A stretch of DNA of 64,000 bases, taken from contig DATATI010000023.1 in NCBI GenBank assembly GCA_036268875.1, forward strand, positions 1 to 64,000, given 5' to 3'. Below the pieces are notes generated by a model that saw only the letters and a program-made list of their open reading frames with translations, was not told the DNA's origin and ran no database searches. This stretch comes from Polyangia bacterium (GTDB lineage Bacteria; Myxococcota_A; Polyangia; Fen-1088). A program made the position numbers and the translations under genes. This document shows positions 1-64,000 of this stretch, in pieces (the first letter of the stretch is position 1; every line of letters begins with the position of its first letter).

Positions 1-59
1 ATCGCTTATTGTCGAAAGAATTCGAGCGAACCATCGTTTCAAGCGAATCCGACATTCAA

Positions 60-1238
60 CTATGTATGATACGTCTCATGACGCGCCGCCTGGCATTTGG
101 CTGAGTTATTGCGGCCTTTTCCTGTAGGACAGCCTCTAAGATTCTCGTATCCGAAAACTTCATCCATTAGCACCTTGACGTAGTGAACCGCGTGCCAATC
201 GAGGTGAATGTAGATACTCCCCGTCGGCGCCAGCAATTCCTTCAGCAACTCTAACCGTCGCCGCAGCATCGTCAGGAAACTGTCCAACCCCTGTCGCCAG
301 GTATCCTTGTAGGCCAGGATCTCGACCAGCGACGGCTCCTTCTTCACCTGGACGTGCGCCTCGTCATCGAGATCGATGTCCACGGTGTTGTCGGCGCGGA
401 AGTCGTTGTTCACCATGAACGGCGGATCGATGTAGACGAGGTCGACCTTGCCGCGATAGCGCCAGTCGCGCGTGACCGGATCCTTTTCGTCCAGCAGCGT
501 CTGCAATGCCACCAGGTTGTCGTTGGTCCAGATCAACCGGTTCGCCGGCAGCCCCGCCACGTCGCGCGCTTCAACCGTCCGGGTCTCGATGCCGCTCAGC
601 ATCGGCCCGCGATCCACGGCGCGCCCCGGGCGCACGATCTCGACCACCTGCGAAGGCACCGACAGTGCCGCTTCCTTGCGCCACATTCCCTGCCAGGCCA
701 AACGCGGCTTGCGCGCCGTGACCTCCAGCGTGATCTCGCGGCTGGACGGCGCGCTTGCCCTCATGGTTGGGGAGAGAAGCGGCGCAGTTGGCGCCGCCTG
801 TTCGTCACGCGTCTCCACGCGCGGCCGGGGCGCCGGCGCAGGCGCCGTAGCGGCGCTGACAACCGGCGCCACCCAGGGAAGCGACGGTTGGATCGGCGCC
901 GGCGGCGTCAGGGCGGACGGAGCGTTGGCACCGTCCCGAGCCTTCTTGCCCTTCGCCGCGGGTCGTTCGTCGGCGCCCGACGCCGCCAGTATGCGGTCGA
1001 CAATGATCTGCTTTTCCCGCCCTTCGGCAGGCTCGCCGATCGCAAAGCAAATCGACTTCAAAGTGTCGCGCGACAGCGCCGGCAAGATGCGCTCCAGCGT
1101 CGCGCGCTTGCTGCCGGCGACCGTGTCGATCAGCTCGTCCAGGCGCATCCCGGTGCTGACGTCCAACTCCAGCGATCGCCCGATCTCCAATAGCTCAACC
1201 CGGGTCAGGGCTCCCAGGGCACGTCGCTTGAACGTCAT
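60..1238 (-). pseudogene. 3'-truncated adenine-type DNA methyltransferase (Mod-like) with SAP/Rho-N-like N-terminus
   Basis: The start ATG at 1238 gives a 392-residue product. Residues 1-90 contain two short helical repeats (about 10-45 and 52-87) resembling SAP or Rho-N nucleic-acid-binding motifs. Residues 90-180 are a Pro/Ala-rich linker. From about 230 the sequence matches the N6/N4-MTase family of type III Mod proteins: LIWTNDN, then VDLVYIDPPF with the catalytic DPPF at 271-274, then SIYIHLDWHAVHYVK and EVFGYEN. Beta-class enzymes carry the target-recognition region and the FxGxG SAM-binding motif after this point; here the reading frame becomes unrecognisable after EVFGYENLR (about position 150) and stops at TAG 60-62. 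The other two frames do not restore similarity, so this looks like a breakpoint rather than a single frameshift. It follows the WYL gene by 68 bases on the same strand, so the two were probably one operon. The product lacks SAM-binding residues and should be inactive. Confidence 0.75.
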
Positions 1239-1306
1239 ATTCGGCGCGCCATCATACACCTGGCCGCAATCGGCCGATCGTTGCGACAGGAGCTTCCGCG
1301 GCCCGC

Positions 1307-2341
1307 CTACTCTTTGTACCGCCCCGCCCCTCGCGCCAGTTCGCCGGCGATCTTTGCCCGCAACGCGCGCGGCGCGACCACCACCGCCGCCTCGCCAAAC
1401 CCCAGCACCCAGCTCTCCAGTTCCACCGTCGCCGCCACCTTCATCGTCATCTCCAACCCCGCCCCCGTCCGCCGGAACTTCTGCGTCGGGTGCCACAGCA
1501 CGCGCTCGACGTACCGGGCGACCTTCGCATCGAACAGGATCCTCACCCGCGTCGGCTCGCCGCGGATCAACCCGAAGGCGCCTTCGGTGACCTGCTCGGG
1601 GCGGTAGTCCGTCGGGTACGCGAACTTGTCGCCGCGCAGCCAGTCGACTTTCCGGAAGGCGTCCAGCGCGAAGGTGCGGATCTCGCCGTGCTGGTGGCTG
1701 AGGCCAACCAGATACAGTCCCTTCTTGTAGACCATCAGCGTGTACGGCTCGAGGACGAAGGTCTTCTTGCCGCTGGAGACGCTCTGGTGCGTGACCCGCA
1801 GGCGCTCCTCGCGCAGCAACGCGGTGACGATGTCGTTCACGTCCTCGATGCGGCCCTCGTAGAGGTGGCGGGCTTCGTTGACGTCGAAGACTTTGCGGCC
1901 GAGGTTGCGGGTGGCGGCGAAGTCCTTGCGCTTGAGCTGGGCTTCCAGCTTGGCGAAGACCTCGTCGAGATCCTCCTTGAAGCCGGTGCCGGCCAGGAAG
2001 TCGAACACGCGGCGTGAGAGAAAAAGCGCGACCATCTGGGCGGTGGTCAGGGTGACGGTCTGCTGGCGGGCGCTGGCCATCAGGCGCCAGACCTTGCGGC
2101 GGACGGTCACCTCTTCGTACAACGGCTCGTCGGCGATCTGCAGGGCGCGGAGGTACCGATTGGCGGTGCGGACGCTGACGCCGAACCGTTCGGCGAGGTC
2201 GTAGACACTGGCCCCGTCGCCGGTGTTGAGGACGGCGCGCACGTCGGCCAGGCGGCGCGCCGGGGCATAGCGCTCGCCGCGGCGGGAAACTTTCTTGCGG
2301 GCGGTGGCCATCGGCTGGTCTGGTCTGAACCATTTTGTCAT
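1307..2341 (-). CDS. WYL-domain transcriptional regulator (HTH-WYL)
   Basis: A 344-residue protein with an N-terminal helix-turn-helix (about 28-75, [19 protein letters not shown]) of DeoR/HTH_11 type, a central linker, and a WYL domain at about 185-260. The WYL core is recognisable in [10 protein letters not shown] and [11 protein letters not shown], followed by a C-terminal WCX-like extension. WYL domains are thought to bind ligands such as nucleic acid fragments and to control DNA-damage (PafBC) or defence (BrxR/CapW) genes. The ATG at 2341 has AAGG seven bases upstream; a second ATG at 2311 is possible. It is divergent from recA with only 40 bases between starts, and the broken DNA methyltransferase lies directly downstream. 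Both neighbours fit a role in DNA damage or defence control, but that role is inferred. Confidence 0.88.
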
Positions 2342-2381
2342 AGGTCGGCCTTAGGGTGGAGACATCAAGAAGGAGACAACG

Positions 2382-3506
2382 ATGACGACCACGCAGAATC
2401 CGACCGCGACCGGCGACACAACCAAAGCCCCATCCCCCCAGCAGCTCGAGCGCACCCGGTCCCTCACCGCCGCGGTGGCCGACATCGAAAAGCAGTTCGG
2501 CAAGGGCGCGCTGATGCGCCTGGGGGAGGGCGCCGGCGAGGCCGAGGTGCCGGTCATCTCGACGGGCTCGATCGGGCTCGACATCGCGCTCGGGACGGGG
2601 GGGCTGCCGCGCGGACGGATGGTCGAGGTCTATGGACCCGAGTCGTCGGGCAAGACCACGCTGGCCCTGCACGTGGTGGCGGAGGCGCAGCGGCTGGGCG
2701 GCGTCTGCGCGTTCATCGACGCCGAGCACGCGCTGGATGTTGGCTATGCCAAGAAGATCGGGGTCAAGGCGGAGGACATCCTGCTGTCGCAACCGGACTG
2801 CGGCGAGCAGGCGCTGGAGATCACCGAGATGCTGATCAAGTCGGGCGCGGTGGACGTGGTGGTGGTCGACTCGGTGGCGGCGCTGGTGCCGAAGGCCGAA
2901 CTGGAAGGCGAGATGGGCGATTCGCACATGGGCTTGCAGGCGCGGCTGATGAGCCAGGCCCTGCGCAAGCTGACGGCGGTGGTCGCGCACAGCAACACCC
3001 TGGTCATCTTCATCAACCAGCTGCGCATGAAGATCGGCGTGATGTTTGGCAACCCCGAGACGACCACCGGCGGCAACGCGCTGAAGTTCTACGCCTCGGT
3101 GCGCCTGGACATCCGGCGCATCGGGGCGCTCAAGGACGGTGAGCAAGTGGTGGGCAACCGGACGCGGGTGAAGGTGGTGAAGAACAAGCTGGCGGCGCCG
3201 TTCCGCGAGACCGAGTTCGACATGGGGTACGGCCAAGGCATCTCGCGCGCCGGCGAGCTCATCGATCTGGGCGTCGAGGCGGGCCTGCTGGAGAAGAGCG
3301 GCGCCTGGATCGCCCACGGCGGCGAGCGCCTGGGCAACGGGCGCGAGGCGGCCAAGCAATACCTGCTCGACCATCCAGAGTTGTCGCGCGATCTGCGGAC
3401 CAAGCTGCTCGAGCACAACAGGATCGGTCTCGCCGCCAAGGCGCCACCCGCGCCCGAGAAGGCGGACGCCCGTCCTCCCTCCGCCTCAGCGAAGAAGGCA
3501 GCCTGA
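2382..3506 (+). CDS. recA: Recombinase RecA
   Basis: A 374-residue RecA, the ATP-dependent strand-exchange protein of homologous recombination and co-protease of SOS regulation. Walker [10 protein letters not shown] is at 85-93, Walker B-type strand [16 protein letters not shown] follows, and the DNA-binding loop L2 region ([28 protein letters not shown], split here as [10 protein letters not shown] and [14 protein letters not shown]) is intact. The [11 protein letters not shown] segment has Cys where enterobacterial RecA has Thr. The C-terminal tail after about 345 is Ala/Pro/Lys-rich rather than the usual acidic tail. AGGAG at 2371-2375 sits seven bases before the ATG. It is divergent from the WYL regulator with 40 bases between, so both promoters must lie in or overlap that space and the flanking coding ends. 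Whether the genome has a second recA, as Myxococcus does, cannot be seen here. Confidence 0.98.
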
Positions 3507-3510
3507 CGTC

Positions 3511-3708
3511 ATGAAGGCGGACGCGATTGATCTGAAAAAACTGCTCGGGCCCGGCGCGAATGACAACGCCGGGACCACCGACGAGCCGCCGTCGGTCCGA
3601 ACGCCCAAGGGCCGGCCGGCGTCGGTCTACGCCCAGCAAGGGAACGTGCTGTTGCCGCTGCGCTTCGCTCGGCGGATGGCGGGATGGAATCGACAGGACC
3701 GCAACTGA
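3511..3708 (+). CDS. Small protein of unknown function downstream of recA
   Basis: A 65-codon frame begins four bases after the recA stop and ends 19 bases before the convergent oxidoreductase. The protein starts MKADAIDLKKLLG and ends basic (RFARRMAGWNRQDRN), with a Gly/Asn/Pro-rich middle. A GAAGG about a dozen bases before the ATG lies inside the recA end. The tight spacing suggests translation coupled to recA. I recognise no family. It is not the recX regulator often found here, which is longer and helical. It could be a chance frame. Confidence 0.4.
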   Translation: MKADAIDLKKLLGPGANDNAGTTDEPPSVRTPKGRPASVYAQQGNVLLPLRFARRMAGWNRQDRN

Positions 3709-3727
3709 CGCCTGCCGCTGCCGGTGA

Positions 3728-4729
3728 TCAGCGATCGACCGCGCAGTCCAGGGCCACTTTGCCGAAGCTGTTGTTCTCTTCCAGCCAGCGATGAGCGGCC
3801 GGTGCCTGGGCCAGTGGGAACACGCGGTCGACGATCGCCTTGACCCGACCGCTGGCCAGCAGCGGCACCACGTGACGGCGGAAGGCCTGCACGGCGGCCA
3901 GCTTTTCTTCCAGCGGTCGCGCCCGCAGCACGGTGCCGCGCACGACGGCGCGTCGGTGCAACAGCACGCCCAGATCGATCGACGCTTTCGCTCCGGCCAG
4001 GAGCCCGACCACGACGATCCGTCCCTTGGGGGAAAGGCACGCCAGATCCTCGGCGACGTAATCGCCGCCGACCAGCTCCAGCACCACATCGACGCCGCGC
4101 CCGCCGGTGGCTGCTTTCACTGCCTGGGCGAACCGAGCGTCGTTGGCGACGATGGCATCATTCAGGCCCAGCGCACGGGCGCGGGTCAGCTTGTCGGCGG
4201 TGCGGGCGGTTCCCAGCACGTGCGCACCGACCGCGCGCGCCAGTTGCACCGCGGCCGTACCCACGCCGCTGCCCACCGCCGAGATCAACACCGACTCGCC
4301 CGCCCGCAGCTCGGCCTGGGTCACCATCGCGTCGTAGGCGGTGATGAACGCCTCGGGCGCCGCGGCCGCCTCGACGTAAGACAGTCCGGTGGGAATAGGC
4401 GCCAGCGCCCGATCGCTGGTGACCAGCGCCTCGGCGTAGGCGCCGCCGCCGACCAGACCGAACACGCGATCCCCGATCGCCCAGTCCGTCACGCCCGAGC
4501 CCACCGCGGCGACATCGCCGGCGAAATCCATCCCCGGAATGTCAGCCGGAACATCGGGCGGCGCCGGATAAAGCCCGCGCCGCTGCAGTAAGTCCGCCCG
4601 GTTCAAGGCCGCCGCTCGCACGGCCACCACCACCTCGCCGCGCTCTGCTTGCGGTTGTGGTCGCTCGACGACATGCAAGACGTCCGGTCCTCCGAACTGG
4701 CTGATCACCACCGCGCGCATGCGCACCAT
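3728..4729 (-). CDS. NAD(P)H:quinone oxidoreductase, MDR/zinc-free alcohol dehydrogenase family
   Basis: A 333-residue medium-chain dehydrogenase/reductase of the quinone oxidoreductase (TP53I3/PIG3-like) branch, which reduces quinones with NADPH. The N-terminal GroES-like domain has ALNRADLLQRRGLYP and GMDFAGDVAAVG. The Rossmann domain has the dinucleotide motif SAVGSGVGTAAVQLARA near 150-165. The Cys and His zinc ligands of true alcohol dehydrogenases are absent, as expected for this branch. The end, LEENNSFGKVALD, is typical of the family. Start choice is between ATG 4729 and an in-frame ATG nine bases on. It converges with the small frame after recA and shows no clear operon partner. Confidence 0.9.
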   Translation of the reverse strand: MVRMRAVVISQFGGPDVLHVVERPQPQAERGEVVVAVRAAALNRADLLQRRGLYPAPPDVPADIPGMDFAGDVAAVGSGVTDWAIGDRVFGLVGGGAYAEALVTSDRALAPIPTGLSYVEAAAAPEAFITAYDAMVTQAELRAGESVLISAVGSGVGTAAVQLARAVGAHVLGTARTADKLTRARALGLNDAIVANDARFAQAVKAATGGRGVDVVLELVGGDYVAEDLACLSPKGRIVVVGLLAGAKASIDLGVLLHRRAVVRGTVLRARPLEEKLAAVQAFRRHVVPLLASGRVKAIVDRVFPLAQAPAAHRWLEENNSFGKVALDCAVDR

Positions 4730-4801
4730 GATGATGCTTTTCGCGGCCGCCGCCAGGTTGGCGAAGGGTTTTGTTCCGTCGGGAACCGAGACCGCGGGTC
4801 G

Positions 4802-5494
4802 TTAGCCGTGCAGCAGGGTATAGCCGAGCATTCGCACCACGGAAAACATGTCGGCGACGTGCAGCGTGAGGAGAAACGCCGCCGCGTAAAACCACGACGG
4901 CCGCCGCGACTCCCAAAGAAGAAACGGCTGGCTCAAGACTTCGCAAATACGGGGTCGGGTGATGCCCCAGCCGACCAAAGCGCCTATGGCAAATCCAGCC
5001 AGGATATCGGTGGGAAAGTGTAGCCCAACATATACCCGCGGCGCGCACACCAAGATCGCGCCGACAGTCCAGAGAAGAATTCCCACTCCCGTAGAGACGG
5101 CGCCCATACCCGTAGCAATGGCCGCCCAAACCAACGCATGGTCGCTGGGAAACGAACTCCACAGTCGCAATCCGAATCGCGAACTTCCCGATGGAAGAGT
5201 CAGATGCAGTGATGGGTCGGCAAAAGGGCGCATCCGGAAGGGAAAGGCGTGGCTGAGAATTCGGCCCAAAAATACCGCTACCGCCGTGCCGACAATGGCG
5301 CTCAGGACCGCCGAGCGTTGCGAACGCGCGTTATTGCCAGGCCGAAACCAGGTCCACCAGACGGCGGCCATTGCCAGATCACTCTTGAAACCAATCTCTT
5401 CGGAAACCCAGATTCTGATGAACGCATCGAAGCGCGGAGACGAGCCAGCGATCTGGCCAAAGGCATCAAAGACGGTCCGGTCAATGACATTCAT
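4802..5494 (-). CDS. PAP2-family membrane phosphatase
   Basis: A 230-residue integral membrane protein with the three-part phosphatase signature of the PAP2 superfamily: FRMRP (86-90), SFPSDH (114-119) and R153-x5-H159-x3-D163 in APRVYVGLHFPTD. Five to six hydrophobic segments surround these motifs, which place the active site at the membrane surface. Family members dephosphorylate phosphatidic acid, undecaprenyl diphosphate or similar lipid phosphates; the substrate is not decided by the sequence. The ATG at 5494 gives the expected short N-terminus; an open frame runs further upstream only because it shadows the HTTM gene. The HTTM gene lies 116 bases upstream on the same strand, so cotranscription is possible. 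Confidence 0.87.
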   Translation of the reverse strand: MNVIDRTVFDAFGQIAGSSPRFDAFIRIWVSEEIGFKSDLAMAAVWWTWFRPGNNARSQRSAVLSAIVGTAVAVFLGRILSHAFPFRMRPFADPSLHLTLPSGSSRFGLRLWSSFPSDHALVWAAIATGMGAVSTGVGILLWTVGAILVCAPRVYVGLHFPTDILAGFAIGALVGWGITRPRICEVLSQPFLLWESRRPSWFYAAAFLLTLHVADMFSVVRMLGYTLLHG

Positions 5495-5610
5495 ATGAAT
5501 CCTAAGAAAGTGAAGAGATCGATCATCGCTGACTGCAGCAATACCATTTTGTGCCGGCGACTGTCCACGAAGCGGCCGACTGAGGCGAGAAGCGTCGCGC
5601 AGCAATAAAT

Positions 5611-6630
5611 CTAAGACGAACGTTCTTCGGCCACGCCAGCGGGCCCGGTCGGCCGCGACCATCGCCGCAAAGGCGCCCAGAGACGAAGCAGCAACGGCTC
5701 CGGAAGGAACGAAGCGAGCAAGATTGTCGCCATGAGAAGGGCGAACCAGACCACCGGTCCAAACATGAGCCCGATCATCGCGTGCATTCCCAGCCCCACC
5801 ACCAAGGCGGGCCGTCGGGTCCAGGGGAGCGCGAACCAAATTGGCGCGCCGGCCTCGAACGTCAGCACCAGGCCTTGCAGCGCCCACCACATCCAGCCCG
5901 GCAGCAGGTGCGTGATCAGCCAGGCGACGCGGGTTTGATATTGGTCGTGCAGGTGGGTCCACAGCACTTGTTTCGTCAGCCAATCGCCGCGCGCCTTGGC
6001 GATGCCCGACGCTGAGTACATGGTGACCAAGAAGATCTGAAAGAAGCGAATCGTTCCGCCGGCGACATGGGTGGGGATCTTCGCGCCGGGATTGCGGCGC
6101 CGGCGCCACCAGCCGTCGACGCCGTATCGTGCCCCGCACGGAGCGAAGAACAACGCCAGTATCAGGATCGGCGCCAGCTTGGTCACCGTGAAGGCCTCCA
6201 GCCGATCTGCCAGGGTCACATACGCAACACCAAGGGCAAAGATCGCCGCCGCCGGTTGCGACGCCAGGCCGGCCGCCAGGCACAGTCCAGAAGTGGTTAT
6301 CACTGCCGCCAGGGTCCAGGCCGCCCAGACCGGCGCCGGCGGCAGATAAAGGGGCTGGCGCCAATCGCCGCCCAGATCGGGGATCTGAAAACCAACGGCG
6401 GTCAGCCAATAATCGGCGTGCACCAGCCGAGAAGAGAGAAATCCCAGGATGGCCAGCGGCAGGAAAATTCTGAGCAAGGCCAATCGCTCGATCGGCTGGG
6501 GCGCGGTGAGCCAGCCGCGAATCCGGGGAATCAGCGTCTCGACTGTCGGAACCGTCGGCCGGCTGGCCGCCGGAGCCAGGCCAGTACGGACGGCCGCCGC
6601 CGCTGCCGCCCGTTTTCGGCGGCGGCTCAC
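5611..6630 (-). CDS. HTTM-domain membrane protein
   Basis: A 339-residue polytopic membrane protein with a basic, Ala-rich N-terminus and about eight hydrophobic helices. ALLRIFLPLAILGFL near residue 50, DYWLTAVGFQIPD and the FLVTMYSASGIAK segment fit the HTTM (horizontally transferred transmembrane) family related to vitamin K-dependent gamma-carboxylase. Bacterial HTTM proteins have no settled function, and the catalytic lysine of carboxylase cannot be assigned with confidence. Its start overlaps the stop of the upstream gene by four bases (ATGA, 6627-6630), so the two are translationally coupled. Confidence 0.8.
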   Translation of the reverse strand: MSRRRKRAAAAAAVRTGLAPAASRPTVPTVETLIPRIRGWLTAPQPIERLALLRIFLPLAILGFLSSRLVHADYWLTAVGFQIPDLGGDWRQPLYLPPAPVWAAWTLAAVITTSGLCLAAGLASQPAAAIFALGVAYVTLADRLEAFTVTKLAPILILALFFAPCGARYGVDGWWRRRRNPGAKIPTHVAGGTIRFFQIFLVTMYSASGIAKARGDWLTKQVLWTHLHDQYQTRVAWLITHLLPGWMWWALQGLVLTFEAGAPIWFALPWTRRPALVVGLGMHAMIGLMFGPVVWFALLMATILLASFLPEPLLLRLWAPLRRWSRPTGPAGVAEERSS

Positions 6631-7199
6631 GGCGCCTCCGTGCAGCGGCGCGTGCGCGCTGCTCCGTCCGTGAGGTACCAGTCCAGGCGCTGTACCGATG
6701 GCGGGTAGCTCTCGATCGGCAGTCGCTGGTAGCGCGGACCAGGCGTCCCCAGCGGCGGTATCGGCACCCGTAGGCTCAGCACCAGCACACCGCCGATGCG
6801 CGCCTCCGGATGGAGCCGGTTCTGGGTGTCTGTCAGATACTGGTCCATCGCTTCCAGCACGCGGCGGTGGCGGTGATAGAAAAACATCGCCCGATCGAAC
6901 CGGCTTTCTTTGTCGTCAGCGCGAATGGGAAAGAAAGGACGCACATCGATCTCCTCGTAATGGCCGAGGTCACAAGAAAAACCGCGGACCCGCCATTCGA
7001 TCGAGTCCTGGGCGGCATTCGGAAAGAGTTCGGTGACCTGTACGAAGAAGCGCATCGGCAGCGGGAGAACGCGGGTGGGCAACATCGTGCCGGCTCCGTC
7101 CAGCCAGATCGCCAGCAGGTACGCCGCGCCGGCGACCATCGCCAGGCGACGAAGCCAGAGGGGCGCCCACGACTGCGCTGTCTGAATGGGCTGCGGCAT
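6627..7199 (-). CDS. Membrane-anchored protein paired with HTTM
   Basis: A 190-residue protein with one hydrophobic segment at about 17-35 (LAMVAGAAYLLAIWLDGAG) followed by a soluble domain rich in aromatic and charged residues (RWRVRGFSCDL-type start, DVRPFFPIRADDKESRFDRAM). I do not recognise a named domain. It is the first gene of a pair whose second member is the HTTM protein, with a four-base overlap. Proteins of this size next to HTTM genes are common, so it probably acts with its neighbour at the membrane; that is inference. Confidence 0.7.
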   Translation of the reverse strand: MPQPIQTAQSWAPLWLRRLAMVAGAAYLLAIWLDGAGTMLPTRVLPLPMRFFVQVTELFPNAAQDSIEWRVRGFSCDLGHYEEIDVRPFFPIRADDKESRFDRAMFFYHRHRRVLEAMDQYLTDTQNRLHPEARIGGVLVLSLRVPIPPLGTPGPRYQRLPIESYPPSVQRLDWYLTDGAARTRRCTEAP

Positions 7200-7302
7200 C
7201 GATGACCTGGCACCGATTTATGCACCACTCACGGTTCGGCGGGAAGCGCGCACAGGCGGCGCGCCGGATCCTCCGGCAGTCCGCCGGGCGATGATCGCCG
7301 TG

Positions 7303-8337
7303 TCAGCGGATGCCGTTGTCGCAGACGCAGGCGCTGTCGTCAGCGCTGGGCTTGCATCGCCCATCGGCCGGGGACAGGCAGGCGCACGGAGAAGTCTTGG
7401 GCAAAAGACAGGTCGGGTTCGGCACCTCGCAGGTCATGGGCGGCGGATCTTTGATCGCCGGGCCGCCAATCTGCTGGACGCACACTTCGCCGGCTTTGCA
7501 CGGGCACGGCGCGGGAACGCACTTGCAGAGGGTTGGATCCCAGTGCGCGCCGGCGATGCACGCGCCGTTCTGGACACACTGGGGAGGGCAGGTGATGAAG
7601 ACCCAGCCGCAGCTGCCGCCCACCTGCGTGACGCAGGCGGGGCCGGCGATGGTCTTGCCGTCGGGGCAGATGTAATTGGGAGCGCCGGGCGCGGGCGAAG
7701 GGCAGTTCTTTCTATCGCACGACGTCGGCTGATCCGGCGGCGGGTTGCACTGACAGGTGTCGCAGCCGTTGGCGTCCTTTACGTTGCCGAACTCGCAGAA
7801 GATGTCGCAGATGGGACCGCACATCGGCGCGGGCTTGCACTGGCAGGTGTCGCAGCCGTTGCTGTCCAGCTTGACGCCGTAGGGACAATTGGGGAGGCAA
7901 CCCAGGCCCGGACAGCTCGGCGAGCAGCTCGGCGGTACCCACGAGCAGCCGCCGTTCGGGTTCCGAACACACGCGGCGCCCCGGATGGTTCCACCGTCGC
8001 ACTGGGGTGCGGCGAAGGGCGGCGGCGGTGGACACTCGCTGGTCTTGCACAGGCCGGCGTCAGGGCTGCCACCGTCGGTTGTGATGGCACCGCCGCTTCC
8101 CGAGACGCCGCCGCTTCCCGAGAAACCGCCGCTTCCCGAGACGCCGCCGCTTCCCGAGAAACCGCCGCTTCCCGAGACGCCGCCGCTTCCCGGTGCACCG
8201 CCGGTAGCCCCTCCGCTTCCGATCGCGCCGCCGGTTCCGGAGACGCCGCCGTCGACGGCCAGCGACGTCCCCCCACAGCCGGCCACCGACGAAACCAGCA
8301 AGACAGCGAGCAGCGGCGATTTGATTTCAAACATCAT
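7303..8337 (-). CDS. Cys-rich lipoprotein with antistasin-like domains
   Basis: From ATGATG at 8332-8337 the product has 344 residues. It opens with a lipoprotein signal (LAVLLVSSVAGC), then a long GGxxGSGG linker with GGVSGS and GGFSGS alternating. The mature part is Cys-rich: two copies of a block ending NGCDTCQCxP, preceded by CPYGVKLDS or CEFGNVKDA, match the antistasin-type protease-inhibitor fold, and KxCPxPAPGAPNYICPDG and PPPFAAPQCDGGT blocks repeat a second Cys pattern. Antistasins inhibit serine proteases in leeches; a similar role in this bacterium, for example against prey proteases, is inference. An upstream TTG at 8373 would only lengthen the signal. It stands alone, followed by the HTTM pair about 100 bases on. 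Confidence 0.8.
   Translation of the reverse strand: MMFEIKSPLLAVLLVSSVAGCGGTSLAVDGGVSGTGGAIGSGGATGGAPGSGGVSGSGGFSGSGGVSGSGGFSGSGGVSGSGGAITTDGGSPDAGLCKTSECPPPPPFAAPQCDGGTIRGAACVRNPNGGCSWVPPSCSPSCPGLGCLPNCPYGVKLDSNGCDTCQCKPAPMCGPICDIFCEFGNVKDANGCDTCQCNPPPDQPTSCDRKNCPSPAPGAPNYICPDGKTIAGPACVTQVGGSCGWVFITCPPQCVQNGACIAGAHWDPTLCKCVPAPCPCKAGEVCVQQIGGPAIKDPPPMTCEVPNPTCLLPKTSPCACLSPADGRCKPSADDSACVCDNGIR
8093..8200. repeat. 18-bp tandem repeat in the lipoprotein linker
   Basis: Six consecutive 18-base units begin CCGCTTCCCG. Units 1, 3 and 5 read ...AGACGCCG, units 2 and 4 ...AGAAACCG, and unit 6 diverges. The alternation makes a 36-base super-unit. On the minus strand the units encode six-residue GGVSGS and GGFSGS steps, so unit gain or loss would change linker length without changing frame. 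Confidence 0.95.
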
Positions 8338-8506
8338 GGGCCCGTATCTGTGCAGCAGGCGTGCCATTTCCAAACAGCGACTTTCGACCGAACGGGCGAT
8401 GCGGCGGCGCAGTTTTCTGCCGCGCCGCCCGCTTTGGGTTGTCAGTCAGCGTTCAGGAATCTGAGGGCGTCCCGCGCGCGACGGCGCGTTCGTTCGCTGA
8501 ACCTGA

Positions 8507-9790
8507 TCAGGGGGTCATTTTCGCTATCTCGCTGCCCGCCAGCAGGAAGCCGCCCGTCGCGTAAGGCGCCGTGCTGTTCGCCGAGGCGGGACCAGGTCCT
8601 CCGCCCACTGCTTGCACGTAACCCAACTGTCCGTTGGCAGCGACATGGCTGACGAGGCCGTCCCAACCTTTCTGAGCGATCGGCTGATACATCGCCTTGT
8701 CCAGGATTCCGTGGTTGACACCCCAGGCGATGCCGAACGTGAAGAAGCCGGTGCCGCTGGTCTCCGGGTTGGGATACTGGCCCAGGTTCGAAAGATTGGA
8801 CCGCCACAGACCGTCGGCGTTCTGCAGCTTCGCCAACGCGGCGGCCATGGTCTTGACGACGTTTTCGAAATCGGCGCGCTTGGGATCATCCATCGGCAGG
8901 TAATCGAGAACGCGCGCCGCGCCGGCAATCACCCAGCCGTTGCCACGCGCCCACATCATCTGGTCGTTGCCTCGGTGGTCGCGCCAGACCAGGCCGGACG
9001 CCTTGTCGGCCAGGAATCCGTACGAGCTCCAATAAAGGGTGTTCATTGTGGCGAAGTACTGTTTGTTTCCGGTAGCGGCGCCCAGCCGCGCAAACCCCGG
9101 CGGCACCATGAACAGGGCGTCTTCCCACCACCACTCGTCGCTGCCCTTTGGCGTGTTCGCCACCAGCTGGTCGAACGACGGTTTGGCGCCCATCAAGCGC
9201 ACCATGTTCGCCGGCGTGGGATCAGCCAGGTAGGCATCGAACATTGATTGCGCCGCACATTGACTGTCACCGCGCGCCCCGGCGCCCCCGTCGAGGCCCC
9301 AACTCGTTCCCGCCCAGTTCTTGACGGCGGTCATATATTTTTCGTCTTTGGTGGTGTTGTACGTCGCCATCAGTCCGGCCCAGAACGCGCCGTGAATCCA
9401 ATCTTTCGCTCCGCCCGCGGACTGCAGCTGCCAATCGGCCACCTTGCGCATCATCTGCACAACCGTTGGGTTCAGGTTGGGGTTGCCGTCGGGATTGCTG
9501 ACGACATCGGGATGGGTGTCGGCCGGCATATTGACGGCGTCCATCGTCGGAGGAACATCGTTCGACGATCCATCGGGCGCGATCACGGCGCCGCCAGTTC
9601 CGGCATCCACGGGCTCGGACCCGCCCGACCCGCTGGACCCGCCGGTGCCACTGACGGCGCCTCCCGTCCCAGTGCTACCGCCGGTTCCGTTCTGCCCGGG
9701 CGCGCTGTTGCCTCCGCAAGCGGGGACGACCAAGGAAAAAACCAGCGCCGCAGTGAACGAGCGGGCGGGGACCAATGTTCGTTTCCTCAT
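8507..9790 (-). CDS. Lipoprotein glycoside hydrolase family 105-like (unsaturated rhamnogalacturonyl hydrolase)
   Basis: A 427-residue secreted lipoprotein: signal to about residue 25 (LVFSLVVPACGG), a GTGGSTGTGG linker to about 75, then an (alpha/alpha)6-barrel. ADWQLQS, GAFWAGLMATYN, WWWEDALFMVPPGFARL and MMWARGNGWVIAGAARVL are hallmark segments of GH88/GH105. These enzymes remove the unsaturated uronic acid left by polysaccharide lyases on pectin or related glycans. GAGGAG precedes the ATG by eight bases. A perfect CG-centred palindrome lies about 130 bases upstream and may be a LacI-type operator. Related but distinct carbohydrate enzymes lie elsewhere in the window; here it appears to be a single gene. 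Confidence 0.85.
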   Translation of the reverse strand: MRKRTLVPARSFTAALVFSLVVPACGGNSAPGQNGTGGSTGTGGAVSGTGGSSGSGGSEPVDAGTGGAVIAPDGSSNDVPPTMDAVNMPADTHPDVVSNPDGNPNLNPTVVQMMRKVADWQLQSAGGAKDWIHGAFWAGLMATYNTTKDEKYMTAVKNWAGTSWGLDGGAGARGDSQCAAQSMFDAYLADPTPANMVRLMGAKPSFDQLVANTPKGSDEWWWEDALFMVPPGFARLGAATGNKQYFATMNTLYWSSYGFLADKASGLVWRDHRGNDQMMWARGNGWVIAGAARVLDYLPMDDPKRADFENVVKTMAAALAKLQNADGLWRSNLSNLGQYPNPETSGTGFFTFGIAWGVNHGILDKAMYQPIAQKGWDGLVSHVAANGQLGYVQAVGGGPGPASANSTAPYATGGFLLAGSEIAKMTP

Positions 9791-10325
9791 AGCACTGCCT
9801 CCTCGATGAGTGTGATGGCGTGATCAGATCCGACCCCCCACACCGCCCGGAACGCGAGCCGGAAATCGGCGAAATCAAGCGGACCAGTGTAAGCTGCTGT
9901 TGTCTAAACCCTGCGTGTAAAACGTTTTAATTAATACCATGAAGCGGCCCGCAGAGGGCCGCGAAGTGGGCGGCGCTGGCCGACGCGCTGAGCAGCCTTT
10001 CGGCCCACCACCGCCGCCCGATTTTTCCGTCGGAGACCGAGACGTAACCAGGCCGTCTTCCGGAGCGCCGGGGCCGCCGCCGACCGGCCTTTCTCTAGAC
10101 CGGCAGGGGAACTTCGAAGCAGAATCCGGGCGTCGGCAGAACGCGAAGCCACGACATGCCGGCCATTGAAGCAATCAGCATACCGTTCGCTGCGCGTCCC
10201 CGATACTCGGGCGAAGGCTAACTTTACAGGCGCGATCGGGACGCGTAGAAGAATCGAACGGGGCGGCCAGCGACAACCGCCACGACAGGAAAGGGAAGTC
10301 GCTCCGTCTACCGCTGTAGTGAAAC
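9791..10325. other. 535-base divergent intergenic region
   Basis: This space separates the GH105 gene (leftward) from the SulP gene (rightward). The part at 9890-9940 is AT-rich and holds the palindrome at 9918-9929 and TTAATTAA at 9927-9934. The remainder (about 9940-10300) is GC-rich with no recognisable protein in any frame. Confidence 0.6.
9918..9929. promoter_or_regulatory. Candidate LacI/GalR-type operator upstream of GH105
   Basis: TAAAACGTTTTA is a perfect 12-base palindrome centred on CG, the arrangement typical of LacI/GalR-family operators. It sits in an AT-rich island within otherwise GC-rich DNA, about 128 bases before the GH105 start. No LacI gene is present in the window, so the regulator is unknown. 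Confidence 0.45.
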
Positions 10326-12110
10326 TTGGCTCGCACCCGATACAAAGCGCTTGAAAAACCGATCCCTCTCAAGGATCTTCCGGCGGCCGCGCTGCGCGCG
10401 GTGCTTCGCGAAGGCTATTTCCGAGCCGATCTGAAGGCCGATCTCCTCGCCGGCGTCGTCGTCGGCATCGTCGCGTTGCCCCTGGCCATGGCGCTGGCCA
10501 TCGGGGTCGGCGTCGCGCCCCAGTGCGGGCTTTATACGGCGATCGTCGCCGGCTTCGTCGTCGCGGCGCTGGGCGGATCGCGGACCCAGGTGACGGGCCC
10601 GACCGCGGCCTTCATTGTCATCCTTGCTCCCATCTACACCAGGTTCGGAATGGCCGGGCTTTTCCTGTCGGGTCTTCTTGGCGGGCTGGTTCTCGTCGGA
10701 ATGGGCATCTTTCGGATGGGCCGACTGATTCAGTTCATCCCTCATCCTGTCACCACCGGCTTCACCGGAGGCATCGCCACCGTCATCGCGACCCTTCAGC
10801 TCAAAGATCTGCTTGGCCTCAGGCTCCCCAGCAATCCCGAGCACTACCTCGAGAGAGTGGCGGTCATGTTTCAGGCGAGGGGGACCGCCTCCGTGTGGGA
10901 GCTCATCGTTGGGCTCGGCACTCTGGGCATCCTGGTCTTCTTCCCGCGGATCACGCGGCGAATTCCGGCCCCCCTGGTGGCTCTCCCGTTCGCCGCCGTC
11001 ATCACCATGGTTCTTTCGCGCCTGCTCCCGGGCTTCCACGTCGCGACGATCGCCAGCCGCTTTCACACCACCGTCGGCACCCACACATTCAACGGGATCC
11101 CGGCGCTGCCTCCGCTTCCGATCATTCCGTGGCGGGCGGGCGGTCCGGGAGGCGTGCCGCTTCGTTTGGGTTTCGAGGACATTCGCGCGCTGGTGTCGGG
11201 TGCGTTCGCGGTCGCCATGCTCGGGGCCATCGAATCCCTCCTCTCGGCCGTCGTGGCCGACGGGATGGCGCGCACCAAGCACGATCCCGACGCCGAACTC
11301 ATCGCGCTGGGGGTGGGCAACTTGATCGTCCCTTTCTTCGGGGGAATTCCGGCGACAGGGGCCATCGCTCGGACCGCCACCAACGTCAGGTCGGGAGCGC
11401 GCTCTCCCTTGGCGGCGATGACCCACGCCCTCACGGTTCTCGCGGCAGTGGTGGCCCTCGCTCCCTTGCTCGGGTACCTACCGATGGCGTCTCTCGCGGC
11501 CTTGCTCCTTCTGGTCGCCTGGAACATGTCCGAGGCCAAGCACTTCATCCACACCATCCGCGTCGCGCCCAAGAGCGACGTCGCGGTGCTGCTCACTTGC
11601 TACACGCTCACCGTCGGGTTCGATATGGTCATAGGCGTTTCGGTGGGCATGGTCCTGGCCTCGTTTCTCTTCATGCGCCGCATGGCCGAGGTCACCCAAA
11701 CCCGACTCGCCGATGGCACCCATCCCGATCATCCCGGGCCGATTCCGCCAAGGGTGGTCGTCTACGAGATATCAGGGCCGTTGTTCTTCGGCGCGGCTCA
11801 GAAAGCCATGGCGGCACTGGAGATTGTCGCGGGGGAGACCAAAGCAGTGATCATCCTCATGGATGACGTCCACGTGATGGACGCGACCGGGCTCGTCGCG
11901 CTGGAGAGCGGCCTTGAACCCTTGCGAAAGCACAAATGCCTGGCGATTCTGAGCGGCGTTCGCCCGCAACCTCGTGCGCTGCTGGCAAAGGCCGAGACCG
12001 GCAAAGATGGCGGGGTGGTCTTCTGCGCAAACATCAAAGAGGCGTTTGCCCTGGCCGCGAAGCAGAGCGAATCGGAAACGCCTTCGGCGGCAGGCCAGCC
12101 GAACCGATAA
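10326..12110 (+). CDS. SulP-family anion permease with STAS domain
   Basis: A 594-residue SLC26/SulP transporter. About 10-14 hydrophobic helices fill residues 35-455; characteristic stretches are DLLAGVVVGIVALPLAMALAI, TGPTAAFIVI and IPATGAIARTATN. A cytosolic STAS domain occupies about 475-580, with its phosphate-site-like MDATGL. Members carry sulfate, bicarbonate or dicarboxylates; the substrate cannot be read from sequence. The start is uncertain: the frame opens with TTG at 10326 and no good ribosome site is evident there. The central insertion HTFNGIPALPPLPIIPW is a typical loop. The gene ends 17 bases from a convergent small gene. Confidence 0.92.
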   Translation: MARTRYKALEKPIPLKDLPAAALRAVLREGYFRADLKADLLAGVVVGIVALPLAMALAIGVGVAPQCGLYTAIVAGFVVAALGGSRTQVTGPTAAFIVILAPIYTRFGMAGLFLSGLLGGLVLVGMGIFRMGRLIQFIPHPVTTGFTGGIATVIATLQLKDLLGLRLPSNPEHYLERVAVMFQARGTASVWELIVGLGTLGILVFFPRITRRIPAPLVALPFAAVITMVLSRLLPGFHVATIASRFHTTVGTHTFNGIPALPPLPIIPWRAGGPGGVPLRLGFEDIRALVSGAFAVAMLGAIESLLSAVVADGMARTKHDPDAELIALGVGNLIVPFFGGIPATGAIARTATNVRSGARSPLAAMTHALTVLAAVVALAPLLGYLPMASLAALLLLVAWNMSEAKHFIHTIRVAPKSDVAVLLTCYTLTVGFDMVIGVSVGMVLASFLFMRRMAEVTQTRLADGTHPDHPGPIPPRVVVYEISGPLFFGAAQKAMAALEIVAGETKAVIILMDDVHVMDATGLVALESGLEPLRKHKCLAILSGVRPQPRALLAKAETGKDGGVVFCANIKEAFALAAKQSESETPSAAGQPNR

Positions 12111-12127
12111 CCTTGGCGCCCGGGCGG

Positions 12128-12331
12128 TCAGTTGAAGCGCGCCCCAGCGGGCCGGGGGACTGACGCCGAATCAAGGGACTCGCCTTCCGCCAGGCGCTGT
12201 TGCAAACGCTCGTTGACCTCCTGATTGGCGGCGACGCGCAGCCGCAGCCTGGCCGCCTCCAGTTCAGCACAAGCGCGTTCGGCGTGCATCAGCATCTCTG
12301 CGAAGGTTGGCTGGCGATACTGGTTCGGCAT
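12128..12331 (-). CDS. Small helical protein, unknown function
   Basis: A 67-residue protein starting MPNQYRQPTFAEMLMHAE. Residues 10-50 are strongly helical and Ala/Glu/Arg/Leu-rich with coiled-coil periodicity; the end is GARFN. No family is recognised. It converges on the SulP gene and stands alone. The frame continues upstream, but the ATG at 12331 gives a compact start. Confidence 0.45.
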   Translation of the reverse strand: MPNQYRQPTFAEMLMHAERACAELEAARLRLRVAANQEVNERLQQRLAEGESLDSASVPRPAGARFN

Positions 12332-12523
12332 TGATGGTCTTCGGCACAAAACGGATCGGCGCATAGCCGATCGCGGCCGCGCGAAATCTTTTCCGACCAA
12401 TCGCGCTGGTCCTTGATGGCACCGTCCGCGCCACGTTCGTGGCGGTGTCAAAGATGCGGCGGGCGCCTGGGCCCGAAAGTTGGGCTCAGACGCTGGCGTG
12501 CCAATTGCTGTCACCTCCGAGCC

Positions 12524-13912
12524 ATGTCGATCAGTCCCGGCTCCGACCCCTGGGTGGCGCACAGCTCCCTACGGTCCTCCGAACCGGCGCCGTCCTGCGC
12601 CGAACCGCCGCCGCTGGCCATGGCCGCCATGGAGTCCTTCTCGTGTCTGGCCGAACGGTGCGAAGACAGCTGCTGCCGGGACTGGATCATCCCGATCGAT
12701 CGCGAGAGCTTCGAACGCATGCGCCGGGGGATGACCGTCACCCCGGAGGGCCGCGAGCGCCTGGTACGCTTGGTGGTCGTCGGGCAGCCATCAGGCGACA
12801 CCGATCGCATGGCCGTGCTCAAGGTCAACGACCAGGGCGCCTGCACCATGCTGGGAACCGACCAACGCTGCGGGATCCAGACGGAGTTCGGCGAAGCCAC
12901 CCTGCCGACGGCGTGCTCGATTTTTCCCCGCACGGCGCTGGCCGTGGCCGGCCGGCTTGAGGTGGGCGGAGATCTCGCCTGTCCAGAAGTGAGCCGCTTG
13001 GTGCTGCTCACGAAGAACGGTCCGGACCTTGCCGACAGCCGACGCTCGCTGATGCCGCGCGCCTACGTCGGCAGGGTTGTCAACCCTGACCCCGGCGACG
13101 CCTATGCGTATCACCTGCCCGCCGTCCGCGACCGGCTGTTTCGCCTTCTCGGCCTGCCCAATCACCCACCGGGCGCGCGCCTGGTCTTCGCCGCCGACTT
13201 TGCCGAGGCGGTTGGTTCTTTCTATTACGCCAACACGCCAGAGTTCTCCGGCACCCAGAACAGATTTTCTGAACGTCGCCTGGACGAGGAGATGCGAACG
13301 GCGCTCACGGCCGACCACCAGCGATCCCTCGCCGATGACTTCACTGGTCTTCGATCAACAGGCGAGGGCACCGTGGCGATGATCGTCACCTTGCTCTCCG
13401 AGCGTCAGCGCCTGCCGCACAGCGCGCGCTTCGCGGACCTCGTCCGCGATGTCATGACTTCAATCCAGAAGGAGGTTCCGGGAGGGCCGGTCGGCATCGT
13501 CGCGTCGCCGGCAACAATGTGGCAGGTGTACGCGCGACGACGGGAGGCGGTGAATGTCCGGGCCGGGGCCCGCAGCGATCTCATATTCGGCAATTTTGCC
13601 CGACATTTTCTCCTGCGCTCGCCTCACACGGACTCGGCTACATTGAGTGAGCATCTCTACCGGCTGGCGATTCAACTGGCCGCCGTTCGTTTTCTGACCG
13701 TCACCCACCCCGACCTCGAAGCGCGTCTGGCAGCGCCGCCCGATGCGGCCGCCGACGAAGCCGTCTTGAGCCGCGTCGCCATTCATGCCATCCAAACCTT
13801 CAGCAAGGCCATCGGCCATCACCGTCAGTATCTGGACACGATCATTCATTCCAGGCGGCAGAGCGGCGGGTTCAGTTTTGGCCAACTGGTGATGCTGGCG
13901 AGATTCATTTGA
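12524..13912 (+). CDS. FliB-like (flagellin lysine-N-methylase family) Cys-cluster protein
   Basis: From ATG 12524 the product has 462 residues; an upstream ATG at 12413 adds a low-complexity Arg/Trp/Cys-rich leader that looks like a frame accident. ESFSCLAERCEDSCCRDW at about 37-54 is the Cys-rich signature of FliB and YkgJ-type proteins that bind an iron-sulfur or zinc cluster; further Cys residues occur in GTDQRCGIQ, TACSIFP and GDLACPE. FliB methylates lysines of flagellin using SAM in enteric bacteria. No flagellar gene is visible in the window, so the substrate here may differ. The FkbM methyltransferase starts 49 bases downstream on the same strand. Confidence 0.75.
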   Translation: MSISPGSDPWVAHSSLRSSEPAPSCAEPPPLAMAAMESFSCLAERCEDSCCRDWIIPIDRESFERMRRGMTVTPEGRERLVRLVVVGQPSGDTDRMAVLKVNDQGACTMLGTDQRCGIQTEFGEATLPTACSIFPRTALAVAGRLEVGGDLACPEVSRLVLLTKNGPDLADSRRSLMPRAYVGRVVNPDPGDAYAYHLPAVRDRLFRLLGLPNHPPGARLVFAADFAEAVGSFYYANTPEFSGTQNRFSERRLDEEMRTALTADHQRSLADDFTGLRSTGEGTVAMIVTLLSERQRLPHSARFADLVRDVMTSIQKEVPGGPVGIVASPATMWQVYARRREAVNVRAGARSDLIFGNFARHFLLRSPHTDSATLSEHLYRLAIQLAAVRFLTVTHPDLEARLAAPPDAAADEAVLSRVAIHAIQTFSKAIGHHRQYLDTIIHSRRQSGGFSFGQLVMLARFI

Positions 13913-13961
13913 TTGCAACAGCCTTGTCTTCGTCGGCAGTAACCGGTGCGAGCCTGCTTCA

Positions 13962-14735
13962 ATGAACGAAGCCATTGACGCTGGCGGGGTCGGTCGCCTC
14001 AAACGATGCCGATACGGGTACATGCTGTACAACCGCCATGATCTCTATATCGGCCGGTCGCTGGATCTCTACGGCGAATGGGGGCAACCCGAACTGACTC
14101 TTTTGAGCCTGCTTCTTCAGCCGGGTGACGTGGTGATCGACGTGGGCGCCAATATCGGCACCCACACTGTTTTCGTTGCGCAGAAAGTGGGGCCGGCTGG
14201 TCGGGTATTCGCCTTCGAGCCGCAGCGGATCGTCTTTCAGATGCTTTGCGCGAATGTGGCGCTGGGTGGACACAACAACGTTCACACCGTCAACGCCGGG
14301 CTTTCGCGGCAACCAGGAACGCTTTTGTTGCCCGCGCTGACTTACGACCAGGCAGCCAACTACGGCAACGTCCGCCTGTCCCGGACAAACGACGGCGAAT
14401 CGACGGCCATCATGACCCTGGATCAGATGCCCCTCGAACGGTGCCAGCTCTTGAAGATCGACGTCGAAGGAATGGAACTGGAAGTGTTGGAAGGCGGAAA
14501 GGCACTGATTGAGAGAACCAAACCGGTCGTGTACGTCGAGAACAACGATCCGAATAAATCACCGGCGTTGATTCGCCACCTGTTGGAATTGAACTATCAT
14601 TTGTTCTGGCATTTTTCCCGCTTTTATAGCCCCGCCAATTTTGCCCTGGTTACGACGTCGAGGCCTGACCGTCAAAAGGTCATCGAGTTGAGGTTGAAGC
14701 CGCCCGTCTCTTCGAACAGCTCCAGGATTTGCTGA
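13962..14735 (+). CDS. FkbM-family SAM-dependent methyltransferase, C-terminus overrunning a neighbour
   Basis: A 257-residue methyltransferase. The SAM-binding motif VIDVGANIGTHTVFVA is at about 58-73, followed by FAFEPQRIVFQML and the late motif KIDVEGMELEVLEGG, all typical of FkbM. Family members O-methylate sugars or polyketides. After YSPANFALVTTS the last roughly 20 residues are encoded antisense to the end of the convergent SGNH gene (64-base overlap). They are unlike family ends, so the original stop may have been lost. The 49-base gap to the FliB-like gene suggests cotranscription. Confidence 0.87.
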   Translation: MNEAIDAGGVGRLKRCRYGYMLYNRHDLYIGRSLDLYGEWGQPELTLLSLLLQPGDVVIDVGANIGTHTVFVAQKVGPAGRVFAFEPQRIVFQMLCANVALGGHNNVHTVNAGLSRQPGTLLLPALTYDQAANYGNVRLSRTNDGESTAIMTLDQMPLERCQLLKIDVEGMELEVLEGGKALIERTKPVVYVENNDPNKSPALIRHLLELNYHLFWHFSRFYSPANFALVTTSRPDRQKVIELRLKPPVSSNSSRIC

Positions 14736-16870
14736 CCGGCTGGCAACGTGAGGTTCGCCGTGACAGTGGTATAGGTCTGCCAGCCGCCCGTCCCTGGAAC
14801 ATTGATGGTGCCGGTCAGATTGGTTCCCGACGGCGTCTGGAGGTGAATCCGGCCAGCAGTGGTGCCCACCGCCGCCATCGCGGCCACCCGAAACGAGACC
14901 GTGCGTGTTCCGGCGGTGGCCACGTTGACGGTGTACTTCATCCATTCGCCCGCATTCGTCCAACCCACGTTAAAGCCGCCGCCGGTATCGCTGCAACTCT
15001 CGACGTCGACGCCGTCGGTGCGGTATTTCCCGCCCTGGTTCGCCACCTCGCTGTCGTGGTACGCAACGCCTTCGCCACCAAGGTCGTAGTTCTCGATCTG
15101 AATCGTGCCGGGGATCGGCGCCGGCGAGCCGCCAAACGGCGCCTCCCCCGAGGCGGCGCTGGTGAAGGTCAGAGAGTTCAGGTTATAGCCGCCGGTGTCC
15201 TGAAAGACGGTCAGCACTTGCTGGCCGGCCGGCAAGGTCGCGGTGGCGTTCACGGTGGTCCAGGTCTGCCAGCCACCGGTGCCAGGGGCGTTGACGGTTC
15301 CCGTGAGATTGGTTCCGGTCGCGTTTTGCAGGTGCAGCGAGCCGCCGGTGGCACCGACCGCTGTCGCCGAGCCCACGCGAACGCCGACCGTGTACGCCCC
15401 CGCCGTTGCCACATTGACTGAATAACGGAACCATTGCCCGCCCGTCGTCCAACCGATGTTCAAGCCGCCGCCGGTGTCGGTGGTGTTCTCCAGGTCGACG
15501 CCGTCGCTGCGATAGGCGTCGGCCGTCCCGTTGATCGACGTGACGTTGTAGGCCACGCCCTGGCCACCGGTGTCGTAGTTTTCGACCTGCACCGTGCCAG
15601 GGACGGCCGCCGCCGTGCCGCCAAACGGTCCCTCCACCGGTGGCGCGCCGCCAAAGAAGGTCAGATTCACGGCGTTGGCGATGGCTTGCAGGCCAGTGTC
15701 GTTCGGGTGCAGGTGATCGCCCGAGTCGTAGGCCGGAAGGAAGCGCGTGGGATTGGCCGGATCGTGCGTCGCCACATCCTGATCAACGACGCCGTCACAG
15801 CCGCTGCTGGCCCCGCGCACGAAGGTGTTGATCTGTCCGCGCCCGGTCTCTCCCTGCGTCGTCCAGCCGCCCGCGCCCTGGAACGGCGTCAGCGTCGAAC
15901 ATAGAAATTTTAACCCGGCCTGATGCGCGCGGGTGATGAGGCCGGAGATCGCGGTGATCAGTTGATCGCCGGTGGGCGGATTGGCCGCTCCCAGATCGTT
16001 GATGGGATCGTCGGAGAAGATCACCCACTGCACGCCCGGCTGCGCCAGCACGTCCCGGGCGAAACGGTTCGGTGCGCTGGGACCGCCGCTGTCGGCCAGC
16101 AGCCGGTTGCCGTTGATGCCTTGATTCAGCACGCCGACCACCAGGCCGGCGTTGACCAGGCGAACCGCCAGATCATTCGGCCAGCGCCGGTTCGCGTTTG
16201 CCGTCGAGGCGAACCCGTCGGTGATGGAAGCTCCCAGCGTCACCACCGCGCCGGCGGATGACGTGTTTTGCACGTCGAGATTCATCAAGAAAAAATAGCT
16301 GCCGGTGGTCCCGGCCCCCGACAGCGTCGCGCTGCCGCTGACATCTCCGGAAGCGATGTAGTTGGTCTGCGATCCTTGTCCGTGCGACGTCGCCGGTCCG
16401 GTGGCCTGCGGCAAGAAGAGACTGACCGCGACATCGGACAGCGCGGAGACCGCAAAGGCGACCGAATCGCTGACCGCCAGGCCGCCGGCCGGGATGGTCA
16501 CCTGCGACGAACCGCCGAACGTCACCACCCGGTCGCTGCTGGTGGCGATCGACGATCCGGACGTGCGCTGGGCGATGTGCACGTCTTTGATCACCACCGA
16601 TTGATTTCCGAACACGTTCGACAGCTGCACGCGCGCGGCCGAGCCAGCGATGCTGGTGTGCACGATCTGCCGCAGGGTCTGTCCACTGAAAGTGGTGCCG
16701 CTACTTTGCGGAGAGACAGCCCAGGTTCCGGTCCAGGTGGGCGCCACCCCCTGCGCGACACTGGCGAACGGGTTTGATTCCTCTGGCTGCTCGGGATCCG
16801 CTGCACACGCCGCACACAAGAATGCCATCACGAGAGCGGGGCGAAGGGTCATTCGTTGTCTCCTGGTCAT
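14672..16870 (-). CDS. Secreted SGNH/GDSL esterase with two C-terminal CBM6 domains
   Basis: A 732-residue lipoprotein (lipobox LCAAC, Cys22). Residues 45-205 form a beta-rich N-terminal domain common in this SGNH subgroup. The hydrolase block I TLGASITDG holds the nucleophile Ser215, block III appears as PINDLG, and HLHPND near 395-400 supplies Asp/His. Two tandem carbohydrate-binding CBM6 domains follow (about 425-570 and 585-732), each running from GTxQxENYDxGG through TDTGGGxNxGWT to YNLNSLTF or FNLNSMTF. This architecture fits an acetyl-xylan-type esterase acting on plant polysaccharide. A second ATG at 16852 is possible. Its 3' end overlaps the FkbM gene by 64 bases. Confidence 0.88.
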   Translation of the reverse strand: MTRRQRMTLRPALVMAFLCAACAADPEQPEESNPFASVAQGVAPTWTGTWAVSPQSSGTTFSGQTLRQIVHTSIAGSAARVQLSNVFGNQSVVIKDVHIAQRTSGSSIATSSDRVVTFGGSSQVTIPAGGLAVSDSVAFAVSALSDVAVSLFLPQATGPATSHGQGSQTNYIASGDVSGSATLSGAGTTGSYFFLMNLDVQNTSSAGAVVTLGASITDGFASTANANRRWPNDLAVRLVNAGLVVGVLNQGINGNRLLADSGGPSAPNRFARDVLAQPGVQWVIFSDDPINDLGAANPPTGDQLITAISGLITRAHQAGLKFLCSTLTPFQGAGGWTTQGETGRGQINTFVRGASSGCDGVVDQDVATHDPANPTRFLPAYDSGDHLHPNDTGLQAIANAVNLTFFGGAPPVEGPFGGTAAAVPGTVQVENYDTGGQGVAYNVTSINGTADAYRSDGVDLENTTDTGGGLNIGWTTGGQWFRYSVNVATAGAYTVGVRVGSATAVGATGGSLHLQNATGTNLTGTVNAPGTGGWQTWTTVNATATLPAGQQVLTVFQDTGGYNLNSLTFTSAASGEAPFGGSPAPIPGTIQIENYDLGGEGVAYHDSEVANQGGKYRTDGVDVESCSDTGGGFNVGWTNAGEWMKYTVNVATAGTRTVSFRVAAMAAVGTTAGRIHLQTPSGTNLTGTINVPGTGGWQTYTTVTANLTLPAGQQILELFEETGGFNLNSMTF

Positions 16871-17033
16871 GGTCCGCGCGGTCCAATCGCCCGCAGCCTG
16901 AAGAAATTTCTACTTTGCCAGAGCAACTGGCCAAACGCTATCAATGCTTTGGTCCCAAACAGGAAGGCGCCTGGGCCGCTTTGGGAGCAGCAGATCTTTT
17001 ATGAATCGCTGGTCACTTGCATAAATAGTGGCG

Positions 17034-17363
17034 TCATTTGTTGGAGACTCTGACACACAGCGATGAGAATATATCTCGGCCGACTGTGCAGTCCTGGGGG
17101 CGACCGCAGGGCGAGTTGCGAGTCAGGTCATCTAGATTGTCGAATAGATAATAGTTGACGCCGGAATCATCGTGCAGATTCAGGAATGCATAGACGTCAA
17201 CGCGAAACCGTTCAAGCCGCTCGACCACATCGGTTTGGACGGCAGTGTCAGCGCGGGCGAAATATTTTATATGCGGAGACGATGCGCGAAGAGGCGGGAG
17301 GTCGCCTTGGGCGCTACAGCCGCCGAGCGCCGCCAAAAGAGTGAGCGCAAGGGTGAAACGCAT
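17034..17363 (-). CDS. Short lipoprotein, probably a truncated peptidase-MA-like protein
   Basis: A 109-residue lipoprotein with signal LALTLLAALGGCS. The mature part (HIKYFARADTAVQTDVVERL, then FLNLHDDSGVNYYLFDN and CTVGRDIF) resembles the N-terminal part of larger myxobacterial lipoproteins whose catalytic half carries a zinc-peptidase HExxH. Nothing like that half follows; the frame ends CVRVSNK and stops at 17034. I therefore think it is a truncated relic, though it could be translated. It is divergent from the Cys-rich repeat protein. Confidence 0.55.
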   Translation of the reverse strand: MRFTLALTLLAALGGCSAQGDLPPLRASSPHIKYFARADTAVQTDVVERLERFRVDVYAFLNLHDDSGVNYYLFDNLDDLTRNSPCGRPQDCTVGRDIFSSLCVRVSNK

Positions 17364-17623
17364 GCTCCAGCAGTATAAGTCCCCTTGAACGGAGCAGCCG
17401 CTCAAGCCGGAGAGGCCATCAAGCGCCGGGCCTTCGCTCATCCTCGATCCGTGGCGGCGTGGGTGGCTGTCGCGAAATTCACCATAGCTGTGCGCCCAGC
17501 GACGGGCGGCGAGGAACGACCAAGGAACTTTTGTGGTCGGCGAACCGTCGCAATTTCGTTCAAGCGGTCTCAGCACGGCCCGTCCCGATCGGGGGCCAAA
17601 CACTAGCCTTGGAGGCTTTTTCC

Positions 17624-19105
17624 ATGACCCACAAATCCTGGCTTTCGAACTTGTCGTGGCCGTGCACGGCGTTGCTGGTCTTGACGGCTGGCTGCGGTGG
17701 TAGCAGCACCATGCAGTCTGGCAGTGGCGGCGCTGGCGGATCGTCGATGACGGATGGAAGCACGGATAAGGCGGGCAACGCTGACAGCAACGGGGGAACG
17801 GGCACCGGCGGCGCCATCGGCACAGCGGGCGCGAACGGTGCTGGCGGCGTCATCGCGACGGGGGGCGCGAACGGTTCGGGAGGCACCGGAACCGTGGATG
17901 CAAACGGCTCGGGCGGCGGCACGGGAACCGCAGGCAGCGACGGCGGCACCGACGCGAGCGGAACTGGCGGCGTCGGTGTGGATGCGGGCACGACCTGCGG
18001 CGGAACTGGCCAGCCGTGCTGCGCGGCCAACACGTGCAGCGCCGGCGGTTGTTGCGTCAACGGCGGGTGCCGCGCGGCGGGCGCGACCTGCGGCGGAACC
18101 CTGGGCATGTGCGCGAGCGGTGTTTGCGGGACCGGGATGACCGCGTGCGGAGGCGTCGGCGATGCTTGCTGCGGTGGTCGCAATGGAACCTGCACGGCGT
18201 CAGGTGCTCGGTGCACGGCGGGGATGTGCGTCGCGTGCGGCGCCAGTGGCGGCGCTTGCTGTCAGGGCGCCGGCGTCACGGCATGCACGGCGGGTTTGTC
18301 GTGTCAGACGACGGCCGGTGATGGCGGCATGGTGCAAAGCTGCGAGGCCTGCGGCGCCATGGGTCAAGGCTGCTGCGCGGGCAACACCTGCACCGGCGCC
18401 TTGGCCTGCGCGAATCCGCCGACGGGCGCTCGCACCTGCGAGAACTGCGGCGCCGTCGGCGGCGCCTGTTGCCCGGGTGCGATCTGCCAGGGAGGCGGTC
18501 GCTGCGTCGGCGCGGTGAACGGCGCGGGTGGCATGTGCGAAGCCTGCGGCGCCGGTGGCCAGGTCTGCTGCACGGCCGCGGGCGGCGGTGTGGCGGCTCG
18601 GGGAACGTGCGACACCGGCTTCGCTTGCACGGGCGTCGGCGCCATGCAGGCTTGCACCGCGTGCGGAGGCTCTGGTCAGGCGTGCTGCCCGGCCGCGGGT
18701 GGCGGCATCCTTGCGCTCGGCACCTGCGACGCGGGCTTTGCCTGCGCGCGCGGCAACGCCGGGGCGACGTCGTGTCGCGCGTGCGGCGCCATGGGTGACG
18801 CGTGCTGCCCGGGCATGAACGGCGCGGATGCCACCTGTAACGCGGGCCTCGCCTGCAGCGGCGCCGCCGCCGGAACGTGTGGCACCTGCGGCGGCATGGG
18901 GCAGCCGTGCTGCCCCGATCCGACGGGCGCATTGGTGGGAATTTGCGGTACCGGTTTCGCGTGCGAACGGCGGAACGCCGCCGCCGCGCGAACCTGCGAA
19001 GCGTGCGGAGCCATGGGCGAAGCCTGCTGCGGCACCGGCGCCGTCGCCACGCGCACCTGCGCCGCGGGCCTGACCTGCACGGCGAACACCGCCATCTGCA
19101 ACTAG
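17624..19105 (+). CDS. Cys-rich repeat lipoprotein
   Basis: From ATG 17624, with GGAGG eight bases upstream, the product has 493 residues. Signal LVLTAGCGG and a GGAGG/GTGG linker lead to about residue 120. The rest is nine to ten repeats of about 35-45 residues built on CxACGxxGxxCC followed by one or two further Cys (for example CGAMGQGCCAGNTC, CGGSGQACCPAAG, CGAMGDACCPGMNG). The regular Cys pattern implies a disulfide-stapled extracellular rod. Similar arrays occur in myxobacterial surface proteins of unknown role. The final CTANTAICN suggests an intact end. A terminator-like hairpin follows 20 bases after the stop. Confidence 0.8.
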   Translation: MTHKSWLSNLSWPCTALLVLTAGCGGSSTMQSGSGGAGGSSMTDGSTDKAGNADSNGGTGTGGAIGTAGANGAGGVIATGGANGSGGTGTVDANGSGGGTGTAGSDGGTDASGTGGVGVDAGTTCGGTGQPCCAANTCSAGGCCVNGGCRAAGATCGGTLGMCASGVCGTGMTACGGVGDACCGGRNGTCTASGARCTAGMCVACGASGGACCQGAGVTACTAGLSCQTTAGDGGMVQSCEACGAMGQGCCAGNTCTGALACANPPTGARTCENCGAVGGACCPGAICQGGGRCVGAVNGAGGMCEACGAGGQVCCTAAGGGVAARGTCDTGFACTGVGAMQACTACGGSGQACCPAAGGGILALGTCDAGFACARGNAGATSCRACGAMGDACCPGMNGADATCNAGLACSGAAAGTCGTCGGMGQPCCPDPTGALVGICGTGFACERRNAAAARTCEACGAMGEACCGTGAVATRTCAAGLTCTANTAICN

Positions 19106-19125
19106 ACGAACACGCCTAGCTCGGA

Positions 19126-19156
19126 TCGGTTGGCGGCTAGCCGGGCCGCTAACCGA
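19126..19156 (+). terminator. Terminator-like hairpin after the Cys-rich gene
   Basis: TCGGTTGGCGGC pairs with GCCGCTAACCGA across a seven-base loop, giving a 12-base stem with one G-T wobble. No T-tract follows, so termination is likely but not shown. Confidence 0.55.
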
Positions 19157-19336
19157 GAGCGTTTGTGATCGGCCAATGCGTGCGGCGCACGCGCGGATCG
19201 GTCCAGCCGTATCAAAAAGTCTTGATTCAGTGAACTCGGTAACAAATCCCCCGGGCGCGACGGACACCGGGCCGGCGGCTCTCTTGAGTCTTCCTTCGTC
19301 GGCCATCCCGACGAACGGCCGGCGCGCTTTTCGTCG

Positions 19337-19709
19337 CCGCTGACCAATGACGAGACCACTCTCTTCGTGAAGCTGGCCACGTCCATCGGCACTCAGGCGG
19401 GCAGCAATGTCCTGGTGGGCGTTCGCAACGCGATCCGGGCAATTTTGCAATCACCGCAGTTTTTTGTATCGGATCGAGCTCGGCGTGCCCAGCGCCGCCG
19501 ACGGCGGCCGTCTCAAGTACACCAGCTTCGAGGTGGCGTCGCGCTTGGCGGCGTCGATCTGGGCCTCGGTCCCCGACGACCCGCTGCTGGATGCGGCGGC
19601 GCAAGACTCGTTGTCGACCTCGGCGAATGTCATCGCCCAGGCCCAGCGCATGATGGGCGACCAGCGCGCCCATCGATCGCGTGCTGACGAACGGCGGGCG
19701 GCGGCGTAG
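19337..19709 (+). pseudogene. Fragment of a DUF1592-type (planctomycete cytochrome-like) gene, frameshifted
   Basis: Two frames together read like the DUF1595/DUF1592 junction. The first gives PLTNDETTLFVKLATSIG and AIRAILQSPQF; the second gives FLYRIELG, FEVASRLAASIWASVPDDPL and AQAQRMMGDQRA, ending at TAG 19707. The join falls in a T6 run at 19460-19465: with five T the frame would read QFLYRIELG through. An additional shift upstream near 19330 probably lost the ARAFRR motif. Both ends of the gene are missing. An intact relative of the same family sits at 40429-42198. A sequencing error in the T-run could explain one shift but not the missing ends. Confidence 0.8.
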
Positions 19710-19870
19710 TTCTGCGGGGCATGATCGGCAAACGGTGCGTGCAACGCCGGCAAAGTGGCGTGCATGGGTGACCGACTGCCGCAACCGCGCCAAACGATCG
19801 GTCGCGCGCCGACGCACCGACAATCTACCGCGACTGAAGCCGTCGGTAAGGGCGAAGAAAAAAGGTTCGC

Positions 19871-20896
19871 TCAGAGGCCGAAACTGGTCCCCAGCTGGTT
19901 CAGCGCCTTCTGCACCAGCGCCTGTGCGTTGCCGTTCAGCGAGCCGGTTGCAGAGCCCACCGGGCCGGTGCCCGTGTTGGTGCCTTTCACGACCCACGAC
20001 GGTCCAGAGAAGATGACGACGGTGACGCCGCTGTCCACGCCACCGGTCGTTCCGCTGCTGGGAATTCCCAGCAGGATGGCCGATTCAACGGACGCTTCAC
20101 CGAGTTCGCGGGCGTCGTTGTCCGAAGTGGTCTGGTCGTTCGCGGTCTGGGTATCGCCGAACACAGCGCCGATGGCCTTGTTCTTGTAGAAGATCAAAGC
20201 GAACTGCAGGCCCGTGATGTCGTGTTCGGAATAGAAGAAGTGCGGGCACGGAACCTTTTTCGTGCCTGCTTCATTGTCCCAGCAGTCATCGCCCAGGACG
20301 TAGAAGGGAACATGGTGCGCTCCGAGCGCCGTGCCGCTGTTGTCTTGCCACGTGGTCGAGCCCTGATGGTCGGGATCAGGATCGGGATCCGCCCCATCGG
20401 TATCGATGGCCATGCCGGAGCTATAGGCGAAGACGCCGGTCGCAACTTGATAGACGTTCACGTTCATCGCCCGGGTCTGTGTATTGATGTGCGGCAGGGT
20501 GTTCACCTGATCGGCTGACGATTCGTGCGCCATGATGCCCGCGAACACCTGTGCGGCCGTGAAGTTGGCGCCCGTGCTCATCATCGAATCGCCACCTGTG
20601 TCGGCTGTCCGATCGGTGGCTATGTCGGTGGCTGCGTCGGTCGCGTCAACCGCCACGCCGCCGGTGCCCATTGCGCCGCCGGTACTCGCTGCACCGCCGG
20701 TACCTACTACGCCGCCGCTGCCGACAGCGCCACCGGTGCCTGCGCCACCGGTGCCTACTGCGCCGCCGCTGCCGACAGCGCCGCCGGTACCTGCGGCGCC
20801 GCCGGTGCCGCTGCTGCTGTTGTTGTTGCCACTGCAGGCGCCAAGCGTCGCCACAGTAAATGCCACAAAGAGAACTGTGCGCTTTTTGAAAATCAT
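19871..20896 (-). CDS. Lipoprotein chitosanase, GH75-like
   Basis: From ATG 20896, with GAGGG before it, the product has 341 residues. Lipobox TLGACSG and a GTGGAxGxGG linker lead to about 95. The catalytic part contains GVFAYSSGMAIDTDGADPD, a DCWDN segment, HFFYSEHDITGLQFALIFY, GAVFGDTQT and RELGEASVESA. These match the GH75 chitosanase family, known mainly from fungi and Streptomyces, whose DxDG-type Asp and later Glu are catalytic. It would cleave chitosan outside the cell. A GH18-like chitinase at 60.3 kb and a broken deacetylase at 24.3 kb concern the same polymer class. Family assignment is by motif memory and not a search. Confidence 0.68.
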   Translation of the reverse strand: MIFKKRTVLFVAFTVATLGACSGNNNSSSGTGGAAGTGGAVGSGGAVGTGGAGTGGAVGSGGVVGTGGAASTGGAMGTGGVAVDATDAATDIATDRTADTGGDSMMSTGANFTAAQVFAGIMAHESSADQVNTLPHINTQTRAMNVNVYQVATGVFAYSSGMAIDTDGADPDPDPDHQGSTTWQDNSGTALGAHHVPFYVLGDDCWDNEAGTKKVPCPHFFYSEHDITGLQFALIFYKNKAIGAVFGDTQTANDQTTSDNDARELGEASVESAILLGIPSSGTTGGVDSGVTVVIFSGPSWVVKGTNTGTGPVGSATGSLNGNAQALVQKALNQLGTSFGL

Positions 20897-21221
20897 TTTC
20901 CCTCGGGCAATAACGGGTGGCTCCGGCCCAGACCTTCTTGTCTGCTGAACAGTCGATGTCGACCTGATCACGCGGACGGCGGAAAGCATCTTCGACAATG
21001 TCCGCGCTCGGCGGCGTCTCGGCGGTCAGGAACAATCGGACGCATCGTCGATCCTGGGCGATCGATGGTGGAGCCTGCGTGAAAATCCGACTGGCGGTGA
21101 AGGTGTCCGGCGCGTCGGCCCGTTATGATGACGGGCCGAGCGAACGCCTGAGTCCCTGGCCGTCTCTCTGAACGACATGGGGCGGCTCCCTCGGTGAGTT
21201 GATTCGGTCGGGCTTGACGAC
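20897..21221. other. 325-base gap between two minus-strand secreted-enzyme genes
   Basis: It holds the leader region of the chitosanase gene and a 9-base hairpin at 21115-21139. I see no gene or known motif in the rest. Confidence 0.5.
21115..21139 (-). terminator. Terminator-like hairpin downstream of the polysaccharide lyase
   Basis: TCGGCCCGT and ACGGGCCGA form a perfect 9-base stem with a 7-base loop, about 80 bases past the lyase stop at 21222. No T-tract follows on the minus strand. Confidence 0.5.
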
Positions 21222-22307
21222 TTAGGGCCGAGACTTCCGGCGCCGCGCCCAGGCGATCGCGGCCAGCATCAGCGAGGCCGCCAGCCCGGCGGTCGTCCGG
21301 TCACCGCCCGCGAGCGCGCAGCCGCTGCTGACGCTGACGCCGGTCCCGGTCGTGCCGCTGCCGCCGGTGCCGGGCGCTGGGGCGCCGCCGCTGCCGGTGG
21401 CGATCGTCGCACCGCCGCTGCCGGAGGCACCGCCAGAGCCGGCCGCGCCGCCGCTGCCGGACGGCGGGCTGCCGCCGCTGCCGTTGCCGCCGCCGCCTGC
21501 GGTGTCGGTGTCCCCGTCGGGACTGGCGCCGCCGTCGGTGCCGGGCTGGTCGCTGGCCATGATCTTCGCTTCGGTGAACGTGTCGGCTTCGATCAGATCG
21601 TCGAAATAGATGATGTCGGTGAAGTTGCCGGGGGCACGGCGGTGCAAGCCGTTCTGGTAGAAAAGCGTGTTGGTGTCGGCCTTGGTCTTGCCCTGGTGGT
21701 TGGTCACCACTTGCACGCCGTCGAACCAGGCGTCGACGCTGCCGGTGGCGGTCGTTGACCAGTGCACGTGAATCGCCACCTGGTGCCACACCCCGACGGT
21801 AAAGTCCGCGGTCCACAATTTGGTCGAGGCGAGGGCGCCGACCCCAAAGCCGATGGTGGTCCCGCCGCCCGTCTTGGGCTCGATCCAGAAATCCATCACG
21901 TTCTGCGAGCTGACATTCGATTCCCAGAACGCAAACTCATTCCGCATGCCAGCGTCGGCCGGCATCAGGTAGTAACCGGAGATCCAGGTGTCCTTGCCTT
22001 CGGCGGTCAGGGTGCTCTGGTGCTGGATGTCGACGCGGTCCTGGTTATTACCGCCGAACAGATCGTCCGGGTGGACGGTGATCTTGCAGGCGTAGCTGCC
22101 GCTGTGGACTTTCTCCCCCAGCACCTCGACGTTCTGGCGGGTGCCTTTGGTGGGGTTCGTCCCGGGCATCCACTCGGACAGGTCACCCTTTTCGAAGGTC
22201 GACGTCCAGGCCACCGTGGCCTGGGCCGGGCGCGCCGCGGCCAAAAACCCGCCGACAACGGCGCAAATAACCAAAAGCCACGAACGGAAGATAGGGTTCG
22301 ACTGCAT
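21222..22307 (-). CDS. Secreted polysaccharide lyase, PL20/heparin-lyase-like, with MYXO-CTERM-type tail
   Basis: From ATG 22307, behind a GGGGGGAT ribosome site, the product has 361 residues. A signal peptide ends at AAARPAQA. Residues 32-245 form a jelly-roll lyase: STFEKGDLSEW, DTWISGYYLMPADAG, GVWHQVAIHVHWS and DIIYFDDLIEAD match the polysaccharide lyase family that includes glucuronan lyases. A Gly/Ser-rich linker follows. The C-terminus SSGCALAGGDRTT, a hydrophobic helix, and ARRRKSRP form the Cys-helix-Arg arrangement of MYXO-CTERM sorting signals, which anchor proteins to the outer surface. It lies downstream of the propeller lipoprotein on the same strand (68-base gap). The exact PL family needs a profile search. 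Confidence 0.75.
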   Translation of the reverse strand: MQSNPIFRSWLLVICAVVGGFLAAARPAQATVAWTSTFEKGDLSEWMPGTNPTKGTRQNVEVLGEKVHSGSYACKITVHPDDLFGGNNQDRVDIQHQSTLTAEGKDTWISGYYLMPADAGMRNEFAFWESNVSSQNVMDFWIEPKTGGGTTIGFGVGALASTKLWTADFTVGVWHQVAIHVHWSTTATGSVDAWFDGVQVVTNHQGKTKADTNTLFYQNGLHRRAPGNFTDIIYFDDLIEADTFTEAKIMASDQPGTDGGASPDGDTDTAGGGGNGSGGSPPSGSGGAAGSGGASGSGGATIATGSGGAPAPGTGGSGTTGTGVSVSSGCALAGGDRTTAGLAASLMLAAIAWARRRKSRP

Positions 22308-22375
22308 TGATCCCCCCTTTGTCCAGAGTCGCGTCAGATTGCTAGCAAAGTAAGCGGCCTGCGCCACCGATGCAT

Positions 22376-23386
22376 TTAAGGAATCGGGAAGGTCACCGGC
22401 GCACACGTCGAAACGCCCGCCCCGACGATGGTGAAGGTCAACTCAGGCACCGCGACCGTGGTGGTCGGCGGCGTGGCGGTCGGATCGTAGCGGGTGACCT
22501 TGGAATTGTCCGTGTCGCTGGCGGTGTAGAACCAGTAGCTGCCGCCCCAAAAAGAAAACGCATATCCCCCCGTCGTGGCGTCGATGGTGGAAAGCGAAAC
22601 TGCTTGAGGGGTCGCGGCGGTCGTCTTGTCGATCTGCGCGAGGTGCGCCGGGTCGGTGGTGAAGAAGCCGTACAGCTTGGCGTCGCCGGTGCCGGTCAGC
22701 TCGCATCGACCGCCCATCACGTCGCCGGTGTAGGTTCCGATCGGGATCAAAGTCGGTGGTGACTGGCCAAGGTCAATTTTGGCCAACCCTTTGCCGTTGG
22801 GAAGCTGGGTATCGTCGCCGGTGTTGTCCGAGACATAGAGAGTCTCCTGGCTGGATCCCGCTGCGTCCGCCGAAAACCCCATCGAGAGATTGGGCGAAAA
22901 TCCAGACTGCCCGGCGACGAATCCGGTGTCGACACAGGCCAGGGTGGTTGTGTTGACGGTGAAGATCTCGCCACCGGCGTAATTGACGTACGCGGTGCCG
23001 CTCCGGTCGACGGCCATCGAATTGACGGTGTCATCGCCGGCCGCCGCGCAGTTGATTGGCCCTAAATCGGTGAAGGCCGCGCTGACATCGGGCAACTTAT
23101 TCGGAGCGAAACTGTAAAGGTGGTTCTCGTCGGAGACCACGTAGACCAGTTTCGCCGCATCCGTGCAGTTGGCGGAGGGAACCTGGCCGCCTCCGGAACC
23201 CGCGGTCCCGCCAGTGCCGGCAGTGCCGCCAGTCCCGAGGCTGCCGGCTGCTCCTCCGCTGCCGCCCGATCCCGACGTGCCGCCCGTCGCGGACCCATCG
23301 GCGGCTTCTGGAGTCTTCACACCGGCGCAGGACCACGAACAAAGCACCAGGGCCAACATGAAACGCGAGCTTTCACCGAACCTCAT
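22376..23386 (-). CDS. Lipoprotein with propeller-like domain
   Basis: From ATG 23386, seven bases after AAGGA, the product has 336 residues; ATG 23404 is also in frame but has no ribosome site. A signal (FMLALVLCSWSC) is followed by a GGTSGSGG linker to about 85. The rest has repeating beta-strand blocks ending in DxxG or NxTG, for example LVYVVSDENHLYSFAPN, GTAYVNYAGGEIFTVN and ETLYVSDNTGDDT, as in beta-propellers. No catalytic motif is evident. The polysaccharide lyase starts 68 bases downstream. Confidence 0.7.
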   Translation of the reverse strand: MRFGESSRFMLALVLCSWSCAGVKTPEAADGSATGGTSGSGGSGGAAGSLGTGGTAGTGGTAGSGGGQVPSANCTDAAKLVYVVSDENHLYSFAPNKLPDVSAAFTDLGPINCAAAGDDTVNSMAVDRSGTAYVNYAGGEIFTVNTTTLACVDTGFVAGQSGFSPNLSMGFSADAAGSSQETLYVSDNTGDDTQLPNGKGLAKIDLGQSPPTLIPIGTYTGDVMGGRCELTGTGDAKLYGFFTTDPAHLAQIDKTTAATPQAVSLSTIDATTGGYAFSFWGGSYWFYTASDTDNSKVTRYDPTATPPTTTVAVPELTFTIVGAGVSTCAPVTFPIP

Positions 23387-23599
23387 TCTCTTGTCCTTCT
23401 TCATACCGTAGTCTTGCTGTGTCACGCCTGACGCGTTCAGAAGCCGCCGATCAATCATCGTCTCGCCTTGTCCCGATATCAAGGTTGGCGGCGGCCCTTC
23501 CCGTCGGGACAAACAGCATCAGGGTAGGCCGTCAGGCCGTGACGGCGTATTCTCCTGCGACGCCCGCGAGGCGCATTCACCCCCGCAAGGAGAGACGAC

Positions 23600-23815
23600 A
23601 TGGCCGAAAGCGTTTACAAGGTTATCGAACTGGTCGGCACCAGCACGGAGTCCTGGGAGAAGGCGGTGGCCGCGGCCGTTTCGGTGGCTTCGAAGTCGCT
23701 GCGTGACCTACGCGTCGCCGAGGTCTCGAAGCTGGACGTGACCATCAAGGACGGAAAAGTGGATAGCTATCGCGCCAAGGTCAACATCTCGTTCAAGTAC
23801 GAAGGCAAGGTCTGA
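23600..23815 (+). CDS. Dodecin-family flavin-binding protein
   Basis: A complete 71-residue dodecin: MAESVYKVIELVGTSTESWE opens the protein, RDLRVAEVSKLDV lies at about 36-48, and YRAKVNISFKYEG ends it. Dodecins form hollow dodecamers that store or quench flavin or CoA. The flavin-stacking Trp seen in archaeal and bacterial dodecins fits W19. AAGGAG lies eight bases before the ATG. It stands alone, converging with the next lipoprotein gene (17-base gap). Confidence 0.95.
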   Translation: MAESVYKVIELVGTSTESWEKAVAAAVSVASKSLRDLRVAEVSKLDVTIKDGKVDSYRAKVNISFKYEGKV

Positions 23816-23832
23816 GGCCGGCGATCCACTGC

Positions 23833-24279
23833 CTAGCGGGCCGGTCCGGTGGCGACCCGCGCGCCTGGTGGTGGTGCGACGACCGCCGCATGCCACAGCA
23901 GCTCGAAGCTGCCGTGATTTTGCGTGACAAAGCAGGCGACCTCGCCGGTGTTCAGGTTGAGGACGACGCGCCGATCGGCGGCGACCTTGCCGTGCGTGAG
24001 CGCCTCATCGATGCGCTCACGCTGGTTGCAATCCTGGTCCGTGCCAGTGAGCGCGGGTGCCGCATACAGCGCCCCACCCGGGAACGCCGAGAACGCGTGC
24101 AAGACCACGGGACCCACCGTCAATGCCCGCACGGACGGACCGCGCACCGTCACCTGTCCGCGCAATCCCGGGCCAGCGCCGCCCGCCCGCAACCCCTGTA
24201 CCCCGCAGGCGCAACCCAAGCACAATAGCAACAGCAACCATGACCCCCATACCCGCCGCGAAAATGTATTCACCCTCAT
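23833..24279 (-). CDS. Lipoprotein of unknown function
   Basis: From ATG 24279 the product has 148 residues with a signal LLLLLCLGCACG. The mature part has LRGQVTVRGPSVRALTVGPV, a Cys pair (DQDCNQ and VACFVTQN) and the beta-rich stretch RRVVLNLNTGEVACFV. I recognise no family. It lies just downstream of the broken deacetylase on the same strand. Confidence 0.6.
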   Translation of the reverse strand: MRVNTFSRRVWGSWLLLLLCLGCACGVQGLRAGGAGPGLRGQVTVRGPSVRALTVGPVVLHAFSAFPGGALYAAPALTGTDQDCNQRERIDEALTHGKVAADRRVVLNLNTGEVACFVTQNHGSFELLWHAAVVAPPPGARVATGPAR

Positions 24280-24330
24280 CACGCCCCCCTGCCCAGTACA
24301 ACGCAATCGGGCTGTTATGTGCCCCGCCTT

Positions 24331-24963
24331 TTATCCGGCGAAGACCTGCGGCAGCGTGAACAGGCTGTCGAAAGATTCGGTGCTGAGCGCCGCTTCGATG
24401 GCCACGCGTTTGATGTCCAGCGGGTGCCAGCGCTGCGTGCTCTGCTGGTCTTGACCATCCAGGCGATCTCGTCCCGCCACGAGGCCCCGTGCCCGTCGAG
24501 GAATGACGTCGTCACGAAGAAGGTCGCCTGGACCCGGTGGTGGCGAAGGACCGGAAGCGCCGCCGTGAAGTTGTCGCGATAACCGTCATCGAAGGTGATT
24601 TGCACAAACCGTCCGCGCCGCCGCCCGGTGAGACCGTCGTCCCGGTCCAATCACGTCGCAGCTGGCCGCCAGAGAGCGGACCTGCGCGTCGAAAGCCTCG
24701 GGCGTCGCGCTGAACAGCGCATCGTCACCGTCGCCGCCGTCGGGGCGCCCGATGCGGTGATAGTTGAAGACCAGGAGCCCATCCCAGCTGCCCATCCAGG
24801 CCAGCAGGCGTCCAAGCCCGGTCGCCGACAGGACGCGGGCAGCGTTTTCTCTTTTGGACATCGCCGTCAGTCCTCCGAGCGCCGGCAACGCAAGTGTCGC
24901 GCCAAGCATCGCCGAGAGACGGGTTTTGCCGACGCGCCGCCGTCTGCGCAGTCTGTGCATCAC
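24331..24963 (-). pseudogene. Polysaccharide deacetylase (NodB-like) remnant
   Basis: Three frames together resemble a NodB-fold deacetylase. The first (from 24963) has LLVFNYHRIG, DDALFSATPEAFDAQVRSLA and CDVI. The second has FVQITFDDGYRDNF (metal-binding DD of NodB motif 1), VQATFFVTTSFL and WRDEIAWMVKTS. The third ends WHPLDIKRVAIEAAL and SFDSLFTLPQVFAG, stopping at TAA 24331. Shifts fall near 24640 and 24430. NodB motifs 2-5, including HxxxH, are missing. The relic cannot make an active enzyme. Confidence 0.78.
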
Positions 24964-25085
24964 TCACCTGTGCCGATTGTCCAAACAGGTTGCACAGTCT
25001 GTTCATCAGCCGCGTTCAACAACCTCCGTGAAGCCTGTAAAGAGAGGTTTCATCTCTCGGCACGACCATTGCTGAGCCGCACCTC

Positions 25086-25778
25086 ATGTCTGTCGCAGAG
25101 ATCCTTTCGGATGATCGAGAGCCAACCAGATTTCCGCTGCGCCTCGTGCGAACGAGCGAGAGAGCGGATCTTCCCACCTCTCCGCTTGAGCCACGGCGGC
25201 GAGCCCGCGCCCGTGATGCCGCGCCCAGGCCGGCGCCCGCCGACTTCATCGCCCGCGCAGTGGCCTTTCTTCCCGACCTCGAACGTTGGGCGCGCCAGCT
25301 GACCACCCAGCCTTCCGACGCCAAGGACCTGGTTCAGGACACTTACCGCCGCGCCCTGGAGGCCCACCAGCAGTTCCACGCTGGTTCCGACCTGCGTTCC
25401 TGGCTGGGCTGCATTCTCCGCAACCTGCACCGCGACCGCCTCCGCCGCAGCTGGCGCGAAATCTCGATGGGCGGCGACGACGTCTGGATGATCGCCGCCC
25501 CCACCCCCGAACCCCGACCGCTTTGGTCCCTGGTCTCCGACGAGGAGCTGGACCACGCGCTGGGCGCGCTGTCACCGGTCTATCGCACGCCGTACGTGTT
25601 GCACACCGTCCACGGCCGGTCGTACAACGAGATCGCGAAAGAGATCGGCATCCCGCCGGGGACCATCGGATCGCGGATCCACCGCGCGCGGGCGTTGTTG
25701 CGAAGGCATCTGGTGAAGGGGGAGGCGGGGGAGGCGGGGGGGGAGTGCGCGGGAAAGACAACGCTGCCTCGCGAATAG
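25086..25778 (+). CDS. ECF-type RNA polymerase sigma factor
   Basis: A 230-residue sigma-70-family protein. Region 2 runs about 52-115 (AKDLVQDTYRRALEAHQQF and SDLRSWLGCILRNLHRDRLR). Region 4 is at about 150-205 (LDHALGALSPVYRTPYVL and SYNEIAKEIGIPPGTIGSRIHRAR, a clear helix-turn-helix). The first 50 residues are a basic extension, so the true start may be later. No anti-sigma gene is adjacent: upstream is the broken deacetylase, and downstream the polyprenyl synthase operon converges 67 bases away. Confidence 0.9.
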   Translation: MSVAEILSDDREPTRFPLRLVRTSERADLPTSPLEPRRRARARDAAPRPAPADFIARAVAFLPDLERWARQLTTQPSDAKDLVQDTYRRALEAHQQFHAGSDLRSWLGCILRNLHRDRLRRSWREISMGGDDVWMIAAPTPEPRPLWSLVSDEELDHALGALSPVYRTPYVLHTVHGRSYNEIAKEIGIPPGTIGSRIHRARALLRRHLVKGEAGEAGGECAGKTTLPRE

Positions 25779-25845
25779 TGGGCCCGCGACGCGTACATCG
25801 GCTTGTCGCTGCCGACCTCGGCGCATCACCAACGTCACACGGAAA

Positions 25846-26910
25846 TCAGAGTTGGCGTCCGATGGCGTACTGGATCAGGTCGCGGACGAAGCGTTTGTCG
25901 TCGCCTTCGGGGGCGTCGGCGTAGGCGGCTTCGAATTCGCGCGCGGCGGCCTCAGCGAACTGCTGTGCCACCAGGCGCGCGTGATTCAGGCTGTCGTACT
26001 TGCGGATGATGGTCGAGATCCATTCGATCTCCCGCGCAACACGCATCGAGCGTGATTTGCCCAGAATCGCTCGGAGGCGCTCGGTTTCGAACTTGTCCGC
26101 CTTCGAGAACACGTCGGCCAGGATCAAGGTGCGTTTGCCCTCCCAAAGATCGCCGCCGATTTCCTTGCCGTACTTCTTGGCGTCGCCGATTAAATTGAGG
26201 ACGTCGTCTTGGATCTGGAAAGCGACTCCGAGGAAGTAGCCGAAACGGTCGAAACGCTCGAGATCCATATCGCCAGGCCGGGCCACAACGGCGCCGATGC
26301 GGCAGGGGTGGATGAAGCTGTACCAGCATGTCTTCTTGAGGGTCATAAGGAGGTAGTCGTCCTCCCTGACCTGGCAGTTGTTGTCGCGAACCCAGCCGAT
26401 CTCAAGTGCCTGGCCCTCCAGCGAGTCCATGAGCATGTGATCGAATTCGTCGAGCATCCGTTGAGCTCCGGCGGGGCTCATTCTCTCGGCGCCTTGGCGG
26501 GCCAGACGGATGCTCAGCGCTTGCATGGCGTCGCCCGTGTTGATCGCCAGAGGAATGCCCTGCTCGATGTACATCGTCGGACGGTCGCGCCGGAATTCGC
26601 TGCCGTCCTCAATGTCGTCGTGGACGAGGAAGGCGTTGTGGAGCATTTCGAGAGCGGCCGCGACCGCCAGCACGTCGTCGGCGCGACCACCGAACGCGCG
26701 GCAGGTCGCGATGCACAGCGCGGGGCGCAGCCCTTTCCCGGCGCGCGAAAGGTGATCGTCGATCAAGCCGTAGAGATAGCGTTTGGGCTCTCGATCCGCG
26801 CCTGCGTCGCGCAGGTATGGCGCGATCAGATCGCGGAACGGCAGCAGTCGCGCCGAAAAATCGGCTTTCTCTGCCGATGCGGGGGCCGTTTTGAGCTTGA
26901 GATCGTTCAT
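25846..26910 (-). CDS. Trans-polyprenyl diphosphate synthase (last gene of the encapsulin-like operon)
   Basis: A 354-residue all-helical isoprenyl diphosphate synthase that condenses allylic diphosphates with IPP. GKGLRPALCI carries the IPP-binding KxxR at about 59-62. The first Asp-rich motif DDIED is at 98-102. The second reads QIQDDVLN (235-239), with Asn in place of the last Asp of DDxxD. LLMTLKKTCWYSF and GDLWEGKRTLIL are also family-typical. Product chain length cannot be fixed; a C20-type activity is plausible. The first 20 residues (MNDLKLKTAPASAEKADF) are a short polar extension. Its ATG overlaps the stop of the FAD oxidoreductase by four bases, so they are translationally coupled. 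This places an isoprenoid-chain maker in the same operon as a shell protein. Confidence 0.92.
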   Translation of the reverse strand: MNDLKLKTAPASAEKADFSARLLPFRDLIAPYLRDAGADREPKRYLYGLIDDHLSRAGKGLRPALCIATCRAFGGRADDVLAVAAALEMLHNAFLVHDDIEDGSEFRRDRPTMYIEQGIPLAINTGDAMQALSIRLARQGAERMSPAGAQRMLDEFDHMLMDSLEGQALEIGWVRDNNCQVREDDYLLMTLKKTCWYSFIHPCRIGAVVARPGDMDLERFDRFGYFLGVAFQIQDDVLNLIGDAKKYGKEIGGDLWEGKRTLILADVFSKADKFETERLRAILGKSRSMRVAREIEWISTIIRKYDSLNHARLVAQQFAEAAAREFEAAYADAPEGDDKRFVRDLIQYAIGRQL

Positions 26911-28823
26911 TGGGAAAGAATTCTGATCCGGGGAGCTGAAGAAGGAGCCGACGACGGAGAGCTGGCCGGGGGCGGGGATGTGTCCGGTGTGACCAGCTCC
27001 GGAGCCGACGAGAACGCCGCCAGATCCTGCGCGCTGCGATGAATGCTGCGAACCAGCTCTGCGGCGCGCTCGGCGCTCATGCTGTCTGTTCCCGCGGTGG
27101 TACCAACGGTGGACGCGGCCGCGGCCAGGCCGAGCGCGTGCTGAGCCAACTGGACGATCCCGCCATCCCAAGCGAGTCCGCGCCGAAATCTCTGTCGGTC
27201 GAAAGCACGCAGAGGCGTCAGTAATTCGGGTTCATGAAGCTTCCAGATCTCGCAAGGCTTGGCCTTCGAGCCAGAGGCGGCGATGATTCCGTTCGTCGCG
27301 CGTCGTGCGGCCTCGTTGGCACCCTCCATGGTGGCGAGGTCCGTGTGGGTGCGCACGTAGTCCGAGGCGAGAAAGAAGTTCGGAATGCGCGTCGCGGCCT
27401 CCGGCCTCAGCTTCCAGGTGTCGACGTAGTTGACCAGCAATGGCTCGATGTTGGTCTCGTTGCCCGGTGTGCTCGGATCCGTGTCCTCGATGTCCGGGTC
27501 CAGAAACCAGAAATGGAGGTGCTCGTCCTTGAGGATCTCCTTGCCGCCCACGTTGACGCTCAACTGAATCTGGTTCCACACCTCTTGCTTGATCTCTTCG
27601 CGACTGCACTGCATCGCAGTTTTTCCGTTCAGACCGGGTGTCGTCCAGCTGGAAATATCGACGGAGAGGATGCCCCGAACTTTGCCGTCACCGTGACTGG
27701 CCAGGTCGAAGTCGGGCCAGAACTGCGCCTGCGACACGGAGGTCAGAGCCCACGGCGATTCGAGAAAGATGGTGTGGCCGTGGGTGAGCGGGACGTCCAC
27801 CGTCAGGTAAAATTGGATCCCGTTCATCCACTCGACGTTCTCGCTGAGCGGCGGGATGTTCGCCAGCGACGGATCCGCGGCCGCCAGCGCGGGGGTGACG
27901 AACTCGGCCATGCGCTCGACGGGGAGAGCGGCCAGGTAGTAGTCAGCGCGCGCTTCGAACGTTCGGTTGCGCTCGACGATCGTGGCGCTCGTGATCCGCC
28001 CGCCTTGCACGTTGATGGCGGCGACCTCGGCCTCCATGTGATACACGACGCCCAGCGCGCGCAACTGCGCCAGCCACGGCTGGATCCAGACGTGGCTCGT
28101 CGGACCGTTGAGCAGACGATCCGCCGTCACCCCGGGCTGAACAATGTAGAGCAGCATCTGCATGAAGATGTCGCCGATGGTCTTCGTGCTCGCGCGCCGG
28201 GCCTTGGCCGCCACCAGCGACCGGGTGATGCCGTGGCCGAACAGGAGCTGGTAGCCCTGCGACCGGCCCTCGGCCTCGATGAAGTCCCACCAGCTTATGC
28301 GCTCGTATTCGGTTATCCGGCGCTCTTCGCACGAGGTGAAGACCTGCCAGACTTTCGACGCCAGAAACGCCGTCTCGGCGACGTTCACGTCGAGCTGTCC
28401 GCCAAGCAGACCAAGAACGTAGTAGAGGGCCGTCTTGAGCTCGCCAGGCGTGAGCGGAAACCTCGCTGGAACAATCACCGACCCCCGCTCGTTCCGGGCG
28501 ATCTGGATCTGCGTCGTGTCGACGAGGTTGTCAGCGACAGTGCGATCCCGAAACGGGATGCGCTTCATCGTGTCGACGACGTGTTTGTAAAAGCCCGGAA
28601 AGAAGCGAAACCCATGCTCGCCTGGCAGCCACGGCTTGCGCGCCCGCCCCATCGCCGCGGGTCGGACGGGGCTCGCCGGTTCGGTCACCGGGATGCTCCG
28701 GGCCTTCCCTCCCGGAACGTCCCGCCGCTCGAACACCTCGACATGAAACCCGCGCTCCGCGAGTTCGTGCGCGGCGCTCATGCCGGCGACGCCGCCGCCC
28801 AGAATGATGACTTTTCTTGACAT
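26907..28823 (-). CDS. FAD-dependent oxidoreductase, phytoene-desaturase/hydroxysqualene-dehydroxylase-like, with disordered tail
   Basis: A 638-residue amine-oxidase-fold flavoprotein. The dinucleotide motif VIILGGGVAGMSAAHELAER begins at residue 5, followed by VFERRDVPGGKAR and LPGEHGFRFFPGFYKHV, as in carotenoid or squalene-type desaturases. The FAD-contacting C-terminal motif is seen in NFFLASDYVRTHTDLATMEGA. Residues after about 590 are different: a Ser/Ala/Thr helix, then a Pro/Ser/Ala-rich linker and the short hydrophobic-basic end PRIRILSQ. Such a linker plus terminal peptide is how encapsulin cargo proteins are usually docked, and the shell-like gene is two genes upstream. The reaction is probably dehydrogenation of an isoprenoid chain; the substrate is unknown. 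Confidence 0.87.
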   Translation of the reverse strand: MSRKVIILGGGVAGMSAAHELAERGFHVEVFERRDVPGGKARSIPVTEPASPVRPAAMGRARKPWLPGEHGFRFFPGFYKHVVDTMKRIPFRDRTVADNLVDTTQIQIARNERGSVIVPARFPLTPGELKTALYYVLGLLGGQLDVNVAETAFLASKVWQVFTSCEERRITEYERISWWDFIEAEGRSQGYQLLFGHGITRSLVAAKARRASTKTIGDIFMQMLLYIVQPGVTADRLLNGPTSHVWIQPWLAQLRALGVVYHMEAEVAAINVQGGRITSATIVERNRTFEARADYYLAALPVERMAEFVTPALAAADPSLANIPPLSENVEWMNGIQFYLTVDVPLTHGHTIFLESPWALTSVSQAQFWPDFDLASHGDGKVRGILSVDISSWTTPGLNGKTAMQCSREEIKQEVWNQIQLSVNVGGKEILKDEHLHFWFLDPDIEDTDPSTPGNETNIEPLLVNYVDTWKLRPEAATRIPNFFLASDYVRTHTDLATMEGANEAARRATNGIIAASGSKAKPCEIWKLHEPELLTPLRAFDRQRFRRGLAWDGGIVQLAQHALGLAAAASTVGTTAGTDSMSAERAAELVRSIHRSAQDLAAFSSAPELVTPDTSPPPASSPSSAPSSAPRIRILSQ

Positions 28824-28894
28824 TGTTCAGGCGGATGGCGACATCAGTCGCGTCAGAAGTTTTTCGCCCGAGCTATTCTTCAGAAGCGCAGTTC

Positions 28895-29398
28895 TCACTG
28901 CAATGCGAACCAGGCAGCGTAGCCGTCGTATGCATCAATCTCTTGCTTGAGGTGTCGCAGAGCTTGTTGATAGGCAGGTTGGTCAGCCGCCGGCTTTGTT
29001 TTGGCCTCGGTTGTCAATGTCATGACATCGTTTGTCGTCGTGGCTTTCCGAGCTGGGTGGTTGTCGGCAGCAGGATGGTCTACGATCCCGTGTGTGTGGC
29101 CGCCAGCGACTTGGGCGCTCTGGGCGGATTTCCTCAATACATTAGCTTTCGTATCGATGGCGGCCTTGACCTCGGCCTTGACGTCGTTCTTGGCTTGGCC
29201 AGCCGAGGTGTTTCCATATAGAAGAAGGACCCGTTGAACCCATTGGGCGAGTTGCTCCGCTTTGTTGGCTGGGCCCGGATTTGAATTGGCCAGCTTAGCC
29301 ATCTGAAACTGAAGAACGTTGGTGATTTCCGCAAAATTGTCGACGTCGGTGTCTTTCAAAGAAGGCGCGGGTGGTTTTGCAAAAACTGGCGATGACAT
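28895..29398 (-). CDS. Small protein between shell and FAD genes, unknown function
   Basis: A 167-residue soluble protein with a GAGGAG ribosome site before ATG 29398. It has a helical N-half (NFAEITNVLQFQMAKLAN and AEQLAQWVQRVLLLYG), a middle Lys/Ala-rich helix, then a His-rich stretch GGHTHGIVDHPAADNHP (about 99-115) that could bind metal. It ends in a helix (QALRHLKQEIDAYDGYAAWF). I recognise no family. It starts 21 bases after the shell gene stop, so it is a candidate cargo or assembly partner. Confidence 0.65.
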   Translation of the reverse strand: MSSPVFAKPPAPSLKDTDVDNFAEITNVLQFQMAKLANSNPGPANKAEQLAQWVQRVLLLYGNTSAGQAKNDVKAEVKAAIDTKANVLRKSAQSAQVAGGHTHGIVDHPAADNHPARKATTTNDVMTLTTEAKTKPAADQPAYQQALRHLKQEIDAYDGYAAWFALQ

Positions 29399-29419
29399 GG
29401 TTGCTCCTCAGAAATAGGG

Positions 29420-30304
29420 TTACTGGTGAAGGACCAATATCGATGTCCAATCAGGCACACGAAGAGCGACGCGTTCTGAAATGCGGAATATGAAACGCGG
29501 CTCAGTAGTGATCTGAAGGAATCGAATATGGAGTTCCGAGGAAATAACCAGCTCCGGAGGGGTTCCTCCGAGCGCGATCACGAGGCCCGTATTTATCGGA
29601 AGGGTGCTCGTTCGCAGTAGAGGTGCCTCGAGAAACGGTTTGACCCTGTCAACCGGAAGCACAAGGCTAGCGGCGGGAGTGTGCAAGTCTCTGAAGTAAT
29701 CCTGATCGAGAACACATGCAAAGGGGCCGTTGTGACCAGCCCCCTCCAGGTCTCCTACCGCACTCATGATTTCATTCGCTAGGTTGAAGCCGGGATTTCC
29801 GCCCGCGGCGACTGTCCGGTCTAGACGGGGTATGAATGGCACCATGCCGTAGAGTCCTGGCTGCGGACCTCCCAGTCCGATCTCGAACACGGGAGGCAAT
29901 CCCGCGGCCCCGGGTGGCGGCACTCCGGGCCCGGGCTGCCCACGGAAAATGAGCGCATCCTCCACTCGTTTGATCAGGTTGACGGCCCGCCGGAATTGAA
30001 TCAGGCCGCCCAGCAAATTGGGATCGGACACCTCCTGGCTGGTCAGCGCAACGTTGATCGACAGGGAAGTGAAGAAGGTCGTTGGCGTGTGGTTTACCGC
30101 GAGGCGCTGCTGCGGCGGCAGGTTTGCTCCGAGATTCAAGCCAAGCGTCAGGTCCGGAACGGCGATCGCGGTTTTATCCGGGTAAAGAGACGTCGACAGG
30201 AATTTTCCTGAAGCGGAGGCCTTCCCAGCCTCTTCTTGAATGGTCGAGACCACTCGGCTCCACTGCTCATCTGACCATCCAACTTCAGCGCTGTTCCTGT
30301 CCAT
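29420..30304 (-). CDS. Encapsulin-like (HK97-fold, Linocin_M18-type) shell protein
   Basis: A 294-residue protein that aligns from end to end with encapsulin shells. Matching blocks: the N-terminal helix WSDEQWSRVVSTIQEEAGKA (10-29); LIKRVEDALIFRG (110-122), the E-loop/spine hallmark (family: EDELIFYG or DEVIFRG); ANEIMSAVGDLEGAGHNGPF (176-195) and CVLDQDYFRDLH (family: a helix ending GHFGPYAVVLSP.LY..LH); PLLRTSTLPINTGLVIALG (228-246); and the end ITTEPRFIFRISERVALRVPDW (family: FRVLEALLLRIKHPDA). A Pro/Gly-rich insertion at about 123-172 and a changed A-domain loop mark it as divergent. Shells of this fold self-assemble into protein nanocompartments holding enzyme cargo. It is the second gene of a five-gene operon with isoprenoid enzymes. 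A phage capsid origin is less likely, as no other phage gene is near. Confidence 0.8.
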   Translation of the reverse strand: MDRNSAEVGWSDEQWSRVVSTIQEEAGKASASGKFLSTSLYPDKTAIAVPDLTLGLNLGANLPPQQRLAVNHTPTTFFTSLSINVALTSQEVSDPNLLGGLIQFRRAVNLIKRVEDALIFRGQPGPGVPPPGAAGLPPVFEIGLGGPQPGLYGMVPFIPRLDRTVAAGGNPGFNLANEIMSAVGDLEGAGHNGPFACVLDQDYFRDLHTPAASLVLPVDRVKPFLEAPLLRTSTLPINTGLVIALGGTPPELVISSELHIRFLQITTEPRFIFRISERVALRVPDWTSILVLHQ

Positions 30305-30328
30305 GCTAGGTATCCCCCCTGGTGAATT

Positions 30329-30934
30329 TCAACGGATCTCGACGGTGATGACCGCTTTCACTCCCGAAAGACCGACGGCTTGCACCAGTCCCGAATATGC
30401 GCCCGGGACGGCTTGGGTCGGGACGTCGACCTTGGCGGTGACGACGGCCTGGTGGCAGGCGCCGATGTCGAGCGTCGTAGGGTCAAACGAGATCGCGAAC
30501 GACGGGATGCTGCCGCCACCGTCGCTCAGCAAATCGCTCGAATAGAACGACACATTGATTGGATGGTTCTCGAGATTCTCCAGCCGCAACGGGATGGACG
30601 TCGTTCCGCCCGCCAAGACTGGCGCCAAGGACTGGCGCCATGGAATGTCCAGCGCGGACCGGACCAAAGAATCCGCCTCGGCCGGTTGCGCACCGAGGTA
30701 CGAAAAAAGATCCGATAACACTGCGGTTGCCCGTTGCCGGAGCTCATCGATCGAATGCGGCGAGGACGTGGGAGTGCCATGGTCGCTCGAAATTGCGGTC
30801 CTCGGGAAAGAAATCGGCCGCTTGGGCGTCTCGCGGGAGAGAATCGCTATGGCTCGGCCAACCACGTCCGGCAACGACCGTTCAGCGATCGGTGCTGTGT
30901 CTGGAGCCCTCGACGGAAGAGGCGAATGGGCCAT
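30329..30934 (-). CDS. Protein with C-terminal Ig-like domain, first gene of encapsulin-like operon
   Basis: A 201-residue protein without signal peptide. Residues 1-60 are disordered and Ser/Pro-rich, 62-100 form helices (IDELRQRATAVLSDLFSYLG), and 105-201 form a beta-sandwich resembling CARDB/NEW3-type Ig folds (STSIPLRLENLENHPINVSF-type start, GACHQAVVTAKVDVP, PGAYSGLVQA and KAVITVEI end). GAGGAC precedes the ATG by six bases. It ends 24 bases before the shell gene. A role as decoration, scaffold or cargo of the shell is possible but only inferred. Confidence 0.65.
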   Translation of the reverse strand: MAHSPLPSRAPDTAPIAERSLPDVVGRAIAILSRETPKRPISFPRTAISSDHGTPTSSPHSIDELRQRATAVLSDLFSYLGAQPAEADSLVRSALDIPWRQSLAPVLAGGTTSIPLRLENLENHPINVSFYSSDLLSDGGGSIPSFAISFDPTTLDIGACHQAVVTAKVDVPTQAVPGAYSGLVQAVGLSGVKAVITVEIR

Positions 30935-30968
30935 GTGTCCTCAAATTGGGGCCGGGAAAGCGCTGCGC

Positions 30969-30995
30969 ATCATACACACTTCGTCGAACTGTCAA
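30969..30995 (-). promoter_or_regulatory. Sigma70-like promoter of the encapsulin-like operon
   Basis: Read on the minus strand, TTGACA (30990-30995) and TATGAT (30969-30974) lie 15 bases apart. The -35 box is perfect and the -10 box matches five of six, but the spacer is two bases shorter than ideal. It lies 35 bases before the first operon ATG, in the 89-base divergent space shared with the kinase gene. Confidence 0.45.
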
Positions 30996-31023
30996 TAGAG
31001 ATTCACGGTGAGGCGATGAGGCG

Positions 31024-32373
31024 GTGTATGTTGTTCACGACCCGATAATGGTTAAACCGAAACGTCGTTCTGGCCGAACCGTCTCGACGATCCTCCAATC
31101 GCCCGGCAAGGAGGTGACGTTCGTTCGGATCCGCGACAAGGAAATTTCTGCAGGATTCGGACCAGAGCGATTACTCGTGGATGAGGGCGAGATCGGCGCG
31201 GGAGGCTCAGGATCGGTTCACCGGGCCTACGACCCGAACCTGCGCCGCGTGGTCGCCATGAAGGTGATGGCTCCCCGGGGCAAGAAGAACGTCGAGCGGA
31301 GATCTCGATTCATCAATGAAGCCCGCATCATGGCTCAGCTGGACCATCCCAATGTCGTTCCGGTGCACGACCTGGTAGCCGACCACCGAAAGAACGCCTA
31401 CTTCGTGATGAAGCTAGTGCGTGGGCGGACCCTCGAGGCCGTGGTCGGTGAACGGGGTGCCCAGCCAGCCAGCCCGGATGGTTTGCACAGACTGTTACTC
31501 ATCTTGCTCAAAGTGTGCGACGCCCTGGCCTTCGCGCACAGCCGTGGCGTACTTCACTGCGACCTCAAGCCCGACAACATCATGGTCGGTGAGTATGGCG
31601 AGGTGTATCTAATGGACTGGGGCATCGCTTTTCAGAAGCCGCCCGTGGCTGCGAACCCTGACTCGGGCGCTCACCCGGGAATTAGGGGAACGCCGTCGTT
31701 CATGTCGCCGGAACAGGCTCAGGGCGACGGTGCCAGGCTTACCGAAAAGACGGATGTATTTGGATTGGGCGCTGTGCTGTATTTCATTCTGACCGGCCAC
31801 AAGCCATTCGCCGGGAAGTCCGTCACCCAGATCCTCGCCCGCGCCAGAGCGGGTGAATATCAGGATCCCGAGCTCGCGGCGGGTGGTCCGTTGCCCCCGT
31901 CGCTCGTTCACATCGTCAGGAGAGCAATGTCGCGCGATCCAGAGGACCGCTATGCGAGCGTTCTCGAAGTCAGTCGAAGCGTGGAGGAGTTCGCCCGCGG
32001 CGACTGGCACCTTCCCGTGCGAACATTTCCACGTGGTTCGATCATCGCCAAGGAGGGCGAGTGGGCGGACGCCGCGTATATCATCGTCAGCGGGGCCTGT
32101 CGCGTGTTCAAGACCATCGGGGGCGAGCGCCGTCTGCTGCGCACCATGGGCCCCGGCGATGTCTTTGGCGAGACCGGCATCTTGTCGGGCGACGTCAGGA
32201 CGGCGACCGTGGAGACTGTCGATGAGGTGGTGGCCCGGGTGGTCACGCGCGAGCTGTTCCAGGATCAACTCGGTGTAGATTCCTGGCTGGCGAAATTCGT
32301 GCTAGCGCTGGCGGATCGCTTCCGGGACCTGGATCAGAGGTTGGCACGTCAAAAAGACAAGAGCGGCGCCTGA
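31024..32373 (+). CDS. Ser/Thr protein kinase with C-terminal cyclic-nucleotide-binding domain
   Basis: A 449-residue cytosolic kinase starting at GTG 31024 (GAGGCG before it; ATG 31048 also possible). The glycine loop GEIGAGGSGSVHRA is at 56-68, Lys80 is in VAMKV, the catalytic loop is HCDLKPDN (178-185, Cys replacing Arg of HRD) and the metal motif is DWG (198-200) in place of DFG, as in a Planctomycetes/Myxococcota kinase subgroup. Residues about 340-445 are a CAP-ED domain with a complete phosphate-binding cassette (GDVFGETGILSGDVRTATV holds the cNMP-contacting Glu and Arg). It has no membrane segment. It is divergent from the shell operon and close to a nucleotide cyclase gene, so cyclic nucleotide could control the kinase. 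Confidence 0.92.
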   Translation: MYVVHDPIMVKPKRRSGRTVSTILQSPGKEVTFVRIRDKEISAGFGPERLLVDEGEIGAGGSGSVHRAYDPNLRRVVAMKVMAPRGKKNVERRSRFINEARIMAQLDHPNVVPVHDLVADHRKNAYFVMKLVRGRTLEAVVGERGAQPASPDGLHRLLLILLKVCDALAFAHSRGVLHCDLKPDNIMVGEYGEVYLMDWGIAFQKPPVAANPDSGAHPGIRGTPSFMSPEQAQGDGARLTEKTDVFGLGAVLYFILTGHKPFAGKSVTQILARARAGEYQDPELAAGGPLPPSLVHIVRRAMSRDPEDRYASVLEVSRSVEEFARGDWHLPVRTFPRGSIIAKEGEWADAAYIIVSGACRVFKTIGGERRLLRTMGPGDVFGETGILSGDVRTATVETVDEVVARVVTRELFQDQLGVDSWLAKFVLALADRFRDLDQRLARQKDKSGA

Positions 32374-32394
32374 GGCGTTCGCGGGCGCTGACGG

Positions 32395-33282
32395 TCAGCG
32401 CAAAGCGTAGAGGTCGTAGGCGTATTCGAGTTCTTTCATCCGCACTGCGCCTATCCCAATGCATTGTAGTCGATTGAGCTCGATGTATTTGGGATGCGAG
32501 GTGTGAATCCGGGGCGCGGTGCGGGTCGGCGCGATATTTGGCCACCGATGGTCCAGGAAATTTTGATAGCCGTTCTCGCCGAAGTCACAGGAGCCGAGAT
32601 AGCTCGCGTAAAACAGCGCCCCGTCATCGCCCTCGACCGTCGCTCGTACGTCCATGACGCCTATCCCGTCGTGACGGATCGTCATCCAGTCGCCACCCAT
32701 TGTGCGGACCTTGCCGTTGATCATGGGGCCGTGAATGTCGCCTTCGTTCGGATACCAATACCAGTGCACTAAGAGTCCGGCCGGAGTGACTCCGATGATC
32801 TCGGGTTCACGTAGGGGGACCCTGATCGTCGCGAGGTACTCGAATGCGGGCGGCGTTCGTTCAGGCGCGGCTCGCGACGGCGTATCGCGCCCGTTGTCGG
32901 GAGCCGCGAGCGGCACGTCGGTCAGACGGAACGATGACGGCAGAGCCGCGGCGGTCGCCGAGTCGGGAGCGCACCGCCCGGCACAGGTCAGGGTCGGCAC
33001 ATAAGTGACGCGCATCCCGGTCCAGAAATCCGGAAACATGATCCGGTGATACTCGATGCCTCGGGCGTAGTCGGTCCGCAGACGGACGCCGCGGACGGTT
33101 CGCAGCTGCCCCTGGTCGATCCGGTATTGCACGGTCACGGCGTTGCTTGGGCTTTGCGGTTGGACCCCGACTGTTACGGAGACTCCACGGCGACCTTCGA
33201 CCGCATCGTCAGTCGGAGCCGGCGCGTCCGCACTGCCGTACCAAAGCGTGAGTTGTTCATGTGTGAAGCGCACTGTTGGCAC
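32395..33282 (-). CDS. DUF3237-containing protein
   Basis: A 295-residue protein starting with GTG 33282, eight bases after the cyclase stop. The N-terminal 130 residues are beta-rich, without recognised domain. Residues about 155-290 match DUF3237: GPMINGKVRTMGGDWMTIRHD, VMDVRATVEGDDGALFYASY and YIELNRLQCIGIGAVRM. DUF3237 proteins form beta-barrels of unknown function. The N-terminal half (TLWYGSADAPA, SVTVGVQPQSPSNAVTVQYR) may be a separate binding domain. It is probably cotranscribed with the cyclase. Confidence 0.8.
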   Translation of the reverse strand: MPTVRFTHEQLTLWYGSADAPAPTDDAVEGRRGVSVTVGVQPQSPSNAVTVQYRIDQGQLRTVRGVRLRTDYARGIEYHRIMFPDFWTGMRVTYVPTLTCAGRCAPDSATAAALPSSFRLTDVPLAAPDNGRDTPSRAAPERTPPAFEYLATIRVPLREPEIIGVTPAGLLVHWYWYPNEGDIHGPMINGKVRTMGGDWMTIRHDGIGVMDVRATVEGDDGALFYASYLGSCDFGENGYQNFLDHRWPNIAPTRTAPRIHTSHPKYIELNRLQCIGIGAVRMKELEYAYDLYALR

Positions 33283-33290
33283 CTAGGAGC

Positions 33291-36200
33291 TTAGGAGACG
33301 AGCGCCGTCGGCACGGCGAAGCTGGGCTCTGGATCGCCGAGGCGATTGAGCAACTCCCGTGCCGCTTTCAGGTCTGGTGTGGCAAAGCCCTCCGTAAATG
33401 AGCCATAGAGATCGGCCACGAGACGCCGTGCCGCGTCCCCACGGCCAGTTTGCTCCCAAACCCGGCCGAGGCTTGTGGTGGCGCGCAGCTCGAGCATCCG
33501 CGCGTTCTGCTGGCGCGCCAGCGCTCGGGCGCGCTCGAAGCATGCTTCGCTGTCGGCGATCAGTGCGCGTTCGAGATGGATCTCACCCATGAGACGATAA
33601 AGCTCGGGCGCGAACTGCAGCTCTTGCCGGGCCTCGGCCGCGATTGTCTCGACTTCTAATGTCGCCAGCGCTTCGTCCGCGCGGCCTGCTTTCCAGAGGG
33701 AGAGCCCTAGCATGGCCATTGTGATGGTCTGGTTGAGGTAGCTGCCGGTCGCTTGCCACTCCGCGATTCCCAACTTGGTTTCGGCGATCCCCTTGTCGGT
33801 CTCACCGCGTTCGACGAGTACCCAGCCATTGAACATTTTCGCGAACGGGCTCCAGATCTCGAAGCTCTCATGCTTCGCCAGCGTGAGAAGATCCGCGGCG
33901 GTCTTCGCCGCGCCGCCGATGTCGAGATTGCACGCGTGCAGGAGCAGGCTCGCCGCGAGAGCAAACGCTTCACTCGGATGGTGCTTGAGCTCGCGGGTCA
34001 ATGCGATTCCCGACTGGACCATCGCAGGGGCTTGGTCGGGATAGCCGAGCATCCAGAGGCTCGAGCCGAGCATGATCCGCAGTGCCGCGGACGATGAGAA
34101 TTGGAACGTGCGCACGATGTTGCGCTCGGCCTCGAGATTGAATAGTTGTAGGCCCGCTTCCGCATGCTCGCGGACCTGCAGGAATTCGCCCCGGTAGAAG
34201 TGGCTGTACCCGACCGCGTGATGGGCCATCACCTGGAGCATCGGAATTCCCGTCTGGTCGGCCAGGCGCAGTACCTGTGCGCCGGTCTCGAGGGCCTCGT
34301 CCAGCTTGCCGCGCAGGAAGTAATTGGTCCAAAGCCCCCAACGCGAGCCATATGTGCTGTTGAAATCGCCGAGCAGCTCGCCCAGTACACCCGCCCTACG
34401 ACATGTCCGTTCGACCTCGAGCGCGGCCCAGCCTTTGATTGCCATGTAGGCAGGCGCGATTCCCATCTGCAAATCGAGCTCTTGCTTGTCTCTCGCTGCG
34501 CCGGGTGCAAGCGCCGCGACGAGCTTCAGAGCATTTTCGAAATGCGCGATGGCCTCCTTGTTGTCGGCACGACCAAGCGCCCGCTGCCCGGCCTTTTGCC
34601 AGTGAGAGATCGCCTCGTCTAATAGACCCGCTCCTTCGTAGTGGCGAGCCAACAACTCTGGCTCGGTGTCTTTCAGGTAGGGGAAGCGTTCCGTCAGCGT
34701 TCGAGCGATCTGCGCGTGGTACTCGTGCCGGGTCTTGCGCAGCAACATGTCATAGGCGACGCGCTGGATGAGCGCGTGCTTGAAGGTAAAGACCGCCTGT
34801 TCTCGACTTCCCGTTCGAAAGACCAGCCCGGCGTCCACCAGGCGGGAAAGGTCTCCTTGAAGGACAGCGTCATCGCGCGAAGAAACGGCCTTCAGGACAT
34901 CGTAGCGGAACTCACGGCCCAAGGTGGCCGCGAGCTGAGCCAATGGTTTGCTAGCGCCGAGGCGGTCGATGCGGGCCATCAGCGGACCACGGATCGCGGC
35001 CGGTACGTCATCGTCGCTGCGTGTCCCCGCTGGCTGGTAGCGATCGTCCAGCTCTCGGAAGGAGCCTTCCTCCAAGATGGCTTTGGTCAGCTCCTCGACG
35101 AAGAGGGGGATGTCGCCAGCTCGCGTGAGCAGCTGGACGAGCAGGTCGTCGGGTAGCGCCTTCTGGCCGGTCAGGTGGGCGATGATGGTCTTGCTCTCAT
35201 CTCGGGGCAGGGGGCGAAGATTCCGCTCTTCGATGCGCCCGAGGTCCTCAGGCGGGAACTCGGGCCGGGCCGAGAGCAGGATCATGAGGTGCGTGGGCGA
35301 GTTCGGTATCTGGCGACGAAGAATGACCTTCAGGAGCTCAATCGTGGTGGGATCGGCCCAGTGCAGATCCTCGAGGATGAACAGCGTGGGGCGCTGCGCG
35401 GCCAGCCGAGTCAGGCATTCCGCGAGCAACTCCAGCGTGCGCTGCCGCTGCTTCGGCGCTGCGGCGGCGAGCGTCGGGTAGTGGTCGTCGACGGGGACGG
35501 CGAAGAGCGGAGCGAGCAGTGGGACCGCCTCCTCTGGCCGGAGGCCGAGAGCAACGACGCGCTCCTCGAGGTGCTTGCGCTTCTGGTCGGCTGACTGCGT
35601 GGCGGCGAACCCGAAGCGCCGCTCCATCATCTCGATGATCGGGTGCAGGGCGCTGTTCTCGTAGTACTGTGAGCAGCGGCAGTCGAGAAGGTCGTCGCGG
35701 CCCGGTTCGATCCAGCCTTTGACCATCTCGACGAGGCGTGACTTTCCGATCCCCGGCTCCCCGCGAATGAGGACCGCGGAGCGCGTCCCATTGCCGGCGA
35801 GCGCCCACGAGTCGGCGAGAAAGGCGACGTCCTCTTTCCTGCCCACGAACGGCGTCAAACCGGTTGCGTACGCGGCCTCGATGCGACTGGTGGCGGCGGT
35901 TGCTTCGAGGATCCGGAACAGGCGCAATGTGCGGGCCACACGCTTGAGCGTGGCGCCTTGAGGGAGCTCCTCGATCCTGAAGAAACCACGCACGAGGCGC
36001 TCGGTGGCCTCGCTTATCACGGCGCAACCCGGCCGGGCCTCAGTCTGCACGTGGTGCGCGAAGTTCGGCGTCTCACCGACCGCGAGCTGTTCTTTGCGAT
36101 CGCCCTCGCCGATCTCGCCCACGACGACCAGGCCGCTGTGTATCCCGACGCGCACCTGGAGCGGCTCTCCAGCGGCCCGAACCTTTTCGACCGCCTCCAA

Positions 36201-36545
36201 CATCTCCAAGCCCGCGAGGACCGCGCGGCGGGCGTCGTCCTCATGCGCGACGGGATACCCGAAGTAAATGAGCAGACCGTCACCGAGGTGCTGGGCGAGG
36301 TAGCCTTCGTGACGGCGGACGACGCCGGCGCACAGCGACTGGAACTCCTGCATCACCTCGCGCAGATCTTCCGGGTCCAATCGCTCCGAAAGTGCCGTCG
36401 ACCCGACGAGGTCGCAGAACAGCACCGTGAGTTGCCGCCGCTCCGCCTTCAGTGACTCGGGCGCGGCTGTGCCAAGCAACGGCTTTCCGCATTCGCCGCA
36501 GAATTTAGCTTCCGCGCCTTCGGCGTTGCAGTTCCGGCAGCGCAT
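33291..36545 (-). CDS. Class III nucleotide cyclase fused to AAA ATPase and TPR domain
   Basis: A 1084-residue signalling protein. Order: zinc ribbon (CRNCNAEGAEAKFCGECG, 3-20); class III cyclase domain (about 38-210) with metal ligands Asp45 in FCDLVGST and Asp89 in GDGLLIYFG; AAA/NACHT-like ATPase (Walker A GEPGIGKS near 265, Walker B-type TLFILEDLHWADPTT); then helical TPR-like repeats from about 620 to the end. The cyclase transition-state pair is Asn161 but His165 where most have Arg (NFAHHV against NxAxR), which may lower activity or make it a binding domain. AAGGGGG precedes the ATG. Such large fusions usually act as sensors. The kinase with a cyclic-nucleotide domain lies two genes away, so the two may form one pathway. 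Confidence 0.9.
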   Translation of the reverse strand: MRCRNCNAEGAEAKFCGECGKPLLGTAAPESLKAERRQLTVLFCDLVGSTALSERLDPEDLREVMQEFQSLCAGVVRRHEGYLAQHLGDGLLIYFGYPVAHEDDARRAVLAGLEMLEAVEKVRAAGEPLQVRVGIHSGLVVVGEIGEGDRKEQLAVGETPNFAHHVQTEARPGCAVISEATERLVRGFFRIEELPQGATLKRVARTLRLFRILEATAATSRIEAAYATGLTPFVGRKEDVAFLADSWALAGNGTRSAVLIRGEPGIGKSRLVEMVKGWIEPGRDDLLDCRCSQYYENSALHPIIEMMERRFGFAATQSADQKRKHLEERVVALGLRPEEAVPLLAPLFAVPVDDHYPTLAAAAPKQRQRTLELLAECLTRLAAQRPTLFILEDLHWADPTTIELLKVILRRQIPNSPTHLMILLSARPEFPPEDLGRIEERNLRPLPRDESKTIIAHLTGQKALPDDLLVQLLTRAGDIPLFVEELTKAILEEGSFRELDDRYQPAGTRSDDDVPAAIRGPLMARIDRLGASKPLAQLAATLGREFRYDVLKAVSSRDDAVLQGDLSRLVDAGLVFRTGSREQAVFTFKHALIQRVAYDMLLRKTRHEYHAQIARTLTERFPYLKDTEPELLARHYEGAGLLDEAISHWQKAGQRALGRADNKEAIAHFENALKLVAALAPGAARDKQELDLQMGIAPAYMAIKGWAALEVERTCRRAGVLGELLGDFNSTYGSRWGLWTNYFLRGKLDEALETGAQVLRLADQTGIPMLQVMAHHAVGYSHFYRGEFLQVREHAEAGLQLFNLEAERNIVRTFQFSSSAALRIMLGSSLWMLGYPDQAPAMVQSGIALTRELKHHPSEAFALAASLLLHACNLDIGGAAKTAADLLTLAKHESFEIWSPFAKMFNGWVLVERGETDKGIAETKLGIAEWQATGSYLNQTITMAMLGLSLWKAGRADEALATLEVETIAAEARQELQFAPELYRLMGEIHLERALIADSEACFERARALARQQNARMLELRATTSLGRVWEQTGRGDAARRLVADLYGSFTEGFATPDLKAARELLNRLGDPEPSFAVPTALVS

Positions 36546-36817
36546 AGTCCCCCTTCGGTTTTGATAACATGCCTACCGCTTCTTCTCTATGTCTCTGCCC
36601 GCAGCTCGGACGTCCGATTGATCCATCTACTTCGGCACTCAATCTCCCGCAATGATCGCCCGCGGCAGCCGCTCATGATGAGCCCTGGGTTCTCGAAGCC
36701 CTGCCGTGGGGATGTAGCTCGTCAGACTCAGAGAGTGAAGCCACTTCGTGGGTGAGCAATGGCGCCTTTTGATACTTCGTTTTGAAGTTGTCTCCCGCGC
36801 TGAATACCACTCCGTGG

Positions 36818-38692
36818 CTAATCACCCGGAACATCGTTGGCCCGCACGCTCCTTAGGGTGGGTCCCATCCCAATTCCTTCCTCTGCTTGCGCCATCTTCT
36901 GCGGCCTCGGAATCCCGTAGTAATCCAGCTTCGACACGAACGTCCGTCGCGGCATTCCGATGTGCATCGCCGCCCTTGTCTGGTTCCCATTGTGCAAGAT
37001 CAGGGCATCAATAATTCGCCGCCGCTCGGCTACCTTGGTCGGATCGGTCAGCACCGGCAGATTCTTGGTCATCTCGGCCGTCGGCATCGCCGACAGGGTC
37101 GCCGGTTCGTGCCGCGCCACCGGCATCGCCATCTCCGGCGGCGTCATGAACAACTCCCGCGTCAGCCGCATCTTTTCCATCGGCAGGTGCTCGATGCGGA
37201 TCTCCACCCCGTCGCACAGGGCGACCGCGCGTTCGATGACGTTCTTCAGCTCACGGATGTTGCCAGGCCAGTGGTAGCGGCGCAGGCAGTCCATCACTTC
37301 GCTGCTGACAGGCAGGGGACGGTCGCGGCCGATGTCGCGACAGGCGGCGGCGACGAAGGTGTCGAGCAGAGTGGGGATCTCGTCGACGCGCTCCCGCAAC
37401 GGAGGCACCACCAGGGTGATGCCGTTCATGCGGTACATCAGGTCGCCGCGGAACTCGCCTTTGACGACCGCGGCTTCCAGGTCCTTGTTGGTGGCCGAGA
37501 TGAAACGGACGTCGATGGGATGTGGCTTTAACGCGCCGATGGGCCGGACCTCGCGGGTCTCGATGACACGCAGAAGCTTGGCTTGCATGGGCAGCGGCAT
37601 GTCCCCGATCTCGTCCAGAAAAACGCTGCCACCGTTGGCGGATTCCAGCAGGCCGATCTTGGCGCCGATGGCTCCGGTGAAGGCGCCGCGTTCGTGTCCG
37701 AACAGCTCGCTGTCCATCAATGAATCGGTCAGACCCGCGCAGTTGAGAGCGACAAACGGCTTCGCCGCTCGCGGTGACAGCCGGTGCACCAGCTGAGCCA
37801 GGACGTCTTTGCCGACGCCACACTCGCCCAGGATCAAGACGTTGATCGGCGATGAAGCGGCGCGCGCGGCCATGTCGCGAACGCGCTGCATGGCCGCCAC
37901 CTCGGGCGAAGCGGCGACCTCGCGTGCCGGCTGCTGTCCGGCGCGGCCTTTCAATAAGGCATTGGCGGTAGCCAGGAGCGCGTCGCCGCTCCGTCCGTTC
38001 TTGGGATACCAGGCGACACCGCAGGTCGCCGTCAGACCGCCGTCGCGGCAGCTCTCAAGCACGCCACGGATCAGCGCTTCGACGTCGCCTTCCTTGGCGT
38101 CGACGAATAGAATTTCGTAATCGGTCGGCCCGTAGGTGGCGAAGACGTGCGGGGCATTCAGCTCGCGCGCCAGGATCGGCAGCACCTTGGTCCAGTGCGC
38201 GGGGCCGGTGAATCGCACCCGCGCCAGCGCAAACGACGCCTTGTTCTTCGCGGCGCGGGCGCATTCGTCGTCGACGCGGGCTTCGAAATAGGTGTGCGAC
38301 CACAGGCGCCGCGGGCCGGGCGCCGATCGGTTCTGCAGCACCATGATGACCGTCGATCCAATGATGACCGCTTCGCCGGGCAGGATGGGCACCGGCTGGC
38401 CGGCCCTGATGGCACCGGCGCGTACGCGGGTGCCGTTGGCGCTGCCGACGTCTTCAATGGCCAGCACCGGCGCGCCGTCCTGGGAGGCCACGCGCAGAAC
38501 GGCGTGCTCGCGGGACGCCATCGGGTCGTCGATGTGAACGGCGGCGCGCGATGAACGGCCGATGGCCAATGCGCCGGACGCGGGCAAAGGGTGGGAGGCA
38601 AAAACATCGGGCGACATGACCAACAGGTGCAGCCCGTCCGTCCCAGTGGCCACCTCTTCCTCGTCACCCGTAATCGTGGTCTCGGTGATCAC
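36818..38692 (-). CDS. FHA-domain sigma54-dependent transcriptional activator
   Basis: A 624-residue activator starting at GTG 38692 with GGGGGAA upstream. An FHA domain (about 20-120; IGRSSRAAVHIDDPMASREHAVL, split as IGRSSRAAVHIDD and SREHAVL) binds phosphothreonine. A middle domain at about 130-260 is unassigned. The AAA+ domain (about 275-515) has GECGVGKD (a GESGTGKE variant with Cys), GAFTGA for sigma54 contact, and GNIRELKNVIERA. A Fis-type helix-turn-helix lies near 585-600 (NQTRAAMHIGMPRRTFVSKL). FHA-containing activators of this type act downstream of Ser/Thr kinases in myxobacteria. It lies 272 bases upstream of the cyclase on the same strand and shares its neighbourhood with the kinase; the target genes are unknown. 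Confidence 0.93.
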   Translation of the reverse strand: MITETTITGDEEEVATGTDGLHLLVMSPDVFASHPLPASGALAIGRSSRAAVHIDDPMASREHAVLRVASQDGAPVLAIEDVGSANGTRVRAGAIRAGQPVPILPGEAVIIGSTVIMVLQNRSAPGPRRLWSHTYFEARVDDECARAAKNKASFALARVRFTGPAHWTKVLPILARELNAPHVFATYGPTDYEILFVDAKEGDVEALIRGVLESCRDGGLTATCGVAWYPKNGRSGDALLATANALLKGRAGQQPAREVAASPEVAAMQRVRDMAARAASSPINVLILGECGVGKDVLAQLVHRLSPRAAKPFVALNCAGLTDSLMDSELFGHERGAFTGAIGAKIGLLESANGGSVFLDEIGDMPLPMQAKLLRVIETREVRPIGALKPHPIDVRFISATNKDLEAAVVKGEFRGDLMYRMNGITLVVPPLRERVDEIPTLLDTFVAAACRDIGRDRPLPVSSEVMDCLRRYHWPGNIRELKNVIERAVALCDGVEIRIEHLPMEKMRLTRELFMTPPEMAMPVARHEPATLSAMPTAEMTKNLPVLTDPTKVAERRRIIDALILHNGNQTRAAMHIGMPRRTFVSKLDYYGIPRPQKMAQAEEGIGMGPTLRSVRANDVPGD

Positions 38693-39028
38693 GGTTCCCC
38701 CAAGTGGGCAGCACGATAACGCTACCGCACGGAACCATCAAGCTTGGTGCGAGGGCGATTTTGCGCCAATCGCGGGCGTTGGGACCGACCCCAACCTTGA
38801 ACTTATCGCGGATTTTTCTTCGTCATTGGCAGTGACGGTGTCCAAACCACTGCACAGATTGGCTGTCCGCGTCCGCAGGACTGGCGAAGATCAGCACCGC
38901 TGGTCCGCTTTTTCGGAACAAGCAAACCCGGACAAACGAAAATCGGCTGCGCGCGACCAGCGACAGATCGCCGCAACGGCAGGTCAGCGATCGGTTGCGC
39001 GCCGGTCGTCGCTCGGCGCGCTCGCCGC
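38693..39028. other. 336-base gap without recognisable gene
   Basis: This leader region of the FHA-sigma54 gene lies before the end of the DUF1552 gene. Short frames on both strands have no recognisable protein. No clear -24/-12 (GG-N10-GC) element or hairpin stood out. Confidence 0.5.
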
Positions 39029-40432
39029 TCACACCTCGGGCAGGGTGCCGGTGCTGTCACCGACAGTAGCGGTCACGCCCAGGGTGGCAATGGTGGTCAC
39101 CAGCAGGTTCGAGACCGGAACGCCGCTGGACGGCGGCTTTGACTTCCACGACGGCGCGGAGACCGCTTGGCCATAGCGCACGTGCTGCCCGGGCTTCAAG
39201 GCGCCACCGCCATGACCGGCCAGCAGGATCGGCATGTCGGTGTGGTTGTGCATGTCGCCGTCGGAGACGTCGCTGGAGATGAAGATGGCCGAGTTGGTCA
39301 AGAGGTTCTCCCCGGCCGGTCCGTCGGAGACCGCTTTCATCTGCGTCAGCAGATATGCCACCTGCTGGAAGGTCCAGGTGTTGATGGCGATGAGCTGCGC
39401 GATGTTGGTCGCGTTGCCGCCGTGGTGCGAGATGTTGTGGTGCCCGCCATTGATGGGACCGCCGGCGGCGGTCAGGAACGGGTAGGTCTGGTTGCTGACA
39501 CCATTGCCCTGCATGAACGAGATGACCCGCGTGGCGTCGCACTGGAACGCCAGCACCATCAGATCCAGCATCAGCTTCATGTGGGTGGGATAGTCGGGCG
39601 GATTCGACGGCGGCGGCGTCCCCATCTTGCAACTCATCATCGGCCCGGCAGTCGTCAGCTCGACCTCCAGCTGGCGCACGCCGGTCAGGTACTGATCCAG
39701 CTTGCCGGCGTCGGTCTTGCCAAGCTTGCCCGAAAGGCTGGCCACGTCGGCGGTGATGTAATCCAGCACGCTCTTGTCGTAGGCCTGGCGCTTGGCGACG
39801 TCCGACGACGACGCCTTCGGATCGAAGCCCATGAAGATCTGGTTGAAGGCCTGCATGGCGTCGGTGATCTTCGGCAGCGGCGTCACGGCGTCGGCCCAGG
39901 ACACATTGCGCGTATAAGCGCAGCTGTACCCGCTGTCGCAGCCGCCGGCCGAGCTGCCGCCGTCGATCCCCAGCGGCAGCGACGGCAAGCGCGTCTTGAT
40001 GCCGTTCTTGATGAGGCCGTTGGCCGCCACCTGGTCGGCTGAAATACCAAGGTGGATCATCGAGTCGGACTTCAGCGCGTGCGCGCAGGTGATGAACGCG
40101 CTGGTCCCGGCCGCGTGGTCGCCGATCTGATCGGGGTTGGCCGGCTGGTTGTTGAGGCCGGTGACGATCGAGAAGTCCGCCCGCAAAGGTTCCAGCGCGG
40201 TCAGCGACGGCGGCATGGTGTAGCCGGTGCCGGTGGTGGTCGGGCGGAAGTTGTCCATCCACACGCCGTTCGGGATCCACCAGTAGATGGCTCGTTTGGC
40301 AGCCGCGCTCTGCGCCTGGGCCAGGGCCTCCTTCGGCGCCAGTGACTCCAGGAACGGCAGGCCGACCACGACGGCGCCGCCGCCCAGGAACTTCCGGCGA
40401 GTCAGATGCGGATTCGTCGGTTTGATCTTCAT
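39029..40432 (-). CDS. DUF1552-containing, Tat-exported protein
   Basis: A 467-residue protein with a twin-arginine signal: TRRKFLGGGAVVVGLPFLE near residues 11-29. The mature part has IYWWIPNGVWMDNF, GLNNQPANPDQIGDHAAG, FQCDATRVISFMQ and DGDMHNHTDMPILLAGHG. These match DUF1552, which is almost always coupled with DUF1592 partners and probably belongs to the alkaline-phosphatase-like fold. Its ATG overlaps the partner stop by four bases (40429-40432), so translation is coupled. The pair is thought to act in periplasmic or surface electron-transfer or hydrolysis, but the role is not established. Confidence 0.9.
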   Translation of the reverse strand: MKIKPTNPHLTRRKFLGGGAVVVGLPFLESLAPKEALAQAQSAAAKRAIYWWIPNGVWMDNFRPTTTGTGYTMPPSLTALEPLRADFSIVTGLNNQPANPDQIGDHAAGTSAFITCAHALKSDSMIHLGISADQVAANGLIKNGIKTRLPSLPLGIDGGSSAGGCDSGYSCAYTRNVSWADAVTPLPKITDAMQAFNQIFMGFDPKASSSDVAKRQAYDKSVLDYITADVASLSGKLGKTDAGKLDQYLTGVRQLEVELTTAGPMMSCKMGTPPPSNPPDYPTHMKLMLDLMVLAFQCDATRVISFMQGNGVSNQTYPFLTAAGGPINGGHHNISHHGGNATNIAQLIAINTWTFQQVAYLLTQMKAVSDGPAGENLLTNSAIFISSDVSDGDMHNHTDMPILLAGHGGGALKPGQHVRYGQAVSAPSWKSKPPSSGVPVSNLLVTTIATLGVTATVGDSTGTLPEV

Positions 40433-42198
40433 GGCGAAACTCCCTCACCGCGACGATTAAGGAACGTGGGGCTGTTGACCAGGGCGGTAACCAGATCCGG
40501 AAATTTGAGGCCGCTCTTGTTGAACGTGCTGGCCAGCGCCGGCACCGCTGTCGTGTCCATGTTTTTCGGGTCAGTGGCGATCGCCCGCCCCAGCGCGTAG
40601 CTGTAAAGCTTGCTGGTCATGCACCCGGGGAAAGCCGCGTTGCGGCCGATGATCTGCGTGAGGTCCATGAGGCCATTGAAGTGCTCGCCGGTCGACAACA
40701 TGCCGGTCGAATCGATGGGCAGCTTGCCATCCGTGGTTCGATAGGCGCCGATGGCGTTGTAGTTCTCCATGCCGAACCCGATCGGATCCATGAGGGTATG
40801 GCAGGCGGCGCAGGTGGGGTTATTGATGTGCGCGGTCAGCACCTGGCGAAGCGTCGTGGCGCCGGTGGGGTCAGCCATGATCATCGTGTTCACCGTCGGC
40901 GGCGGCGGCGGGATGTCCTCGCACAGCAGTTCGGTCAACACGTACTTGCCGCGCAAGACGGGCGACGTGCGATCGGCGTGCGCGTTGACGGTGAGGAAGC
41001 TGGCCTGGGTCAGGAAGCCGCCGCGCTGGGCGTTGCCAGTGAGATCGACGCGCACGGGATCCGTCGAATTGACCTTGGGCAGGCCATAGAACTGCGCCAG
41101 GCGATCGTTGGCGAAGGTGAACTTGGCGGTGAGCAGCTGATCCGCCGGTAAATTGTTGAACACCACCTCGCGGAACAGCAGCTGCGTCTCGCTCTTCAGG
41201 GCGGCGCGCAGGCTGGCATCGAACTGCGGGAACATGGTCGGATCGGGATCAGCCTCGTCGACCTTGCGGATATACAGCCACTGCCCGGCGAAGTTGTCGA
41301 CCAGTGCCTGCGCCTTCGGATCGGCCAGCATGCGCGTCACCTGCGCGCCCAGAACGCTGGTCTGGTGCAGGTTGCCGACCTTGGCGGCGGAAAACAGCGC
41401 GTCGTCCGGCATCGAGCTCCAGATGAAATACGAAAGGCGCGACGCCAGCTCGTAATCGTTCAGCGGGTGCGGGGTGGTCGACTTCGGATCGGCGTCGATC
41501 TCCGGACGATAGGTGAAGTTAGGCGACAGCAGCGCCGCCCGCAGCGCCAGCGCAAAACCGGTCTCGACCGAGTCGCCCTGGGTGGTCGCCATGGTCACCA
41601 GCGCCATCAGACGATCGACCTCGGATGAATCGACCGGACGGCGCCAGGCACGCGGCAAGAACGCCTCCAGCGAGGTGCGCGCGCAGGCCGCGCCGCCGGC
41701 GACCAGATCGCAGCCGACCAGCTTGCTGCGCTGGGCGGTGTTCGACAGCGCCGCCGAGACCAGGGACGTCGCCGCGCTGTTGTAGCAACTGAGGTGCAGC
41801 GGCGAGACGGTGAGGACGTCGGACGTGTTGTCGAAGTCGGCGCCGCGATCGTCGACAGGAAAGTTGAAGTCGACGCTGGGGTGCGTGGTGGTCCCCAGCA
41901 AGTCGCGCATGGTGTTGTCGTACTCAGCCAGGTTCAGGCGGTGCATCGTGACTCGCCCGGGATCGGTCGGCGCCGGACCGCCGACGTTCGACCCGCCGGT
42001 CCCTGATCCGGTTCCGGTGCCGTTGCCGGAGCCCGTGGAACCCGAACCGGAACCAGAACCGGGCCCGCCCGGCGACCCGCTGGAACCGATGTCGCCGGAG
42101 CAGCCGCCCACAATCGGCACCACCAGCGCGATGGCGAAACCGAAGGCTGCTGCCGGAGAGCAAGCGCGAGGAACTCGTTCGGATCTACCTGAAAACAT
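40429..42198 (-). CDS. DUF1592 (planctomycete cytochrome c-like) lipoprotein, five-domain
   Basis: A 589-residue lipoprotein (lipobox IVGGCSG) with a GSGSGS linker to about 75. The domain order is that of the family: DUF1587 (MHRLNLAEYDNTMRDLLG), DUF1595 (ARTSLEAFLPRAWRRPVD), DUF1592 (LLSPNFTYRPEID, YELASRLSYFIWSSMPDD), DUF1588 (QRGGFLTQASFL and a heme c site CAACHTLMDPIGFG) and DUF1585 (KFPDLVTALVNSPTFLNR). Heme is probably attached at CAACH. It is the first gene of the operon and overlaps DUF1552 by four bases. A frameshifted fragment of the same family lies at 19337-19709. Confidence 0.93.
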   Translation of the reverse strand: MFSGRSERVPRACSPAAAFGFAIALVVPIVGGCSGDIGSSGSPGGPGSGSGSGSTGSGNGTGTGSGTGGSNVGGPAPTDPGRVTMHRLNLAEYDNTMRDLLGTTTHPSVDFNFPVDDRGADFDNTSDVLTVSPLHLSCYNSAATSLVSAALSNTAQRSKLVGCDLVAGGAACARTSLEAFLPRAWRRPVDSSEVDRLMALVTMATTQGDSVETGFALALRAALLSPNFTYRPEIDADPKSTTPHPLNDYELASRLSYFIWSSMPDDALFSAAKVGNLHQTSVLGAQVTRMLADPKAQALVDNFAGQWLYIRKVDEADPDPTMFPQFDASLRAALKSETQLLFREVVFNNLPADQLLTAKFTFANDRLAQFYGLPKVNSTDPVRVDLTGNAQRGGFLTQASFLTVNAHADRTSPVLRGKYVLTELLCEDIPPPPPTVNTMIMADPTGATTLRQVLTAHINNPTCAACHTLMDPIGFGMENYNAIGAYRTTDGKLPIDSTGMLSTGEHFNGLMDLTQIIGRNAAFPGCMTSKLYSYALGRAIATDPKNMDTTAVPALASTFNKSGLKFPDLVTALVNSPTFLNRRGEGVSP

Positions 42199-42595
42199 GG
42201 ACGACCCCTTTGGCCGCGGTTGACGCCCCCACTCCCCGCCTCACGACCCAATACATAGTGGCAAGGAACGGACGAAATAGGTCAATAAATCGAAACACAA
42301 AGCCCGAATTTTGACCTAAGGAATTTCACTCGTGTGTAAGCCTTGGCTAACAGATGTGTTCGAATCCGTGAACGCCAAGCCCGTCGCGTTCCTGTCATGG
42401 GCTATTCCGAGATGAGCTTCATCGATGACCTGCCATCGCGACGCCTGCGCCAGAGACGACGATCCGGGGGGGACACGGCGGGGCGGGGCCAGCATCGACC
42501 CCTGCACGCGGCTGACATGAGGATCATCAACATCAACCCCGCCAACTCGACCGAGCCGTCGGCCTGGGAACAACGACACGGCGTCGGTAGGCCGC
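42199..42595. other. 397-base gap upstream of the DUF1592 operon
   Basis: It contains the leader of the DUF1592 gene, with AT-rich DNA at 42240-42330 holding the inverted repeat at 42279-42317. Short frames at 42316-42600 show no recognisable protein. Confidence 0.5.
42279..42317. promoter_or_regulatory. Inverted repeat AGGTCAA...TTGACCT, possible operator
   Basis: AGGTCAA (42279-42285) and TTGACCT (42311-42317) are perfect 7-base inverted arms separated by 25 bases, in AT-rich DNA 81-119 bases before the DUF1592 start. It could be a pair of half-sites or two -35-like boxes. The regulator is unknown. Confidence 0.35.
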
Positions 42596-43045
42596 CTATC
42601 TCACCGAGATGACCCTGGCGCCGCCGAGGGCTGCATCGGCCGAGACGTAGCCGATCGCCCCCGCGGTCTGCAGGACGAACTTCACGACCTGATCGTCGCT
42701 GTCGACCTCGGGCGGCGGCACGCTGCGCCCCGAGAAGATCGCCTGCAGCCAAAATGCCTTCACCGCACTCACCGAGCGCCTCAAGGCCTCGTCGGAGAAT
42801 CGTCGCCGGGTTGGCGAATCGGCCGGTTGATCGACGGGCCGAAGCGGCTGGCCGTCGGGCCAGGTCGCCCTCTTGCGCAGGAATGCTTCCAGCAGGAACC
42901 GGCGGTCGACGCTGTCAATGGGGTTGCTGGGGGACACGATCACCCGGAACGCCGCCGACGCCGACGGCGCGGCGTCCGCGCCCGACGGCGTCGGCGTCGC
43001 GACGATGAGGCAGGCGATCAACAACGAGAGAACTGAGCGCACCAC
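42596..43045 (-). CDS. Small PstS-like periplasmic binding-fold protein
   Basis: A 149-residue exported protein with signal SVLSLLIACLIVATPTPSGADA. RVIVSPSNPIDSVDRRFLLE and the end VVKFVLQTAGAIGYVSADAAL match the short phosphate-binding-like proteins found beside porins, where most of the PstS fold is missing. Start is GTG 43045 or the GTG three bases on. It begins 12 bases after the porin stop and is likely part of one operon with it. The ligand is unknown. Confidence 0.7.
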   Translation of the reverse strand: MVRSVLSLLIACLIVATPTPSGADAAPSASAAFRVIVSPSNPIDSVDRRFLLEAFLRKRATWPDGQPLRPVDQPADSPTRRRFSDEALRRSVSAVKAFWLQAIFSGRSVPPPEVDSDDQVVKFVLQTAGAIGYVSADAALGGARVISVR

Positions 43046-43057
43046 CAGACGCTGTCC

Positions 43058-44230
43058 CTAGAAATATGCCGTCGTCTTGAGCACGAACAGCCCCCAATTT
43101 TCCGGCATCGCCGCCCGCGCTTGCAGCGTTCCTGCCACGCTTGCGGTGCCGCGCATGTAGTGCGCCTCCAGCTTGACGATCCAGAATTCGTTGATGTCGA
43201 AACGCAGCGTCCCGGAGAGATCGTGCTGCATGTTCTCACGCCCGCCTCGGATGTTCCGGTTCGGATAGACCAGCGAATAGTAGAGGGCCGGTTGCAGCCA
43301 CGTCGTCGCGCGGTAGGCCGACAGCACGTATCCGCCCTCCGACACGACGGTCGCGTCCGGCGCCAGCGGGGGATCGTAGTGACTTTCGACGCGCGTCTGC
43401 CCGTACTCTGCGGCCAGCAGCAGGTCGTGGGCCGCGTACTCGATCGAACCGAGCCCCGCGTACTCGTTGTCCTTGACGTTCAAGGTCGTCGTGGGGGGCG
43501 GCAACATTCCCGTCACCTCGACGCGCAGGTAGACGCCGCTCGCGCCGATCCGCAGCCCGTCGAGCGGCGTCTCCCACAACAGGCGAAATCCAGCGATGTA
43601 CGGGACGCCCAGCCCGGTGACGGGAATCCCCGCGCCGGTCTGGGGTGGCACGTCCAGCGGCACCGCTCCTCCATAGGCCCGATAGTCGAGCGCACCGCCG
43701 CGACCAAGGGACACGTAGCCGTAGAGCTCGCCGCCGGTTTGCGCCAGCAAGTACTCGCGGTTGGTGAAGGGATAGACCGAGGACGGCAGCAGCGCCGGCA
43801 CGCGCGCCGCATCGATGTCGCTGACGTCGTTGTAAAGGCCGTAGGGGATCTTGAGTCTTCCGGCGCGCACGCCCACCCAATCGCGGACGCGATAATCGAG
43901 ATAGAACCAATCGGCCTTCGCCGTGAAGTGGCCGATGGTGCCGAGTTCGTAGGCGAACATCTGCAGGCCAACGCGAAGCTTGTCCGTCAATTGCGCCGTC
44001 GCGTTGACGCCGGCCTCGCTGAACTCGGAGCTGCCGCGCGACGAATCGATGAGATAGTCGTTGGCGGTCGTCTTCAGAAAGCCTTGGCTGACGAAGCCGT
44101 GGAACTGAATGTCGCGCGCGCGAGCGTCAGTGGCAGAATCGGTGGCATCCGCGGCGGTCGGCGTTACGAGCACCAGCGCGACGGCGCCGAGGAGCGACCG
44201 AGCCCACCCCCTGCCCACCCCGTTGGTCAT
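43058..44230 (-). CDS. Outer-membrane beta-barrel porin-like protein
   Basis: A 390-residue exported protein with signal ending TPTAADA. The mature part has alternating amphipathic beta strands and aromatic girdles (WFYLDYRVRDWVGVRAGRLKIPYGLYND, split as WFYLDYRVRDW and GRLKIPYGLYND) and ends in Phe (LFVLKTTAYF), the outer-membrane sorting signal. GRLKIPYG is a typical strand of phosphate-selective-type porins. The downstream PstS-like gene fits a solute-uptake pair. The ATG at 44230 is preferred. Confidence 0.8.
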   Translation of the reverse strand: MTNGVGRGWARSLLGAVALVLVTPTAADATDSATDARARDIQFHGFVSQGFLKTTANDYLIDSSRGSSEFSEAGVNATAQLTDKLRVGLQMFAYELGTIGHFTAKADWFYLDYRVRDWVGVRAGRLKIPYGLYNDVSDIDAARVPALLPSSVYPFTNREYLLAQTGGELYGYVSLGRGGALDYRAYGGAVPLDVPPQTGAGIPVTGLGVPYIAGFRLLWETPLDGLRIGASGVYLRVEVTGMLPPPTTTLNVKDNEYAGLGSIEYAAHDLLLAAEYGQTRVESHYDPPLAPDATVVSEGGYVLSAYRATTWLQPALYYSLVYPNRNIRGGRENMQHDLSGTLRFDINEFWIVKLEAHYMRGTASVAGTLQARAAMPENWGLFVLKTTAYF

Positions 44231-44505
44231 TGCTGCGAAGTCACGTCGGGCTCGAGCACGTCACCCACCATCGGAAACAGAATCGTCGACGCCGCTGCTT
44301 TTGGCAAGAATGCGACCGCCCTTTTTCAGGTCTCAACGGTCAGGAGTTCGGTTGTAAGATTTGGTTGACAGGCGGCTTTTTGCTGGCGAGCGCCTACGGT
44401 TCATGGCAAAGGCAAGGTTCGCCCTATGCTGGTGAACCGCGGTGGCCGCAACGTCGTGCGCGCTCACCGGTCCAACGGATCGCCCTGCTCGCCAGAGGAT
44501 TTGAC

Positions 44506-45561
44506 ATGAAGCGATTGTCGACCGTGTGCTTGATGTTCGCCTTGGTGATCTCCGCCTGCGGTAGCGGCCACCCGTCGCCGCAAATGAAGCCGGGCGGGAG
44601 CGGGGGTGCAACCGTCAGCGGAAGCGGCGGCTCAACGGCTGGCAGCGGGGGCACGACGGCTGGCAGCGGCGGCAACACGTCCAGCAACGGCGGCACCGGC
44701 GGTGGCTCTGGTGGCGCCAGCGTCGTCGCCGACGGCGGCTCCGATGAGATCGCCCGCCCCGACAGCGCCGACGCGCCGGTGGCGGCTGACAGCGGCGGGC
44801 GACCGCCCAACGCCGACTGTCCGCAGGGCGCGCTGATCTGCGACGACTTCGAAGGCTACCCGCTGGGTGGAGACCTTAGCCCGAACTGGACCACCGAGAT
44901 CATCAAGGGAAATGTCCAGGTCGAGACCAGCAAGCCATATCGCGGCTCCCAAAGCGTTCACCTGACAGTGACTTTGTCGCCGGCCAACGAACCGGTCCGT
45001 ACCAACGGCGGGCCGCTGCGCGCGGCGACGCTGATCAAGACGGGCGCGCCGTTATTTCCAGCCCCCGGCAACGCCTTCTGGGGCCGAGCAATGGTGTGGG
45101 TGGCGAAGATGCCTCCCAGCGGTTCGATGGGCGAGGTGCATTCCAGCCACGTCGAAGCCAGCGGAAGTCTCCCGAATGGTCAGTTGGTGAAATACGGCGA
45201 AGGCATCATGGGCGGACAACTCTTGGCCGGTTACACCGTTCGACCCAGCAATGAATTTGACTTGCCGCTGGTCGACTGTGGACCGAAATCCGGCCCCGGC
45301 ATCCCCGAAGGACGCTGGGTGTGCATGGAATGGCAGATCGACGGCGCCAAGAGCCAGATGCACTGGTGGTTCGACTCAAAACTGCAAACCCAGGTCGATG
45401 TGAACGGGCCGCAGGGTGGCAGCTGTACCTGGAAGGCGCCAATCTTCGACAAACTGTTCTTGGGCTGGCGACATTCGCAGCCGTCCCCCATCGACATCGA
45501 TATGTGGATGGACGACGTGGTCATCGACACCAAGCGGGTGAACTGCCCGCCGATGCAGTAG
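44506..45561 (+). CDS. Lipoprotein with ConA-like jelly-roll domain
   Basis: From ATG 44506, with GAGG before it, the product has 351 residues. Signal LMFALVISACGS and a GGSGG/TAGSGG linker lead to about 95. ICDDFEGYPLGG, FWGRAMVWVAKMPP, GIPEGRWVCMEWQID and DMWMDDVVIDTKRV form a jelly-roll of polysaccharide-lyase or Cip1 type. The catalytic residues cannot be assigned. It stands alone on the plus strand. Confidence 0.7.
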   Translation: MKRLSTVCLMFALVISACGSGHPSPQMKPGGSGGATVSGSGGSTAGSGGTTAGSGGNTSSNGGTGGGSGGASVVADGGSDEIARPDSADAPVAADSGGRPPNADCPQGALICDDFEGYPLGGDLSPNWTTEIIKGNVQVETSKPYRGSQSVHLTVTLSPANEPVRTNGGPLRAATLIKTGAPLFPAPGNAFWGRAMVWVAKMPPSGSMGEVHSSHVEASGSLPNGQLVKYGEGIMGGQLLAGYTVRPSNEFDLPLVDCGPKSGPGIPEGRWVCMEWQIDGAKSQMHWWFDSKLQTQVDVNGPQGGSCTWKAPIFDKLFLGWRHSQPSPIDIDMWMDDVVIDTKRVNCPPMQ

Positions 45562-46037
45562 CCCTCGATCTCGTAGAGGATGTCGCCCCTGATGCCGGCA
45601 ATCTACGCGGCGCTGAAGCCGGTGCGGCCACCGCCCGTCGCGGCCACGCCGCTGCCCGGGCTCTCGATGACCAGTGTGATCGCGGAGACCTTCTTCACCA
45701 TCGCGTCTTTGTCGTAAAGGACCAGGCAGTTCTGCTTGGCGATCTGCTTCATCACGGCCTGGGGATCCGGCACCTCCATGTTGAAGACGGCCACCACCCG
45801 AAGCGGGCATCTGATTCATGAAGTTCGCCGTCAGAGTGTGCACGCGGCGTCAATGACGGATGGCGATGGTCGCGCGGAAATCTCCTCGGCCGGTTGGGTG
45901 GTGGGGCAGCTCGGGCGCGCCCGCGGCCGCCGTGCGGATCAGGCTGACAAGCACGCACGCCCCGTGCTACTGCTGCTGTTGAACAGGATTCAATTGCGGA
46001 CAGCGGCGGGGCACCGCGCTGTAGGAAGGAAAGCGTC
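45562..46037. other. 476-base gap with a possible 64-codon minus-strand frame
   Basis: A frame at 45797-45603 begins MVAVFNMEVPDPQAVMKQIA and ends GGGRTGFSAA. It may be the remnant of a small protein, but it has no family match or convincing ribosome site. The remainder has no recognisable gene; the AGGAAGG ribosome site of the next gene lies at 46023-46029. Confidence 0.3.
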
Positions 46038-48557
46038 ATGAAATCTTTGACCAGCGCGTCGTGGGTTGCCCGGATTGGGCTCGCGGTCTGCCTCGTTGCT
46101 GCCGTCGGGTGTTCGGCGGACCTGGTCGATGACGAGGATTCCACCGAGAACGTGACGTCGGCGCTGGGCAGCTTCAGCGTCCTGACCCGAAACTATGACA
46201 ACCAGCGCACGGGCGCGAACCTCAGCGAGACCATCCTCAAACCGGCCAACGTGAACCCCACGCAGTTTGGAAAGATCTTCCAGGTCTCGGTGAACGACCA
46301 GGTCTATGCCGGCATCCTGTACGCGTCGGCGGTTCCCATGGGCGGGACCACGCACAACGTCTTTTACGTCGCCACTGTCAGTAACACGGTCTATGCGTTC
46401 GACGCCGACACTGGCGGCGGTCCGCTGTGGCAGCGCAACGATCTGAATGGCGTGGGACGCCCGGCGCGCAACACCGATGTCGGCAGCGCCTGCGGCACTT
46501 ACCGCGACTTCAGCGGCAACATCGGCATCATCGGGACGCCAGTCATCGACGCCGGGGCCATGACCATGTACGTCGTCACCCGCACCGTCGAGAGCGGTCC
46601 GATTTTCCGGCTGCGCGCCCTGAACATCGCCACCGGTCAAGATCGCCCCGGCAGCCCCAAGGTGATCACCGCGTCCGTGCCCGGAAGCGGCAGCGGCTCG
46701 AGCGGCGGCACCCTGGCGTTTGATCCGCAGCCGCACAATCAGCGCGCGGCCCTGGCGCTTTCGGGCGGCGTTGTCTACGTGGCCTTTTCCTCGTTCTGCG
46801 ACACCGGGCCTTATCACGGCTGGTTGCTGGCTTACGACGGCCAGTCACTGGCGCAGGTCGGGGTCACCAACGACACGCCCAACGGAACCCAGGCTGGCAT
46901 CTGGATGGCGGGCGCCGCGCCTTTGTTTGACGGCAGCGGAAATATTTATGTCAGTACTGGCAACGGCGACTTCGACGAAGGGGCCGCGAACTTCGGCGAG
47001 AGCCTGGTCAAATTCGCGCCGCGCAGCCTGGCCCGACTCGATTTCTTCACCCCATCAAACTTCGCGACCTTGAACGGCGGCGATATCGACTTCGGTTCGG
47101 CTGGCCCCATCTTGCTGCCGGGGACCGGCATGCTGGCCACTGGTGGCAAGGAAGGGAAGATTTACCTGATGAACAGCGGCAACCTGGGCCACCTCGGTGA
47201 CCAGAATGTCCCTCAGATCTTTCAGGCCGTCGATCCCACCGCTCGTCCGACCAACACGCACCACATTCACAACAGCCCCGTGGTTTGGAACGCCCCCCAA
47301 GGCTTGACCATGTACATCTGGGGCGAGAACGACTTTCTGCGCGCCTACCATTTCAATTCAGGCGCCCACCGCTTCGACTTTCCGGCCGCCAGCACCGGCT
47401 CGGTGTTGCCGCCGGTGGGCATGCCGGGCGGCATGATGTCCATCTCGGCCAGCGGGTCGGCGGCGGGGACCGGAATCTTGTGGGCCACCACGCCCCGGGC
47501 AGGCGACGCCAACCAGAACGTCGTGCCGGGTGTCCTGAACGCCTTCAATGCCGAAACGCTGGCGCTCCTGTGGCAAAGCACGGCGCCCGCCGACGACACC
47601 TTGAACTTTTCCAAGGGCAGCCCGCCCACGGTGGCCAGCGGAAAAGTCTACGTCGCCTCGCTGTCAAACATGGTCTCGGTCTACGGTTTGCGCACGGCCC
47701 CGGCGAACCCGAACCTGGCGCTGGGCAAGTCCGCCACCGGCAGCGCCGCCTGCGCCGCCACCGAATCGCCCGACAAGGCGTTCAATGGCAGCACGTCGGG
47801 CGGCAACAGTGACAAATGGTGCTCACTGGCCGCCCCGCAATTCCTGCAAGTCGACTTGGGGTCGTCCATGAGCGTAAACCAATTTGTCATTCGCCACGCC
47901 GGCGCCGGGGCCGAAGCGGCCGCCCTGGACACCCGTGACTTCAACATTCAGCTCAGCAACGACGGAACCACCTTCAGCACGGTGGTGACGGTGACCGGCA
48001 ATGCCGCGGACGTCACCACTCACAGCATCGCCAGCACAAATGCGCGCTTTGTGCGCCTGAACATCGTGACGCCCACGCAGAACGGCGATCCGGCGGCGCG
48101 CATCTACGAGCTGGAGGTCTACGGCACCACCGTGAATGCGTCACCCGTCACCTTCGAGACCGAATCGCTGGCGGTCGCTGCCAGCTCGGGCGATCTCCAT
48201 CGCGTCGCCGCCGACACGGGGTACAGCGGCGGCGCCGGCACCATCCTGGAAGCGAACGCGGCAGGCGATTTCGTCACTTACAACGTGAACGTGCCGGCAG
48301 CCCGAACCTATGACGTGCGCGTGCGGGTCAAGAAGTTCGTCAACCGCGGCATCTGGCAACTGGCCGTCGACGGCACGCCCCGCGGACCGGCCACTGACTG
48401 CTGGGCGACGACCGCGGTGTTCGCCGAGGTCGACCTCGGTCCTGTCTCTTTCCCCAGCGCCGGCAACAGGACCTTCCGCTTCTCGCTGACCGGGGCGAAC
48501 GGCAGCAGCAGCGGCCTGTGGATCGCCCTCGACTACATCCGGCTCATTCCCCAATGA
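46038..48557 (+). CDS. Lipoprotein with PQQ-like beta-propeller, F5/8C (CBM32-like) and CBM domains
   Basis: An 839-residue lipoprotein (signal LVAAVGCSADL). Residues 55-550 form a PQQ-type eight-blade propeller, seen in VFYVATVSNTVYAFDADTGG, DGSGNIYVSTGNGDFD and LATGGKEGKIYLMN. About 555-700 is an F5/8 type C domain (NLALGKSATGSAACAATESP, DLGSSMSVNQFVIRHAG, ARIYELEVYG). About 705-839 is a further carbohydrate-binding-like sandwich (YNVNVPAARTYDVRVRVKKF, SGLWIALDYIRLIPQ). No dehydrogenase catalytic site is seen, so it may bind or sense glycans. AGGAAGG lies eight bases before the ATG. It converges with the GH92 gene. Confidence 0.82.
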   Translation: MKSLTSASWVARIGLAVCLVAAVGCSADLVDDEDSTENVTSALGSFSVLTRNYDNQRTGANLSETILKPANVNPTQFGKIFQVSVNDQVYAGILYASAVPMGGTTHNVFYVATVSNTVYAFDADTGGGPLWQRNDLNGVGRPARNTDVGSACGTYRDFSGNIGIIGTPVIDAGAMTMYVVTRTVESGPIFRLRALNIATGQDRPGSPKVITASVPGSGSGSSGGTLAFDPQPHNQRAALALSGGVVYVAFSSFCDTGPYHGWLLAYDGQSLAQVGVTNDTPNGTQAGIWMAGAAPLFDGSGNIYVSTGNGDFDEGAANFGESLVKFAPRSLARLDFFTPSNFATLNGGDIDFGSAGPILLPGTGMLATGGKEGKIYLMNSGNLGHLGDQNVPQIFQAVDPTARPTNTHHIHNSPVVWNAPQGLTMYIWGENDFLRAYHFNSGAHRFDFPAASTGSVLPPVGMPGGMMSISASGSAAGTGILWATTPRAGDANQNVVPGVLNAFNAETLALLWQSTAPADDTLNFSKGSPPTVASGKVYVASLSNMVSVYGLRTAPANPNLALGKSATGSAACAATESPDKAFNGSTSGGNSDKWCSLAAPQFLQVDLGSSMSVNQFVIRHAGAGAEAAALDTRDFNIQLSNDGTTFSTVVTVTGNAADVTTHSIASTNARFVRLNIVTPTQNGDPAARIYELEVYGTTVNASPVTFETESLAVAASSGDLHRVAADTGYSGGAGTILEANAAGDFVTYNVNVPAARTYDVRVRVKKFVNRGIWQLAVDGTPRGPATDCWATTAVFAEVDLGPVSFPSAGNRTFRFSLTGANGSSSGLWIALDYIRLIPQ

Positions 48558-48584
48558 GGAAAGGCGCGGCCGAACAAGCCCACG

Positions 48585-51158
48585 CTAAGGGAACGAGGGT
48601 GGGGCGTCGGCGTCGGCGGTGCCCCACGTGCTGGTGGCATCGCCGCTGACGACGAAGTCCAGCGCGCCACCGCCCTTGATCGTGTCCCAGGGCAGCCAGG
48701 TGCTTTGATAGGGCGAGCCGTTCCACGTGACGCTTTGGACGTAGAGGTTCGTGTCGCTGGCAGCCGGCGCCCGGATCGCCAGCGTGCCTCCGGCCAGGCG
48801 CAGGATCGCCGACGGGAACCGCGGGCTGCCGAGCACGAATCCGGCTATGCCCGGAATCGCGTGATTGATCCCCAGCGAGGCCATCACCACCCACGAACCC
48901 ATCGAACCGCCATCGTCATTGGCCGGATTACCGGTGGGTGCATCGGGATACCAATGAACCAGCATCCGTCGCCACACCTCGGCGCCGCGATTTGGTTGTC
49001 CAACATAGGCGAACATCTGCGGCGTCAATTCTCCGGGCTCGTTGCCGAGGTAGGCGTGCACGGTGTGATTGATGAGCGCATTCACGCTGCGCGGGGCGTC
49101 GCTGTCTGTCGGCAGCCCGAAATGATCTTGCAGGCGCGCCGCGGCCGCTGCCCGGCCGCCGAGCAGGTCCACCAGGCTGGCCCGATCGTGCTCGACCATC
49201 CAAAGATATTGCGATCCATTGCCTTCCCGGAACCATTCGTCGTTGCTCCGGGGCCCACTGACCGTCGGGTCCCAGGCGGCGACGAAGGTTCCATCGGCGT
49301 TGCGCGGCACCAGGTAGCCCGTGAAGGTTCGCGGGCTCAGCGAGGCGGCGTCGGCCTTCCACAGGTTCCTCCAGCGCCGGGACGCAGTCATCATGGCGTC
49401 GAACTTCGCGACATCTCCCAGCGCCTTTGCGAACTGCGCGATCGCGAAGTCGGTGTGCGCATATTCGAGCGTAATCGAGGCCGCTCCCCCGCTGGTATCC
49501 AGGCCGACATATCCTTTCGACAGATATCCACTCAATCCCTCGCGACAGACAGTCCCTCGCGACTTTGCGGTGGGGTCGGTGGCGCCGTTGTACATGGCCG
49601 TCAATAGATGGTCAGTGTCGTAACCGGTGGTGCCAGCATAGGCGGCGATATTGGCGGCGATTATCGAACCGCCGTCGCCGATCATCCCCCGCGAGTCGGT
49701 CGCCGCCTGCTGCCAGCGCGGCAAACAGGCCGGCGCGGTGTCCTGGGCGGCGTCGTTGGCCAGGGAGTTGGCGATGTCGGCGGCCTCGGCCGGCGCCAAC
49801 ATCCCCAGGAACGCCGATTGGGTGCGGGAAATGTCCCAACCGGCGATGTTGTGATACTGGCGATGACCCGGCATCGTGTTGTGGACTTGGTCGTCGAAGC
49901 CAAGATATTGCCCGTTGGCATCGCTGAAGATATTCGGATGAATGTGTGCATGATAAAGCGCGGTGTAGAAGGTCGTCAGATCGTTCGTCGCTCCGCCGGT
50001 CACCTGAATGGCATTGAGGCGCGCATTCCACGCCGCTGCTGCCTTCGCCTTGACGGTGTCGAAGTCGGCCGGCGCCGCCCACTGCGTCGGATCGTTTTCT
50101 GAGGCCAGATTGCCCTGTGCGTTGGCCACACTGACAAACGAGATCCCGATCTTGGCCTGCACCACTTGGCTGGTCTGGGTGTCGAAGTTCAGCCATCCAC
50201 CCACCTCGGTGCCGTTGCTCGCGCTCCAGATGTTCGGTTGATTGGTGGCGCCGTTCCAGGTTCCGCCTCCCGTCCAGGCGCGATCGAAGACCAGCGCGAA
50301 ATAGACTTTGTAAGTAACGCTGCCGTTGTTCTTCACAGAGCCTGTCACCATCCTGTTCGCGGCGTCGATGATGAGCCCAGTGTCGCCGGCGACCACGGCG
50401 CCGGCGCCATTCGCGCTGGGCGCGGCGCGGATGAACACATTGGCGACGGCACCGGCTGGAAAAGTGAACCTGGCAAAGCCGGTCCGGTCGGTGGCGGTCA
50501 GGTCGACGTCGATGTTCTTGCTGTCGAGATGGACGTGATAGAAGCCGGCCGTGGCGACCTCGTTCGGGCTGCCGTGCTTGAAGGTCTGAGCATAACTGTT
50601 CCAGTTGGTTCCCGGCGACGGCTGGGCAGAATTGAATCCGGTCGTCGGCAGGATGCCGACGTCGAGCCAGCTCGCAAAAGCGCGCCCGCTATAACGGGTC
50701 ATGCTGAACTCGGACAGCGCGTTCTGGTTGTAACGATAACCGCCGCTGTCGCTGGTCGTATCGGGACCAAGCTGCACCATCCCGAACGGCACCATGGCCG
50801 CCGGCGTGGTATTTCCGGCCTCCAAGGTGTTGGCCGCGGCCTGCGTTCCAATGAACGGGTTGACGTATTGAGTGAGCGGAAGATCCGGTGTCCCCATTCC
50901 ATTGCCTGGCCGGTCCGGACCACCGACGGCGGCATCGCCGACATCGATCGCCGTGCCGGCGTCGGCGGCATCGTCGGGAGGCGTGGCCATGCTCCGATCA
51001 GCAGACGCATCGACCGGCGCCTGACCGACGGCCAAATCAGCCGCCGGCGCGTCGTTCCCGCCACTGTCGACGAGCGTGCCCCCATGAGCCGCGCAGCCCG
51101 CCGCCAGCACGACCACCCACGCGCATCGGCTGAAGCGGAAGAGACCTTTGGCTCTCAT
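48585..51158 (-). CDS. Lipoprotein alpha-mannosidase, GH92
   Basis: From ATG 51158 the product has 857 residues with signal WVVVLAAGCAAH and a short Asp/Ala-rich spacer. The mature enzyme starts YVNPFIGTQAAANTLEAG, followed by AAMVPFGMVQLGPDT and FSMTRYSGRAF; later blocks are PGHRQYHNIAGWDISRTQ, GNEPGELTPQMFAYVGQP and NDDGGSMGSWVV. All are hallmarks of GH92, calcium-dependent exo-mannosidases. The NDDGG/Glu region includes the catalytic acid. Host-glycan or yeast-mannan degradation is typical for the family. The lipoprotein upstream is 56 bases away on the same strand and may be cotranscribed. Confidence 0.93.
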   Translation of the reverse strand: MRAKGLFRFSRCAWVVVLAAGCAAHGGTLVDSGGNDAPAADLAVGQAPVDASADRSMATPPDDAADAGTAIDVGDAAVGGPDRPGNGMGTPDLPLTQYVNPFIGTQAAANTLEAGNTTPAAMVPFGMVQLGPDTTSDSGGYRYNQNALSEFSMTRYSGRAFASWLDVGILPTTGFNSAQPSPGTNWNSYAQTFKHGSPNEVATAGFYHVHLDSKNIDVDLTATDRTGFARFTFPAGAVANVFIRAAPSANGAGAVVAGDTGLIIDAANRMVTGSVKNNGSVTYKVYFALVFDRAWTGGGTWNGATNQPNIWSASNGTEVGGWLNFDTQTSQVVQAKIGISFVSVANAQGNLASENDPTQWAAPADFDTVKAKAAAAWNARLNAIQVTGGATNDLTTFYTALYHAHIHPNIFSDANGQYLGFDDQVHNTMPGHRQYHNIAGWDISRTQSAFLGMLAPAEAADIANSLANDAAQDTAPACLPRWQQAATDSRGMIGDGGSIIAANIAAYAGTTGYDTDHLLTAMYNGATDPTAKSRGTVCREGLSGYLSKGYVGLDTSGGAASITLEYAHTDFAIAQFAKALGDVAKFDAMMTASRRWRNLWKADAASLSPRTFTGYLVPRNADGTFVAAWDPTVSGPRSNDEWFREGNGSQYLWMVEHDRASLVDLLGGRAAAAARLQDHFGLPTDSDAPRSVNALINHTVHAYLGNEPGELTPQMFAYVGQPNRGAEVWRRMLVHWYPDAPTGNPANDDGGSMGSWVVMASLGINHAIPGIAGFVLGSPRFPSAILRLAGGTLAIRAPAASDTNLYVQSVTWNGSPYQSTWLPWDTIKGGGALDFVVSGDATSTWGTADADAPPSFP

Positions 51159-51214
51159 GGGAGTGGCTAGTCTCCTGCGCTGTTGAACAGAAGTTAATAG
51201 AAAAGATCCGCCCC

Positions 51215-52129
51215 TCAGGGAGCGATGGTCGCGCTGCTGCAAATGAGCGACACGGCGTCGAGGTAGTCGCCGGTTCGAACCAACGAACCAGACGCGATCT
51301 GACCCGCCGGGCAGGTGATCTGCGCAAAGGCCCCTCCGCCGTCGCCACCGACGGGCATCAGCGCCGTCGCCGTTCCCGGCGTCAGGGCGGCGCCCGGCGC
51401 GTCTGACGCGGCGGTGAGCGGCGCGCAGTTGAACACCAGTTGATCAAGGAAAGAACCCATGTGTCCGGCGAAGCCGACCACCACTTGATTGGCGGGACAG
51501 GTGCGCGTCCACAGGGTCGGCTCGAGCACTCCGTGCGTCGGCAGCACCGCGCCTGAAATGACGGTGACGGTCGTGCCCAAGATCTGAATGACACCACACC
51601 GGGTGCCGATCTGACCGTTCACCACTCCCAAGGCCGGGTTCGCCACCGTGACCGTACCGCTGAAGCCGATCACCGCTTGGCCGCCAGGGCAGGCGTCCTG
51701 GAAGGGACCACCGCCGGTCGGATTTCCGCCGAACGCGGTGCCGGTCGAACCCATCAGTGCGGCCGCATGGACCTCCGGCGAAGCGTCGACTACGTCGTTG
51801 CCGCCGAGGTCCATGGGCGCGTCGATGCTGGGGGTTCCTCCCGCTCCTGCGTCGATGGTTCCACCGCTGCCCGGTATGCCGCCGCTGCCTGCGACGCCGC
51901 CGGCGTCATCATTTGGTGGGGCGTCACCGCCGAGGCCTCCGGTGCCTGGGCCCAGATCGCCGCCGCTTCCGGTATTCGAGCCGCCGCTGCCAAGCGATGG
52001 CCCGTCGACGTTTGATCCCGTGGCCGAACCATCCTGGTTGGGGACGAATTGCTCAGCCCCGCACGCCAACAGCAGACTGCACAGCGCGCCGCAAATGAGA
52101 CCGATCACCCCTGGCGAGCCGCCGACCAT
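51215..52129 (-). CDS. Lipoprotein with repeated CPxGQ...GF...C blocks, possibly a lectin
   Basis: A 304-residue lipoprotein (LCSLLLACGA) with a GSGGSNTGSGG linker to about 110. The mature part has three related blocks beginning CPGGQAVIGFSG, CPANQVVVGFAGHMGSFLDQ and CPAGQIASGSLVRTGDYLDA, with matching later Cys residues (FNCAPL, LICSS). The Cys-bounded repeats resemble beta-prism lectin-like modules. This may bind glycans next to the GH92 enzyme; function is unknown. Confidence 0.65.
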   Translation of the reverse strand: MVGGSPGVIGLICGALCSLLLACGAEQFVPNQDGSATGSNVDGPSLGSGGSNTGSGGDLGPGTGGLGGDAPPNDDAGGVAGSGGIPGSGGTIDAGAGGTPSIDAPMDLGGNDVVDASPEVHAAALMGSTGTAFGGNPTGGGPFQDACPGGQAVIGFSGTVTVANPALGVVNGQIGTRCGVIQILGTTVTVISGAVLPTHGVLEPTLWTRTCPANQVVVGFAGHMGSFLDQLVFNCAPLTAASDAPGAALTPGTATALMPVGGDGGGAFAQITCPAGQIASGSLVRTGDYLDAVSLICSSATIAP

Positions 52130-52356
52130 CCCTTTCTAGAGTCGATCGACCGATGGGACAGATCAAGCCTTTGCGGAAAAGAATTTGGTCTGGTTGCGGC
52201 AAAAGGCGACTGGTACTCCACGTTCCTGTTGCCAGAGCTGCAGCCGCGGAGAAACAGAAGCGCGCGGCCGACGTGACCGACCACGGGCGATGACCGCCAC
52301 AAGAGCGTTCTTGCGCCAACCTTCCGTCTTCTGCTAAACGTATTGGTAACCATTCA

Positions 52357-52905
52357 ATGGGCACGCATATATCAACCGGCGCCAGCCGTGGAATTGGCCT
52401 CCCTGATCGCTCGACGCGCGCCGTCCTCGACGGTATCCGCCACATTGTGCGCACCCTGCGAGAAGCGTCACGCAACGCCGAGCGCACCGTCGGGCTGTCG
52501 GCCGCGCAGCTATTCGTCCTTCAGCGCCTGGCCGACGGGCACAGCCTCTCGGTCAACGAACTGGCAGCGCGGACCTTGACCCACCAGAGCACGGTGTCGG
52601 TGGTGGTGATGAAGCTCGCCCGGCGGGGGCTGGTCGGCAGGGCCCGCGCCTCCGACGATGCGCGCCGGCTGGAGGTCTCGCTGACCGACACGGGCCGGGC
52701 GGTGCTGGCGCGCGCGCCCGCCGCGACGCAGGACCGCCTGATCGCAGCGCTGGCGCTGATTGGTCGCCCGGCTCGGGCCCGGCTGGCCCGCGATCTCGGC
52801 GTGTTGATCGCCGCCATGGGGATCGAACAGCGCCACCCGCCCATGTTCTTCGAGCCGCAGCCCACCCTGAAAAAAGGCCCGCGTCGTGTCCCACGCCACG
52901 CCTGA
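52357..52905 (+). CDS. MarR-family transcriptional regulator
   Basis: A 182-residue winged-helix regulator. GLSAAQLFVLQRLADGHSLSVNELAARTLTHQSTVS (about 48-83, split as LSAAQLFVLQRLADG and VNELAARTLTHQSTVS) is the recognition helix region, followed by MKLARRGLVGRARASDDARR, the wing, and LTDTGRAVL. MarR proteins bind palindromes and respond to phenolic or oxidative ligands. It overlaps the ClC channel gene by 20 bases, so it probably regulates or is cotranscribed with it. A GGTAACC palindrome (52349-52355 region) just before the start may be its operator. Confidence 0.9.
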   Translation: MGTHISTGASRGIGLPDRSTRAVLDGIRHIVRTLREASRNAERTVGLSAAQLFVLQRLADGHSLSVNELAARTLTHQSTVSVVVMKLARRGLVGRARASDDARRLEVSLTDTGRAVLARAPAATQDRLIAALALIGRPARARLARDLGVLIAAMGIEQRHPPMFFEPQPTLKKGPRRVPRHA

Positions 52906-54775
52906 GCCAGTCGCCCACGAGAGGCTGGGGGACTTCACGGCGACGGTGCGCATGCTTCCGCTATCGGCATTGGCGGTCGGCATCGGCGTCTTGGGCGCCT
53001 ACGTCGCGGCGGCGCTGCTGGCCCTCATCGCTTTTTTTACGAACCTGTTCTTCTTTCAGCGCTTGTCGCTGGCGCCGGCTTCCCCGGCGGCTCACACGCT
53101 GGGCGTGCTGGGCGTGCTCGTGCCGGTGGTGGGTTGCGTGATCATCGGATTGATGGCGCGCTATGGGTCCGATCGTATTCGGGGCCACGGCATCCCCGAG
53201 GCGCTGGAGGCCATTCTGATCCGCGGCAGCAGGGTCGAACCGCGCGTCGCCCTGCTCAAGCCGATCGCATCGGCCATATCGATCGGTTCCGGCGGACCCT
53301 TCGGCGCCGAGGGCCCCATCATCATGACGGGTGGCGCCTTCGGGTCGATGATCGCGCAATTCCTCCATCTCACCGCCGCCGAGCGCAAGACCCTGCTCGT
53401 CGCGGGCGCCGCCGCCGGCATGTCGGCGACTTTCGCCGCCCCGATCGCGGCTGTCTTTCTGGCGGTCGAGCTTCTGCTCTTCGAGCTCAAGCCGCGAAGC
53501 CTCGTGCCCGTGGCCCTGGCCAGCGTCACGGCCGCCCTGGCGCGTCGCCCGCTGCTAGGTGGCGGGCCGCTCTTTCCGTTGCCGGCCCTTCCGTTCGACC
53601 TGCCGCTCGGCGGTCTGCTCGCTTGCGTGGCCGTGGGACTGGCCGCCGGTCTGCTGTCGGCGCTGCTCACAGCGTCGGTCTATGCCTCGGAAGACGCTTT
53701 TGCGCGTCTCAAACTTCACTGGATGTGGTGGCCCGCGATTGGCGGCCTGGCCGTCGGTTTGGGCGGTCTGGTGTGCCCGCAGGCTCTGGGCGTGGGCTAC
53801 GATCAGATTCAGGCGCTGCTCGCGAACAGCCGCGACATCGGTCCGACCGTGCGCCTGATGGTCGTCAAGGCGACGATCTGGGCCGTGTCACTCGGGTCTG
53901 GCACGTCGGGCGGCGTGTTGGCGCCGCTGCTGATGATGGGCAGCGCTCTCGGCGTCCTCGAGTCCCACCTGCTGCCCGACTATGGCCCTAGCTTCTGGCC
54001 GCTGGTGAGCATGGCGGCGATCCTGGGGGGCACGATGCGGGCGCCGCTGACGGCGCTGGTCTTCGCGATCGAACTGACCGGGCGCTTCTCCATGGCCCTG
54101 CCGCTGCTCACGGCCAGCGTGGTGGCGCACGCCTTCACGGTGCTGACGCTCAAGCGCTCGATCCTCACGGAGAAGGTGGCCCGCCGCGGTTTCCATGTGA
54201 GCCGCGAGTACGCCATCGATCCGCTCGAGATCCTCTACGCGCGCGATGTCATGCAGACCGCCGCCATCGTGATCCCGGCAGACGCGTCGCTGGAAAGTGC
54301 AGCGGCAGTGCTGTCGTCCACGCCCGCCGCGCTGAACGAGTGCCTGTTTCCGACCCTCGACTCGACGGGAGCGCTGGTCGGCGTCATCACGCGGCGCGAT
54401 CTCGAGAAGGCGACGCGGGAGTGGCCGGCCACTCTCATCGCATCAGGTGCAGACGGGCACGCCCTGGCCGGATTCCTCCGTCGCAACATAGTCACCGCGC
54501 GCGCTGACGAGCCGCTGCGGCTGGTCGTTCATCGCATGGCGGAGACCGGCCTAACGCGCATCCCCGTCGTCGATCCTGATAACCCGACGCGGCTCATGGG
54601 TCTCGTGACCCTCAAGGATATGTTGAAGGCGCGGACCCGGCATCTCGAAGAAGAGCGCCGCCGCGAGCGCGTCCTGCCGCTCAGCGCCCTCATCCCTTTC
54701 GCGCGGTTCTTGCCGTTCGGGCGCCGCGAGGTCATGAACGATCCACCGTCGAAGCCGACGGCGCCTCCTTCCTGA
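52886..54775 (+). CDS. ClC-family chloride channel/transporter with CBS pair
   Basis: A 629-residue membrane protein beginning at GTG 52886 with AAAGG before it. ClC selectivity motifs are present: GHGIPEALEAI (family GSGIP), GGPFGAEGPIIMTGGAFGS (GxEGP with the gating Glu) and SGTSGGVLAPLLMMGSALG. About 10-12 helices reach residue 430. A CBS pair follows at about 450-580 (MQTAAIVIPADASLESAAAV, VVDPDNPTRLMGLVTLKDM). The intracellular proton Glu cannot be assigned, so channel or exchanger is open. It overlaps the MarR gene by 20 bases. Confidence 0.93.
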   Translation: MSHATPEPVAHERLGDFTATVRMLPLSALAVGIGVLGAYVAAALLALIAFFTNLFFFQRLSLAPASPAAHTLGVLGVLVPVVGCVIIGLMARYGSDRIRGHGIPEALEAILIRGSRVEPRVALLKPIASAISIGSGGPFGAEGPIIMTGGAFGSMIAQFLHLTAAERKTLLVAGAAAGMSATFAAPIAAVFLAVELLLFELKPRSLVPVALASVTAALARRPLLGGGPLFPLPALPFDLPLGGLLACVAVGLAAGLLSALLTASVYASEDAFARLKLHWMWWPAIGGLAVGLGGLVCPQALGVGYDQIQALLANSRDIGPTVRLMVVKATIWAVSLGSGTSGGVLAPLLMMGSALGVLESHLLPDYGPSFWPLVSMAAILGGTMRAPLTALVFAIELTGRFSMALPLLTASVVAHAFTVLTLKRSILTEKVARRGFHVSREYAIDPLEILYARDVMQTAAIVIPADASLESAAAVLSSTPAALNECLFPTLDSTGALVGVITRRDLEKATREWPATLIASGADGHALAGFLRRNIVTARADEPLRLVVHRMAETGLTRIPVVDPDNPTRLMGLVTLKDMLKARTRHLEEERRRERVLPLSALIPFARFLPFGRREVMNDPPSKPTAPPS

Positions 54776-55151
54776 CGGGCATTCGTTCTTGTCGTCAGTC
54801 GAAAGGGCGCGCCGACCGCGGTGGTTGATGGCGACCGAGGGCGGCGGCAGAGGGCCTCCGTTTCACCAAGGATCGATTGCCGAACGAATAGCGATCAGCA
54901 GTCACACTGAACTGGACCCGGAACCCGGTTTTCGGTCCAGGCATTTCGAAGATCGGCGATCGTCGCCGTTTTGATTAAAAAGACGGCCACTCATCGTCGC
55001 CGACACATCCCAATCACACAGCAGAGAACAGAATGGACAGTGAACTAATTCTTTTCGATTTTCATTGTCATCGTCCTTGACACAATGAAGCGAAAAGGGC
55101 TCTTGTACGCACCTGTTGCGCGACCCCCCGCGCGAAAAAGGAGGCCCCTCG
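54776..55151. other. 376-base gap without recognisable gene
   Basis: It holds the upstream region of the SMP-30-like gene, with imperfect inverted repeats near 54910-54935 and 54950-54970. The AT content rises in 54960-55100. No protein is recognised in any frame. Confidence 0.45.
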
Positions 55152-56258
55152 ATGTCGTTCAGATTGTTCTGTCGGCCGATCGTCCGCTTTGTCCCTGCAA
55201 CGGTCACGGTGCTGGTCATGGCGGTGCTGGGTTGCAGCTCGAGTTCGACCCCCAACAACAATAACAACAGTCCTGATGGCGGCGGCAACACGGCGGTCAC
55301 ATCGTTGGGCACCGCCACGGCGATCACCCAATCAACTTACAACTTCATCTCGCTGGAAGGGCCGTACTGGGTGGCCAGCGGCAATTATCTGATCTTCTCC
55401 GACGTCGTCGAAAAGAACATGACCGGCTCTCTCATTTACAAGTACGACCCGGCCACCAGCGCCTTTTCGGTTTACCCGTATCCGACCGCCATGCCGGCCG
55501 ACACAAACGGGTTGGGCATGGACTCGAAGGGCCAGTTGGTGGCCACCGAGCGTTACAACCATCAGGTGACCCGGGTGGAAGGCGGCAGCTTGAAAGTGCT
55601 GGCCTCGACTTATCCGGCCACCGGCGGCAAAGCGCTCAACGCCCCCAACGATGTGGTCGTCGATAGTCACGATAATATTTACTTCTCCGATACCCGCTGG
55701 GGCAGCATGTACGCCGATGCCGATCTGGTGCCGAACGCCGCCTATCGCATCGCTCCCGACGGCTCGCTCAGCCAGGTGTATGTGGCGGGTACCGATCCCA
55801 CGATGACCAGTGTCAATGGCATCGCCGTGTCGCTGGATGGGATGGCGCTGTACCTGGGTGATGACATAGCCAACAAGCTCTGGAAGCTGCCGCTGGCCGC
55901 CGACGGCTCGGTGCCGGCGGGCGCCATGCCCACGCTGCTGGCCGACTCGTCCAAGCTGCCCGGGAACAAGTTCTTGGTCCCGGACGGCATCAACATCGAC
56001 GACAGCGGCAATATTTACGTGGCGCTGAACCACCATGACGTCAACGCCATCGCCGTGCTGAAGCCGGACGGCACCCTGGTGGGAAAATATGACGTTCCGG
56101 TTGGAATCGACCCGAGTCCCGACGGCGGCGCCCCGCTGGATCCCGGCGGTCGCGGTCCTTCGAACATCACCTTCGGCGGCGCGGATCGCAAGACGCTGTT
56201 CATCACCACGCTGCATGGCATCTATCAGGTGGCCGTGCCCACGCCCGGCAAGCCGTAG
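55152..56258 (+). CDS. Lipoprotein, SMP-30/gluconolactonase-like beta-propeller
   Basis: From ATG 55152, with AAGGAGG eight bases upstream, the product has 368 residues. Signal VLVMAVLGCSSS and an Asn-rich spacer precede a six-blade propeller: EGPYWVASGNYLIFSD, NAPNDVVVDSHDNIYFSD (metal-binding Asn/Asp of SMP-30), VNGIAVSLDGMALYLGD and VPDGINIDDSGNIYVAL. Family members hydrolyse sugar lactones with Ca or Zn. The extracellular location suggests a scavenging role. Confidence 0.85.
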   Translation: MSFRLFCRPIVRFVPATVTVLVMAVLGCSSSSTPNNNNNSPDGGGNTAVTSLGTATAITQSTYNFISLEGPYWVASGNYLIFSDVVEKNMTGSLIYKYDPATSAFSVYPYPTAMPADTNGLGMDSKGQLVATERYNHQVTRVEGGSLKVLASTYPATGGKALNAPNDVVVDSHDNIYFSDTRWGSMYADADLVPNAAYRIAPDGSLSQVYVAGTDPTMTSVNGIAVSLDGMALYLGDDIANKLWKLPLAADGSVPAGAMPTLLADSSKLPGNKFLVPDGINIDDSGNIYVALNHHDVNAIAVLKPDGTLVGKYDVPVGIDPSPDGGAPLDPGGRGPSNITFGGADRKTLFITTLHGIYQVAVPTPGKP

Positions 56259-56332
56259 TGTCCGGCGGCCCGTCGATCGCGCGCCGTCCCATGGCCGAAC
56301 ATGGCGCCGACCGTTTGTAAAGACGACTTTGG

Positions 56333-56362
56333 TTGAAACGAATTGCTCGGTGCTGACATAAT
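56333..56362 (+). promoter_or_regulatory. Sigma70-like promoter of the propeller-cytochrome gene
   Basis: TTGAAA (56333-56338) and CATAAT (56357-56362), each matching five of six consensus bases, lie 18 bases apart, 42 bases before the ATG at 56404. Confidence 0.45.
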
Positions 56363-56403
56363 CGGGTTCTAGAAACGCGATGTCAGCATCGAGGAGCAAC
56401 CTC

Positions 56404-58443
56404 ATGGCGCAAAACGCTGAAGTTCGGACGGGTGGGATCGGTCTGATGGCTCGCACGCTGATGTTCGGTGCGGCCGTATGGCTGTCGGGATCTGCGGCCT
56501 GCACCGTCAGCGAGCCGGCCAACCCGTCTCTCGATCCGCCTCCGGTGACAATGCCGACGTCGATGTCGACGCCGCCGATCGGCGATCCCAATCTCAACGG
56601 GCCCGGGACGGGCGGTTCGTCGCCGGCGTTTGCCGACGGCGGGGTGGCCGTCGGTTCGAACTGCGGCCCGGACGGCGGGACGGTCGGGATTGCCCCGCTC
56701 CCCAACGCGTCGGGATTCACCCCGCAGATTCCCCAGACGGTGGTGCACCAGACCGCGCCCGTGCCGCCGCTGACCGGTGGAACGTTGCTGGCTCTCTCCG
56801 ATGGGAACACGGTGGTGGCCAGCGATCCGGAACGCGATCAGATGTACGTCGTCGATCTGACCACGAACGCGCGTCGCGCGACGCTGGTTCTGCAGCCCGG
56901 CGACGAACCCGGGCGCCTGGTCGAAGACGGCGCCGGTTTGGTGCACGTGGCCCTGCGCCGGGGCGGCGCGGTGGTGTCGATCGATCCAGCGAAAGGAACG
57001 CTGGGCGCGCGGCGCGCCGTCTGCTCGGCGCCGCGCGGGATCGCTTTCGAAGCGGCGACCGGGCTGCTGCACGTCGCCTGCGTGGGCGGCGAGCTGGTTT
57101 CATTGCCGGCCGCCGGCGGACCGCCGACGCGAACGCTGGCGTTGCCCACCGATCTGCGCGACGTGGTGGTGGCCAGCGGCGGCAAGCTGATGGTCAGCAC
57201 GTTTCGCAGCGCCACGGTGCTGGTGGTCGACAGCAAGGGCTCGATCAGCACGCAGTTGCAGCCCACCTCGGGCGTCAAGGCGTCGCTGCTGGGAATGCCC
57301 CAGCACCGCAGCCCGGCCGTCGCCTGGCGGATGCAATCAATGGGCGCGGGTCAGGACAGCGTCGCGATGCTGCACCAGAACGACGTCGACGACGTGATCG
57401 ATCCGGCGAACGGAGGCTACGCGGGCCTGAAAGGCTGCGGCGCCATCGCCGAACCCGGAGTGACCGTCCTCAGCGTCGGTGGCACCGCGCCGCCCGTGGC
57501 GGCCAGCCTGCAAATGGTGTCGCTGGCCATCGACCTGGCCGTCTCGCCGGATCAGACCAAGGTGGCCCTGGCGGTCCCGGGCAACGCGTACGTGCCCAAC
57601 ATGTCGGGCGTGGTCGAGGTTCCGATCGATGAAGTTAACGGCAACAACGGCCCGGGCAACGGCGCCTGCCTGCCCGCCAATCCACCGGTCGGCGTGACGC
57701 CGCCCGGCGGTGAGGTCATCGCCGTGGCGTACACGAAATCGGGCTTGCTGCTGGCGCAGACGCGCGAACCGGAGACGTTGTGGCGCGCCGACAACGGAGT
57801 GGCCATCGGGCTGGCCACGGACGCGCGCGAGGACACCGGTCATTTGATCTTTCACGTCAACGCGGGCGGCGGGTTGGCGTGCGCATCCTGTCACCCCGAA
57901 GGCGGCGAGGACGGTCGGGTCTGGGATTTTGCCTGTATCGGTGCGCGCCGCACGCAATCGATCCGTGGCAGCATCAGCGCCACGGCGCCGTTTCACTGGG
58001 ACGGCAGCGAACCCGACTTCTCTCATTTGATGGACGACGTGTTCGTGGGCCGCATGTCGGGGCCGATGTTGTCCACCGATCAAAAACAGGCGTTGCAAAA
58101 CTGGGTGGACACCATCCCCACGTTGCCGGCCGTCGCCGGTCTGGACGCCGCCGCGGTCGCGCGTGGCAAGCTCGTCTTCAACGACAGCACCGTGGCGTGC
58201 GCCAGCTGCCATGCGGGCGCGCTGCTGACCAACAACAGCACCGTGGACGTCGGCACCGGCGGCATGCTGCAGGTTCCTTCCCTGCGCGGCGTCGCTTGGC
58301 GGGCGCCGTACATGCACAACGGCTGCGCGCCAACGCTGGCCGATCGCTTCGGCACCTGCGGCGGCGGCGACAAGCACGGCGTCACGTCGTCGCTGTCGCC
58401 GGCGCAGATGAACGATCTGCTGGCGTACCTGCAGTCGTTGTAG
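56404..58443 (+). CDS. Lipoprotein with beta-propeller and C-terminal c-type heme domain
   Basis: From ATG 56404, with GAGGAG seven bases upstream, the product has 679 residues. Signal AVWLSGSAACTV and a Pro/Gly spacer lead to about 100. About 115-490 is a YVTN-type propeller (LLALSDGNTVVASDPERDQM, LAIDLAVSPDQTKVALAVPG). The C-terminal part has two CxxCH sites: CASCHPEGGEDGRVW and CASCHAGALLTN, plus RAPYMHNGCAPTLADRF, typical of MauG/diheme peroxidase relatives. Heme is likely attached at both. It may take part in extracellular electron transfer or peroxidation. Confidence 0.85.
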   Translation: MAQNAEVRTGGIGLMARTLMFGAAVWLSGSAACTVSEPANPSLDPPPVTMPTSMSTPPIGDPNLNGPGTGGSSPAFADGGVAVGSNCGPDGGTVGIAPLPNASGFTPQIPQTVVHQTAPVPPLTGGTLLALSDGNTVVASDPERDQMYVVDLTTNARRATLVLQPGDEPGRLVEDGAGLVHVALRRGGAVVSIDPAKGTLGARRAVCSAPRGIAFEAATGLLHVACVGGELVSLPAAGGPPTRTLALPTDLRDVVVASGGKLMVSTFRSATVLVVDSKGSISTQLQPTSGVKASLLGMPQHRSPAVAWRMQSMGAGQDSVAMLHQNDVDDVIDPANGGYAGLKGCGAIAEPGVTVLSVGGTAPPVAASLQMVSLAIDLAVSPDQTKVALAVPGNAYVPNMSGVVEVPIDEVNGNNGPGNGACLPANPPVGVTPPGGEVIAVAYTKSGLLLAQTREPETLWRADNGVAIGLATDAREDTGHLIFHVNAGGGLACASCHPEGGEDGRVWDFACIGARRTQSIRGSISATAPFHWDGSEPDFSHLMDDVFVGRMSGPMLSTDQKQALQNWVDTIPTLPAVAGLDAAAVARGKLVFNDSTVACASCHAGALLTNNSTVDVGTGGMLQVPSLRGVAWRAPYMHNGCAPTLADRFGTCGGGDKHGVTSSLSPAQMNDLLAYLQSL

Positions 58444-58489
58444 AGATCGATCGACCGCGGCAGCCGTTGCGGGCGTGATACGGTCAGGC

Positions 58490-59560
58490 ATGCAAAGACG
58501 GGCAGTCTTGGCGATGCTGGGGACGTTCGTCGTCCTCGTCGGAGCGACGGGTTGTGGGGGCGGGAGTCCCAAGCGCTCGACAACAACCGACGCCGGCACG
58601 GATGCGGCGGGCGGCTCGGGTGGTGCGATCGACGCCGGCGACGCGGCCAGCGCGCCAGAGACCGGCTCCTCCGACGACACCGGCAGTGATCTTGCCACCG
58701 ACGAGGCCAACGACAGCTCGTCCTTGTCTGACGCCGATGATGCCACCGCCGACATCGCCGCGGATGCGCCAACCGAGGCCGCCGCGGCGATCGACGCCGG
58801 GGCCGATTGCCTGGCACCCACCAGCGAGGCGGCGCTGGTGCCAGCCACCGAGGGCGTGCCGGCGGATGGCCTGGTGTTGTGGCTGCGCGGCGATCGCGGC
58901 GTGTACAAGACGGCGGCGCAGGCGGTCTGTGCTTGGGCCGATCAAAGCGCCAACCATTTCTTGCTGACCAACGGCCCGGCGCGGCCGGTGTGGACGGCGG
59001 CCGGGTTGGGCGCGCAACCAGCGATTCACTTTGGCGCCGCCGGCCAGCAGCTGGGGATGTCTGGAGTGCTCGGGTTGGCGCCCACGTCGGCGCGCACGTT
59101 CGTGGTGGTGTCGATCCTGGTGCAGACGACGCAGCGGTTTCAGTCGATCATCCAAGGGCAGTCCGGATCGCCGGGGACGTACCTCGCCGTCGACGAGAAC
59201 ACCTTCAACACCGCGGGCAGCCGGGAAGGTGTGTACGCCATGAACAACGCGTACGACGCGATCCTGGCCACGGCGGCGGTTCCGCGGATCCACGTCTACG
59301 CGCTGCCGACGATGACGTCGGGAGCGCCGATCCTGCCCGTGATCGACTACCGGGTGAACGGCGCCATCCAGACGCTGACGCGCACGTCGGGCGGCCTCGG
59401 CAACGGAAACTTCGAGGACTTCAGCGGCGCCAATTTCACCAGCGTCGGCGCCGGCGCCGAGGGATTCCTGGCCGAGGTCCTGGTCTACAACCGCGCCCTC
59501 GTCGTCGACGAACGCGTTGCCATCGAGACCGCGCTCAAAACCCGGTACGGCATTCAGTAA
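58490..59560 (+). CDS. Lipoprotein with LamG/ConA-like domain
   Basis: From ATG 58490 the product has 356 residues (GTG 58475 also in frame). Lipobox VGATGCGG is followed by a long Asp/Ala/Ser-rich acidic linker to about 110. The end domain runs PADGLVLWLRGDRGV, CAWADQSANHFLL, AIHFGAAGQQL, GFLAEVLVYNRALVVDERVAIETAL and ends TRYGIQ, matching LamG-like lectin folds. No catalytic residues are apparent, so it may bind glycan. Confidence 0.7.
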   Translation: MQRRAVLAMLGTFVVLVGATGCGGGSPKRSTTTDAGTDAAGGSGGAIDAGDAASAPETGSSDDTGSDLATDEANDSSSLSDADDATADIAADAPTEAAAAIDAGADCLAPTSEAALVPATEGVPADGLVLWLRGDRGVYKTAAQAVCAWADQSANHFLLTNGPARPVWTAAGLGAQPAIHFGAAGQQLGMSGVLGLAPTSARTFVVVSILVQTTQRFQSIIQGQSGSPGTYLAVDENTFNTAGSREGVYAMNNAYDAILATAAVPRIHVYALPTMTSGAPILPVIDYRVNGAIQTLTRTSGGLGNGNFEDFSGANFTSVGAGAEGFLAEVLVYNRALVVDERVAIETALKTRYGIQ

Positions 59561-59605
59561 TGCGACGATCGATATCTCGCACGACAACGGGGTAATCATG
59601 TCGTG

Positions 59606-60223
59606 ATGAGCGGCAGCCGGGGCGTCTTGATGCTTTTCCTGATGGTCGCTGACGTGGCTGTCGGCTGCAGTGGCCAGACTCTTCAGTCACCCGACGACTC
59701 TGGTGTCGGGGGCGGCTCGGGTGCCGCTGACGCCGCAGGCCTGCTCGGACCCGTTGATCTCAGCCAGGCGCCGACCTCTGTGACGATGGATTGTGATCAC
59801 GGGATTGGACAGTTGGCTTTCGTCAATCCGTGCTTGATTGGTGAGAATTTTGCCGGTCCAGCGCGAACTCGGTTCGGATTCCACGAGACTGATTGTCACC
59901 TCGCGACCGGCGGCGGCGACGCAATCGCCTGGGTCTTCACGTTGCCGCTGAGCGCGATCGTCATGCATCCCGACCAGCCGCTGATCTTCCCGACCAACCT
60001 GCCAATACCCCCGCCGCCGCCGTCGGGCAATCGCGCAGAAGTCGGAGGCGAGGCGGTGGCGGTGACGCACGTCGCCGGAACGATGACGTTCTCGCGGGTG
60101 GATCCGAATGTTCGCGCTTTCAGCGGGCACCTCAGCGGGACAGTGACATGGGCTGGTCCGACCAAAATTTTTTCCTGCAGTGTCGATGCGCCTTTCTGGG
60201 GCGCTCCCGGCAACTTCCTTTGA
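59606..60223 (+). CDS. Lipoprotein of unknown function
   Basis: A 205-residue protein with signal LMLFLMVADVAVGCSG and a GGGSG spacer. The mature part is beta-rich with two Cys (NPCLIGE and DCHLATGG) and the stretch FSRVDPNVRAFSGHLSGTVTW. I recognise no family. A hairpin follows 29 bases after the stop. Confidence 0.6.
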   Translation: MSGSRGVLMLFLMVADVAVGCSGQTLQSPDDSGVGGGSGAADAAGLLGPVDLSQAPTSVTMDCDHGIGQLAFVNPCLIGENFAGPARTRFGFHETDCHLATGGGDAIAWVFTLPLSAIVMHPDQPLIFPTNLPIPPPPPSGNRAEVGGEAVAVTHVAGTMTFSRVDPNVRAFSGHLSGTVTWAGPTKIFSCSVDAPFWGAPGNFL

Positions 60224-60251
60224 GCGAGCGCCGGGCGTTCCAATAACGCTG

Positions 60252-60269
60252 CCCGCTGTGAGCAGCGGG
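60252..60269 (+). terminator. Terminator-like hairpin after the 59.6 kb lipoprotein
   Basis: CCCGCTG and CAGCGGG form a perfect 7-base stem around a 4-base loop (TGAG), 29 bases after the stop and 50 bases before the next start. No T-tract follows. Confidence 0.5.
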
Positions 60270-60318
60270 GATCATCGGGATTGCTCGTGCGGACCAGCGC
60301 GACCGGCGTTAGGCTTCG

Positions 60319-61530
60319 ATGTGCATGCGGGCGTTTGTGCCGTTGTTGTTGGCCGTCGCCTGTTCGGCCGGGCGAATTCTTCCGTCGCCCGGGCCGGCCA
60401 ACGGGGGCGCCGGAGGGGCCTCAGGCGCTGACGCCGCCGGTTCGCTCGCGCCCGTGGGCGGCGCTGGCGGCATCGCCGGCGCGGCGGACGCTGCCATCGC
60501 GCCGCCGGGATCAGTGGGCGAGGGCGGCGGCTCCGGCGGGCCGGACGTTGCCATCGCGCCGCCGCCCGACGCCGGCTTCAATTCCCCGGACCTTGCTCAC
60601 CCGCGGGACGCGACCCCCGCCGTTGACACGCCCCCGGCGCCGTCGACCAACCCGCCCGGCGATCTGGCTCCCTACCTTCCCATCTGGACCTGGGGGGCGG
60701 ACGGGCTTCCGTATGGAGACCTGGCCGACCTCAAAAAGAAAACCGGGCTGCCGGGGGTGACCATCGCCTTCGTGCTCGCCGACGGCGGGTGCCAGGCAAG
60801 CGGAGACATCACGGACAATCTCGGCGACGTGAAGGCCTTCATCAAGGCCGGTGGCCACGTCAAAGCCTCATTCGGCGGCCAGGAAGGCACCTACGTCGAG
60901 AGTCGCTGCAACAGCGCCGGCGCGCTGGCCGCCGCCATCTCTGACTTTGTCGACGCGACCGGCATCACCGACCTGGACTTCGACATCGAGCAAGACCCCA
61001 TGCTGACCGACGCCGTGAACGCCATGCGGGCCCAGGCCCTGAAGATGGTTCAGGACAGCAAGCACATCAAAGTCGCCTTCACTCTCGAGGCCGAGGACCA
61101 CACCGCCAAGTCCATGGGCGGCCTCAACAGCAGCGGGCAGTCGGTGGTGAGGGCGGCGGTGACGGCCGGGCTGCAGATCAGCCACGTCAACTTCATGACC
61201 ATGGACTTTGGCGACAACTACGGCGATCAGCCCTTGGCCCCGGTGGTGATCGGCTCGCTCACCGACGGTCACACCCAGCTCATGAACCTGGTTCCGGGGC
61301 TCACCAGCGATCAGGCCTGGGCCATGGTCGGCGTCATCCCGATGATCGGACAGAACGACGACGCCGGAGCGTTCTCGCTCGACGACGCGCGGGCAGTGGC
61401 CCAGTTCGCCATCAGCAACCGCATCGGCCTGGTGGCGTTCTGGTCCACTGATCGTGACTGCGACGGCTGCAGCGGTGTCGACCAGAACGACTTCGATTTC
61501 ACCCGCATCTTCTCGGCCGTCACACACTGA
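60319..61530 (+). CDS. Lipoprotein chitinase, GH18-like
   Basis: A 403-residue secreted lipoprotein (signal FVPLLLAVACSAG, Gly/Ala/Asp linker to about 115). The catalytic barrel has VTIAFVLADGG, GHVKASFGGQEG, and the GH18 motif GITDLDFDIEQD at about 212-223, whose Glu is the general acid. Later SHVNFMTMDFGDNYG and AWAMVGVIPMIGQND match the ChiC/ChiD branch of Streptomyces-type GH18. It would cut chitin outside the cell and could act with the GH75-like enzyme. The ATG at 60319 has no strong ribosome site. Confidence 0.83.
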   Translation: MCMRAFVPLLLAVACSAGRILPSPGPANGGAGGASGADAAGSLAPVGGAGGIAGAADAAIAPPGSVGEGGGSGGPDVAIAPPPDAGFNSPDLAHPRDATPAVDTPPAPSTNPPGDLAPYLPIWTWGADGLPYGDLADLKKKTGLPGVTIAFVLADGGCQASGDITDNLGDVKAFIKAGGHVKASFGGQEGTYVESRCNSAGALAAAISDFVDATGITDLDFDIEQDPMLTDAVNAMRAQALKMVQDSKHIKVAFTLEAEDHTAKSMGGLNSSGQSVVRAAVTAGLQISHVNFMTMDFGDNYGDQPLAPVVIGSLTDGHTQLMNLVPGLTSDQAWAMVGVIPMIGQNDDAGAFSLDDARAVAQFAISNRIGLVAFWSTDRDCDGCSGVDQNDFDFTRIFSAVTH

Positions 61531-61575
61531 CGTCGCAGAGAGAACTGCGGGACGACGTCCTGCCGATGGGCGCGC

Positions 61576-62490
61576 TCAAGGAAAGCGGCCGAGGGCGACG
61601 CCCACCAGCGCGTCGACGGTGATGGGGCGGACGACGCGACGATCGCTGCTGCCGATGACAGTCAGCGGCTCGTCACGCAGTGGAATCGCCGCGCCGACGA
61701 CCAGCCACGGCGACCATCCGCCGAACGGTCGATCGAGGCGGACCAACGCGCCGACACCGGGCGAAAATCGCCCCGCCGATTGATTGACGGGAAAGTCCTG
61801 CCCTTCGACGGAGATCCAGCCGGCGGAGAATCCCGCACCGGTGGCCAGGCGCCAGTGTCCGAGGAGAAACTGATATGACGGCCCGACGGTGGCGTCCCAG
61901 CGACGCCAGCGCGCGGTGTCCGTGCCGATGCTGACGTCATGACCGGTGCTGCCGCTGGCGCGCGCCATCACGCCCGGTCCACCCGCGCCGGCGTGGAGCG
62001 ACACGATCAGTCCCGCTGCTGGCGCCGCTCCGCCCTCACCGACGGACGCGCCGATCCCGGCGCCGACGTCGAACGCGACCGGCGCGCGCACCGGTGGCGG
62101 CCGCGCTGCGGAGGAGGGCAAGCGCGGCAGCGGCTGCAAGTGTTCGGGACGAAGCTGCGTCAGCCAGGTGGTGATCGTCACCGCCACGACGTCGGCCATC
62201 TCGGCACAGTTGGACGTCACGGGCAAAGTACGCTCCGCGATGGCGACACCGCGATCATCAGCAAGGCGCAAGCGCAGCTCGCGGCCCGTGTGCCCGATCC
62301 GCGCCACCGACGGGGGCCCGGCCGCCGCGTCGCCAGCCAGCAGCGAGGCCACCCGCGCTTCCACTTCGGCCGAGCTCGGGCAATCGGAATCACCTTCGAC
62401 GGTGACCGCCGAGGCAGCAGCCGCTTTCCCGAGCGGCGCCACCAGCGCGCCACCGACCGCCGCCGCGACCAGGACAGAAGAGCGGCGCAC
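61576..62490 (-). CDS. Exported protein with barrel-like C-terminal half, third gene of sigma operon
   Basis: Starts at GTG 62490, two bases after the upstream stop. The 304-residue protein has signal SVLVAAAVGGALVAPLGKAAA, then ADxVVAVTITTWL and Pro-rich residues to about 135. From about 140 it is glycine-rich with amphipathic strands (FDVGAGIGASVGEGG, WRLATGAGFSAGWISVEG) and ends VDALVGVALGRFP, consistent with a small outer-membrane barrel. Function is unknown; the operon with a sigma factor suggests an envelope role. Confidence 0.65.
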   Translation of the reverse strand: MRRSSVLVAAAVGGALVAPLGKAAAASAVTVEGDSDCPSSAEVEARVASLLAGDAAAGPPSVARIGHTGRELRLRLADDRGVAIAERTLPVTSNCAEMADVVAVTITTWLTQLRPEHLQPLPRLPSSAARPPPVRAPVAFDVGAGIGASVGEGGAAPAAGLIVSLHAGAGGPGVMARASGSTGHDVSIGTDTARWRRWDATVGPSYQFLLGHWRLATGAGFSAGWISVEGQDFPVNQSAGRFSPGVGALVRLDRPFGGWSPWLVVGAAIPLRDEPLTVIGSSDRRVVRPITVDALVGVALGRFP

Positions 62491-62492
62491 GT

Positions 62493-63527
62493 TCAGCGGG
62501 CCAGCCGCGCGCGCACTTCGCCGGCGCGGGGTGACGCCGGGAACCGCTCCAGGTAGCGGCGGAGATCGGCGCGCGCGCCGTCCGTGTCGCCCAGGCGCGC
62601 GCGGCACGAGGCGCGCCCGAACAGCGCCCGTTCGACGATCGGATCCGGCGCGCCCGCGACCAGCGCTGCCTCGAAGTCGTTCAGCGCGTCGGCGAACCGG
62701 CGGCGGGTCAAGCGCAGCTCTCCGCGCAGGACGCGGAGCTCCGCCGCGCGCGGCACGTCGGCGAACGACACCCGTTCGAGGAGGCGCAGCAGCTCGTCGT
62801 CGCGCCCCAACTGGCGCAGGCTGTGCGCGCGCGCCAGCGTGGCCTCGCCGCGCAACGTCCCCTTCGGAAAGCGAGCGTCGTACTGATCCAGCAACGCCAG
62901 CGCCGCCGCCGGATCATTGTTGTGGTGCAGCGCCGTCAGCGCCGCGCGCAGGATTCCCGCCTCGGCGCTGGCCCCGGTTGGGGACGGCGGCTCAAGCGTG
63001 GGCGGCGGCGGCGACGGCAAACGCACAAAAGGAGAGGAGGGCGATGGCGCCGGCGGCACGACCATCGTTCGAGTCGCCGCCGAGGGCGCGCGCAGCGCCA
63101 GATGAACCGGCGGCGCTTTTGGCCGCGGCGCGAGCGCAGGGCGCGCCGGATTCTCGATCTGCCCGGGCGGCGGCGTGGCGGACGCCACCGCGGGCGCTTC
63201 CGGCGATCGATCGTCCGGGCCGGGCGCCGGCGCGGCCCGTGTGGCCCGCGCGACCGCCTTCCGGATCGCCTCCGTGGTCGGCCGTCGAATCACGAACGTG
63301 GCCGCCGCCACGCCGCCGATCAAAAGCAACAGCGACACCGCCGCAAAGATGCGCCAGCGCGGGCCGAGAAAAACGCGCGCCGGCCGCTGCGTTGTCGTGC
63401 CCGCGGCGATCCGCTGCAACGCCGCCGCCGACAGCGGCGCCCGCCGGGCCGCGTCCCACATCTTCTGATCGTCGACGTCCAGCGGACGGGGCGCGCTGCT
63501 TGCTACGCGACTGTCGCGGCCGCTCAT
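62493..63527 (-). CDS. Single-pass membrane protein with TPR-like domain, probable anti-sigma partner
   Basis: A 344-residue protein. Residues 1-55 are cytosolic (DQKMWDAARRAPLSAAALQRI, a ZAS-like candidate without the HCC motif). A membrane helix is at about 57-80 (IFAAVSLLLLIGGVAAATFV). A Pro/Ala linker extends to about 200. TPR-like helical repeats follow (AALALLDQYDARFPKGTLRGEATLARAHSL, split as ALALLDQYDARFPKG and ARAHSL; LEAALVAGAPDP region). Its ATG overlaps the sigma factor stop by one base, so it is coupled to it. This order fits an anti-sigma or sigma-linked FecR-type regulator. Confidence 0.75.
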   Translation of the reverse strand: MSGRDSRVASSAPRPLDVDDQKMWDAARRAPLSAAALQRIAAGTTTQRPARVFLGPRWRIFAAVSLLLLIGGVAAATFVIRRPTTEAIRKAVARATRAAPAPGPDDRSPEAPAVASATPPPGQIENPARPALAPRPKAPPVHLALRAPSAATRTMVVPPAPSPSSPFVRLPSPPPPTLEPPSPTGASAEAGILRAALTALHHNNDPAAALALLDQYDARFPKGTLRGEATLARAHSLRQLGRDDELLRLLERVSFADVPRAAELRVLRGELRLTRRRFADALNDFEAALVAGAPDPIVERALFGRASCRARLGDTDGARADLRRYLERFPASPRAGEVRARLAR

Positions 63528-64000
63528 CAGGCGCCTCCTTCCAGGGCCAGTTGCTGAAACTGCGCCCGCGCCCGGTGCAGCCACACGCGGACGGTGACCG
63601 GGCTGACGCCGCTGACACGCGCGATCTGATCGGCGTCGAGGCCTTCCATCTTCGTCAGCACCAGGACCATCCGGTACTTCTCGTTCATCCGATCCAGCAC
63701 CTCGTACAGACGCCGCGCCGCCTCCCGCCGCTCGAACACCTCGACGGGGCCGAGCTCCGACGTGGCCAGGTGGCCGGCGACATCCTCCGCCGAGCCACGC
63801 AGCCAGCGCCGCCAGCGCGCGCGCCGCCGCTGCCCCAGCACCACCCGGCGCGTGATCTGAAACAGCCACGTCGTCACCTTGGCGTCACCGCGAAACTCGG
63901 ACAGGCGTCGATGCGCGACCATGAACACCTCTTGCACCGCATCCTCGATCTCCAGCAACGGTCCGCCCAGCGCCGCCGCCCAGCGCGCGACATCCGCGCC
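63527..64000 (-). CDS. ECF sigma factor, 5' end beyond the window
   Basis: At least 157 residues are visible, and the frame runs open past 64000, so the N-terminus is missing. Region 2 appears as LLEIEDAVQEVFMVAHRRLSEFRG, WLFQITRRVVL. Region 4 appears as VLDRMNEKYRMVLVLTKMEGLDADQIARVSGVSPVTVRVWLHRARA (split as NEKYRMVLVLTKMEG and VTVRVWLHRARAQF). It is RpoE-type. It is followed by the membrane TPR gene with a one-base overlap. Confidence 0.9.
   Translation of the reverse strand, partial: GADVARWAAALGGPLLEIEDAVQEVFMVAHRRLSEFRGDAKVTTWLFQITRRVVLGQRRRARWRRWLRGSAEDVAGHLATSELGPVEVFERREAARRLYEVLDRMNEKYRMVLVLTKMEGLDADQIARVSGVSPVTVRVWLHRARAQFQQLALEGGA

Follow-up and report, generated by a model that had tools for sequence, protein, structure and literature searches.

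The window, by which we mean the whole 64,000-nucleotide stretch analysed, begins at base 1 of contig C23 of the studied genome (G000), so that its abrupt left edge marks a boundary of the assembly. The genome comprises 6.15 Mb in 95 contigs, with an estimated contamination of 3%. The left end of the window contains the following features:

1–136, plus strand: right end of an IS5-family insertion sequence (IS), the remainder of which is absent from the contig; its terminal inverted repeat, read inward, is GAGGCTGTCCTACAGGAAA (118–136).
3–104, plus strand: last 33 codons and stop codon of the IS transposase, translation RLLSKEFERTIVSSESDIQLCMIRLMTRRLAFG*.
60–136, minus strand: non-native tail of the truncated open reading frame, read out of the IS to the stop codon at 60–62.
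137–139, no strand: target-site duplication TAA (TTA on the strand of the gene), repeated at C7:139–141.
137–1238, minus strand: 5' portion of a Mod-like, beta-class DNA methyltransferase spanning 367 codons and one base, assigned by homologue alignment, motif scan and PF01555.
1307–2341, minus strand: WYL/WCX regulator of 344 residues (Pfam WYL E=1e-13, WCX E=5.1e-14).
2382–3506, plus strand: recA, divergent from the WYL gene and one of three RecA matches in the genome.

The minus-strand open reading frame runs from 1238 to the stop codon at 60–62 and is composed of 392 codons plus the stop. Native and IS sequence meet at 136/137, where the last native codon encodes Leu, and approximately the last 25 codons of the frame are IS sequence. 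A preliminary description of this DNA had reported that similarity ends abruptly at about position 150, after a peptide ending in ENLR, with AT-richer DNA beyond it. The abrupt end is in line with the GC content, which is 48.5% in the left 136 bases and 65.2% in 137–1238, and with the homologue match, which stops at the junction; its position shifts to 136/137, the R of ENLR being formed partly by IS bases. The new short frame placed at about 54 does begin with a minus-strand ATG (55–53) and stays open to the window edge, but lies antisense to the end of the transposase gene (plus strand, 3–104).

Beta-class methyltransferases are defined by motif IV (DPPx) ahead of motif I (FxGxG), with the target-recognition region between the two. 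The motif scan finds motif IV, as DPPF, in the window half of the methyltransferase, which lacks the target-recognition region and motif I. The Pfam model N6_N4_Mtase (PF01555) matches only at profile positions 1–70 of 221, confirming that the gene is truncated inside its catalytic domain, as previously proposed. The accompanying SAP/Rho-N-like label could not be confirmed. No SAP/Rho-N Pfam model matches the whole window protein at E<=0.001 or its first 50 residues at E<=1, and a PDB sequence search for such likeness gave no useful match. The predicted fold is helical and of low confidence (mean pLDDT 63.9); searched against the PDB, this model has no match at E<=0.001, and a Rho chain is ranked 45th (E=7.9, 38 columns).

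An IS5-family element supplies the first 136 bases, which form its right end, in agreement with the earlier expectation of a mobile element to the left. The first ~141 bases of the window recur at 97–100% identity at the ends of contigs C39, C87, C70, and C29 and inside C54 (384–524), and in the alignment of these copies the common identity ends at the same point in each. The opposite (left) IS end is located at C84, C82, C7, C10, and C54. The 19 terminal bases of the inverted repeats are identical between the right end in the window and the left end on C7, and a T-N-A triplet follows each of the 11 IS ends examined (six right, five left). The C54 copy is longer and encodes the C-terminal 61 residues of the transposase. 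These match Pfam DDE_Tnp_1_2 (PF13586) above its cut-off (E=4e-09) and NCBIfam NF033580, IS5 family transposase, at E=1.4e-10 and 41 bits, against a full-length cut-off of 110. In addition, several annotated plasmid relatives are named IS5 family transposase.

An excerpt of PMC12016507 describes an IS1031-subgroup element of the IS5 family, ISLrh, which uses 5'-TNA-3' targets, generates a 3-bp direct repeat and carries the terminal repeat GAACCTGTCTAGTATCT. This repeat is similar to that of the window IS; the GAnnCTGTC start of the terminal repeat and the TNA target are common to both, whereas the element studied here is represented by its ends and the transposase C-terminus, its full transposase and element length not being seen. 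A search for a complete copy of the IS in the genome found none, the sole PF13586 match being the partial copy on C54, and the IS was not found in any of 38 relatives searched. Positions 1–524 of locus L006, on C54, contain two partial IS copies in tandem, one apparently inserted near or into the other.

The missing 3' half of the methyltransferase is found on contig C7, which opens with a left IS end and the complementary triplet TTA, followed by coding sequence that includes PF01555 positions 137–220 (C7:527–772). This is the best of four PF01555 matches in the genome. Two weaker ones lie on C91 and C95, where a test for Mod gave a weak match (E=2.9e-05) and none, respectively. At the IS ends other than that of the window, 12 loci on nine contigs were compared, and Mod is encoded at C7 alone. 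Of the five left IS ends, none but that of C7 has a triplet complementary to that of the window. Since TAA is found at C39 too, the triplet by itself cannot choose between C23 and C39, and it is the coding sequence that does. When the flanks are joined at the triplet, a single reading frame passes through the junction with no codons lost. An uninterrupted homologue of 927 residues, whose similarity stops at the window junction and resumes only on C7, aligns on both sides of the joined junction by tblastn, residues 1–439 at 70% identity and 470–927 at 78%. Because the two aligned segments fall in different frames, the C7 half must contain a second lesion: the frame changes about 290 bases beyond the junction. 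The interior of the IS is missing from the assembly and no contig therefore spans the insertion; as judged from sequence, C23 and C7 are linked by the target duplication and by coding continuity.

Six homologous loci were found by a single-protein search of genome contigs, and all six are named as Myxococcales metagenome bins, which points to a similar origin for the studied genome. Both halves of the methyltransferase are contiguous in five of them, whereas in the sixth only the C-terminal part was matched. In their bins, some homologues are themselves split between frames, and therefore only the G006 copy was taken as the intact standard. In the intact Mod homologue PF01555 is nearly complete (1–220), with DPPF followed by FxGSGT. 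It resembles the Mod subunit of EcoP15I (4zcf, E=7.3e-17) and other Mod structures (6k0w), and PADLOC models for type II and type III methyltransferases match Mod. The beta-class motif order expected of a type III restriction–modification system is also found here, shared between the DPPF of the window half and the FLGSGT of the C7 half.

On C7, Mod is followed in the 3' direction by a gene of 308 codons, a PIN-domain gene and an intact Res-like helicase/nuclease of 1197 residues. Four of the six homologous loci have Res 3' of Mod, and the remaining two are cut off by the contig end, either inside Mod or ~0.9 kb beyond it. The C7 Res matches ResIII (Pfam, E=1.1e-05) and carries helicase motifs together with a YPDF...EVKG nuclease-like motif judged by eye, so that the adjacent Res with helicase and PD-(D/E)xK nuclease typical of type III systems is present as far as this visual reading of the nuclease holds. 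Its best full-length NCBIfam match is the BPTD_3080 family restriction endonuclease (NF046055, E=4.1e-75, residues 19–987), of which it is not a member by that model, as its 253 bits fall below the curated cut-off of 800. The locus thus has the Mod motif order and the neighbouring Res in common with EcoP15I-like type III systems, and differs from them in the C-terminal Peptidase_S24 domain of Res (Pfam), in the extra genes between Mod and Res, and in the weak, local match of Res to type III models (PADLOC E=4.5e-12, ~77 residues). Given the IS insertion and the frame change, Mod would not be functional; taken as a whole, the locus reads as a divergent Mod–Res locus of type III-like kind that has been broken.

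More distant relatives were found in a plasmid search with Mod, which matched 2,549 records, two of which span 80% or more of the query, with 27–28% identity. In an Aminobacter plasmid record, a distant relative, a DEAD/DEAH helicase likewise lies 3' of the methyltransferase. Viral contigs searched for a relative of Mod contained none.

The contigs themselves show the two junctions, the duplication, and a frame that runs unbroken across the joined flanks, and the case is an ordinary IS5-family insertion breaking a divergent type III-like mod gene at a contig end. Almost certainly, a copy of the IS5-family (IS1031-like) element transposed into the type III-like mod gene and duplicated TTA, the left end of the window being a contig start inside that copy. 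On this reading the repeated element would have entered the mod (adenine methyltransferase) gene and duplicated its TTA target, and assembly would have stopped inside the repeated IS, leaving C23 to begin within one copy. The predicted truncated product would keep motif IV but have no target-recognition region, no motif I for AdoMet binding and no C-terminal domain, and we therefore infer that it would be unable to methylate. With Mod lost and its 3' half frame-changed, the Mod–Res system is probably non-functional, even though Res is intact. Given the 95 contigs and 3% estimated contamination, the sampled population could be polymorphic for the insertion. A literature search for an IS inside a type III mod gene returned nothing matching all four terms, and a second one returned four papers matching at least four of five terms, the latter judged by titles and the starts of abstracts.

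Within the window alone, where homology ends abruptly beside AT-richer DNA, the gene could be taken for the start of a defence or modification operon cut by recombination, as the preliminary description had it. A restriction–modification-type gene is indeed cut, by an IS5-family insertion with a 3-bp duplication, with its 3' half and Res on C7. A deletion or recombination that took out the 3' half and fused unrelated DNA is extremely improbable, because C7 holds that half behind a matching IS end with the complementary triplet and no codons lost at the junction; recombinational deletion of the 3' half was rejected on this finding. An IS end joined to an intact gene by the assembler would make the junction purely an artefact, and here the contig does extend for only about the length of a k-mer, roughly 140 bases, into a repeat present in several copies, the record name of a related genome carrying a k141 tag. 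The contig accordingly breaks within the IS repeat, but the junction itself is reciprocal: left and right junctions occur at the same target triplet on two contigs, unlike a random misjoin, and the frame change in the 3' half fits a dead gene, though it could also be a sequencing error. We consider such an artefact exceedingly unlikely.

That the short frame encodes a naturally short methyltransferase-like protein has a vanishingly small chance. The frame does stay open for 392 codons and has its own stop, but its last ~25 codons are those of the IS, and the C-terminal half continues on the same contig in the homologues at five of the six loci; homologues of the same length ending at this point were not seen. 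The locus might not be dead: the intact S24-bearing Res, retained beside the PIN pair without Mod, would then be a repurposed nuclease that acts independently of Mod, and the IS would switch Mod reversibly. This we regard as very unlikely. Under the insertion into mod, the apparent truncation is mainly explained away, as the missing half is present on another contig and the break reflects a gap in the assembly where an IS copy lies.

Exactly 68 bases, as previously reported, separate the end of the WYL gene at 1307 from the start of the methyltransferase at 1238, both genes running in the same direction. The proposed membership of the WYL gene in a defence or modification operon is not supported by the relatives. 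The available flanks of the six Mod loci contain no WYL homologue (0 of 6, two loci covering only 2–3 kb upstream), and no Mod is found on four WYL-bearing contigs of relatives. A WYL match at E<=1e-40 occurs in 6 of 39 genomes, own genome included, and recA adjoins WYL divergently in three of four relatives' contigs (L065, L066, and L067, one with a recA fragment); in the fourth, L068, recA was not found in the stretch examined. The WYL gene was therefore rejected as an operon leader, and it is probably a neighbour belonging with recA instead of a partner of the methyltransferase. WYL regulators of the DNA damage response exist, namely PafBC, DriD, and SiwR, according to the starts of abstracts and an excerpt of PMC12288472. 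The likeness to these lies in the WYL domain and in the recA neighbourhood, here and in relatives, and the WYL/WCX protein may by analogy be a PafBC-like regulator of the window recA. PMC9122601 also describes WYL regulators of phage-defence islands, so a role of WYL near defence genes is conceivable.

A divergent Mod–Res locus of Myxococcales genomes takes shape from the intact relatives, with Peptidase_S24 on Res and changing cargo between the genes. A C-terminal Peptidase_S24 (LexA-like) domain is found on Res at positions 3285–6878 of locus L043 (C7) and at 6742–10338 of L032, the one relative examined. This is an unusual fusion that could permit self-cleavage on DNA damage. In a literature search for S24 with type III restriction, S24 was absent among the matches listed (best 8 of 22). 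Between Mod and Res on C7 (L043, 1916–3285), the 308-residue gene overlaps the start of the PIN-domain gene. The pair recurs in G014 and, with PIN matched only in part, in G013, in each case away from the contigs that carry Mod. The 308-residue protein has a weak match to PADLOC PDC-M32A (E=0.00044), and the two genes resemble a toxin–antitoxin-like or defence pair. In G006, one of the six homologous loci, the slot is occupied instead by a YhcG-type PDDEXK nuclease (PF06250, E=8.3e-55; L031, 4920–6236).
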